This document shows, piece after piece, positions 1-31,604 of a DNA stretch of 31,604 bases. A program made the position numbers and the translations under genes. How positions within the stretch are numbered: position 1 is the stretch's first letter; the number at the start of each line of letters is the position of its first letter. The notes under the pieces were generated by a model. That model was not told where the DNA came from. It saw only the letters and a program-made list of their open reading frames with translations, and did no database searches. The stretch is from a virus. The DNA lies in the IMG/VR virus record IMGVR_UViG_3300030012_003007, positions 1 through 31,604 of that record; one strand, given 5' to 3'.

Positions 1-195
1 AATATATTCTGGATCAGCTATATTTTTATGAGTGTCTAACCATATGCTTGGGAAGTCAAGTATCTCACTTACATCTTCAGCATATTCACCCAAATCAGCT
101 CCATTATCAGGACCCATATCAGCATTGTGCTTTATGTTGTCTCTGTATGCTTTTATGAGCTTTTGCTTTTGCTCATTTGTTATGTTATATAACAT
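1..195 (-). CDS. Acidic small protein, 96-residue family, copy A (C-terminus cut by window edge)
   Basis: The reading frame starts at 195 and runs off the left edge, giving 65 residues. It is the same gene as the intact 96-residue protein at 30470-30760 and differs from it at two of the 65 residues (N4 for D, K22 for A). The start is supported by an AAGGAG-type ribosome site just upstream and by a sigma70-type promoter at 288-315. The visible part is acidic and has no signal peptide, membrane segment or catalytic motif that I recognise. A host-takeover or DNA-mimic role would be a guess. It lies downstream of the 95-residue gene and a structured non-coding stretch, exactly as at the right end. 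Confidence 0.85.
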   Translation of the reverse strand, partial: MLYNITNEQKQKLIKAYRDNIKHNADMGPDNGADLGEYAEDVSEILDFPSIWLDTHKNIADPEYI

Positions 196-214
196 AGTTT
201 TTCTCCTTTTTTGT

Positions 215-255
215 GTTATGCTACTAATTGAAAAAGAAACTGTTAGTAGCATAAC
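215..255 (-). promoter_or_regulatory. 13-bp perfect hairpin in the 5' leader of the copy A 96-residue gene
   Basis: GTTATGCTACTAA (215-227) and TTAGTAGCATAAC (243-255) are perfectly complementary around a 15-nt loop. On the minus transcript this stem falls between the leader hairpin at 259-282 and the ribosome site near 205. The right-hand copy of this leader lacks it, so it looks like an insertion or a loss. It could control translation or mRNA stability; the function is not known. Confidence 0.7.
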
Positions 256-258
256 TGT

Positions 259-282
259 TATATTAGCTAAATTGCTAATATA
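259..282 (-). promoter_or_regulatory. Leader hairpin at the predicted transcript 5' end (copy A)
   Basis: TATATTAGC and GCTAATATA form a 9-bp stem with a 6-nt loop, placed directly after the -10 box at 288-293. The right-hand copy (30775-30798) keeps both arms unchanged, while its loop reads TCTATT instead of TAAATT. Keeping the stem while the loop varies points to selection on the structure. A protective 5' mRNA hairpin or part of a mobile promoter/stem-loop cassette would both fit. Confidence 0.7.
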
Positions 283-287
283 GTATT

Positions 288-315
288 ATAATAGCACATA
301 TTTGTATTGTGTCAA
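288..315 (-). promoter_or_regulatory. Sigma70-type promoter for the copy A 96-residue gene
   Basis: Read on the minus strand: -35 TTGACA (315-310), a 16-nt spacer ending in TGC (extended -10), then -10 TATTAT (293-288). An overlapping TATAAT lies at 290-285. The upstream bases TTAGGGGC are shared with the promoter at 30383-30410. The same design occurs at 28931, 29850, 30383 and 30804. Likely read by the host housekeeping RNA polymerase early in infection (inference). Confidence 0.8.
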
Positions 316-438
316 GCCCCTAATTTGTCGCTATTTTGCTTGGTTTTTTAGCTGTTGTGTATAATATTCAGTTGTGTTTTGCTGTAGTTTTATGCTATAT
401 TAGTTGTATTAGTGTTATAAAGCTAATAACACTTACAG

Positions 439-604
439 AACACCCGCCCAAAACGGCTTGTGTAGCTTGGGTGTTTTTGGGATAGGGTTGAGGCAAAGAA
501 ATGGCCCAAGCTAATGCGATAACGGTGATCTATAATAGGGATTGCTTGGCTGAAATAAAGCATATTAAGTGACACTTGCCGTAGTGTGTTATAGACCCGT
601 TATC
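439..604. ncRNA. Structured intergenic element with a predicted pseudoknot, left copy
   Basis: This is most of the gene-free stretch 196-602. Visible pairings: AACACCC (439-445) with GGGTGTT (469-475), the latter followed by a short T run; CCAAGC (506-511) with GCTTGG (544-549); GATAACGG (518-525) with CCGTTATC (597-604), extended by CTATAA (530-535) with TTATAG (589-594); and a small hairpin ACACT/AGTGT (572-587). The second and third pairings interlock as an H-type pseudoknot. The 3' arm touches the stop codon of the 95-residue gene, so on the minus transcript this is its 3' untranslated region. An RNA element, a packaging site next to the small-terminase-like gene, or an origin are all possible. 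No known RNA family was recognised, and 316-438 shows nothing distinct beyond AT-rich sequence. Confidence 0.5.
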
Positions 605-890
605 AACAAACTTCTTTAACTGTGGTTATTTCAGATACTTTGTATATGTCAGTCATATACATTCTGTTTAGCTTTTTAGCGGCTGTGTCAGCGGCTGTTT
701 TGTTAGCATATATTAATCTGTGATACTTTCTCTTTGTAGCACTTTCAACATTTTCATTGTAGTTTTGTAGTATAACAAATTGATCGTGTGCTGTAATCAT
801 ATACATTTTAGGCACAGCTATAGTGCTTTTTTCAGCACCCCCAAACATTACCATTGTGTCCAGTATTTTGTATTCAAATGGGCGAGCCAT
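603..890 (-). CDS. Hypothetical protein, 95 residues (MARP family, copy A)
   Basis: The start codon shares its A with the stop of the small-terminase-like gene upstream (TAATG), so translation is probably coupled. The counterpart at the right end is the 90-residue protein at 31106-31378. Both start MARP, keep STIAVP and MY near residues 20-30 and KYH and YANKT in the second half, and differ strongly elsewhere, especially in the middle and at the C-terminus. It is small and basic, with no membrane segment and no known domain that I recognise. Its fixed position after the small-terminase-like gene suggests a packaging or DNA-binding accessory role, but that is inference only. Confidence 0.8.
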   Translation of the reverse strand: MARPFEYKILDTMVMFGGAEKSTIAVPKMYMITAHDQFVILQNYNENVESATKRKYHRLIYANKTAADTAAKKLNRMYMTDIYKVSEITTVKEVC

Positions 891-1264
891 TACTCATCGC
901 TCCAAGGCAGTGGTTGATTGTTTTCACTACCAACGGGTGTATCACTTTGTCCCAACATATTTTTGCCTAACCATATTAGCATAACAGCATTTCCTTTGAG
1001 TGCTACATCAATTTGAGCCCTTCTTAGCCGTTGATTAGTTTCACTATATGCTTTTTGTATAATATCACGAAAGTTGTATTTTAGTGTTTCTCTTGGTATG
1101 TCAAACCACTCTGCTATCTCCTGGTAATTACAATGTAAAGCGGCTAATTTATACACTTCTTTGGGGTCAATAACTCGCTTGTTATCACCTCTGCCTATTA
1201 CAAGCCCTTCTTTGGTGATAGTGCCCCACTTTTCGTGCTTTCTTTTGTAGTCGTCTTTACTCAC
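890..1264 (-). CDS. Terminase small subunit-like DNA-binding protein (copy A)
   Basis: This 124-residue protein has a helix-turn-helix-like segment at about residues 40-65 (a YKLAALHCNYQEIAEWFDI stretch followed by PRETLKYNF). It is followed by the pattern LRRAQIDVALKGNAVMLIWLG and by LGQSD, typical of small-terminase-like proteins of marine phages. The family role is recognising viral DNA and loading the large terminase. The start is GTG at 1264, chosen because AAGGAG lies about 6 nt upstream. It overlaps the end of the 41-residue gene by 8 nt. It sits far from the large terminase in the window but would lie upstream of it in a circular map. A second copy, about 90% identical over 74 residues, lies at the right edge. 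Confidence 0.75.
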   Translation of the reverse strand: MSKDDYKRKHEKWGTITKEGLVIGRGDNKRVIDPKEVYKLAALHCNYQEIAEWFDIPRETLKYNFRDIIQKAYSETNQRLRRAQIDVALKGNAVMLIWLGKNMLGQSDTPVGSENNQPLPWSDE

Positions 1265-1382
1265 TGTCAGCTCCTTTATAGTATGCTTTAATTAGCTCAA
1301 ACTGATGGTGTGAGTCCAGTTTAACAAAGTCTCTCATTGTGTAGTTTTGGTTCAATAACCAGTCTGTAAATGTCATCTTCAT
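1257..1382 (-). CDS. Small hypothetical protein, 41 residues
   Basis: A short open frame with a very strong ribosome site (GGAGG about 6 nt before ATG at 1382). It ends 8 nt inside the small-terminase-like gene, whose own ribosome site lies within it. It begins MKMTFTDWLL and ends KGADSE. There is no cysteine, no membrane segment and no recognised domain. It fills most of the gap between the fibre operon and the small-terminase-like gene. The ribosome site, spacing and overlap support it as real; its function is unknown. Confidence 0.65.
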   Translation of the reverse strand: MKMTFTDWLLNQNYTMRDFVKLDSHHQFELIKAYYKGADSE

Positions 1383-1426
1383 ATAAGCCTCCTATTTTTA
1401 CGGTGTTGTATCACCTATAGCTTGTA

Positions 1427-1738
1427 TTATAAATGTAGTTCTTCACATTTAACTCTAAATCTTCTTGCTACTGTTCTTGATGCCGCTGTTGCTATTACAC
1501 ATTTCACTGTATATACTGTGCCAGCTGTGCCTCCGCTCAAAGTCACTGTTGTTGTAGTAGTTGTGTTGCTGTTAGAGTCTTTTGTAAGCCCAGTATCAAC
1601 TGTGTATGTTGCTGAACTTATGGTATCACCTGTAGTTAAAAAATCACTCCAGTTAATTGTGTAGTCTAAAACACTTTCAGGGTCTTTTCTAATAAATGCC
1701 CCTGTGTTGTCTCTCTCATATCCTGTTGATGCTGTCAT
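1427..1738 (-). CDS. Fibre-tail adaptor-like small beta protein, 103 residues
   Basis: The core reads KDPESVLDYTINWSDFLTTG, then DTISSATYTVDTGL, SGGTAGTVYTVKCVIATA, and a final RTVARRFRVK. This is the pattern of the phage fibre-tail adaptor family (GP7-like), a small immunoglobulin-like beta protein that joins fibres to the virion. It follows a related 105-residue gene at 1750 and the two large fibre genes, as expected for an adaptor. The N-terminal MTASTGYERDNTGAFIRKD resembles the short tails of family members. No signal peptide or membrane segment. The role is assigned by pattern recognition, not by a search. Confidence 0.65.
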   Translation of the reverse strand: MTASTGYERDNTGAFIRKDPESVLDYTINWSDFLTTGDTISSATYTVDTGLTKDSNSNTTTTTTVTLSGGTAGTVYTVKCVIATAASRTVARRFRVKCEELHL

Positions 1739-1749
1739 ATGTATATTTA

Positions 1750-2067
1750 TTACTCCTTTACAAGTATATCAAAGTGATATACAATAGTTTTGCCCGTGTT
1801 TGTTGTTGCTGTTAGCTTAACGGGGTATAATCCTGTTGTTTGTGCCTCAAAATATGCCATTGCTATGTGTGGTATAGTGTGTCCGCCGTCTTGGTCCGTG
1901 TATGCCCCAAATTCACTTATGTTCATACCTGTTGTTGATGTGTATATCACTGTGCTTATGCTGTCGCCCGTTGCCAACTCCCCAAAAAGGTCTATTGCCA
2001 AGTCCTGTTTTGTGCCAGTAAGCATCTCTATATACTTTGTGGTGTTTGCTTGTTTCCAATCAGTCAT
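1750..2067 (-). CDS. Small beta-rich virion protein, 105 residues, related to the adaptor downstream
   Basis: It shares the pattern of the 103-residue neighbour: a LATGDSISTVIYTSTTGM stretch in the middle, then TGLYPVKLTATTNTGKTIVY and a beta strand at the end. It starts MTDWKQANTTKYI and probably adopts a single immunoglobulin-like fold. The start shares its A with the stop of the 642-residue fibre gene, so the two are probably translationally coupled. Probably a fibre-associated or adaptor protein that arose by duplication with its neighbour. The exact role is unknown. Confidence 0.6.
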   Translation of the reverse strand: MTDWKQANTTKYIEMLTGTKQDLAIDLFGELATGDSISTVIYTSTTGMNISEFGAYTDQDGGHTIPHIAMAYFEAQTTGLYPVKLTATTNTGKTIVYHFDILVKE

Positions 2068-3995
2068 TATTCCTGTAGCCCTTTGCTGTCTATGACCCTT
2101 GTGTAGCTGTGTGCTGTAAGTGTCCGTGTTGTGGGGTCAGCTGTAATAGTCCTTGTGTAGCTGTGTGCTGTAAGTGTTCGTGTGTGTTCAGTTGTAGCAT
2201 ATATGTTTGTTCTTGTGGGTCTCTCTTCTATCCTCGCGGGACTTGGTGCTCTCAATACCAAATAACCAGCTTGATCGTTTTGTGTTGCCACTGTTAAGTC
2301 AGCTATGCTTACCACTGCTTTGGGTTCTTGTCTGTATATGCCTTGTGCTTCAGTGACCCTAATCAACACTCCCACTTCATCGCTGTTGGGATTTGCTATG
2401 CCAAATTGTGATGTTAAACTTATGGGATTACTTACTAATGTGTCAATTAACACAGTTGGTTGTATGTCAGCTATATTAACATTAGAGCTGATGCTGTCTG
2501 TGCCAGTTGTGTGTGCTACACTTACATTATCAGCATCTAAACTTACACTAAAACTTGTGCTTAAATCATTTGTTGTGCCAGCTAATGTGCTTTTAATTAG
2601 TCCTGTCTCTGTGGGTGTTAGTGCTACATCAAAAGCTGAACTTACATTAGGCTCAGGACTACTTAATCGCATACCACCCAATGCTGTTAAATTAAATTTA
2701 CTTGCTACTGTGTCTATTTCATTAACATTTAGTCCGTGTGTTTGTGCTATACCGCTGTCTGCTATGTTGCTAACACTAAAATTTGCTGTTAAATCAGCTG
2801 AAGATGTAAATAACGGCATATATGCTATGTTTAATTTTGCTGAATGTAGTGTGCTTTCAACTGCTGTTGTTTGGTTAGATGCTTTAGTGTAGTAAGCTAT
2901 GTCCAAGCTGTTGTCGTCCAACAGTTCCATTGTAGGCACTACTTCATTAATTAATCCGTCGTTTAAATTGTCAGCATACTCCTGTGTCCTAATCAAATAG
3001 GGTCCTGTTTTGCTTGTATCATCTCTGCTAATGTTCCCTGTGGTAGAGGATATTTCATAACCGTGTTGTAGCACTTTGTCATTACCAGTTGATGTAGCAT
3101 TTAGTATGTTTGTGTCTGTGCTTGTTTTTAGTGTGATATTGTCTGCTTGTCCATCAGGTCTTACTGTGCCATATTGAACTAAAACACTACTGTTTTTATA
3201 AACTGAATCATCAGGTATCAAGCTGTTTATGTTGTTGCTTGTATTGGGCTGTAGTGTTTGTAGCCCTGTGTGTAAAAATGCCCTGCCTGTGTATGTATAT
3301 TTTGCTTTAATGCTATAAACTTTAAAACCTGTAAGTATGTTAAAATTGTATTGTAATTGACTTTGGCTATAACGACCCCTAAACTTTATAAAAACACAGG
3401 GTCTATGTCCAAAGGGAAAATCAACATCACTACTTGTTTCAGCATCCTGTAAATGTCCAGGTGTTGTTAGTGTAATTGTTTGCCTACCAGATGATGTAAT
3501 AAAAACTGTGTCGTCATAAGCTGTGCCCTGTGATGTGCTGTTGCTACTATCAATTTGAACTGATCCATATATGTCTTGTCCCCTGCCTCCAGGTCCAGAC
3601 AGTTCGTGTCCAATACTTACTGTGGGCTCTAAATCAATTTCTACTGTCATTGCTGTAGCTGTTAGTGTAGCTAAATTAGGTATTTCAGTAAAATCAAATT
3701 GATATATGTGTTGGATACCACCAATTTGGTTGCTTGAACCTACTCCGTTAATACTTAAACAGTTGTCAGTATCGCTACTTGGCTTGTAATTGTAAAGTGT
3801 AGCATAACCATATGATGCCTGTGGGGCAAATGTTTCAAAATAATCTTGGGTTCCGCTACTGTCAAATAGTGCTACAGGTCTTTTGTAATCAGTTGTTTGG
3901 GATCTTGTTGTTGAGTAGTGTGCTATAGTGTGGTCTTCACTAAATGCTGTAAAGTTTGTTGCTAAATTTATGTCGCCTGCTGTTATAGTAGCCAT
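2067..3995 (-). CDS. Tail fibre / virion surface protein, 642 residues, repeat-rich
   Basis: A large Ser/Thr/Asn-rich protein with no enzyme motif. Around residues 400-560 there are about six degenerate repeats of 25-30 residues, each centred on a core such as SADLTANFSVS, ASKFNLTA, SSAFDVAL, STSFSVSL, SSNVNIA or TSQFGIA, which suggests a repeating beta structure. The C-terminus carries short tandem repeats of the TRTLTAHSYTRTITADP kind, a style seen in many marine phage virion proteins. It lies between the 1131-residue fibre and the small adaptor genes. Role inferred: part of the distal fibre or receptor-binding apparatus. Confidence 0.7.
   Translation of the reverse strand: MATITAGDINLATNFTAFSEDHTIAHYSTTRSQTTDYKRPVALFDSSGTQDYFETFAPQASYGYATLYNYKPSSDTDNCLSINGVGSSNQIGGIQHIYQFDFTEIPNLATLTATAMTVEIDLEPTVSIGHELSGPGGRGQDIYGSVQIDSSNSTSQGTAYDDTVFITSSGRQTITLTTPGHLQDAETSSDVDFPFGHRPCVFIKFRGRYSQSQLQYNFNILTGFKVYSIKAKYTYTGRAFLHTGLQTLQPNTSNNINSLIPDDSVYKNSSVLVQYGTVRPDGQADNITLKTSTDTNILNATSTGNDKVLQHGYEISSTTGNISRDDTSKTGPYLIRTQEYADNLNDGLINEVVPTMELLDDNSLDIAYYTKASNQTTAVESTLHSAKLNIAYMPLFTSSADLTANFSVSNIADSGIAQTHGLNVNEIDTVASKFNLTALGGMRLSSPEPNVSSAFDVALTPTETGLIKSTLAGTTNDLSTSFSVSLDADNVSVAHTTGTDSISSNVNIADIQPTVLIDTLVSNPISLTSQFGIANPNSDEVGVLIRVTEAQGIYRQEPKAVVSIADLTVATQNDQAGYLVLRAPSPARIEERPTRTNIYATTEHTRTLTAHSYTRTITADPTTRTLTAHSYTRVIDSKGLQE
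2085..2215 (-). repeat. Short tandem repeat in the 3' end of the 642-residue fibre gene
   Basis: A unit of about 30 nt (containing CTTGTGTAGCTGTGTGCTG on the plus strand) appears at about 2098 and again at about 2153, with related sequence between and after. It encodes the C-terminal TRTLTAHSYTR-type repeats. Such units expand and shrink easily and may vary between strains. Confidence 0.7.
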
Positions 3996-4007
3996 TCAGC
4001 ATACCCC

Positions 4008-7000
4008 TTAACCAGCACTAACTTTTAATGTGCCACTATCGTTCCAAAGCTGTCCTACTACACTTGGATCACTTGTTGGTAAGTTAGGTAGCACTACTTT
4101 AATTGTTTCTATGCTTACTGTGTCTGTGCCAGCATCTACTTTTATAGCATTTGCTTCACTATTTGATTCAACTCTAAAATCAACATCGTTGCTGTCTTCG
4201 TTGATTACTACACTATCACCATTAATATCTAAACAAGCTGTTGTGCTGTTATCACCATTTGCTGTAGCACTAAACTCTAATCTTGAACCGTTGGCAGAAG
4301 TAGTAAAGTCTTCTGTAGCTCGCATAAACATAGAAGCCGCTGTTGCTTTACCAGTTGTTGCTCCTGTGCTACCACCACCAAAGAAGCCACCTAAAATTTG
4401 ATTTGATTCAACTGCCGCTTGTGTAGTGTTTGTTGCTGATTTGTTTCTTCTTTGAAACCATATGTTTCCGTATGCTTGATCACCACTTGTTCTGTTTGTG
4501 TTTGGTGATGTTAATGCTCCGTGTTCATCAGAAGCATCAAAAGCCAATGTAGGCCAACTTAAATCACTTGTTGTGCCATCACCTCTTGATATTGCTGTAA
4601 TTTGGATACCTTCGTTAAACAACATATTAGCATCTGGTGTATCTGTGCCTGCTTTAACACTTAACACACCATTTATGTGTGTCATATTTGTTGTTCCACC
4701 TGTGCCTGGTCCAAATTGAGCAAAACCACCTGGGGCACCTGATGCCGCCCAACCATATGAGCCACCTGGTCCATAGTCCCCTGTTGGTAGTGTAGGTTTT
4801 ACTAATATGTTTGCTGTGCCATTTGGATCAAAAACTAAATTACCATTTGCTGTTGTGCTTACCGTTATGCTGTTGCTACTTTCATTAAAAACTAAATGTC
4901 CGTCCATTAGTTTTGTTTGTGCTGTTTCAAATAATGCCGCTTGTGTATTGTTAGCATAATCAGTTGGGTGTAATCCACCATTATCATATAATTTTATTTC
5001 AATAGCATTGTTGCTAACACTTGTTGATCCACTTGCTAAACTACCACCATCACCTAAAACACCTGCTATAAAGCCTGGGTAAGCATAACCTATGCTTGAA
5101 CCGTTGCTTGAGTAAGCACCAAATCCAAAACTACCTGCCGCTCCGCCTGCCGCTAAAGCTGATGATGTATGATCACTTGCTACTTCAATTGAGTAGTTTG
5201 CTGAGTTTGTTGAATTTCTTCTTGTTGTAAGTATATCACCATAATCTGGTCCTTTAACACTAACACCACCAGCATCATCAACTACTACATTTTGTAAGTT
5301 AGTTTGTCCTGCTTCAATATCAAGTGTTGGCATAGTTGTTCTTATGCCTCTGCCGTTCATTACATCTTTTGTGGATATTCTTACTTTACCTAATGTTGCT
5401 AAATCACCTTCTGTTTCGTTATTTGTAAAACCTGATGAATTGTATTGTAGTGCTACAGCATTAGTTCCAATTGAAACTACAGCATCAATAGTTCCTTCTA
5501 CTGGCTGTCCGCTTGCTGTTGTTTGTGATGCCGCCCAAGTGCCTGATGTGTCTTGTAAATAAACAATTCTTTTTGTTGTGTTTATGTCGCATATTTTACC
5601 TGTAGCACCTGAACTTGATGTAAGTGTAGCACCTGTTTCACCTTTGTATGGTGCCATAATGTCCATAGTAGCTCTTGTGCTGTCTGATCCATCATCTCTT
5701 GTTTGAAAACTTAAACTTGGGTGTATAATACCACTACCACTGTTGTGTTTAGAGTGTGCCCCTGTTAAATCTTGTATAAGTTGAAAGTTCATTCTACCAC
5801 TTGCTTGGTCAAAATACAATCCTGCCTGTGATGTGTTAGATGTGTCATTATCTGAAGCATTTACTCTAAGCATTGTGCCGTTTTGTGCTTCACTTGTAAT
5901 GTCATTTGTGTGTGCTACATCTGGTGCTGTAAGTGTGTCATCACCTGTAATTTCGCCATTAAGTGTAAGTTTGCTACTAACATCTATGTCTTGGGCAAAT
6001 ACATCAAATCTATTTGCTGTGCTACCTAAATCTACACCCGTAGCATTTGGTAGTATAGTGTCCGTTGCTTCTGTTTTACCTATTGTTATGTAATCTACAC
6101 CTGTAGCAAATGTGCTACCTGAAGTTTGAAAACCAATACCTGATGTGCTGTCTGGTGTAAAGAGATAAACTCCCGCACCAACTACTAAATTAGAAGCACC
6201 TGTAAATCCTGTGTCTGTGTCTGTGTCGTCAGCTATTTCAAATTTGCTTGTAGTTGAATTATATTTTAAAATTTTACCGTTTGCTACACCAGTTGTATCT
6301 ACATCAGTTAAAGCATTTATACTTGCCGCCGCTATACGAGCATCCGCTCTCGCATTTGTAAAATATAAATTACTTGAACCTTCTGTTATCTCATCTGTGT
6401 TGTCTTTTGTAAGTATTTGGCCATCTACATAAGCCTTAACACTTTGTTGTGATGGTATGTGTGTAGCACTATTAGATGCCATATCGTCTTCATCTTTTAT
6501 AGCATTTGTAATTCTCGCATCAGCCCTTGTGTTTGTAAAGTATAAGTTAGTTGATCCTTCACTAACATCATCACTGTCTCCGCTTAATTCACTTAAAGCA
6601 TCTTTAGTTGCTATTTGGGCATCTACATAAGTTTTAATTGCTTTGGCACTTGCTATAGTTGTGTCTGTGCCTGCTACAGCACTAATGTCTGTGTCTAATA
6701 CACCACTTTTTAAATTGTCTAATTCTATGTTTGTAATTGTGTTGTTGTCAGCATCAATTGACTTGTTTGTAAGTGTGTCTGTTGTAGCTCTACCTACAAG
6801 TGTTTCAGCACCTGTTGGTAATGTAATTGTGCCTGAGTTTGAAATACTGCTAATAATTGGTGTTGTAAGTGTTTTGTTTGTTAGTGTTTGTGTGTCAGTT
6901 AGTGTTGTGACTACACTTGTATCAACTACCACATTGTCAGCATTTACAGTTATACCGTTGCCCCCAATAACATTTACAGTAGCAATACCGCTGTCAGCAC

Positions 7001-7403
7001 CACCTGTCATACCAGCACCTGCTATAACTTCCGTAATATCACCAGCATTTTCAACCCAACTTAAATTACCACTGCCGTCAGTTGTTAGTCCATAACCATT
7101 TACTGGTGCTGTTGCTGGTAATGTAATTGTGTAAGCCGCTGTTGATGTTGGTGCTTTTAGTGTAATAGCATCTGAGCCGTTATCACTTGCTTCTTTAAAA
7201 ATTAAACTACCTACAGCACTTGATGTTGTGCTTGTTATAGTCAAGTCGCCGTTAAATGTTTGCGGCCCATTTATGTCTATTTTGTCAGTGTTTAAATTTA
7301 AAAAGTTAGAGTCCATCTCACTTATAGTAAGTGCTGAACCCTTGTTTAAATTATCACTACTAACTGCTGTAGAAGTTAAACTTCTTGTAGTTAATTTTGC
7401 CAT
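4008..7403 (-). CDS. Large tail fibre protein, 1131 residues
   Basis: Typical marine phage fibre features are visible: an N-terminal segment with MDSNFLNLNTDK (about 30-41); repeats built on NLYFTNxRADARI (about 286-298 and 344-356), each preceded by a KAYVDGQI or KTYVDAQI element; the module ANGKILKYNSTTSKFE (about 374-389); and a C-terminal LPTSDPSVVGQLWNDSGTLK. Such proteins form trimeric fibres that bind the host surface; a trimer is inferred from the family. No endosialidase chaperone or enzyme motif was recognised. The gene starts with ATG after a ribosome site and follows the 147-residue virion gene. A related module occurs in the C1q-like protein at 12193. Confidence 0.85.
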   Translation of the reverse strand: MAKLTTRSLTSTAVSSDNLNKGSALTISEMDSNFLNLNTDKIDINGPQTFNGDLTITSTTSSAVGSLIFKEASDNGSDAITLKAPTSTAAYTITLPATAPVNGYGLTTDGSGNLSWVENAGDITEVIAGAGMTGGADSGIATVNVIGGNGITVNADNVVVDTSVVTTLTDTQTLTNKTLTTPIISSISNSGTITLPTGAETLVGRATTDTLTNKSIDADNNTITNIELDNLKSGVLDTDISAVAGTDTTIASAKAIKTYVDAQIATKDALSELSGDSDDVSEGSTNLYFTNTRADARITNAIKDEDDMASNSATHIPSQQSVKAYVDGQILTKDNTDEITEGSSNLYFTNARADARIAAASINALTDVDTTGVANGKILKYNSTTSKFEIADDTDTDTGFTGASNLVVGAGVYLFTPDSTSGIGFQTSGSTFATGVDYITIGKTEATDTILPNATGVDLGSTANRFDVFAQDIDVSSKLTLNGEITGDDTLTAPDVAHTNDITSEAQNGTMLRVNASDNDTSNTSQAGLYFDQASGRMNFQLIQDLTGAHSKHNSGSGIIHPSLSFQTRDDGSDSTRATMDIMAPYKGETGATLTSSSGATGKICDINTTKRIVYLQDTSGTWAASQTTASGQPVEGTIDAVVSIGTNAVALQYNSSGFTNNETEGDLATLGKVRISTKDVMNGRGIRTTMPTLDIEAGQTNLQNVVVDDAGGVSVKGPDYGDILTTRRNSTNSANYSIEVASDHTSSALAAGGAAGSFGFGAYSSNGSSIGYAYPGFIAGVLGDGGSLASGSTSVSNNAIEIKLYDNGGLHPTDYANNTQAALFETAQTKLMDGHLVFNESSNSITVSTTANGNLVFDPNGTANILVKPTLPTGDYGPGGSYGWAASGAPGGFAQFGPGTGGTTNMTHINGVLSVKAGTDTPDANMLFNEGIQITAISRGDGTTSDLSWPTLAFDASDEHGALTSPNTNRTSGDQAYGNIWFQRRNKSATNTTQAAVESNQILGGFFGGGSTGATTGKATAASMFMRATEDFTTSANGSRLEFSATANGDNSTTACLDINGDSVVINEDSNDVDFRVESNSEANAIKVDAGTDTVSIETIKVVLPNLPTSDPSVVGQLWNDSGTLKVSAG

Positions 7404-7410
7404 ATGTTTA

Positions 7411-7854
7411 TTACTCCAGTGTTATTACTAAAGCATTAGCATTTATTTGAAAGGTATCACCTTGGGTCACTGTTTTAGCCACAGTTAAACCACCGTGAAA
7501 CAATAAATTACCACTTGAAGCGGCATCCCATATACCAATATGTGTCACTTGTGCTGAGTAGTCTGCTGTTGCTTGTGGGAAAGCTATTGCTTGGTCATTT
7601 TTTGCTGTAGTTGTGCCTGATGCTTGTGCTACTGTCCAAGTCAAGCTGTTAGAAGCATTTGACCTTGTGTAGCCCGCACCTGATATTTCTGCACCTGTGC
7701 CCGCATCAGTTGGATCAGCTGTATGTAGTGAAACATAAATCGCATTGTCCGCTGGTGCTGTAAAACTTGTTGCTGAATTACCAGCATTAGCATTGTTTCC
7801 AAATATGTGATTCAAAAGTGCTAATTCTAAATAGTTAGAAGCATTATTTGCCAT
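7411..7854 (-). CDS. Tail-associated virion protein, 147 residues (YVSLHTADPT family)
   Basis: The protein begins MANNASNYLELALLNHIFGN, then carries IYVSLHTADPTDAG, SGAGYTR, WTVA, IAFPQATADYSAQVTHIG, NLLFHGGL and a final beta segment. This matches a well-known single-domain beta protein coded beside phage tail fibre genes (the family sometimes called Gp80-like). It is at family length. It is the first gene of the distal fibre operon: a TATAAATAC motif lies at 7897-7905, and the ribosome site GGAG precedes the ATG. It probably sits at the base or tip of the fibre; the exact place is not known. Confidence 0.75.
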   Translation of the reverse strand: MANNASNYLELALLNHIFGNNANAGNSATSFTAPADNAIYVSLHTADPTDAGTGAEISGAGYTRSNASNSLTWTVAQASGTTTAKNDQAIAFPQATADYSAQVTHIGIWDAASSGNLLFHGGLTVAKTVTQGDTFQINANALVITLE

Positions 7855-7896
7855 TGTTTTCTCCTTATTATAATAAGTTGTATTAGATATCTACTT

Positions 7897-7905
7897 GTAT
7901 TTATA
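7897..7905 (-). promoter_or_regulatory. TATAAATAC late-promoter-like motif, distal fibre operon
   Basis: The minus strand reads TATAAATAC, identical to the T4-type late promoter core TATAAATA plus C. The predicted start would be about 38 nt before the ATG at 7854. One of four exact intergenic copies in the window. Confidence 0.55.
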
Positions 7906-7912
7906 CTTGCTA

Positions 7913-8377
7913 TTATCTCTTACCTGTTCTAATTATGCTTATAGTTGAATCAGCTACATTGTATTTTTTAGCTAATTCTGTTCCCTTTAGTTTGCTTTTC
8001 CGTATGTCAGCTATGTCTTTGGGCTGTAGCTTTCTGCCTATGTTGTCCCTTTTGCTTTTAAACATATGTGCCATATTTTGCTTTTGTGTTGCTATCTCTA
8101 AATGGTAGGGATTTACACATTGGGGTTTATTACATATATGACTTACTACTTTACCTTTGGGTATAGTTGTTTGTGTGTGTAGCTCTATGCTAAACCTGTG
8201 TGCCAATTGTTTTCTCCCATCGTAGTAAATGTATCCGTAGTTGCCAGGACCCCCGTTTAAAGGACCTTGCCATAGCCAACATTGTTTTTTAGGGTTTTTG
8301 GGTATTTGTATGTGTGTGTAAAAAGCCCATCCCTTGTGTAAAAAGTGATTCTTTATGGGTATAAGTATCATACCCAT
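7913..8377 (-). CDS. HNH homing endonuclease with C-terminal helix-turn-helix
   Basis: 154 residues. The HNH fold is visible: NYGYIYYDGRKQLAHR (about 46-61), then SHICNKPQCVNPYHLE (79-94) with the conserved His and paired Cys, and a downstream Asn (about N100). Residues 118-152 (DIADIRKS, then TELAKKYNVADSTISIIRTG) form a helix-turn-helix for target recognition. Family role: cutting a specific phage or host site and spreading by repair. No clear ribosome site precedes the ATG at 8377, which fits the weak expression common for free-standing homing genes. It sits between two operons and is probably a recent invader. Confidence 0.88.
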   Translation of the reverse strand: MGMILIPIKNHFLHKGWAFYTHIQIPKNPKKQCWLWQGPLNGGPGNYGYIYYDGRKQLAHRFSIELHTQTTIPKGKVVSHICNKPQCVNPYHLEIATQKQNMAHMFKSKRDNIGRKLQPKDIADIRKSKLKGTELAKKYNVADSTISIIRTGKR

Positions 8378-8418
8378 ATTTAAAGTGCTGTTTTAATTAA
8401 TTCTAAACTACTTTAAAA
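8378..8418 (-). terminator. Hairpin at the end of the 220-residue gene
   Basis: TTTAAAGT and ACTTTAAA pair across about 22 nt at the 3' end of the 220-residue gene and just before the HNH start codon. It is AT-only in the stem, so it is a weak terminator candidate. It could also limit translation of the HNH gene. Confidence 0.3.
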
Positions 8419-9070
8419 TATCACTTATATAACTGGGTTCATACACTACATTTGGTCCTGCTACTTTATACCAAGTTGCTATACAACCTTTTTTCTGTTG
8501 TTCAGTGCTTACACCCTTGCCGCTGACTAATTCAATATCTATTGTTTTGTCCAATAACACTACAATAACTTGATACCCTTGGGGTCTATCCCACATTATA
8601 CAGCTGGCATCCTGCATTGACTTTTTGTTGTAGCCACCCGTGCTTTCATAAAACTTACTAACCCTAATGTTATCAACTCTATCGCCCCATTCATCAACTA
8701 TTTGTTTTACTAATTGATAATGTATGCTGTTTTTGTTTTCAACATTTCGCTTATAGTTTCTAATTGGGCTGTTCATAGCCGCCATAAACTTGTGTTTAGT
8801 TGTGTCCTGCTTTATAAGTCCCAGTGCTATTTTAAACTTTCTCTTGTCGCTATAAACATCTTGTTCATTGTCAAATAAATCAACTTTTATGCTTTTGAGT
8901 CCAAAGGGCAAACTTGCCTTGGGAGAAACTTTCTCCCCCAACTGTTGATCCTCAACGAGAGGGCGAAGCCCTTGTTCAACAGAAGTGTCATTCAAAGAAG
9001 TAGTAATTACTTGTTGTTTATTGTCGTTTATGTTGTTTATGTTGTTAATAGTTGTGCGGTTAATTTCCAT
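8408..9070 (-). CDS. Hypothetical protein, 220 residues
   Basis: The N-terminal 25 residues are Asn-rich low complexity (INNINNINDN). The rest is a mixed, mostly soluble sequence with a basic stretch near NYKRNVENKN and one Cys in DASCIMWDRP and another in GCIATWY. No membrane segment and no recognised fold. It has its own sigma70-like promoter (9104-9133) and a good ribosome site (AAGGAG), so it is expressed independently of the late units. Function unknown. Confidence 0.7.
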   Translation of the reverse strand: MEINRTTINNINNINDNKQQVITTSLNDTSVEQGLRPLVEDQQLGEKVSPKASLPFGLKSIKVDLFDNEQDVYSDKRKFKIALGLIKQDTTKHKFMAAMNSPIRNYKRNVENKNSIHYQLVKQIVDEWGDRVDNIRVSKFYESTGGYNKKSMQDASCIMWDRPQGYQVIVVLLDKTIDIELVSGKGVSTEQQKKGCIATWYKVAGPNVVYEPSYISDILK

Positions 9071-9103
9071 ATAATAATCTCCTTATTTTTATACATTTTA
9101 TAC

Positions 9104-9133
9104 ATTATACACTTTATAAGTGCTTACTGTCAA
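9104..9133 (-). promoter_or_regulatory. Sigma70-type promoter for the 220-residue gene
   Basis: Minus strand: TTGACA (9133-9128), an 18-nt spacer, then TATAAT (9109-9104), about 34 nt before the start codon at 9070. The -35 box lies inside the 3' end of the 71-residue gene. Confidence 0.65.
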
Positions 9134-9329
9134 TTGGTTTAACTGTGTTATCGTGCCAAACAAGCTCGTGCTTCTTAGGATCCCATTTCATCCAGCCACC
9201 TTTTTTAATGTGTCGTATTTGGTCTTCATATACAACCTTAAAACTTAGGTGTTGATCATAAACAGATTCTGGATGATGTTTAAACACCCAACATACTGGT
9301 CTATTTTTGTCTTGTTTGTCATATAGCAT
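9114..9329 (-). CDS. Hypothetical protein, 71 residues
   Basis: Small, His/Lys/Trp-rich, with the segments CWVFKHHPES and KKGGWMKWDPKKHE. No membrane segment, and only one Cys. The ribosome site is weak (AAGAG). An AATAAATAC motif about 20 nt upstream mirrors the TATAAATAC that drives the rightward operon, so this gene may be divergently transcribed from the same control region. Function unknown. Confidence 0.6.
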   Translation of the reverse strand: MLYDKQDKNRPVCWVFKHHPESVYDQHLSFKVVYEDQIRHIKKGGWMKWDPKKHELVWHDNTVKPIDSKHL

Positions 9330-9347
9330 ATTTGTTTCTCTTATTGT

Positions 9348-9420
9348 AATAGTATTTATTAAAAAGTGCTAAAAAATAGCTATTATAGACGATTTTTAGT
9401 TGTTTTGTATAAATACTATT
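9348..9420. promoter_or_regulatory. Symmetric divergent control region (12-bp inverted repeat with late-motif cores)
   Basis: AATAGTATTTAT (9348-9359) and ATAAATACTATT (9409-9420) are perfect inverted copies 49 nt apart. Each arm, read outward, gives an ATAAATACTATT core, with TATAAATAC on the plus strand (9408-9416) and AATAAATAC on the minus strand (9359-9351). The arms face the 71-residue gene and the rightward operon. This fits paired divergent promoters or a dimeric operator. Confidence 0.55.
9408..9416 (+). promoter_or_regulatory. TATAAATAC late-promoter-like motif, rightward operon
   Basis: The only plus-strand exact copy of the 9-mer, facing the only rightward genes. By the T4 spacing, transcription would start near 9421, giving a leader of about 190 nt that holds two hairpins. 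Confidence 0.5.
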
Positions 9421-9464
9421 GTTATATTGTATTGTATAGTTGAGACAGCCAATATAATCTCCTA

Positions 9465-9538
9465 AATCAAATTGGCATATTTGATTCCTTGGGTGCTAAC
9501 AATTAATGTCTTTATCGATAGAGGCTCAGTTAGCACCC
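9465..9538 (+). promoter_or_regulatory. Two hairpins in the leader of the rightward operon
   Basis: AATCAAAT (9465-9472) pairs with ATTTGATT (9479-9486) over a 6-nt loop. GGGTGCTAAC (9491-9500) pairs with GTTAGCACCC (9529-9538) over a 28-nt loop. The loop end GGCTCA can also pair with TGAG..CC near 9441-9450, so a pseudoknot is possible. No T run follows, so a simple terminator is unlikely. An attenuator, a leader RNA or a protein-binding site are options. The rest of 9330-9609 holds only the promoters listed separately. Confidence 0.5.
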
Positions 9539-9550
9539 TACATTTACCTG

Positions 9551-9579
9551 TTGTAAATGTTTAACAAATATGCTACAAT
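9551..9579 (+). promoter_or_regulatory. Sigma70-like promoter for the rightward operon
   Basis: TTGTAA (9551-9556), a 17-nt spacer ending TGC, then TACAAT (9574-9579), about 30 nt before the ATG at 9610. The -35 is imperfect; the extended -10 is good. Confidence 0.5.
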
Positions 9580-9609
9580 AAAGTATAAAAAAAACATAGG
9601 AGTAATAAT

Positions 9610-10233
9610 ATGCTAATTTGTGATAAATTTAAAACAGCAAAGTATAAAGAGACCAAATATGAATTTGGGCCTACTGAGTATCTTGTGCCTGAGCAAATAA
9701 GTCGTCATACATTTAATGATAATGTAGGTGATTATGATTTGCTTAACACAGTGACAGGTAGAGTAGCTTGTGGTAAGTTAATACACGATGCTCGCCTAAA
9801 ATTTAAAAATTATTTGTTAAGTTTAAAAAGCAATGGCGATATGCTTTATGAACTTGAAATGTCGCAACATAGAAACAAAGAGGGATTTTACGATCCCAAG
9901 TATAAAAACTATAATGCTAAAAGAATGGTAGAAGACGATAGGTTTATTCCTAAATACGGTAGTGTTTGGTATAAAAGTCGTTGGGGCACTGACACTTGGA
10001 GCAAAACTTCACCAACACCTAAAAAGGACGAACCATATTGGCATACTACACACAGCATACAAAAAAGCAATGATTGGATATTTGAGCATTTGGATCATAT
10101 GAAACAACGAGTAGGTGATGTTATAACACAAGATGAATTTAGAGTAATTTTTGATCACTTGGACGGATGTGTTATTGAACTTCCCTCACAAGGTGCTTTT
10201 AATGTAGCAAATACATTGTTTGATATAAATTAA
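9610..10233 (+). CDS. Hypothetical protein, 207 residues, first gene of the rightward operon
   Basis: Starts at ATG 9610 after GGAG at a good distance. The protein is soluble and rich in Lys, Asp and Tyr. Segments such as YDPKYKNYNAKRMVEDDRF, WYKSRWGTDTW and YWHTTHSIQKSNDW stand out but match no family that I recognise. It ends 12 nt before the glycosyltransferase gene, with only a ribosome site between them, so the two are co-transcribed. A role in making or presenting the acceptor for the glycosyltransferase is possible from context only. Confidence 0.8.
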   Translation: MLICDKFKTAKYKETKYEFGPTEYLVPEQISRHTFNDNVGDYDLLNTVTGRVACGKLIHDARLKFKNYLLSLKSNGDMLYELEMSQHRNKEGFYDPKYKNYNAKRMVEDDRFIPKYGSVWYKSRWGTDTWSKTSPTPKKDEPYWHTTHSIQKSNDWIFEHLDHMKQRVGDVITQDEFRVIFDHLDGCVIELPSQGAFNVANTLFDIN

Positions 10234-10245
10234 AGGAGTAATAAA

Positions 10246-11091
10246 ATGTGGATAAATGTAATTGATTATAGGGGTAAAGATAAAACTGACCCGCTATACA
10301 TAAAACGGACACAATATTTCCAAGCACAACAAATAGACTTTAAGCATTGGCAGAAACACGGACATAAATTTAGATGCTTTACACAACACAAAGACCCCAA
10401 ACATTTTTATTTGGGTTTTGATGAAGTTGTATATTTTGAGCAAAGAAAAAACAGTGAAGCTCGTGCTTACATAATGGATTGGTTATACAAAAATGACCCT
10501 AATTGGGATTGGACTGCTATGTGGGACAATGATGCTACTGTTTATTGGGATAGACCGTTTGAGGACAAGTTTAACTCTAACGATGTTCCAGAACATTTAC
10601 ATAACATTTGTAAAACAGCTGACGATTACAACATAAAACTATTTACACCGTTGTTCCCTAAAATACACAGCTACAAAGGTAGCGACGAAGTAAGTGAAAA
10701 CGACATATTTGCTAACGGGTATCACTTTAAACCTGTAGCTGAAGCAAAAGGCACTATGCTTTTTATTAAAAATATGGGTTTAACATTTGACACAAGTTTA
10801 GATGCTATGAGTGATTATGACTATGCTTGTAATGTTAGAAAGCAACCAAGAAGCATTGTAGCACACTTACAGCAATTGGCACTAAAAGAGTATGGTGATG
10901 AAGACACAAGTATTATGTTTAAAACTATAGACTTTAGAAAGAACCAAATAGATACTAACAGAGAAAAAATAAATGCTAAATGGGGTATTAACACTAAAGA
11001 CTGGGCAAAAACTAATCGTGCTAACACTAAAATTGAAAAGCTAACTAAAGACCAAAACTTTCAATACTACAATTTATTTGAATCTAATTAA
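10246..11091 (+). CDS. GT-A-type glycosyltransferase-like protein, 281 residues
   Basis: The central WTAMWDNDATVYWDRPF (about 89-104) has the DxD-type motif (D94-N-D96) that binds metal and nucleotide sugar in GT-A enzymes. Later come GTMLFIKNMGLTFD (169-182), an acidic SDYDYACNVR stretch (189-198) and a C-terminal NREKINAKWG (238-247), an arrangement seen in phage GT-A enzymes including those linked to DNA base modification. No signal peptide or membrane segment, so it acts in the cytoplasm. Likely acceptor: modified phage DNA or a virion or host protein; the sequence does not say which. AAAGGAG precedes the ATG. It is the last rightward gene and converges on the leftward lysis-type genes. 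Confidence 0.65.
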   Translation: MWINVIDYRGKDKTDPLYIKRTQYFQAQQIDFKHWQKHGHKFRCFTQHKDPKHFYLGFDEVVYFEQRKNSEARAYIMDWLYKNDPNWDWTAMWDNDATVYWDRPFEDKFNSNDVPEHLHNICKTADDYNIKLFTPLFPKIHSYKGSDEVSENDIFANGYHFKPVAEAKGTMLFIKNMGLTFDTSLDAMSDYDYACNVRKQPRSIVAHLQQLALKEYGDEDTSIMFKTIDFRKNQIDTNREKINAKWGINTKDWAKTNRANTKIEKLTKDQNFQYYNLFESN

Positions 11092-11215
11092 AAACAGCTT
11101 ATTTTAGCTTTCTTGTTAAAACAGCTAATATTAGTTAAAAATGTAGAAAAAAAAGCTACACAGAGCCCCCTACAGCACGATTTAAGCCCTACTGCTTGTG
11201 TTTGTATGTAGTAAA
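11092..11215. terminator. Convergent intergenic region with weak terminator-like pairings
   Basis: The stretch separates the end of the rightward operon from the end of the leftward operon. TTAGCT/AGCTAA and the palindrome CTAATATTAG lie in its left half. A run of eight A residues (eight T on the minus strand) lies near 11150, preceded on the minus strand by a GC-richer segment. No single strong hairpin plus T run is present, so bidirectional termination is only plausible. Confidence 0.3.
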
Positions 11216-11416
11216 TTATTTGTCTTTTGCTTGTAATTGCTTTATTTCAGCTTCGTTTTTTTTGTAATGGTCCTGTGCTATTTTTAGATACCAAGCACAA
11301 AGTTCTGGGTCAGGATGACCGTCTTTTTTTAATTTGTTAATTCTTGCTTTTAGATATGTTTGTTCGTTTTCTAAAAAGCCTAATCGTTCTTCTGGAGTTT
11401 GTTTTTGCTTTACCAT
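11216..11416 (-). CDS. Small coiled-coil-like protein, 66 residues
   Basis: A highly charged, helical sequence (for example TPEERLGFLENEQTYLKARI, and near the end KNEAEIKQLQ). No membrane segment, one Cys. The start overlaps the end of the holin-like gene by 7 nt. Leftward last gene of the small group after the fibre gene. It may be a lysis accessory or a virion helper; there is no motif to decide. Confidence 0.65.
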   Translation of the reverse strand: MVKQKQTPEERLGFLENEQTYLKARINKLKKDGHPDPELCAWYLKIAQDHYKKNEAEIKQLQAKDK

Positions 11417-11643
11417 AAACTTCTAACAAAAGGTATAAACAAAGATGCTACTAATAATAACAATATAGCCCATAATCGCATATCAAGTTTTTTTAAGTCT
11501 TCTGCTAAATGTTTTAAATGGTTATCACGGATAACTTCAATATCTTTGTGTAGTATTCTAACTTTAGTATCAATTGACTTTGTGTCTATTTCTACTTGTG
11601 TTAATCTGTCTTGTTCTTTTTTGTTCATTTTATTTTTTCCCAT
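11410..11643 (-). CDS. XhlA/holin-like membrane protein, 77 residues
   Basis: An N-terminal charged helix (about 1-55) with coiled-coil spacing (DTKSIDTKVRILHKDIEVIR) is followed by one membrane segment LWAILLLLVASLFIPFV (about 57-73) and a short basic end. This is the layout of the XhlA family of phage membrane proteins that help lysis, and its length fits. An AAGGA ribosome site precedes ATG 11643. It lies after the fibre genes, where lysis genes are often found. No endolysin was recognised nearby, so the assignment rests on topology alone. Confidence 0.55.
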   Translation of the reverse strand: MGKNKMNKKEQDRLTQVEIDTKSIDTKVRILHKDIEVIRDNHLKHLAEDLKKLDMRLWAILLLLVASLFIPFVRSLW

Positions 11644-11734
11644 TGTATCCTTTTAAAGTCCATTTCCAAAACTTCTTAAATGGCCAAAGCATAACACAAA
11701 TTAAACAAATATGTTTCCAACACTTTTTTCCCAT
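11630..11734 (-). CDS. Small cationic membrane-type peptide, 34 residues
   Basis: The frame starts at ATG 11734 with GAGG about 8 nt upstream and ends 14 nt inside the holin-like gene. It begins MGKKCWKHICLICVMLWPF and ends with several Lys, Trp and Gly residues, so one short hydrophobic stretch is flanked by positive charge. Three Cys residues are present. Position and style suggest a lysis-related membrane peptide, but it could also be a translational leader for the next gene. It is too short for family assignment. Confidence 0.45.
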   Translation of the reverse strand: MGKKCWKHICLICVMLWPFKKFWKWTLKGYNGKK

Positions 11735-11746
11735 AGTATATCCTCG

Positions 11747-12166
11747 TTAGCTTGTAGCGATAGTTGATCCTAAAGCAACTACTTTCCAATTTGATCCGTC
11801 ATAAACAGCTACACATTTAGATCCAGCATTACCGTTGCTACAGTAAGCTACATCACCTTCTTCGCTTGTTAAAGCATTTAGTTCTGTGACTGTTTTTGGG
11901 TTTAAGTTTAGTATGTCTTCAATATCAACACTACCGCCACTCACGGGAGTAATAGCTACATCACCAGTTGATTGAATGCCTGAGTTAGCAATTACTTTTG
12001 ATGTAGTAGCATCTAATTTAGCGGCACCACCTGAAGTGTTTAAGCCGTCAATTACATTTGTTAGCTCATCAACAGCATTTTTAAGTTGTGGTCTCGCATC
12101 TGCTGGGCTATCTGTGCCTGCATCTAAATATGTTGTGTTATAATTACTTTTGTTTCCCCAAGTCAT
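11747..12166 (-). CDS. Fibre/structural protein, 139 residues
   Basis: It starts MTWGNKSNYNTTYLDAGTD, then DARPQLKNAVDELTNVIDGL, an N-terminal style seen in short marine phage fibre or decoration proteins. The C-terminal part has the pattern EGDVAYCSNGNAGSKCVAVYDGSNW (given here as its key residues: paired Cys and YDGSNW), a small beta domain common in phage virion proteins. It has its own TATAAATAC motif 18 nt upstream and a GGAG ribosome site. Role inferred: tail or head fibre component. Confidence 0.6.
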   Translation of the reverse strand: MTWGNKSNYNTTYLDAGTDSPADARPQLKNAVDELTNVIDGLNTSGGAAKLDATTSKVIANSGIQSTGDVAITPVSGGSVDIEDILNLNPKTVTELNALTSEEGDVAYCSNGNAGSKCVAVYDGSNWKVVALGSTIATS

Positions 12167-12183
12167 TGTTTTCTCCTGTGTAA

Positions 12184-12192
12184 GTATTTATA
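12184..12192 (-). promoter_or_regulatory. TATAAATAC late-promoter-like motif before the fibre/lysis group
   Basis: It lies exactly between the stop of the C1q-like gene and the start of the 139-residue gene. T4-type spacing puts the transcript start near 12179, leaving a 13-nt leader with a GGAG ribosome site. Confidence 0.55.
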
Positions 12193-12810
12193 TTATACAT
12201 CAAATGTAGATACTCTATATATCTGCATTGAGCAATTTGTATCCTGTGCTGTATTTAAAGCACCCCCAGTTTCTTGTGTAATCCATATGTTAATTGTATC
12301 ACCAGCATCTAACACTAATGTTGTTGCTATGTAGTTGCTACTGCCGTTGTGGTGTATAGTTTGTTGTTCTTGTATTCCACCTGAAGCACTACCGTTTTTT
12401 CTAATTGATAAGCTGTATTGTTCTCCTGAGCTTAATCCACTTAACACTACTTTGCCCCTAATATGATAAGCACCATCGCCCCCACTTGGCACAGTAAAAG
12501 TGCCTGTTGCTGTGTTAAAAGCATTGTCAGTATCTTTTAGTTCTGTGTTAAAAACTATTTGATTTGGTGTGTTAGAACTTGGTATAGATTGGACAGCATT
12601 TCTATTTACAATAGCACATATTTGTTGTGTAGCGGCTACTGATGACTCAGTTGCTACTTCAAATTTATTTGTTGTGTCGTTGTATTTTAAAATTTTACCA
12701 TTTGCTGGCTCTACTGCTAAATCAAACATATCAATAATAGCATCAATCTTGGCTTGTGCCGCACTTATCAATCCACTTGCTGTTAATTTACTTGGCCAAT
12801 TATAACTCAT
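12193..12810 (-). CDS. C1q-like fibre protein, 205 residues
   Basis: Residues about 65-205 have the C1q/TNF-like jelly-roll pattern: IVFNTELKDTDNAFNTATG, then FTVPSGGDGAYHIRGKV, YSLSIRKNGS, TTLVLDAGDTINIWITQ and a final strand with QIYRVS. The N-terminal part holds the linker ANGKILKYNDTTNKFEV (about 36-52), also present in the 1131-residue fibre. C1q-like domains trimerise and bind surface ligands, so this is a good candidate for receptor binding near the tail tip. It is at the end of the tail operon, after the 258-residue protein. Confidence 0.7.
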   Translation of the reverse strand: MSYNWPSKLTASGLISAAQAKIDAIIDMFDLAVEPANGKILKYNDTTNKFEVATESSVAATQQICAIVNRNAVQSIPSSNTPNQIVFNTELKDTDNAFNTATGTFTVPSGGDGAYHIRGKVVLSGLSSGEQYSLSIRKNGSASGGIQEQQTIHHNGSSNYIATTLVLDAGDTINIWITQETGGALNTAQDTNCSMQIYRVSTFDV

Positions 12811-12821
12811 TATATTTCTCC

Positions 12822-13598
12822 TTATTGTTCTAACACTATGCCTTCACTGCTAACACTTAAATTACCAGCTATGCCCCTTGCTAAAATATCTACTGTAGCT
12901 GACTGTCCGCTTACATTAAAAGCATTGTTATCAACTACCCTAATTGTTTTGTTAGCTTTGCTAACTATTTCTCCAGCTAACTTTTTGTTTGTTTGCTGTT
13001 GTGGTGTTATGTTTATGTTAGTTAAAGCACCTATTTTGCTAAATGTTAGTGTGTGTGCTTCTCCGCTTACAGCTACATCATCTAATTGTTCTGTGACTGT
13101 GTCTGTTCTAACTTCCCAATTGAACTGTCCTAATTCAGGCACACCTCTTTGTGTTGTTGTGTTAAACAAATCAATAAATGCTGTAATTCTTAAATACCTA
13201 CCTGTAAATGCTCCGTATATGTCATCACAGTATCCTTCTTCGTAGTAGTTTAAAAATGTGTGTGTTATACAAGCACCGTTGTCTGTGTTGTCTGTTGTGT
13301 ATTTGCTTTGAAATGTAGCATCACTTAAATCACTGCTGTTGCCTGTTTCTATAACAGTTCTAATTGTGCCTTTAGCATTGTATCTTACTTCTACAAATCC
13401 AGTTATAGTTGATCCCAAGTCAATTATTTCTGTTTGGTATCTCAATGGTGTGCCGTTGGCACCTCCTATAGCTGGAGCACTATGAGTCACCCAACTTGTG
13501 TAGTTTTCCCAAGTTGGTGCTGTAGCCCAAGTTAAGTCTCCGTGGTGTGTTATAGTTCTTGCTATTTCGTCTAATGTTCCGTTATAACTTGCTGGCAT
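12822..13598 (-). CDS. Tail tip-associated protein, 258 residues, function unknown
   Basis: The gene overlaps the stop of the tail-tip gene (shared base), so it is translated with it. It is beta-rich: ITGFVEVRYNAKGTIRTVIE, GRYLRITAFIDLF, GALTNINITPQ and NAFNVSGQSATVDILARG are visible. There are no enzyme motifs. Proteins in this place after the tail-tip hub often form its distal extension or a fibre mount; that is inference. No signal peptide or membrane segment. Confidence 0.65.
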   Translation of the reverse strand: MPASYNGTLDEIARTITHHGDLTWATAPTWENYTSWVTHSAPAIGGANGTPLRYQTEIIDLGSTITGFVEVRYNAKGTIRTVIETGNSSDLSDATFQSKYTTDNTDNGACITHTFLNYYEEGYCDDIYGAFTGRYLRITAFIDLFNTTTQRGVPELGQFNWEVRTDTVTEQLDDVAVSGEAHTLTFSKIGALTNINITPQQQTNKKLAGEIVSKANKTIRVVDNNAFNVSGQSATVDILARGIAGNLSVSSEGIVLEQ

Positions 13599-16063
13599 TA
13601 TATACCTCCACTTGCTGTAGCATTAGGGTTGCTTGGCATTGTAATTTCGTGTTTTTCAATAAAGTTTTTATTTCCGTTGCTGTATTCACTTGTTATAGAT
13701 AGTGTAATTTTTTGTCCAAATGTAAAAGGGGCTCCGTTAAAAAATGTAAAGCCTGATCCAAATGGGTTAGGTAGATCTACTGGGTTAGTCATAACAGCAT
13801 TACCTGATTTTATAGTGTATATTATTTTAACAGCACGAGCATCCTCATTTTGATAATCGTTGTTGTTTATGCTTAATCCTGGACTATTTACACCGTTTAT
13901 GTTTGCTATAAATGTTTTTATAGTAAAGTATTTGCTTGTAGGGTCATCAGGGTCTTTGGGTGGCTTTTCCTTAGGCGGTTCTTGTCCTGGTGGTGTGTGT
14001 CTTTCTATAGCACTTAAATCTGTGTCTTCTTGTTGTGTCGTCACATCATATATGTCGTTTTGATGTTCTAATAAATTTAAATCAACTGTGCCATCATAGT
14101 TAAGTTTTTGTGCTGTCACTCTCCATATAAAGTTAGGGGCACTATAACTTGCTGATGTTGGTGCTTTAAACATAAAGCCTGTTATGTCGTTTGTTGTAGT
14201 AGCATCCTGTGTGTTGTAGCTGTGTGTTATAGTCACTAAATCTCCTGCTACTAATTGCTGTGCTTCACTTGTTGCTTGTAGTGTTAGCTGTAGTTGTTTT
14301 CTACTTCTTTTAACCATATACTCAGCATATTGTAGTGCTCTTTCTTTTTCAGTTATGCCAGGTGCTCCCATTGTGAGTGTTAGTGTTTCGTTGTTGTCTT
14401 CTGCCTTCATAGCATCACTGCCCGTAAATATAGCTGTATCGCTGTTAAAGTCTTTTTTGCTGTTGCTAAATGTCATATGACATTCATTATACTTGCTGTT
14501 TTTGTCAGGTGATGTAATTTGTATTTTACCTATAATTTTATCATCAGTAAGTTCTAACAAATTACCAGGTGTGCTTTCTGCTGTTTCTATTTTCAATTGA
14601 TACTTGCCGTTTGTGTATGGTAGAAAGCCTCTACAAGTTTGTAGTAGTTTTTTAGTGTTTTGAAATATGTTGTCGCTGGGCTTTAAAAATGTATTACAAG
14701 TTAAAAATTTAGCACTATTTAAATTACCACCAAAATCAACTGTTGTATCACAAGTTTGCTGTGCTGTTCTAAATGCTGTCCAATCAATTCTGTTGTCAGC
14801 TAATCCCTTTCCATATCTTGGGTTTCGTAAATAGTCCAATAAACAGTCTGCTGGGTTTTGGCTGTATGTAAAGCCACTTTCAAAATCATTGTTGTAAGTG
14901 TTGCTTGATGTAGTGCCGTGTCCGCTGTAATCACCACTTAATACTTTTTTACCTTCTACCTCAACTAATATTGTTGGTATGCCTCTCCAAGGGTTAAACA
15001 ATGTTTGGTCTCCAGTTTTTTCATTAAACTTGGGTTTTACCCAAGTAAATTTACAAGCCACATAAGCTACACCTCGTAGTCTATGACTTGGTGTCCAATC
15101 ATCGTGTTCATCTAATAAACTGCTAACAGTTTGGTCTTCAGTGCCTCTAAAAAATTGAAACTGTGCTTTTGCTGATCCATCTACAAAATATTTACTACCA
15201 CTTACTACACTAACAGTTGAATTGTTGTTAGTTGGGAAACTTGTTATGCTTTGCTTTTGGTCATCAATGTATATTGATTTAAATCCTTTTATCTCGCCTT
15301 CAGCTACTGCTAAACATACATATAGTTCGCTAAAGTCATCACCTCTTGTGCCTGCCCATACTCTTGTGCCGCCCACTAATCTCTGTCCGTATATAATTGG
15401 TAAGCCCTCAACATTAGATTGCTTATTGACTTTTATACCTTGTGATTCAGCATCATAAGCCGCACCGCCACCCATATCAGGTGTGTCAAAACTCATACCA
15501 AAAGCACCCATAAATCCTGTAAAGATATTTGTGACTGCTTTTACTATTTTTTTAAATATATTAACAATTGGCTTAAATATTTTACCTACACCGCCCTTGT
15601 TGTGTGCTAACATACCATTAGCATAGTAAGTATTGTCATTGTCCAAGCTAATGTTATAAACTCTTTCAAACCACTTTAAAGGGTTCCAAGTGCTTGTAAT
15701 TGACTTAACTTCTATTTGTCCTTTTTCAGTAATAATTTTATCACCTACCCATAAAGGCTTTATGTCTTTTAAGTCTATGTGATCGTGTAAGTAGTTGTCC
15801 CAACATTCAGGGTCATACCATTTACGATAGGGCTTTATAGCTTTCCAACCCTCTGTTGTCATAAACGGGTGTTCTGCTGTAGTAAAATATTCTCCGTTGT
15901 TTATGCTGTATTTTCTTCTAAAGTGTAAAAAAGGTTTATAAACTTTTGTGACTGTGTTTTTACCTTTAACACCTCTAACAACATCGCCCTTAACAATATC
16001 TTTTATAGCTTTGTTTTTACCGTTAGCTAATTTAATTTTTGTATCACCTGCAAAACAACACAT
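13598..16063 (-). CDS. Tail tip (J/hub-like) protein with an N-terminal intein-like Hint domain, 821 residues
   Basis: Residues about 3-155 are a Hint domain: MCCFAGDTKI at the start (Cys3 as the likely first intein residue), TTAEHP (61-66) as the TxxH motif, and VYNISLDNDNTYYANG followed by MLAHN (151-155) as the last motifs. The residue after Asn155 is Lys, not Cys, Ser or Thr. From about 156 the protein looks like a phage tail tip hub: a Gly/Lys-rich amphipathic start, then LPIIYGQRLVGGTRVWAGT, LYVCLAVAEGEIKGFKSIYI and RLRGVAYVACKFTW. The Hint part may cut itself off to mature the tip. It lies after the GNAT-like gene (TAATG overlap) and before the 258-residue gene. Confidence 0.85.
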   Translation of the reverse strand: MCCFAGDTKIKLANGKNKAIKDIVKGDVVRGVKGKNTVTKVYKPFLHFRRKYSINNGEYFTTAEHPFMTTEGWKAIKPYRKWYDPECWDNYLHDHIDLKDIKPLWVGDKIITEKGQIEVKSITSTWNPLKWFERVYNISLDNDNTYYANGMLAHNKGGVGKIFKPIVNIFKKIVKAVTNIFTGFMGAFGMSFDTPDMGGGAAYDAESQGIKVNKQSNVEGLPIIYGQRLVGGTRVWAGTRGDDFSELYVCLAVAEGEIKGFKSIYIDDQKQSITSFPTNNNSTVSVVSGSKYFVDGSAKAQFQFFRGTEDQTVSSLLDEHDDWTPSHRLRGVAYVACKFTWVKPKFNEKTGDQTLFNPWRGIPTILVEVEGKKVLSGDYSGHGTTSSNTYNNDFESGFTYSQNPADCLLDYLRNPRYGKGLADNRIDWTAFRTAQQTCDTTVDFGGNLNSAKFLTCNTFLKPSDNIFQNTKKLLQTCRGFLPYTNGKYQLKIETAESTPGNLLELTDDKIIGKIQITSPDKNSKYNECHMTFSNSKKDFNSDTAIFTGSDAMKAEDNNETLTLTMGAPGITEKERALQYAEYMVKRSRKQLQLTLQATSEAQQLVAGDLVTITHSYNTQDATTTNDITGFMFKAPTSASYSAPNFIWRVTAQKLNYDGTVDLNLLEHQNDIYDVTTQQEDTDLSAIERHTPPGQEPPKEKPPKDPDDPTSKYFTIKTFIANINGVNSPGLSINNNDYQNEDARAVKIIYTIKSGNAVMTNPVDLPNPFGSGFTFFNGAPFTFGQKITLSITSEYSNGNKNFIEKHEITMPSNPNATASGGI

Positions 16064-16548
16064 TATCTCTTACCTTCCATTTCAAAGTATAAAAATGGTT
16101 TTTTGTATGGACCAAATTCAGGGTATAAGTCTAACACTTTAAATCCTAACCATTCTAACCATTTGATATGTTGTGTGTGTGTTTGACTAACAAAGTTAAA
16201 CATCTTTGTATAAAGTTGTTGTTGCTGTTGTATCCATTTACGACTTTCTACTAAAAATATTCTATGTAGCTTTATATCTCTCTCTAAAAAGTCGCTCATC
16301 AATAGCCAAGGACAACCCTCATTGTATAGCTGTCCAGCTACACCAAACATACCTACTACTGTGTCATTGACTACAATAGTATTACTTTCATTACTATTTA
16401 ACCAACTGTAGTGTAAGCCATCATAGGGTGTCATATCAGTCATCCACTGTATTGTGTCTTTGTCTTCTCTTCTTAACCAAGGTGCTAAAAAGCTAATGTC
16501 CCATTCAACACTTGGTCTAAAATAAGCATTTACATTCATTCCCATCAT
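16063..16548 (-). CDS. GNAT-like phage protein, 161 residues
   Basis: The sequence has the form of the GNAT-like phage family (DUF2833, which includes T7 internal-protein relatives): NTIVVNDTVVGMFGV, then LHRIFLVESRKWIQ, LYTKMFNFVSQTHTQHIKWL and EWLGFKVLDLYPEFGPY. The HIKWLEWLGF part is the typical C-terminal helix-strand. It may acetylate a phage or host protein, or be a non-catalytic structural relative. It occupies the place where siphoviruses often carry a tail peptidase; no NlpC/P60 residues are seen here. Confidence 0.6.
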   Translation of the reverse strand: MMGMNVNAYFRPSVEWDISFLAPWLRREDKDTIQWMTDMTPYDGLHYSWLNSNESNTIVVNDTVVGMFGVAGQLYNEGCPWLLMSDFLERDIKLHRIFLVESRKWIQQQQQLYTKMFNFVSQTHTQHIKWLEWLGFKVLDLYPEFGPYKKPFLYFEMEGKR

Positions 16549-16549
16549 A

Positions 16550-17212
16550 CTAACTGTGCGGTCCCCATTTTATATCAGCAATCATACTTGAAGCATATTC
16601 AAAACCTTTGTCCCCTGTAAATTTAGGTTGTGTGCCTGTGCCATATCTTGTAGTATTTTTTTGTGTTGTTGTGTTTGTGACTCTACCATTTTTTTGTTCA
16701 AAGTTAGCCCAGTGTGTGGCTACACTTAAAGTTATTGTTGAGTTTTCAGGACCTTCTGTTATGCTAAAGTTTTTTATATTACCATCAAATAATAAAAATG
16801 TTTGTGTGTAGTCAGTTGTGCTATCTACACCAAAGCTTCTATGTATAACTACCCTTTTATTAACAATTGGATAGTTCAACACATCAGTTATGATGCCTTC
16901 GCTACTGTTATCTACACCACTTAAACTAATTTGTATTGTGTTAATTCTTAATTCTGTTGTTTCACTTACTGGACTAAAACTTAATAAATTACCTGATGCT
17001 TTATACAGTTTTGTTGCTCCACCCGTTGATGGTGCTGTTGTGCTGTTCCAACTTATGTCGTAAAAATTGTCTGTTAGGTATAGGTCGTCTAAATTGCTGT
17101 CGTCTAAATGTAGCTCACATAGATGAAAGCATTTTACAGCATCAAGCTCTAACTTACCTGTGCCATCACCTTCGTATATAGTATTTGTGCCATCAACGAC
17201 GACTCTACCCAT
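16550..17212 (-). CDS. Minor tail protein, gpL/DUF2163-like, 220 residues
   Basis: The pattern KRVVIHRSFGVDS, FLLFDGNIKNFSITEG, STITLSVATHWANFEQKNGR and a C-terminal DKGFEYASSMIADIKWG fits the lambda gpL/DUF2163 group of distal tail proteins. The paired cysteines of iron-sulphur members of that group are not obvious: only two Cys near residues 28-32 (KCFHLCEL) are seen. It lies between the distal tail gene (shared base at 17212) and the GNAT-like gene, in the correct tail order. Confidence 0.6.
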   Translation of the reverse strand: MGRVVVDGTNTIYEGDGTGKLELDAVKCFHLCELHLDDSNLDDLYLTDNFYDISWNSTTAPSTGGATKLYKASGNLLSFSPVSETTELRINTIQISLSGVDNSSEGIITDVLNYPIVNKRVVIHRSFGVDSTTDYTQTFLLFDGNIKNFSITEGPENSTITLSVATHWANFEQKNGRVTNTTTQKNTTRYGTGTQPKFTGDKGFEYASSMIADIKWGPHS

Positions 17213-17820
17213 TATACTGCCTCCACTATATCAAACTCTAAAGTTCCATATCCTGTTTCATCTACATTGTAGCTCACTGTGTCGCCAACTAATCTAACTG
17301 TCATTTCAAAGTTGCTACCAGCTAAAACACTATTGGTGTCTGCTACTGCTTTTACTAATCCAGGCTCAAAGTTAATTGTGTTATCACTGCCTTGATCCAC
17401 TGTAATCATATATGCTTTAGTATGTCCGCTGTTGTTGAACTTTATCATATCACCAGCTGTAAATTTATTAACATTGTCCAGCTCTATGCTTGTGCTACCC
17501 ACTGCCTTTTGTGCTGTTGTGCTACTTGATGCTATACCTTCGCTTGTGACTGCTGTAATGCCTGTCTCTGTTGTATTAACAGGTGCTATTGTAAATGTGT
17601 TAAAGCTACCCTTTTGCTTTACTAAAAAGCCATACACTTTTCGTAGTGCTGTTCTTGACATACTGTTCATTCTAACTTTAGCACTCCAAAACTGTCCGCC
17701 AAAACTTCTAATTTGTTGTCTTCCGCTTATGCTTTGTGTTGCTACTGTTGGTTGATTAGATATAAACTCCATACTTTTTATATTAACACCACTTGGTAAT
17801 ATATTGTTAAAATCTGCCAT
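17212..17820 (-). CDS. Distal tail-like protein, 202 residues
   Basis: The N-terminal half has SISGRQQIRSFGGQFWSAKV and MSRTALRKVYGFLVKQKGSF, followed by TFTIAPV; this is a common pattern of small distal tail proteins downstream of the tape measure. The rest is beta-rich with NKFTAGDMIKFNNSGHTKAY, which resembles a small beta-barrel insert. It starts and ends with base-sharing overlaps to its neighbours. Role: forms the ring that joins tail tube and tip (inferred from order and pattern). Confidence 0.6.
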   Translation of the reverse strand: MADFNNILPSGVNIKSMEFISNQPTVATQSISGRQQIRSFGGQFWSAKVRMNSMSRTALRKVYGFLVKQKGSFNTFTIAPVNTTETGITAVTSEGIASSSTTAQKAVGSTSIELDNVNKFTAGDMIKFNNSGHTKAYMITVDQGSDNTINFEPGLVKAVADTNSVLAGSNFEMTVRLVGDTVSYNVDETGYGTLEFDIVEAV

Positions 17821-18101
17821 TATAATTTAAATCCTTTTCTCCAACTTCGCATACTCCAATAAGCGGCACTTAAATTCTTTTGTCCTTTTACATCTTTAAG
17901 TATGCCACCCATCCTTGCTAAAAAACTTTTTTGTCTTGCTGGGTTGCTTTTTCTAATTTTCATATTAGGGTCTCCAAAGCCCACTTTCTTAATTCTACCT
18001 GTGCTTTTGTTTTTAACATAAACACCAAATTTTTTACTGCTACCACTTGGTTGTCTAAATGGTTTGTTTAACTTAACACTTCTGCCTTGATACTTTGCCA
18101 T
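17820..18101 (-). CDS. Small basic protein with the GDPNMKIRKSNPARQKSF motif, 93 residues
   Basis: The centre reads KVGFGDPNMKIRKSNPARQK followed by SFLARM, and later AAYWSMRSW. This motif is familiar from short phage domains (DUF5872-like) in which it is normally followed by His/Cys pairs. Here the usual Cys positions hold Gly/Ile and Met, and the protein has no Cys at all, so any metal site is lost. It lies between the tape measure and the distal tail gene, with base-sharing overlaps on both sides. Function unknown; possibly a basic tail-assembly helper. Confidence 0.55.
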   Translation of the reverse strand: MAKYQGRSVKLNKPFRQPSGSSKKFGVYVKNKSTGRIKKVGFGDPNMKIRKSNPARQKSFLARMGGILKDVKGQKNLSAAYWSMRSWRKGFKL

Positions 18102-20341
18102 TATGCTATTGCTGGCCTCCCTTTGTCCATCATAGCATCATTAATGATGCCTACTATAGTGTCTCTTTGTTCAGTTAGTGTGTCTTGAAAACTTGCTGAG
18201 TCAATAGCATTTACATTAAACACTACATTGACAGGCTTACCTACAGCACTACCGCCCATATCACCTGTGTTTAGTTTATCATTAGGTATAATAGTGCCAC
18301 TTGACTTAGGCACAAACAGCTCAGGTCCTTTTTCCCCTACAATGGCTGGTTGAGATTTTGCTATCTCACCACCCTCAGCAAAAAATGGTATGCCAAATGT
18401 AAAGAAGCTTGCCGCTTTCTTTATAGCAAATGTTATGGCAGCCTGAGCCGCTATTCTTACAAGTTCTCTAATAACCATATTAGCAAAATCCTTAAACTTA
18501 AACTTACCTGTCATTACAAAGTTAGTCAAAGCATCAGCTAAACTATTGAAAGCATTGGCACCAGCATCTTGTAGCTGTTCTAATGTGCTTTTTTGTTGTC
18601 CTATTTGGTTCTTAAATCCTTGTGTGTATGCTTCTAAAAATGATATGTTGTTTTCATTAAATTCTTTTACACCTTGTGCTTCTAATTCGTGAAACTTTCT
18701 TTTTTGGTTCAAGTTGTGTTGTGCTAAAAATAATTCTTTCTTTCGCATTTTTTCTTCAAATGCTATAACACCCTCAGCTTCCATTTGTTTAAATTTTAGC
18801 TTTTGCTTGTTTAGGTGCTGTGCTATAAACAGTTTTCTTTTTGCTTCTTTTTCTTCTGCTTCTGTAATCATTTTTTGGACAGCATTTTTCTTAAACAGCA
18901 TAAGCTCATCAGCTTTTTGTCTTTCTACAGCTAAAGCGGCTTCGTGTTCTTTTGTTTTTTGTAAAGCATCTGCTTGTTGTTCAGCTAATATAACAATCCT
19001 ATCCTTGTATTGACTTAAAGCACTTATTTCAGCTCTTTTGTCTATGTTGTCAAACATAGCTAACACTTTAGCTTCATATTCACCAACTTCTTTTATGTCT
19101 GCTTCAGCATCAAAGAACTTAGGCACATCTAAATTAACTTCAGCTTCTTTAAACTTGTCTTCTGTTTCGTCCATTTCATTTCTAAGTGATTTGGCAGCAT
19201 CTTCCATCTCCTTGATGTTTTGTGTCATTATAGCTTTTCGCTCATCACTTAAAAACGGTGTGTAATCTCTTGCTATTTGTGTTGCTTTGGCTTGTAGTTC
19301 AAATATCTCAGCAAACATATTCTTAATTGGTTGTAGTGCTGAGCCAATTAACAATACAACAGCTTTACCTTTTATACCCAATAGCATAAAGCCTACTATA
19401 CCCATTGCTTTAATAGTTGGGTGTAAGTTGTTAGTTGCTTCAATTAAACTGCTAATGCTGTTTCCAATAAATTTAAACACTGGCATAAAAGCATCAATCA
19501 TTTTTGCTCCGCCTAATAGTGCTGTTCGTGCCGCCTCAGTTATTTTTTTACCCATTGATTCAGCGGCTTCTTCTATGCTACCAAAATTAGCATTCAAGGC
19601 ATCGTCTGCCTCTTTCATTAAACCCTTTAAAAAGTCAAAGGGACCACTGTCCATAAGTTTCACTTGAAACTTAAAGAGTTTATCCCCAAGCATTGACATA
19701 GTTCCAGTAAATGTGTCAGCCATCTCATTGGATGCTCCAATCATTACTGCTGTGCCGTCCCTAAAGGCACTCATAATGTGCTCTTTAGTTTGTGCCGCAC
19801 TAAATCTTACACCTTCTTCAAAGCCCAATAGTGATTTAACACCTTTTTCCCTAAACATATCAGCTGCCGCAATACCACCACTGAATGCTCTTTGTAGTTG
19901 TGCCGCTGTGTCTTGAAAGGATAGTCCTGTAGCCGCCGCAATATCACCTGTTATTTTTAATATTTCGTTTAGTTCGTCAGCACCATCACTAACTGTTAGT
20001 AGTAATGGAGCACTATTGGCTATCTCTTGTAATTGAAAGGGGACACCAGCCGCAAAGTTTGTTAAAGTGTCAAATGCCGCCGCACCCTCTTCAGCTGACC
20101 CTGTTAAAAATTTAAGTTGTATCCCTAAATTCTCTACTTCTACTGCTGTGTTTAAAAAGTCTTTGGATAGCTTAAAGGCACCAACAGCCGCTACAGCACC
20201 TACTATGATGCCTTGTAGTTTGCTAAATGCTCCACTAACTTTAGCTGTGTTAGTTTCAAGTTTGCCCATAGACTTTTGAACTTCATTAAAAGTCTTTTGG
20301 GTCTTATTAACTCCTATTAGCTCTATGTTTTCTCGTGCCAC
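18101..20341 (-). CDS. Tape measure protein, 746 residues
   Basis: Long, mainly helical protein with an N-terminal coiled region (FNEVQKSMGKLETNTAKVSG), the typical segment ATGLSFQDTAAQLQRAFSGG (about 140-160), membrane-active stretches (GIVGFMLLGIKGKAVVLLIG) and a central charged coiled coil rich in Glu, Lys and Ala. The C-terminus holds FAEGGEIAKSQPAIVGEKGP, a usual tape measure tail. It sets tail length; by the usual 0.15 nm per residue the tail would be roughly 110 nm (inference). The start is GTG at 20341 with GAGG upstream. It overlaps the -1 frame chaperone extension by 35 nt. Confidence 0.88.
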   Translation of the reverse strand: MARENIELIGVNKTQKTFNEVQKSMGKLETNTAKVSGAFSKLQGIIVGAVAAVGAFKLSKDFLNTAVEVENLGIQLKFLTGSAEEGAAAFDTLTNFAAGVPFQLQEIANSAPLLLTVSDGADELNEILKITGDIAAATGLSFQDTAAQLQRAFSGGIAAADMFREKGVKSLLGFEEGVRFSAAQTKEHIMSAFRDGTAVMIGASNEMADTFTGTMSMLGDKLFKFQVKLMDSGPFDFLKGLMKEADDALNANFGSIEEAAESMGKKITEAARTALLGGAKMIDAFMPVFKFIGNSISSLIEATNNLHPTIKAMGIVGFMLLGIKGKAVVLLIGSALQPIKNMFAEIFELQAKATQIARDYTPFLSDERKAIMTQNIKEMEDAAKSLRNEMDETEDKFKEAEVNLDVPKFFDAEADIKEVGEYEAKVLAMFDNIDKRAEISALSQYKDRIVILAEQQADALQKTKEHEAALAVERQKADELMLFKKNAVQKMITEAEEKEAKRKLFIAQHLNKQKLKFKQMEAEGVIAFEEKMRKKELFLAQHNLNQKRKFHELEAQGVKEFNENNISFLEAYTQGFKNQIGQQKSTLEQLQDAGANAFNSLADALTNFVMTGKFKFKDFANMVIRELVRIAAQAAITFAIKKAASFFTFGIPFFAEGGEIAKSQPAIVGEKGPELFVPKSSGTIIPNDKLNTGDMGGSAVGKPVNVVFNVNAIDSASFQDTLTEQRDTIVGIINDAMMDKGRPAIA

Positions 20342-20866
20342 TCTGTTTCCTCATCTCTGCTTCTTCTTCACCTTTGCGGATTTGAAAGTAAGCTAACCAA
20401 GTTTTATACTCTATTAGGGACATCTTTTGGACCTGTTCAATACTACATTTTAAGTAGTCTGCCAGGGAAACTTGATCATACAAGTTTCTGTCCCGTCTTA
20501 GTTTTTTACTATGTCTTCAACTGAGTCGTTATTAGCATTGTTTAACACAGTTGCTAATTTAATAATAACATTTGGATCAACTTCGTGTAAAAAAGTTGCT
20601 CTGTCTGTTGATTTAAATAATCTTTCACCGTGTTTGTCTAAAGCCTTGTTAATAATTGATTCAACTAATGCTTCTGCTGTTTTACCCTGTTGTTGGTATC
20701 CCATAATCTTGTTTTCAACTGCTAAACTTGAAGTTGATTTGTAGTATATGTCAATACCCCACTCCTCACATTTGTATTTTATCAAGCTACCACTTAACTT
20801 ATTTTTAAAGTGTCCTGTAGCCGCATCAAGTGCTGATAGTGTTTGTTTTTTATCCGTGTCAGTCAT
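20307..20866 (-). CDS. Tail assembly chaperone, long -1 frameshift product (gpGT-like), 186 residues
   Basis: Ribosomes that slip back one base at A AAA AAC (20507-20501) leave the 122-residue frame and read 64 more residues, to a TAA at 20307-20309. The extension contains LADYLKCSIEQVQKMSLIEY then KTWLAYFQIRKGEEEAEMRK, the classic C-terminal gpT pattern of tail chaperones. In lambda the longer GT product binds the tape measure and recruits tube subunits. The frame is open, has the right size and order, and runs 35 nt into the tape measure gene. The slippery site lies directly before the stop of the short form. Confidence 0.85.
20465..20507 (-). promoter_or_regulatory. Programmed -1 ribosomal frameshift site: slippery heptamer plus hairpin
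   Basis: The heptamer A AAA AAC (20507-20501) is in the correct phase (X XXY YYZ) and followed at once by the TAA stop of the short form. After a 6-nt gap, GGG (20494-20492) and AAACTTG (20487-20481) can pair with CAAGTTT (20474-20468) and CCC (20467-20465) around a 6-nt loop. Heptamer, spacer and stem match the accepted form of -1 frameshift signals. Confidence 0.85.
20498..20866 (-). CDS. Tail assembly chaperone, short form (gpG-like), 122 residues
   Basis: The C-terminal half reads EALVESIINKALDKHGERLF, then STDRATFLHEVDPNVIIKLA, typical of phage tail assembly chaperones. It is made by normal termination; the longer form arises by frameshift. It overlaps the tail-completion gene upstream by 4 nt (ATGA). 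The excess of short over long form controls tail assembly in lambda-like phages. Cys is present once, in YKCEEWGI. Confident by order, pattern and the frameshift signal. Confidence 0.88.
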   Translation of the reverse strand: MTDTDKKQTLSALDAATGHFKNKLSGSLIKYKCEEWGIDIYYKSTSSLAVENKIMGYQQQGKTAEALVESIINKALDKHGERLFKSTDRATFLHEVDPNVIIKLATVLNNANNDSVEDIVKN

Positions 20867-21168
20867 CGTTTAAGTCTCCTGCTTTTAATGTATCCTGCCA
20901 TAATCCTGACAGTTGGTTTAGTTATGCCCTTAGGGGCTTGTTTGCTGTGTCCTCTGTCCAAAAATGGGACATAATCCACATTGTTATATACTTCAAAGCC
21001 ATTGGACTTTCGTTTCTTTTTCCATTGACTTTTAGCATATCCCGTATCAACAGGTGTTAATGATCGTGCTGTGTTGTAAGTTTTGTTTTGTATGTCAGTT
21101 ATGAGTTTTTTAACACTTTTCTCAAGTTTGTCTATACTACCACTACTTTTAAACCTAACACCAATCAT
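20863..21168 (-). CDS. HK97 gp10-like tail completion protein, 101 residues
   Basis: Visible family features: KLITDIQNKTYNTARSLTPV, then DTGYAKSQWKKK, a central YNNVDYVPFLDRGHSKQAPK and a basic end. The TPVDTG and GHSKQAPKG segments are diagnostic of the HK97 gp10 / tail-completion family, which acts at the head-tail joint. It sits after the tail tube gene instead of before it, a small change of the usual order. Length is close to the shorter family members. Confidence 0.8.
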   Translation of the reverse strand: MIGVRFKSSGSIDKLEKSVKKLITDIQNKTYNTARSLTPVDTGYAKSQWKKKRKSNGFEVYNNVDYVPFLDRGHSKQAPKGITKPTVRIMAGYIKSRRLKR

Positions 21169-21183
21169 AATAACACCTAATGA

Positions 21184-21627
21184 TTATGAAGTTTGTTCAG
21201 TTGTTAAAGCACCTGTGCCTTGACCACTAAAACTACATTCTACAACTCCATCAACACTTGAAGTGATACTAAATGAAGTGAAAACAAAGCCACCGTGTAT
21301 TTTAGTATTACCTGTAGTTGTTGCTGTGCCAGAAGGATAACATTCAATTGTTCCAATTGTGCTGTCTCCAGACATTGAAACAAAGTCATCAATTTTGGCT
21401 TGTGCCGCATCTGTAAAGTCAAAATACATATCACCACTAACTGTAAATGTAGATAAACCTGGTGTATAAGTTCTATAATTACCAGTTGATCCCATAACAG
21501 TTGTTTCAACAGCATCTTGAGTTTGGTCAATTGTAAATGATCTTAAATTACCTAAAATTTGGTCGTTGCCTGATAGCGACTCACCTGTGATCTTTACAAC
21601 ACCGTCGTGTCCAGTAAATGTTGCCAT
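21184..21627 (-). CDS. Major tail tube protein, 147 residues
   Basis: Beta-rich: it starts MATFTGHDGVVKITGESL, then LGNLRSFTIDQTQDAVETTV, MGSTGNYRTYTPGLSTFTVS, GDMYFDFTDAAQAKID and IHGGFVFTSFSITSSVDGVV with a final SFSGQGTG. This is the tail tube pattern (siphovirus tube subunit), at the usual length for short forms. Role: polymerises around the tape measure to form the tail tube. It has a good ribosome site and is next to the small 69-residue gene and the tail terminator. Confidence 0.85.
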   Translation of the reverse strand: MATFTGHDGVVKITGESLSGNDQILGNLRSFTIDQTQDAVETTVMGSTGNYRTYTPGLSTFTVSGDMYFDFTDAAQAKIDDFVSMSGDSTIGTIECYPSGTATTTGNTKIHGGFVFTSFSITSSVDGVVECSFSGQGTGALTTEQTS

Positions 21628-21633
21628 AATTTA

Positions 21634-21843
21634 TTACTCCTCTTTTATACTGCCAAAGTCTATTACTTCTGTTTCAACCTTGACCTTGGCTTTTTTAGGT
21701 TTTGAAACAGCTTTTTTAACAGCTTGTAGTGTTGTTGTTGATTCTTTAGTCCAACTCCAACCCTGTGTAGCTACTAATTCGTTTGCTTCAGTCAATCTAC
21801 ATTGTTTAGATTCACCGTTTTTGTATATAATTCTAAGTCCCAT
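21634..21843 (-). CDS. Small hypothetical protein, 69 residues, between tail terminator and tube
   Basis: It begins MGLRIIYKNGESKQCRLTEA and has a Lys/Val-rich C-terminal tail (KAVSKPKKAKVKVETEV). The first 35 residues could form a small beta domain. No membrane segment. It overlaps nothing and is closely spaced on both sides, so it is part of the neck/tail operon. Function unknown. Confidence 0.65.
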   Translation of the reverse strand: MGLRIIYKNGESKQCRLTEANELVATQGWSWTKESTTTLQAVKKAVSKPKKAKVKVETEVIDFGSIKEE

Positions 21844-21844
21844 A

Positions 21845-22291
21845 TTATAATGTCCCTCGTGTATATTTATATTGAACTGTATAAGTTATGTTAATACTGC
21901 CTAATGGATAAGCACTGGCATCATCACTTGTTATACTTGAAACATAGCTGTTTAAAGCTAAACTGTTTCGTGTTCTGTCTTGTTCTAATGCTTCTTCAAT
22001 AGCTTCAACTAAATTATTTTTTTGTGTATCTATGTTGTTGTTGCTTGTTGTAGCTGAGCTGTCAGCTCTTACATAACCCTCAATAGTGTAGTTTATAAAA
22101 GCAAACCTATCTCCACCCATAGTTTCATCAGCTTTTGCTTCATCGCTTGTTCTAACAAATATAGCTGGATACTGTGCTATAGACAGCTCTGTAGTGTTGA
22201 TAGGGTTTCTTGATACTAATACTACTGCGGGTGCTGTAATACCTTGTAATACTTCAACTATGTTTTGTGCTATTTGTTCTCTAACTGACAT
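21845..22291 (-). CDS. Tail terminator-like neck protein, 148 residues
   Basis: The segments IAQYPAIFVRTSDEAKAD, GDRFAFINYTIEGYVRADS, NNLVEAIEEALEQDRTRNSL and INITYTVQYKYTRGTL follow the pattern of phage tail terminator proteins (gpU-like group): a strand, a helix with EAIEEAL, and a C-terminal YTRG end. It closes the tail tube at the head side. Position after the head-tail connector and before the tube supports the call. Confidence 0.7.
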   Translation of the reverse strand: MSVREQIAQNIVEVLQGITAPAVVLVSRNPINTTELSIAQYPAIFVRTSDEAKADETMGGDRFAFINYTIEGYVRADSSATTSNNNIDTQKNNLVEAIEEALEQDRTRNSLALNSYVSSITSDDASAYPLGSINITYTVQYKYTRGTL

Positions 22292-22295
22292 AGCA

Positions 22296-22748
22296 CTACC
22301 TCACTAATCTGTTAAAGTGCTGTGGTTGTTCCTCGTGTGCTTCAACTGTGCCGTCTCCGTCCCAATCGTATTTTACACCGTCCTGTAGCACTAAATCAAA
22401 TTCTTCTCTAAACCTTGCTTTGTAAAAATCAATCATCATTCTAAACCTATCTGGTTCAGCTGTGTGTTGTGTTAGTTTTGGTAATATGTAATAGCTTAAT
22501 ATGTGATAAACAGCCGCATTTTTAAATTGGCTTGCTGTTAGTTTAGATGTGTTCATCTCTAATTCTGTTGAATTGAAATAATTGCTACCTACACTCTGTC
22601 TTTTTACTCTTGGCCACCATTCAATTCTCAAGTGTCTTTGTATGTCAGCTGTAGTTTTAGAGTGATAGTCACTAAAATCAATTATGCCATAATCTTTTAT
22701 ATTAGGTTCGTATTCTAAAATGTCAGCATCTGTAGTGTAGTTGCTCAT
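22296..22748 (-). CDS. Head-tail connector / head closure protein, 150 residues, with EF-hand-like loop
   Basis: It is the first gene after the major capsid. It contains a helical core (for example ASQFKNAAVYHILSYYILPK) and FRMMIDFYKARFREEFDLVL, as in phage head-tail connector proteins. Residues 128-139 read DWDGDGTVEAHE, which fits the calcium-binding EF-hand loop at every key place (D1, D3, D5, G6, V8, E12). Role: joins the portal to the tail. A calcium-dependent lock is an inference. Confidence 0.7.
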   Translation of the reverse strand: MSNYTTDADILEYEPNIKDYGIIDFSDYHSKTTADIQRHLRIEWWPRVKRQSVGSNYFNSTELEMNTSKLTASQFKNAAVYHILSYYILPKLTQHTAEPDRFRMMIDFYKARFREEFDLVLQDGVKYDWDGDGTVEAHEEQPQHFNRLVR

Positions 22749-22769
22749 ATGTTAAATCCTTTTTATGTT

Positions 22770-22795
22770 GAGTGGGTGTAATAAAACACCCACTC
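22770..22795 (-). terminator. Strong hairpin after the major capsid gene
   Basis: GAGTGGGTGT (22770-22779) and ACACCCACTC (22786-22795) form a perfect 10-bp stem with a 6-nt loop in the gap between the capsid gene and the connector gene. No T run follows on the minus strand, so it may be a weak terminator or an mRNA-stabilising hairpin that raises capsid output over downstream genes. Confidence 0.65.
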
Positions 22796-22830
22796 TGTTG
22801 CCGTAGTGTCGTTGCTCCACTGTCCAATTA

Positions 22831-23694
22831 CTATTGGATAGATGAATCAGCTAATACTTCAACACCATAAGTGTCGTGTATTTCAGCTACTCCATATACT
22901 GCTGTTCCTACCATCTCTGTAGCACGAGCAGAAGCATCTCTCTGAGTTTCAATTTTGATATCGTTGCCCAGAGCTAATCCAATCGCATCTCTGTGAAATA
23001 ATCCACCTTTGTAATCACCAGTTGTGCCAGTGTTAGCAAGGTTAGATGTTTCATACACAGGGACTCCTGCGATAGTTCCCACATAACCAGTTCTTAGAGC
23101 TTCGTTAGCCACATCATTTGCTTGTGAATTAGCAAAAGTGTTAGTTAAGTTAGCTTTTAGGTCATATGCTACCATTGGATGTAATACACAAGCCAAGTCT
23201 GTAGCTGGGATACCATTTGCTCTTAAGTTAGCTACTGCTTCAAATAGTTTAGCCGCTGTAATAGCCGCATCTGCCGCTCCAACTGATGTTGAAAAGCCGT
23301 CAAACAATGCTGTTAAATCAGTGTCAATCTTCTTAGCGATTGCTTCACCAAATAATCTACCAATGTCTGAAATAACATTAGCTGGTGTGTGATTAACTGC
23401 CATATCTGAAACATTTGTCATTAAACCAATTTCTGATAATGTAATATCAACTTGGCTTGAAGTGATAGCTGATGGTGTTAAGTCATCTGCTTCATTCACT
23501 GCTGCCGCTGTTGGATTACCGTAGATTGGCACTTGTAAAACTTTACCGCTGTTTGCTGGCACAGTATAGTTTTTTACAAGGTTTCTCATAATTGATCGCT
23601 CCTGAGCTACAAATTGAGCTTCAGCAACGATAGGTGCGATTAGGTGGTCTAATGATGTAGTCCCACTTAATATCGTTTTTACTTCGTCTGCCAT
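22831..23694 (-). CDS. Major capsid protein (HK97-like fold), 287 residues
   Basis: Recognisable features: VAQERSIMRNLVKNYTVPAN near the N-terminus, QVPIYGNPTAAAVNEADDLT, VDITLSEIGLMTNVSDMAVN, IGRLFGEAIAKKIDTDLTAL (helix of the P-domain), ACVLHPMVAYDLKANL and the C-terminal YGVAEIHDTYGVEVLADS. This is the coat protein pattern of HK97-fold phages. It has no long N-terminal scaffold region; a separate scaffold gene precedes it. A GGAG ribosome site lies before ATG 23694. Confidence 0.88.
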   Translation of the reverse strand: MADEVKTILSGTTSLDHLIAPIVAEAQFVAQERSIMRNLVKNYTVPANSGKVLQVPIYGNPTAAAVNEADDLTPSAITSSQVDITLSEIGLMTNVSDMAVNHTPANVISDIGRLFGEAIAKKIDTDLTALFDGFSTSVGAADAAITAAKLFEAVANLRANGIPATDLACVLHPMVAYDLKANLTNTFANSQANDVANEALRTGYVGTIAGVPVYETSNLANTGTTGDYKGGLFHRDAIGLALGNDIKIETQRDASARATEMVGTAVYGVAEIHDTYGVEVLADSSIQ

Positions 23695-23716
23695 TTTGTT
23701 TTCTCCTTATAAATGG

Positions 23717-24412
23717 TTATGATATTTTGTTTTGCTTACGATATTCAGCATATACCTGTCTATCTTCAGCTTTACTCATATCAAGTTTAGTTATGTCTAA
23801 CTTTTCACTGCTACCAACATCACCTATTTTGCTTGTAGCACCACTTCCTTGCGGTGTAGCACTAACAAAATGCGGATTTGTTGTTAAAAATTCATTAACA
23901 AGTTGCGATATACTCATATGCTCGCCAGCATCGTTATATCTCACTTGCTTTGTTTTAGGATCAACAATCTCAACATCACCAGCTTCATTCATAATAACTT
24001 GGTCCTTAAGTAGCTGTGCTACTTGTCCAGGATTTACTGCTTTATGTTTAGAAGCTGTGTCAAGTAAAGCACCATCAACTTTAATAGTTTTTACTTGATT
24101 AAGCAAACCGTTTATTTGTTCATCTTTTTTGGACATACTGTCCTTTAAAATTTGTTCAAACTCACCCTTTGCTTTTAGTTTATCTTGCTTCTCCTTTTCT
24201 GCCTTTGCGGACAATTCGTTGTAGTATTCTGGGTCAATGCCTTCATACTTTTTTTCAAACTTTCTTCGCTCACGAGCGATTCTGTCTGCTACTACTTTGT
24301 CCAAGTCAGCCTGTGTAAAAGTTTTCGCCTCTAATTCAGTTGTTGCTTCAGCTTTTGCTTCTGCTTCTACTGGAGCCTGAGTCTGCTCAGTGTTTTGTTC
24401 CGTTTCACTCAT
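23717..24412 (-). CDS. Capsid scaffold protein, 231 residues
   Basis: Acidic N-terminus (SETEQNTEQTQAPVEAEAKA), a long charged coiled coil (KVVADRIARERRKFEKKYEG, later EKEKQDKLKAKGEFEQILKD) and a C-terminal part ending MSKAEDRQVYAEYRKQNK. The pattern (ADLDKVVADRIARERRKFEK) is that of GP20/DUF4355-like scaffold proteins. It lies directly before the major capsid gene, as scaffold genes do. No protease motif was seen in it or elsewhere. Confidence 0.8.
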   Translation of the reverse strand: MSETEQNTEQTQAPVEAEAKAEATTELEAKTFTQADLDKVVADRIARERRKFEKKYEGIDPEYYNELSAKAEKEKQDKLKAKGEFEQILKDSMSKKDEQINGLLNQVKTIKVDGALLDTASKHKAVNPGQVAQLLKDQVIMNEAGDVEIVDPKTKQVRYNDAGEHMSISQLVNEFLTTNPHFVSATPQGSGATSKIGDVGSSEKLDITKLDMSKAEDRQVYAEYRKQNKIS

Positions 24413-24458
24413 CGTATATTCTCCTTTTTTATAGTTGTTAAGTTTAACTGTCCAACTA

Positions 24459-24806
24459 TTACAGTTGTTTTTTATATTTATGCTGTGTTCTCGCTTGTGC
24501 TAACACATCATAATCTTGTTGTATCAATACAGGCACTGGTGTGCTGTGTCCTTTAAACTTGGGATGGCTGTATAACCATTCCTCATTGTGATAAAGTTTG
24601 TTGTGCTTCCGTGCTGTATTGTAAAGCTGTCTTGCTGTCATATTAGGTGCTTTGTATATCCGTGCTACATAGGGGCTTTGTAAAGCTATAACTTTGTTGT
24701 CCCAATTCACTATGTCTATCCGCTGTGCTCTGTAATATGCTTTGGACCACGGACATACTGCTACTATTGAAGCAAAATATTCGCTCCAATTAACCTCTTC
24801 TGCCAC
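24459..24806 (-). CDS. Hypothetical protein, 115 residues, between portal and scaffold
   Basis: It starts at GTG 24806 (no good ATG in frame nearby) and overlaps the 31-residue gene. It is rich in Tyr, Lys and Trp, with SEYFASIVAVCPWSKAYYRA, WDNKVIALQSPYVARIY, ARQLYNTARKHNKLYHNEEW and a basic end. No recognised domain. Position suggests a head assembly or morphogenesis accessory protein; this is inference. Confidence 0.6.
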   Translation of the reverse strand: MAEEVNWSEYFASIVAVCPWSKAYYRAQRIDIVNWDNKVIALQSPYVARIYKAPNMTARQLYNTARKHNKLYHNEEWLYSHPKFKGHSTPVPVLIQQDYDVLAQARTQHKYKKQL

Positions 24807-24885
24807 CTTTTTTCTTTTTCTTCTTGCCTACTGTTTTTGTAAAGCTCTTACCTTTACCCATAGACCCGCCTCTTCTTTTAGCCAT
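24790..24885 (-). CDS. Small highly basic protein, 31 residues
   Basis: A frame starting at ATG 24885 with GGAGGAAA about 8 nt upstream. It overlaps the portal stop by 8 nt and the next gene by 17 nt. It begins MAKRRGGSMGKGKSF and contains a run of six Lys, ending GGRRG. It is among the most basic peptides possible, so it could bind packaged DNA or RNA. Lys/Gly-rich small proteins between portal and scaffold occur in other marine phages. Confidence 0.6.
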   Translation of the reverse strand: MAKRRGGSMGKGKSFTKTVGKKKKKKGGRRG

Positions 24886-26419
24886 TGTCATTTCCTCCAT
24901 TGTTAAACATCGCTGATAATTCAGGATGTAAATTTAGTATTTGCTCTGTAGTGTAGCCCTGTGCTACCATTTCCTTCATATGCTCTACTAATTCTGTTGG
25001 ATTAGACATTGCTTTGTGTGTCATTGTAGTATTTAGATCTACCTCTCTCTGCTCTTGCCCGTTTATTACTCTCTCTAATATGTCTTCGTCAGTTATAAGT
25101 GCTTTAGCTAACATAATGTCAATCTCTTTCAATAGCTCTCCGTTTTCAGGCTTTGTTTCTTTTGCTTGTTTTAGTAGTGCTATTGTGTTTTCTTTGTCGT
25201 GTATGTTAAAGCTATCAGGATAATCTACAACACCGTCCCATACTTTGTTCTGCCATAATGCCCACATTCTCCAAATTTGTTCTTCAGCTAACTCTAACAA
25301 GTCAGCTTTTTGTGATAGCCTCGCATTTAACAATTGAAACTCAGTTTGTAGTGCTATACCGCTCATTGCTTTAGCGGTTGTTGATCTTACCCCGCCCATA
25401 TTCGCCATTCTGTTTATGCTATCAACTTTCTCGTTGATGCTGGATATAATCTGTGTTATACCTGACCCTGATGGTTCTAACAAAAATGGTTTTAGGTTGG
25501 GGTCCAAATCATCTGGTAAGTCTATTACTGCTCCTGCTCCTGCTGAAGCTTGTGTAGAGCCCGTTTTTACAAGACTGGGATGATTTGAAACTCTGATTAG
25601 CTGTTCTAATTCACTTAATTCGTTGTATATAGCTCTTTGGACATCGCTTATATCACTTATGTCGCTTACACCAAGTCCTCGTGTTTGGCTTCTGCCCGCA
25701 TAAACTGGGACACAAGGCACAACACCTAAAGGATTGGGAAACACTTCTACCACTTGGCTTGTTTCTTTTATGTTTCTTCTTTTATATACAGTTGTTTCAG
25801 TTTCTGTTATTTCTCTATAATATACATTGTTGTCGTCCATACCGTCCAATAGTGTTAAACTGCCTAAAGCATACACACCGTTTGGCTTTCTATAGTATTT
25901 CCAATCAATAACATTTTCAGGTGTTATTATACTAACATATGGTCTAATTTCCTGTTGTAATTCTTCTGCTCTGGTATTGACTGTTGTATTGGGCTTGTCA
26001 ATCATAACCCAAATATGGCCATATATTGAACTGTATGTGCTACAGTCTCTCATAAAGCTGTTAAAACTACGGCCATCTAAATCACAGTCTTCTAAAAAGC
26101 TGTCTAAACTTGGATCATTTGTGACTTGTGTGCCATAGTCTCTTGTTGGGGGTTTTCTAAATAAAAAGCTGTTGTATGTTTCTACAACACTTTTACAGTG
26201 GTTGTCTAAAGGTGTGTTTTTTAACCTACCTTCAAAGTCTTCATCTGACTCTAATACATACTTGATTAGGTATCTGCCCTCTCTAAAATCGTTGCCCCCA
26301 TTGTAGCTGTCGCTATAATACTGCCATCTTTTTATGTTGTTTTTCCAAACAGGATGTAGTTCTAAGCCATAATACTCTAATCTATATTTTACATCAAAAG
26401 CATCGTTGATTGTTGCCAT
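24878..26419 (-). CDS. Portal protein, 513 residues
   Basis: Visible features: an N-terminal helix with WKNNIKRWQYYSDSYNGG, then YIKY-like segments and CKSVVETYNSFLFRKPP, IYGHIWVMIDKPN, PYVSIITPENVIDWKYYR, VPCVPVYAGRSQTRGLGVSD followed by IQRAIYNELSELEQLI-type helices, and a C-terminal region with SGIALQTEFQLLNARLSQKA. This is the portal pattern of marine siphoviruses, and the length fits. It forms the twelve-part ring through which DNA enters. It lies directly after the large terminase. Confidence 0.85.
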   Translation of the reverse strand: MATINDAFDVKYRLEYYGLELHPVWKNNIKRWQYYSDSYNGGNDFREGRYLIKYVLESDEDFEGRLKNTPLDNHCKSVVETYNSFLFRKPPTRDYGTQVTNDPSLDSFLEDCDLDGRSFNSFMRDCSTYSSIYGHIWVMIDKPNTTVNTRAEELQQEIRPYVSIITPENVIDWKYYRKPNGVYALGSLTLLDGMDDNNVYYREITETETTVYKRRNIKETSQVVEVFPNPLGVVPCVPVYAGRSQTRGLGVSDISDISDVQRAIYNELSELEQLIRVSNHPSLVKTGSTQASAGAGAVIDLPDDLDPNLKPFLLEPSGSGITQIISSINEKVDSINRMANMGGVRSTTAKAMSGIALQTEFQLLNARLSQKADLLELAEEQIWRMWALWQNKVWDGVVDYPDSFNIHDKENTIALLKQAKETKPENGELLKEIDIMLAKALITDEDILERVINGQEQREVDLNTTMTHKAMSNPTELVEHMKEMVAQGYTTEQILNLHPELSAMFNNGGNDNG

Positions 26420-26431
26420 ATATAGTTGTCC

Positions 26432-27661
26432 TTAATTTGTTCGCATTGACCAAGTTTGTAGTTTGTTATTATTTATGCTATTTCTTTTAACGGGATAAAT
26501 ATACTCTACCAAATATCCCACAGCATCAGCCATATGTTCAAGCCCTGTAGTTTCTGGCTGATTGGTTCCCTCTTTGTATATTTGTCTGCTTAAACTTTTA
26601 ATTATATTTTTACATTTAGGGCTTATTTTTACTTTTACTACATTGTTAGCACTTTTCAAAGCACTATTAACAGCATTTATTCTGTCTCTTACAGCTGGAT
26701 TAGTGGGTCTTGTAAGTGTTCTAAAGCCCGCATTTACTAATATGCTTAAATCAGTCCTGCCCCCAGCACTTGTTTTCCGTTGTCTTGCCGCACTATCAGG
26801 ATATATTATAATTTGCTTGTTGGGGTATCGCTGTTTAATCTCGCTTACCATCTCATCTGTATTACTGCCAAATATCACTATTTCATCAAAAATGTATAAG
26901 CCCTGTTCTGTTCTTTGTGCTACACAGGCACTCATAGGTGAAATATTAAAGTCCATTCCTATGTGTAGTTGTTTGCCTATTTCTATTTTGCTGTGTTCTA
27001 TGTTGTGTGCTCCATAGTTGTAATACACTTGTCCGCTGTATGTTTCAAAGCTGGCTTCATACTCCTGCCTAAATGTTCTCTCGTCCAAGTCATTTTTAGC
27101 TTGTTGTATTTCATCAGCTGGCACTTGTCCGCCATCTAATGTAGTGTATTGAAAGCTGTGCCAATTATCTGGGTCTATACTTGCTTGTTGATACAAGTCA
27201 TAACTCCAATTACCTATGCCCTTTGGTGTGCCACAAAATAGTGCTTTGCCCCCAGTATCTGATAGTGTTGGTCTCAATACTTCCTGCCAAGCCTTTTGAC
27301 TTATGTCAGCAAACTCATCTAACACTATAAAATTAAGTCCTACACCTCTTAAACTGTCTTCATTGTCAGCACCTTTGAGACTGATATGACTGCCATTAAC
27401 TAACCATATGTCTAAACCACTTTCATTAATTTTTTTAGCCCACTTTAAATGTATTAGCTTTTTTTTAAGCTGTTCCCATACAATTTGTTTAGCCATTCTA
27501 TATGAGGGTGCTATATACCATACTTTTTGATTGGGTGTTGAAGCGGCTTTACACAGTTCCCTAATAGCTAAATGTGTTTTACCAAATCTTCTGCCACTTA
27601 TGAGAACTTTAAATCGCTTGTCTGTGTGTGCTATGTTTTTCTGTGCTTGACTTAAAGGCAT
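26432..27661 (-). CDS. Terminase large subunit, 409 residues
   Basis: ATPase: Walker A SGRRFGKTH (about 22-30), Walker B FIVLDE (D115-E116), and motif III FCGTPKG (142-148). Nuclease: HIGMDFNISP (D237), IFDEIVIF (E260), YPDSAAR (D289) and a last Asp near 379 in GLEHMADAVGYLVEY. It drives DNA into the head and cuts the concatemer. The start ATG 27661 has no ribosome site; a TATAAATAC motif ends 5 nt before it, so the message may be leaderless. First gene of the long morphogenesis operon. Confidence 0.93.
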   Translation of the reverse strand: MPLSQAQKNIAHTDKRFKVLISGRRFGKTHLAIRELCKAASTPNQKVWYIAPSYRMAKQIVWEQLKKKLIHLKWAKKINESGLDIWLVNGSHISLKGADNEDSLRGVGLNFIVLDEFADISQKAWQEVLRPTLSDTGGKALFCGTPKGIGNWSYDLYQQASIDPDNWHSFQYTTLDGGQVPADEIQQAKNDLDERTFRQEYEASFETYSGQVYYNYGAHNIEHSKIEIGKQLHIGMDFNISPMSACVAQRTEQGLYIFDEIVIFGSNTDEMVSEIKQRYPNKQIIIYPDSAARQRKTSAGGRTDLSILVNAGFRTLTRPTNPAVRDRINAVNSALKSANNVVKVKISPKCKNIIKSLSRQIYKEGTNQPETTGLEHMADAVGYLVEYIYPVKRNSINNNKLQTWSMRTN

Positions 27662-27666
27662 TTGTA

Positions 27667-27675
27667 GTATTTATA
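27667..27675 (-). promoter_or_regulatory. TATAAATAC late-promoter-like motif before the large terminase
   Basis: Minus strand TATAAATAC followed by TACAA and the ATG. By the spacing of T4 late promoters the start would fall at 27662, one base before the start codon. It is directly next to the inverted repeat at 27676-27732. Confidence 0.55.
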
Positions 27676-27732
27676 TATGCTGTTAGCTTGGGAGCTGGCC
27701 TATGTCAAGAACCATTCAAGTCTAACAGCATA
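27676..27732. promoter_or_regulatory. 11-bp inverted repeat upstream of the large terminase
   Basis: TATGCTGTTAG (27676-27686) and CTAACAGCATA (27722-27732) pair perfectly with a 35-nt loop. Outside it TTTGTAGT (27661-27668) can pair with ACTACAAA (27763-27770). The inner repeat abuts the TATAAATAC motif, so it may be an operator, a terminator for the upstream unit, or an RNA element. The remaining bases of 27662-27776 hold no gene. Confidence 0.55.
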
Positions 27733-27776
27733 CAGAGCTTTTGTAATGTTTAACCACCATACACTACAAAAGAAAA

Positions 27777-28154
27777 CTAAAATCCTATTCCCAGTCCGTT
27801 GCCCAAGTTCCAAACTACTGCTATACCCTGTCCTACAAGGGGTATATCAATAAAGGCATCTTTGTATTTCTGCGGCACTCTTTTAACTACTTGGTGATGT
27901 ATAATATTCCTCACCGTAAAAAATGCTACCACAGTTCCTACACTTGGGTTAGCCCCCATAATAGGGTTCCCTTCTATGAGTCCAGGTATTTTAGCTATTT
28001 TTATTGTCTGTAAAGCATCAGCTACAGTCAATACTTGAAACCACATCATTTTTTTCTCTTGTTTAACAGTAAGCTCTTCGCTTTTTGCTACATTGAAGCT
28101 TGAGCCTACAATAAACAACCAATATAATAATAAAAATAAAAATAGTTTCCTCAT
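27777..28154 (-). CDS. Membrane-associated protein with N-terminal signal segment, 125 residues
   Basis: The first 25 residues (MRKLFLFLLLYWLFIVGSSF) form a signal peptide or membrane anchor. Then follow WFQVLTVADALQTIKIAK, IEGNPIMGANPSVGTVVAFF, RNIIHHQVVKRVPQKYKDAF and IAVVWNLGNGLGIGF; the order D..QT, E.NPI and a hydrophobic helix resembles small membrane proteins of the DUF5658 kind. It overlaps the 175-residue gene by 4 nt. It probably acts in the cell envelope; no enzyme residues can be named. Confidence 0.65.
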   Translation of the reverse strand: MRKLFLFLLLYWLFIVGSSFNVAKSEELTVKQEKKMMWFQVLTVADALQTIKIAKIPGLIEGNPIMGANPSVGTVVAFFTVRNIIHHQVVKRVPQKYKDAFIDIPLVGQGIAVVWNLGNGLGIGF

Positions 28155-28678
28155 TTGTCCTTCATTATTTGTTTAAATTTTTCATCAACTGCTTTGTGTA
28201 TTTTAGCATTTTTTTCTTTTTTAAGCCTAACAGCTATATGATGCGGTAATCGTCTGTCCCCGTTTAGTGCTGGTATGTTGCTGTTGTTAAACCACTTCTT
28301 AAACAGTTCCTCGTCCCAAGCTTCATTGTATTCCTGCTGTGCTACAGTTTTAGCTTCAGTTTTGTATAGCTGTTCTGTAAATGCTTCATACTCATTACAC
28401 TTGTATATGACATAGGGCTGTTTAAACCACCTCTTATACTTCCTAATTACATCACCCTTTAAGCATACAGGCAGAACTTTACCTACATTAAGCTCGTGCT
28501 GTATAATCAGTGTTTGCTTTTTGTAGTAGCCCCTTGCTTTATAATAACTCCAGTCTTTGATGTTTTTGTTAAGTTGCTTTGCTATGCTTTGAGACATCCT
28601 ACCGCTTGTATGCGGTATGCCTACAACATATCTTTCTTGTGCTTTTATTTCACCTATATAGGGTTCTAACATTTTCAT
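28151..28678 (-). CDS. Hypothetical protein, 175 residues
   Basis: Soluble, basic, rich in Lys and Tyr. Segments include ERYVVGIPHTSGRMSQSIAK, ELNVGKVLPVCLKGDVIRKY, KRWFKQPYVIYKCNEYEAFT and LPHHIAVRLKKEKN. Three Lys-rich areas suggest nucleic acid binding, but no family was recognised. It overlaps genes on both sides by 4 nt (ATGA), so it is the middle member of a three-gene coupled operon. Confidence 0.7.
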   Translation of the reverse strand: MKMLEPYIGEIKAQERYVVGIPHTSGRMSQSIAKQLNKNIKDWSYYKARGYYKKQTLIIQHELNVGKVLPVCLKGDVIRKYKRWFKQPYVIYKCNEYEAFTEQLYKTEAKTVAQQEYNEAWDEELFKKWFNNSNIPALNGDRRLPHHIAVRLKKEKNAKIHKAVDEKFKQIMKDK

Positions 28679-28896
28679 ATTTTTTGCCCCGTGTATTTAG
28701 GTGTTCTATTAAACTTTCTCTCAGCTTCTTCAATATCTCTTTGCTGTTGTTCATATATTTCATCAGCTGTTGTAAATAGATCATTGAAGTTGTTTTGTGC
28801 TGTTTTAGTTTTTGTTTTTGCTTTTTTAGTTTTAGCTACGGGATAAGCATCGTATTCCTCATATGCTTCTAATACCCAGTCTTTAAACTTTGACAT
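28675..28896 (-). CDS. Hypothetical protein, 73 residues, first in a three-gene operon
   Basis: It starts MSKFKDWVLEAYEEYDAYPV, then a Lys/Thr run (KTKKAKTKTKT) and an acidic helical part DEIYEQQQRDIEEAERKF. The ribosome site GGAG and a sigma70-type promoter at 28931-28958 support the start. Helical, soluble and unknown. It is co-transcribed with the 175- and 125-residue genes. Confidence 0.65.
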   Translation of the reverse strand: MSKFKDWVLEAYEEYDAYPVAKTKKAKTKTKTAQNNFNDLFTTADEIYEQQQRDIEEAERKFNRTPKYTGQKI

Positions 28897-28930
28897 ATAT
28901 TTCTCCTTTATTGTTATTAAACATACTACA

Positions 28931-28958
28931 ATTATAACATATAAGCACTATAAGTCAA
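28931..28958 (-). promoter_or_regulatory. Sigma70-type promoter for the 73/175/125-residue operon
   Basis: Minus strand: TTGACT (28958-28953), a 16-nt spacer ending TGT, then TATAAT (28936-28931), about 34 nt before the start codon. Same layout as the promoters at 288, 29850, 30383 and 30804. Confidence 0.75.
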
Positions 28959-29041
28959 GCGATATTATAGTGTTTAAAGCTACATAGAGCTACATACAAG
29001 CACTTTAAAGCTGTTTTGTGTGTGTTTGTATGCTTTAGACT

Positions 29042-29069
29042 AATACAGGGGCTATATAGCCCCTGTATT
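29042..29069. terminator. Perfect GC-rich palindrome, likely bidirectional terminator
   Basis: A 28-nt perfect palindrome: arms ATACAGGGGCT and AGCCCCTGTAT, outer A/T pairs and a 4-nt ATAT centre. It is followed by TTT on the plus strand and lies 19 nt past the stop of the 224-residue gene. The best terminator-like structure in the window; it separates that gene from the next promoter. Confidence 0.75.
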
Positions 29070-29087
29070 TTCTGCTCTAATTGTTTA

Positions 29088-29762
29088 TTATGCTACTTTT
29101 TTCAACAACACTTTAGAATCTTCTACATACTTTCTAAAGTTTTTGCTGTAAGCATTTATCTTTTCTCTATACACTTTTCTTGCTGTATAGTCAGCTAAAG
29201 CTTCATCAGTGATTTTGCCCTCAAGCTCATCACTTCTCTTTTTAGCTATAGCACCAGCTTTAGTGTTTTCTACATACTTGACATTGTCAGCATTTGCTAC
29301 AGCATTATACATATCGTGATATGTGCTTTCTGACATAGCATACACTACATCTGTTTTATCAACTTTGTCCCATAGTTTTTCTAACTGTGAGCCTGTTAAG
29401 TTTAATATAACAGCATCTCCGCCACCTAAATAAAAGTTAATTAGGGGTCTGTGTGCTAAAGTTCTACCTTCAGTTTTACAACCTTCTGGTAGATTGTTAA
29501 GCTCTAAGCCTAACAGCTTTTTAACAGCCTGTGAGCCTGTAGTTTTCTTTTTACCGTCGCTACAGTTTCCTCTGTTTCTTGGACTCACTAACACTATGTT
29601 TCCTTCTTCATAGTTGATAGCTGTCTTAGGTAAAGATTTACTTGCTTCTTTACCCCAGTCTATAATGCCTTGCGATATTGCTTTAGCATTAGTTCTCTCC
29701 TTTTTCACAGCTTTGTCAGACCCAGTCTTAACTAACTGTGAAGTGTTTTTAGTATTTGGCAT
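29088..29762 (-). CDS. Hypothetical protein, 224 residues
   Basis: It is basic at both ends: an N-terminal Lys-rich part (KTGSDKAVKKERTNAKAISQ), a central region with NIVLVSPRNRGNCSDGKKK, AVKKLLGLELNNLPEGCKTE, FYLGGGDAVILNLTGSQLEK and a helical C-terminus (YREKINAYSKNFRKYVEDSK). Two Cys are seen. No recognised fold. The ribosome site is strong (AAGGAGG). It is the longest unknown of the region and has its own promoter and terminator, so it is a single-gene unit, probably early. Confidence 0.75.
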   Translation of the reverse strand: MPNTKNTSQLVKTGSDKAVKKERTNAKAISQGIIDWGKEASKSLPKTAINYEEGNIVLVSPRNRGNCSDGKKKTTGSQAVKKLLGLELNNLPEGCKTEGRTLAHRPLINFYLGGGDAVILNLTGSQLEKLWDKVDKTDVVYAMSESTYHDMYNAVANADNVKYVENTKAGAIAKKRSDELEGKITDEALADYTARKVYREKINAYSKNFRKYVEDSKVLLKKVA

Positions 29763-29777
29763 ATTGCCTCCTTCTTA

Positions 29778-29844
29778 AAGTTAGCTAACATACTACTAAT
29801 ATAAGTTAGCTTGGTTTATAAAATATAAGCATAATTGCTTATAT
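29778..29844 (-). promoter_or_regulatory. Leader hairpins of the 224-residue gene
   Basis: On the transcript, ATATAAGC (29844-29837) pairs with GCTTATAT (29830-29823) over a 6-nt loop directly after the -10 box. AGCTAAC (29820-29814) pairs with GTTAGCT (29792-29786 region) closer to the ribosome site. AAGTTAGCT occurs twice on the plus strand (29778-29786 and 29813-29821). The 5' hairpin mirrors the one at the 96-residue genes. Confidence 0.55.
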
Positions 29845-29849
29845 ATATT

Positions 29850-29877
29850 ATAATAGCATAGTTTAAGCATTTGTCAA
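29850..29877 (-). promoter_or_regulatory. Sigma70-type promoter for the 224-residue gene
   Basis: Minus strand: TTGACA (29877-29872), a 16-nt spacer ending TGC, then TATTAT (29855-29850). The spacer is almost the same as that at 30383-30410 (AATGCTTAAACTATG in both). Confidence 0.8.
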
Positions 29878-29879
29878 GC

Positions 29880-30356
29880 CTATTTTTTCAACTTTTTTTC
29901 AGCTGTAAAATAGTCCCTAAATTGCTGTATTTTGCTGTTATAATCTCTTTGCTCCTGGGGTCCAAAACTATAAGTGTCCTCATAGTGTGTTGTTTCCTCG
30001 TCCCAAGTTGAATCGTATTCTGTGTCGTGTCCTAATACTGTGGCATTTTTGTATTTTCTAATATAGTCATCAATATCAGTGCCGTCTTCTACTAACATTT
30101 TTGCCCGCTTTTGTGATAGAGGCATATATACAGCTTGTGATTGTATATGATCAGCATCTAATATGCCAGCATTTTCAAATGTTGCTTGTATGTCAATATC
30201 TTTAGTGTTGTCTAAATATACAATATGTTTTGGCTCAATCTGAACTGTGTAGTCGTCATATTGGACAGCTGGCTTTGTAGTCCTAACTGTAAATTGTATT
30301 CGCTTTTTGTCAGCTAATATGTCCATTAGCTCTTGTTGTTTGTCTATTGTTGTCAT
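29880..30356 (-). CDS. Hypothetical acidic protein, 158 residues
   Basis: Acidic and hydrophilic: DKQQELMDILADKKRIQFTV, then YDDYTVQIEPKHIVYLDNTK, VYMPLSQKRAKMLVEDGTDI and a very acidic YDSTWDEETTHYEDTYSF. No Cys, no membrane segment, no known fold. It has a sigma70-type promoter with a short leader and an AAGGAG ribosome site, so it is probably expressed early. It could be a DNA mimic or an inhibitor of a host protein; that is inference from charge only. Confidence 0.7.
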   Translation of the reverse strand: MTTIDKQQELMDILADKKRIQFTVRTTKPAVQYDDYTVQIEPKHIVYLDNTKDIDIQATFENAGILDADHIQSQAVYMPLSQKRAKMLVEDGTDIDDYIRKYKNATVLGHDTEYDSTWDEETTHYEDTYSFGPQEQRDYNSKIQQFRDYFTAEKKLKK

Positions 30357-30382
30357 TTACATAATCTCCTTATTATTATACT

Positions 30383-30410
30383 ACTATAACATAGTTTAAG
30401 CATTTGTCAA
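30383..30410 (-). promoter_or_regulatory. Sigma70-type promoter for the 158-residue gene
   Basis: Minus strand: TTGACA (30410-30405), a 16-nt spacer ending TGT, then TATAGT (30388-30383), about 26 nt before the start codon. The TTAGGGGC upstream of the -35 is shared with the copy A promoter at 288-315. Confidence 0.75.
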
Positions 30411-30455
30411 GCCCCTAACCCACAACTTTTGGAGACGGTTATAAAAATTAGGGGC
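30411..30455 (-). terminator. Inverted repeat after the 96-residue gene
   Basis: GCCCCTAA (30411-30418) and TTAGGGGC (30448-30455) pair perfectly, with an inner TAACC/GGTTA alternative. It follows the stop of the 96-residue gene by about 15 nt and its far arm touches the -35 box of the next promoter. A terminator that insulates the two units is likely. Confidence 0.5.
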
Positions 30456-30469
30456 ATTGACATTATAGC

Positions 30470-30760
30470 TTATTGATTAACAGGATTGCCCAGTGTAAAG
30501 TCTTTTACAGGGTTTTCCCATAGCTCAATATTTGCCATAATATGATCAAATGTTTTAGCACATTTAATATATTCTGGATCAGCTATATTTTTATGAGTGT
30601 CTAACCATATGCTTGGGAAGTCAAGTATCTCACTTACATCTTCAGCATACTCACCCAAATCAGCTCCATTATCAGGTCCCATATCAGCATTGTGGGCTAT
30701 GTTGTCCCTGTATGCTTTTATGAGCTTCTGTTTTTGCTCGTTTGTTATATCATATAACAT
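30470..30760 (-). CDS. Acidic small protein, 96 residues, copy B
   Basis: The intact member of the pair at the window ends. It starts MLYDITNEQKQKLIKAYRDN, continues with the acidic centre MGPDNGADLGEYAEDVSEIL and DFPSIWLDTHKNIADPEYIK, and ends VKDFTLGNPVNQ. One Cys near residue 67. No membrane segment or recognised domain. Promoter at 30804-30831 and GGAG ribosome site. The near identity of the two copies, against the divergence of the gene between them and the small-terminase-like gene, suggests recent exchange or strong constraint. Confidence 0.8.
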   Translation of the reverse strand: MLYDITNEQKQKLIKAYRDNIAHNADMGPDNGADLGEYAEDVSEILDFPSIWLDTHKNIADPEYIKCAKTFDHIMANIELWENPVKDFTLGNPVNQ

Positions 30761-30774
30761 AGTTTTCTCCTTTT

Positions 30775-30798
30775 TATATTAGCTCTATTGCTAATATA
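30775..30798 (-). promoter_or_regulatory. Leader hairpin at the predicted transcript 5' end (copy B)
   Basis: The same TATATTAGC/GCTAATATA stem as in copy A, with a different 6-nt loop. It sits directly downstream of the -10 box at 30804-30809. Confidence 0.7.
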
Positions 30799-30803
30799 AT
30801 ATT

Positions 30804-30831
30804 ATAATAGCACATATTTGGATATTGTCAA
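30804..30831 (-). promoter_or_regulatory. Sigma70-type promoter for the copy B 96-residue gene
   Basis: Minus strand: TTGACA (30831-30826), a 16-nt spacer ending TGC, then TATTAT (30809-30804). Most of the spacer matches copy A (CAAATATGTGC). Confidence 0.8.
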
Positions 30832-30962
30832 GAGGTTATTTTACCGCTATTTTACTGGTTTATTTTAAAAAGCTGTTGTTTTACAAGTGTTATTTTTTTG
30901 TTGTAAAGCCATTTTGTTTATGCTATAATTTTATTATGCTGTAAGTTAAACAGCAAAAAGTT

Positions 30963-31032
30963 GCCCGCTAACTTGGGATCTGACAATAGTAGAAGTTAGT
31001 ATGGGCTATCGTGATTTAAAGCTACTATTGTC
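30963..31032. ncRNA. Predicted H-type pseudoknot, right copy
   Basis: Stem 1: GCCC (30963-30966) and CTAACTT (30968-30974) pair with AAGTTAG (30993-30999) and GGGC (31003-31006). Stem 2: GACAATAGTAG (30982-30992) pairs perfectly with CTACTATTGTC (31022-31032). The two interlock, and stem 2's left arm ends exactly where stem 1's right arm begins. It lies in the same place as the element at 439-604 but has different sequence. 30832-30962 shows only AT-rich sequence. Confidence 0.55.
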
Positions 31033-31038
31033 TAGGTT

Positions 31039-31105
31039 TGGGAGAACTTGTATAGGAATTGTGCTTTGACACATATTAAATGATCTTCGGATGTATAAGT
31101 TCCCC
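31039..31105. ncRNA. Predicted three-stem folded domain beside the pseudoknot
   Basis: GGGAGAACTTGTATA pairs with TATAAGTTCCC (two single-base bulges) as a closing stem. Inside are AATTGTG with CACATATT and a short ATC-TTCG-GAT hairpin with a UUCG loop on the plus strand. It ends right at the stop codon of the 90-residue gene. It is not a tRNA: there is no T-arm or anticodon arm of normal size. Confidence 0.45.
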
Positions 31106-31378
31106 TTACTGATAATTTTCATCTAATCTAACCACCCTGTATTCATAACAATCAAATCTCTCGTTCAGCTTGTCACACTGGGTCTGTGCTGATGTTTTGT
31201 TGGCATAAAACATCTTGTGATACTTCCTGTGTCCGTTGAAAACATCAACTATCATTGAATTTACCCAATCATCACCGTGTTTTATACCATACATAACAGG
31301 CACAGCTATGGTGCTTCTTTCCTTACCACCATATTCCGCTTTGCTGTCTATGATCCGCCAAGTGTATGGTCTGGCCAT
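31106..31378 (-). CDS. Hypothetical protein, 90 residues (MARP family, copy B)
   Basis: Related to the 95-residue protein at 603-890: MARP start, an ERSTIAVPVMYGI-like segment, HRKYHKMFYANKTSA and a C-terminal helix. The parts between differ in sequence and length. The start shares its A with the stop of the small-terminase-like gene. Function unknown. The divergence of this gene between two well-conserved neighbours suggests a swapped allele or fast evolution. Confidence 0.8.
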   Translation of the reverse strand: MARPYTWRIIDSKAEYGGKERSTIAVPVMYGIKHGDDWVNSMIVDVFNGHRKYHKMFYANKTSAQTQCDKLNERFDCYEYRVVRLDENYQ

Positions 31379-31604
31379 TACTCATCGCTCCAAGGTAGTG
31401 GTTGATTGTTTTCTGAGCCCACTGGATTGTCACTTTGGCCAAGCATATTCTTACCTAACCATATCTGCATCACAGCATTACCCTTAAGGGCTGTCTCAAT
31501 TTGGGCTTTCCTTAGCCTTTGGTTAGTTTCACTATATGCTTTTTGTATAATATCACGAAAGTTGTATTTGAGTGTCTCTCTGGGTATGTCAAACCAGTCA
31601 GCAA
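31378..31604 (-). CDS. Terminase small subunit-like protein, copy B (N-terminus cut by window edge)
   Basis: The last 74 residues are visible: WFDIPRETLKYNFRDIIQKA, YSETNQRLRKAQIETALKGN, AVMQIWLGKNMLGQSDNPVG and an end SENNQPLPWSDE. It is about 90% identical to the same part of copy A; most changes lie in the ALKGN and LGQSD area. The 5' part of the gene lies beyond the window. Confidence 0.8.
   Translation of the reverse strand, partial: ADWFDIPRETLKYNFRDIIQKAYSETNQRLRKAQIETALKGNAVMQIWLGKNMLGQSDNPVGSENNQPLPWSDE

Follow-up and report, generated by a model that had tools for sequence, protein, structure and literature searches.

In the window, that is, the whole stretch of 31,604 nucleotides analysed here (IMG/VR record IMGVR_UViG_3300030012_003007), a tail-hub gene of a marine virus of bacteria encodes a protein that begins with a complete predicted Hint domain, best matched by bacterial intein-like (BIL) domains. 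We consider it probable that this type A BIL-like Hint (residues 1-155) is a self-removing N-terminal prodomain of the hub, exchanged as a cassette with the adjoining gp13-like gene. BIL chemistry, with a cut predicted from sequence, would here serve in a new role and at a new place, the N-terminus of the tail-hub plug. The features concerned are the following:

13598-16063, minus strand: hub ORF, 821 amino acids, starting MCCFAGDT
13598..15367, minus strand: remaining hub portion, lambda J / T5 pb3 type, stop codon included, with phrog_31, Phage-tail_3 and pb3 matches
15368..15412, minus strand: residues 218-232, VEGLPIIYGQRLVGG, matching the C-terminal end of gpI (PVPLxYGxRRVGG)
15464..15598, minus strand: predicted freed N-terminus, residues 156-200, KGGVGKIFKPIVNIFKK, lysine-rich/hydrophobic and plug-like, net charge +6 over 156-192, with an FG[LMV] motif
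15596..15601, minus strand: predicted cut site Asn155/Lys156
15599..16063, minus strand: Hint (BIL-like) domain, residues 1-155, with Met-Cys, block A C3FAGDT, block B T62AEH65 and block G H154N155
16063..16548, minus strand: gp13-like gene (T7 gp13), 161 amino acids, phrog_308 and weak PF11090 matches, overlapping the hub start by 1 base
16550..17212, minus strand: tail protein at the gpL position, phrog_2048
17212..17820, minus strand: distal tail protein, phrog_1302

The 31.6-kb record has 36% G+C and carries terminase, portal and capsid genes, and its tail genes follow the standard order of tape measure, distal tail protein, gpL-position protein, 161-aa gp13-like gene and hub. Downstream of the hub (12193-12810) lies a gene for a protein with a C1q-like domain (PF00386, 3.4e-5, above the cut-off), likely a fibre tip. 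The initial annotation had described a hub-like tail tip at 13598-16063, giving no strand. This assignment is borne out on the minus strand by matches of the hub body to phrog_31 (lambda J, 1e-38) and to T5 pb3 (1.5e-11) and by a Phage-tail_3 match of the ORF that exceeds the family cut-off, and hub-domain similarity places the protein in the lambda J / T5 pb3 group. An AAGG 5' of the start is the likely ribosome site. The in-frame codons directly 5' of the ORF are TAA GAG ATA, so that no usual start codon could extend the N-terminus and the N-flank of the Hint is Met-Cys alone, as had been claimed.

Blocks A, B and G of the Hint are intact, and each motif of the full set reported by the initial annotation was recovered (C3 in MCCFAGDT, T62-A-E-H65, H154-N155), the +1 residue being Lys156, followed by GGVGK. 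The domain matches Pfam Vint (2.2e-7) and NCBIfam intein_Cterm, both above cut-off, and the top match of the Hint-family HMM against the PDB is CthBIL4 (2lwy, 3e-24). AlphaFold2 modelled the Hint with a pLDDT of 89.9 and a pTM of 0.84 from 52 Hint rows (pLDDT 57 with 8 rows). Structure comparison of this model with VIA-align ranked Tetrahymena BIL2 first (6y75, Z 19.2), followed by the gp41-1 intein (16.3) and CthBIL4 2lwy (15.8); residue 3 of the model falls on chain residue 1, and Asn155 on the last residue of both the gp41-1 intein and 2lwy. The predicted fold, the block A Cys, the block B TxxH and the block G HN thus place the domain in the Hint superfamily. Within it, the C-terminal His-Asn without a +1 Cys/Ser/Thr, present as HN-K in all relatives covered there, agrees with type A BILs, as do profile and structure, to which known BILs are nearest by a small margin over inteins (gp41-1 being close). 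A class 1 intein would have a +1 Cys/Ser/Thr in its C-extein and the N-extein of an interrupted host protein; here these are replaced by Lys156 and by Met-Cys. The hub Hint has the common Hint fold, Cys1, TxxH, terminal His-Asn and lack of +1 Cys/Ser/Thr of CthBIL4 (2lwy) and Tetrahymena BUBL1 BIL2 (6y75), but known BILs lie in variable regions of bacterial proteins, whereas this one caps a phage tail hub, with a two-residue flank and +1 Lys-Gly-Gly. The fold is likewise that of phage inteins (terminase, helicase, RNR), which, unlike the hub Hint, are inserted in conserved enzymes between true exteins, in most cases with a nucleophile at +1 (phiCbK TerL is an example). To our knowledge, BIL domains have so far had no clear biological job.

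The same layout was found in 14 further IMG/VR contigs (the MCCFAGDT family), and no key residue is lost in the parts covered: Cys2, C3, T62 and H65 are invariant, H154 and N155 are present in every member covered there, and HN-KGG occurs in all relatives whose Hint end is covered. Two further Hint subtypes occupy the same hub position, MGG(G)S / CFIKDT and MCC(C)/MCIC/MGKLS, and C3, H65, H154 and N155 are kept across subtypes as well; our claims on Hint conservation refer to this family and to the subtypes found through hub similarity. Hint identity is 67-73% between lineages whose hubs are only about 39% identical, and Hint dN/dS is 0.04-0.14 where silent sites, mostly saturated, permit an estimate. 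Low dN/dS and saturated silent sites indicate that the Hint is kept by selection and did not arrive recently, and the saturation rules out recent homing. Judged by these alignments, the Hint is old, strongly conserved and under strong purifying selection. Among 149 distinct hub ORFs (the best matches listed, which give no frequency in nature), the Hint is present in 13 and absent from 136, and none carries a decayed copy. The cap is thus not essential for this hub type. Comparison of relatives with and without the domain, proposed in the initial annotation, gave intact Hint copies on the one side and Hint-less hubs beginning just after HN on the other; in Pelagibacter phages HTVC026P, HTVC111P, HTVC202P and HTVC112P and in the lake phage DSL-LC06 the start Met takes the post-HN position. 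Together with the absence of an endonuclease from the Hint, the two-residue flank, the +1 Lys and the purifying selection, these observations support the earlier view of a BIL-like domain, fixed at the N-terminus and probably self-removing, rather than a selfish intein.

Other N-termini occur at this place. In hubs L137, L138, L149, L189 and L073 the (K)GGGG follows a 30-aa leader, MKIYxKIVxDKDxNxIEEDSYEYxGPxxxC; this leader ends EC/KGGGG or HC/GGG at the hub junction and is perhaps another removable leader. A 45-aa leader, APxGEFxxYINxxEExLLKKHGGAG, is found in L058, L059, L061, L064, L068, L074, L101 and L122; these hubs mostly lack an acyltransferase gene and directly follow a gene of 188-219 aa at the gpL position.

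No relative of the hub Hint was found on hubs among 50,697 phage records searched, which sets this hub apart from T5 pb3 and lambda gpJ, with which it has the hub body in common, and a scan of two Hint subtypes against 84,980 bacterial and archaeal genomes retrieved no relative. Scanning for VHNKGGG gave many more Hints among the matches listed. Of the 59 non-redundant Hints compared, from all searches, 40, nearly all with an HN-KGG end, belong to J/hub tail-tip proteins; in contigs chosen by VHNKGGG this end is uninformative on conservation. Phages with a Hint in a J-type tip also have separate gpI genes, and in four marine ones (L217, L222, L242, L252) two tandem gpI-like genes precede the Hint-bearing J gene. 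Tandem Hints (up to three, in L279), each ending HN-K or similar, occur in virion-like proteins of L216, L219, L220, L279, L284 and L311. Proteins resembling tail fibres (L263, L283, L300, L311, L319) carry KGG(G) after the Hint and end in a domain of the VICTALYxxG / VICTELN type, which cleavage would free. The Pseudomonas phages PseuP_222, R656 and D14H, retrieved by tblastn with a Hint-J query, were rejected as carriers: their J genes are Hint-less and the extra match lies in other frames. Full-text literature searches brought up no publication describing a tail-tip Hint, although databases do use the name 'Hint domain containing protein' for proteins of uncultured phages.

This distribution bears on the best-surviving alternative, which we regard as unlikely: a mini-intein or BIL that is a selfish or neutral passenger of glycine-rich sites in virion proteins, has no role for the phage and is kept only because a failed exit would harm the hub. 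It would account for the same kind of Hint in other, mostly virion-like, proteins (19 of the 59 non-redundant cases among the matches listed), some in tandem, and for the patchy occurrence on hubs, the MCC-Hints of the MCCFAGDT family falling in three places on the hub tree and a single clade of MCC-Hint hubs being rejected (p-AU 1.4e-4). It also fits the J-type tips, where an N-terminal G[AS]KGG stretch harbours the Hint and is preserved on either side of it (the stretch before it, KGGG after it), Hint-less J proteins having the plain stretch. Yet a passenger would have to do without an endonuclease and without recent homing, the copies on hubs have hardly any N-extein, one site is shared by several distinct subtypes, and other short leaders replace the Hint there.

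Type A BILs are described as ending in HN, having no +1 nucleophile and mostly cleaving (PMC4031507, PMC7664689, PMC7765530). With blocks A, B and G intact and Lys at +1, the same chemistry is expected here, namely C-cleavage at Asn155 and little splicing, and by this predicted reaction the cap probably removes itself from the hub. The N-flank of hub-type Hints is 2-5 residues long in every subtype (MC, MCC, MCIC, MGGS, MGGGS, MGKLS), so that C-cleavage is the cut that alters the hub. In many Hints a block F His assists the cyclisation of Asn; throughout the MCCFAGDT family its place is taken by Asn144, and the predicted cleavage may therefore be slow or need a partner. The initial annotation was correct on the Lys after Asn155, but its conclusion that normal splicing is unlikely needs qualification, since some weak ligation by type A BILs can occur even when the +1 nucleophile is missing (PMC4031507), which makes a C-KGG product possible. 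On this basis Cys2, after removal of Met, could be joined to Lys156, the net effect being a reactive N-terminal Cys on the hub. Although Cys2 is invariant in the MCCFAGDT family and the Hint-less L137, L138 and L149 have ..TEC-KGGGG at the Hint place, cleavage products dominate for BILs (PMC4031507, PMC7664689) and the subtypes MGGGS and MGKLS would leave Ser instead of Cys; we thus hold ligation to be improbable as the main outcome. The computed masses are 91.6-kDa for the full-length hub, 73,495 Da for the hub starting at K156 and 73,598 Da for the C-K156 product.

The nature of the segment that self-cleavage would free comes from comparison with lambda and T5. In lambda, gpL, gpI and gpJ together are the counterpart of T5 pb3, gpI being the plug (PMC10721106). 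Lambda gpI and the T5 plug close the tail tube and both are proposed to touch the membrane (PMC10721106, PMC10038345); for the T5 plug tip, LFGL beside lysines, entry into the outer membrane has been proposed (PMC10038345). Hub residues 156-232 align with the C-terminal part of lambda-type gpI (hhalign with 51 gpI, 1.8e-5, probability 78%, 58 columns), a modest match that includes the plug segment and the YGxRxVGG end; with a thin set of five gpI the values were E 2e-4, 27 columns and probability 46%. The protein therefore looks like a fusion of the gpI C-terminal part to gpJ, and gpI-gpJ fusions have been reported from prophages (Iyer et al. 2006, PMC1779556). The same authors predicted that the JAB domain of gpK releases the ubiquitin-like domain of gpI at its last glycine (Iyer et al. 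2006, PMC1779556). Since the residues to be freed match the gpI C-terminal part, the Hint stands at the place of the ubiquitin-like domain, of which it would be the positional analogue, as far as a modest score allows. Both systems have an N-terminal domain, a glycine-rich linker, a plug segment and a YGxRxVGG end, but lambda gpI has the ubiquitin-like domain and a separate gpK peptidase, whereas here the Hint takes that position, the protein continues into J, and searches for ubiquitin-like PF06805, JAB PF14464 and NlpC PF00877 found none in this possibly incomplete 31.6-kb record. That the Hint no longer cuts and remains part of the virion hub as a structural or chaperone domain is very doubtful, for although the block F His is missing, C3, H65, H154 and N155 are kept and an 18-kDa domain directly before the lumen plug is hard to place.

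The gene upstream of the hub provides the second half of the proposed cassette. Its phrog_308 match is 1.3e-30 in this record and, for the DSL-LC06-like hub lineage, between 7e-25 and 7e-26. A gp13-like gene lies directly upstream in 9/9 MCC-type Hint hubs with that gene covered vs 0/114 other hubs, where a GNAT or HlyC acyltransferase takes this place or such a gene is missing (Fisher p 8e-14, the sequences being related and representing about four hub backgrounds). Pairwise identities of the Hint correlate with those of the gp13-like gene at r=0.92 and with those of the hub at 0.63-0.69. The L259 hub is about 80% identical to those of L257 and L261, yet has a different Hint (MGKLS) and a GNAT gene, which indicates that Hint and neighbour gene were swapped together. 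These patterns suggest that the MCC-type Hint and the gp13-like gene form a swappable two-part cassette across different hubs. As the two adjoin in the DNA, linkage alone could explain their joint exchange; a functional pair, the more interesting reading, may be involved. The position concerned, that of lambda K before the hub (16063-16548 here; also L001, L004, L005), nearly always holds an acyltransferase or gp13-like gene, for instance an HlyC-type RTX toxin acyltransferase (PF02794) in HTVC026P and HTVC112P and a GNAT in DSL-LC06. Its product may modify the lysine-rich plug.

We thus propose the following course for a self-removing cap. After folding, Asn155 would cyclise and the bond to Lys156 would break, leaving a hub that starts KGGVGKIFKP..., a positively charged and probably membrane-active plug segment as in lambda gpI and T5 pb3. 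Until the hub is folded or assembled, we infer, the cap would cover the plug segment or hold it soluble and would stop the hub from closing the tail tube. Between phages, the Hint and the adjoining gp13-like gene would be exchanged as one cassette. More tentatively, the plugs of many marine siphophages could be proproteins with exchangeable caps (in the lambda type a ubiquitin-like domain cut by JAB, in this hub a Hint that cuts itself, in others short leaders), the MCC Hint being paired in one cassette with a specific gp13-like partner, possibly of acyltransferase fold, that modifies or escorts the freed plug.

A BIL domain thus stands at a fixed and meaningful site, the N-terminus of the hub plug, in numerous marine phages, and relatives that cleanly lack the Hint serve as controls. 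The gp13-like partner offers a way into a family of phage proteins whose function is unknown. A self-removing cap suggests a new way of finishing tail-tip assembly. If the Hint cuts, it would provide a maturation step for the tail tip that needs no enzyme and would suggest how the producing cell handles a membrane-active segment, and the old prediction that gpI is processed by gpK would become testable by analogy.
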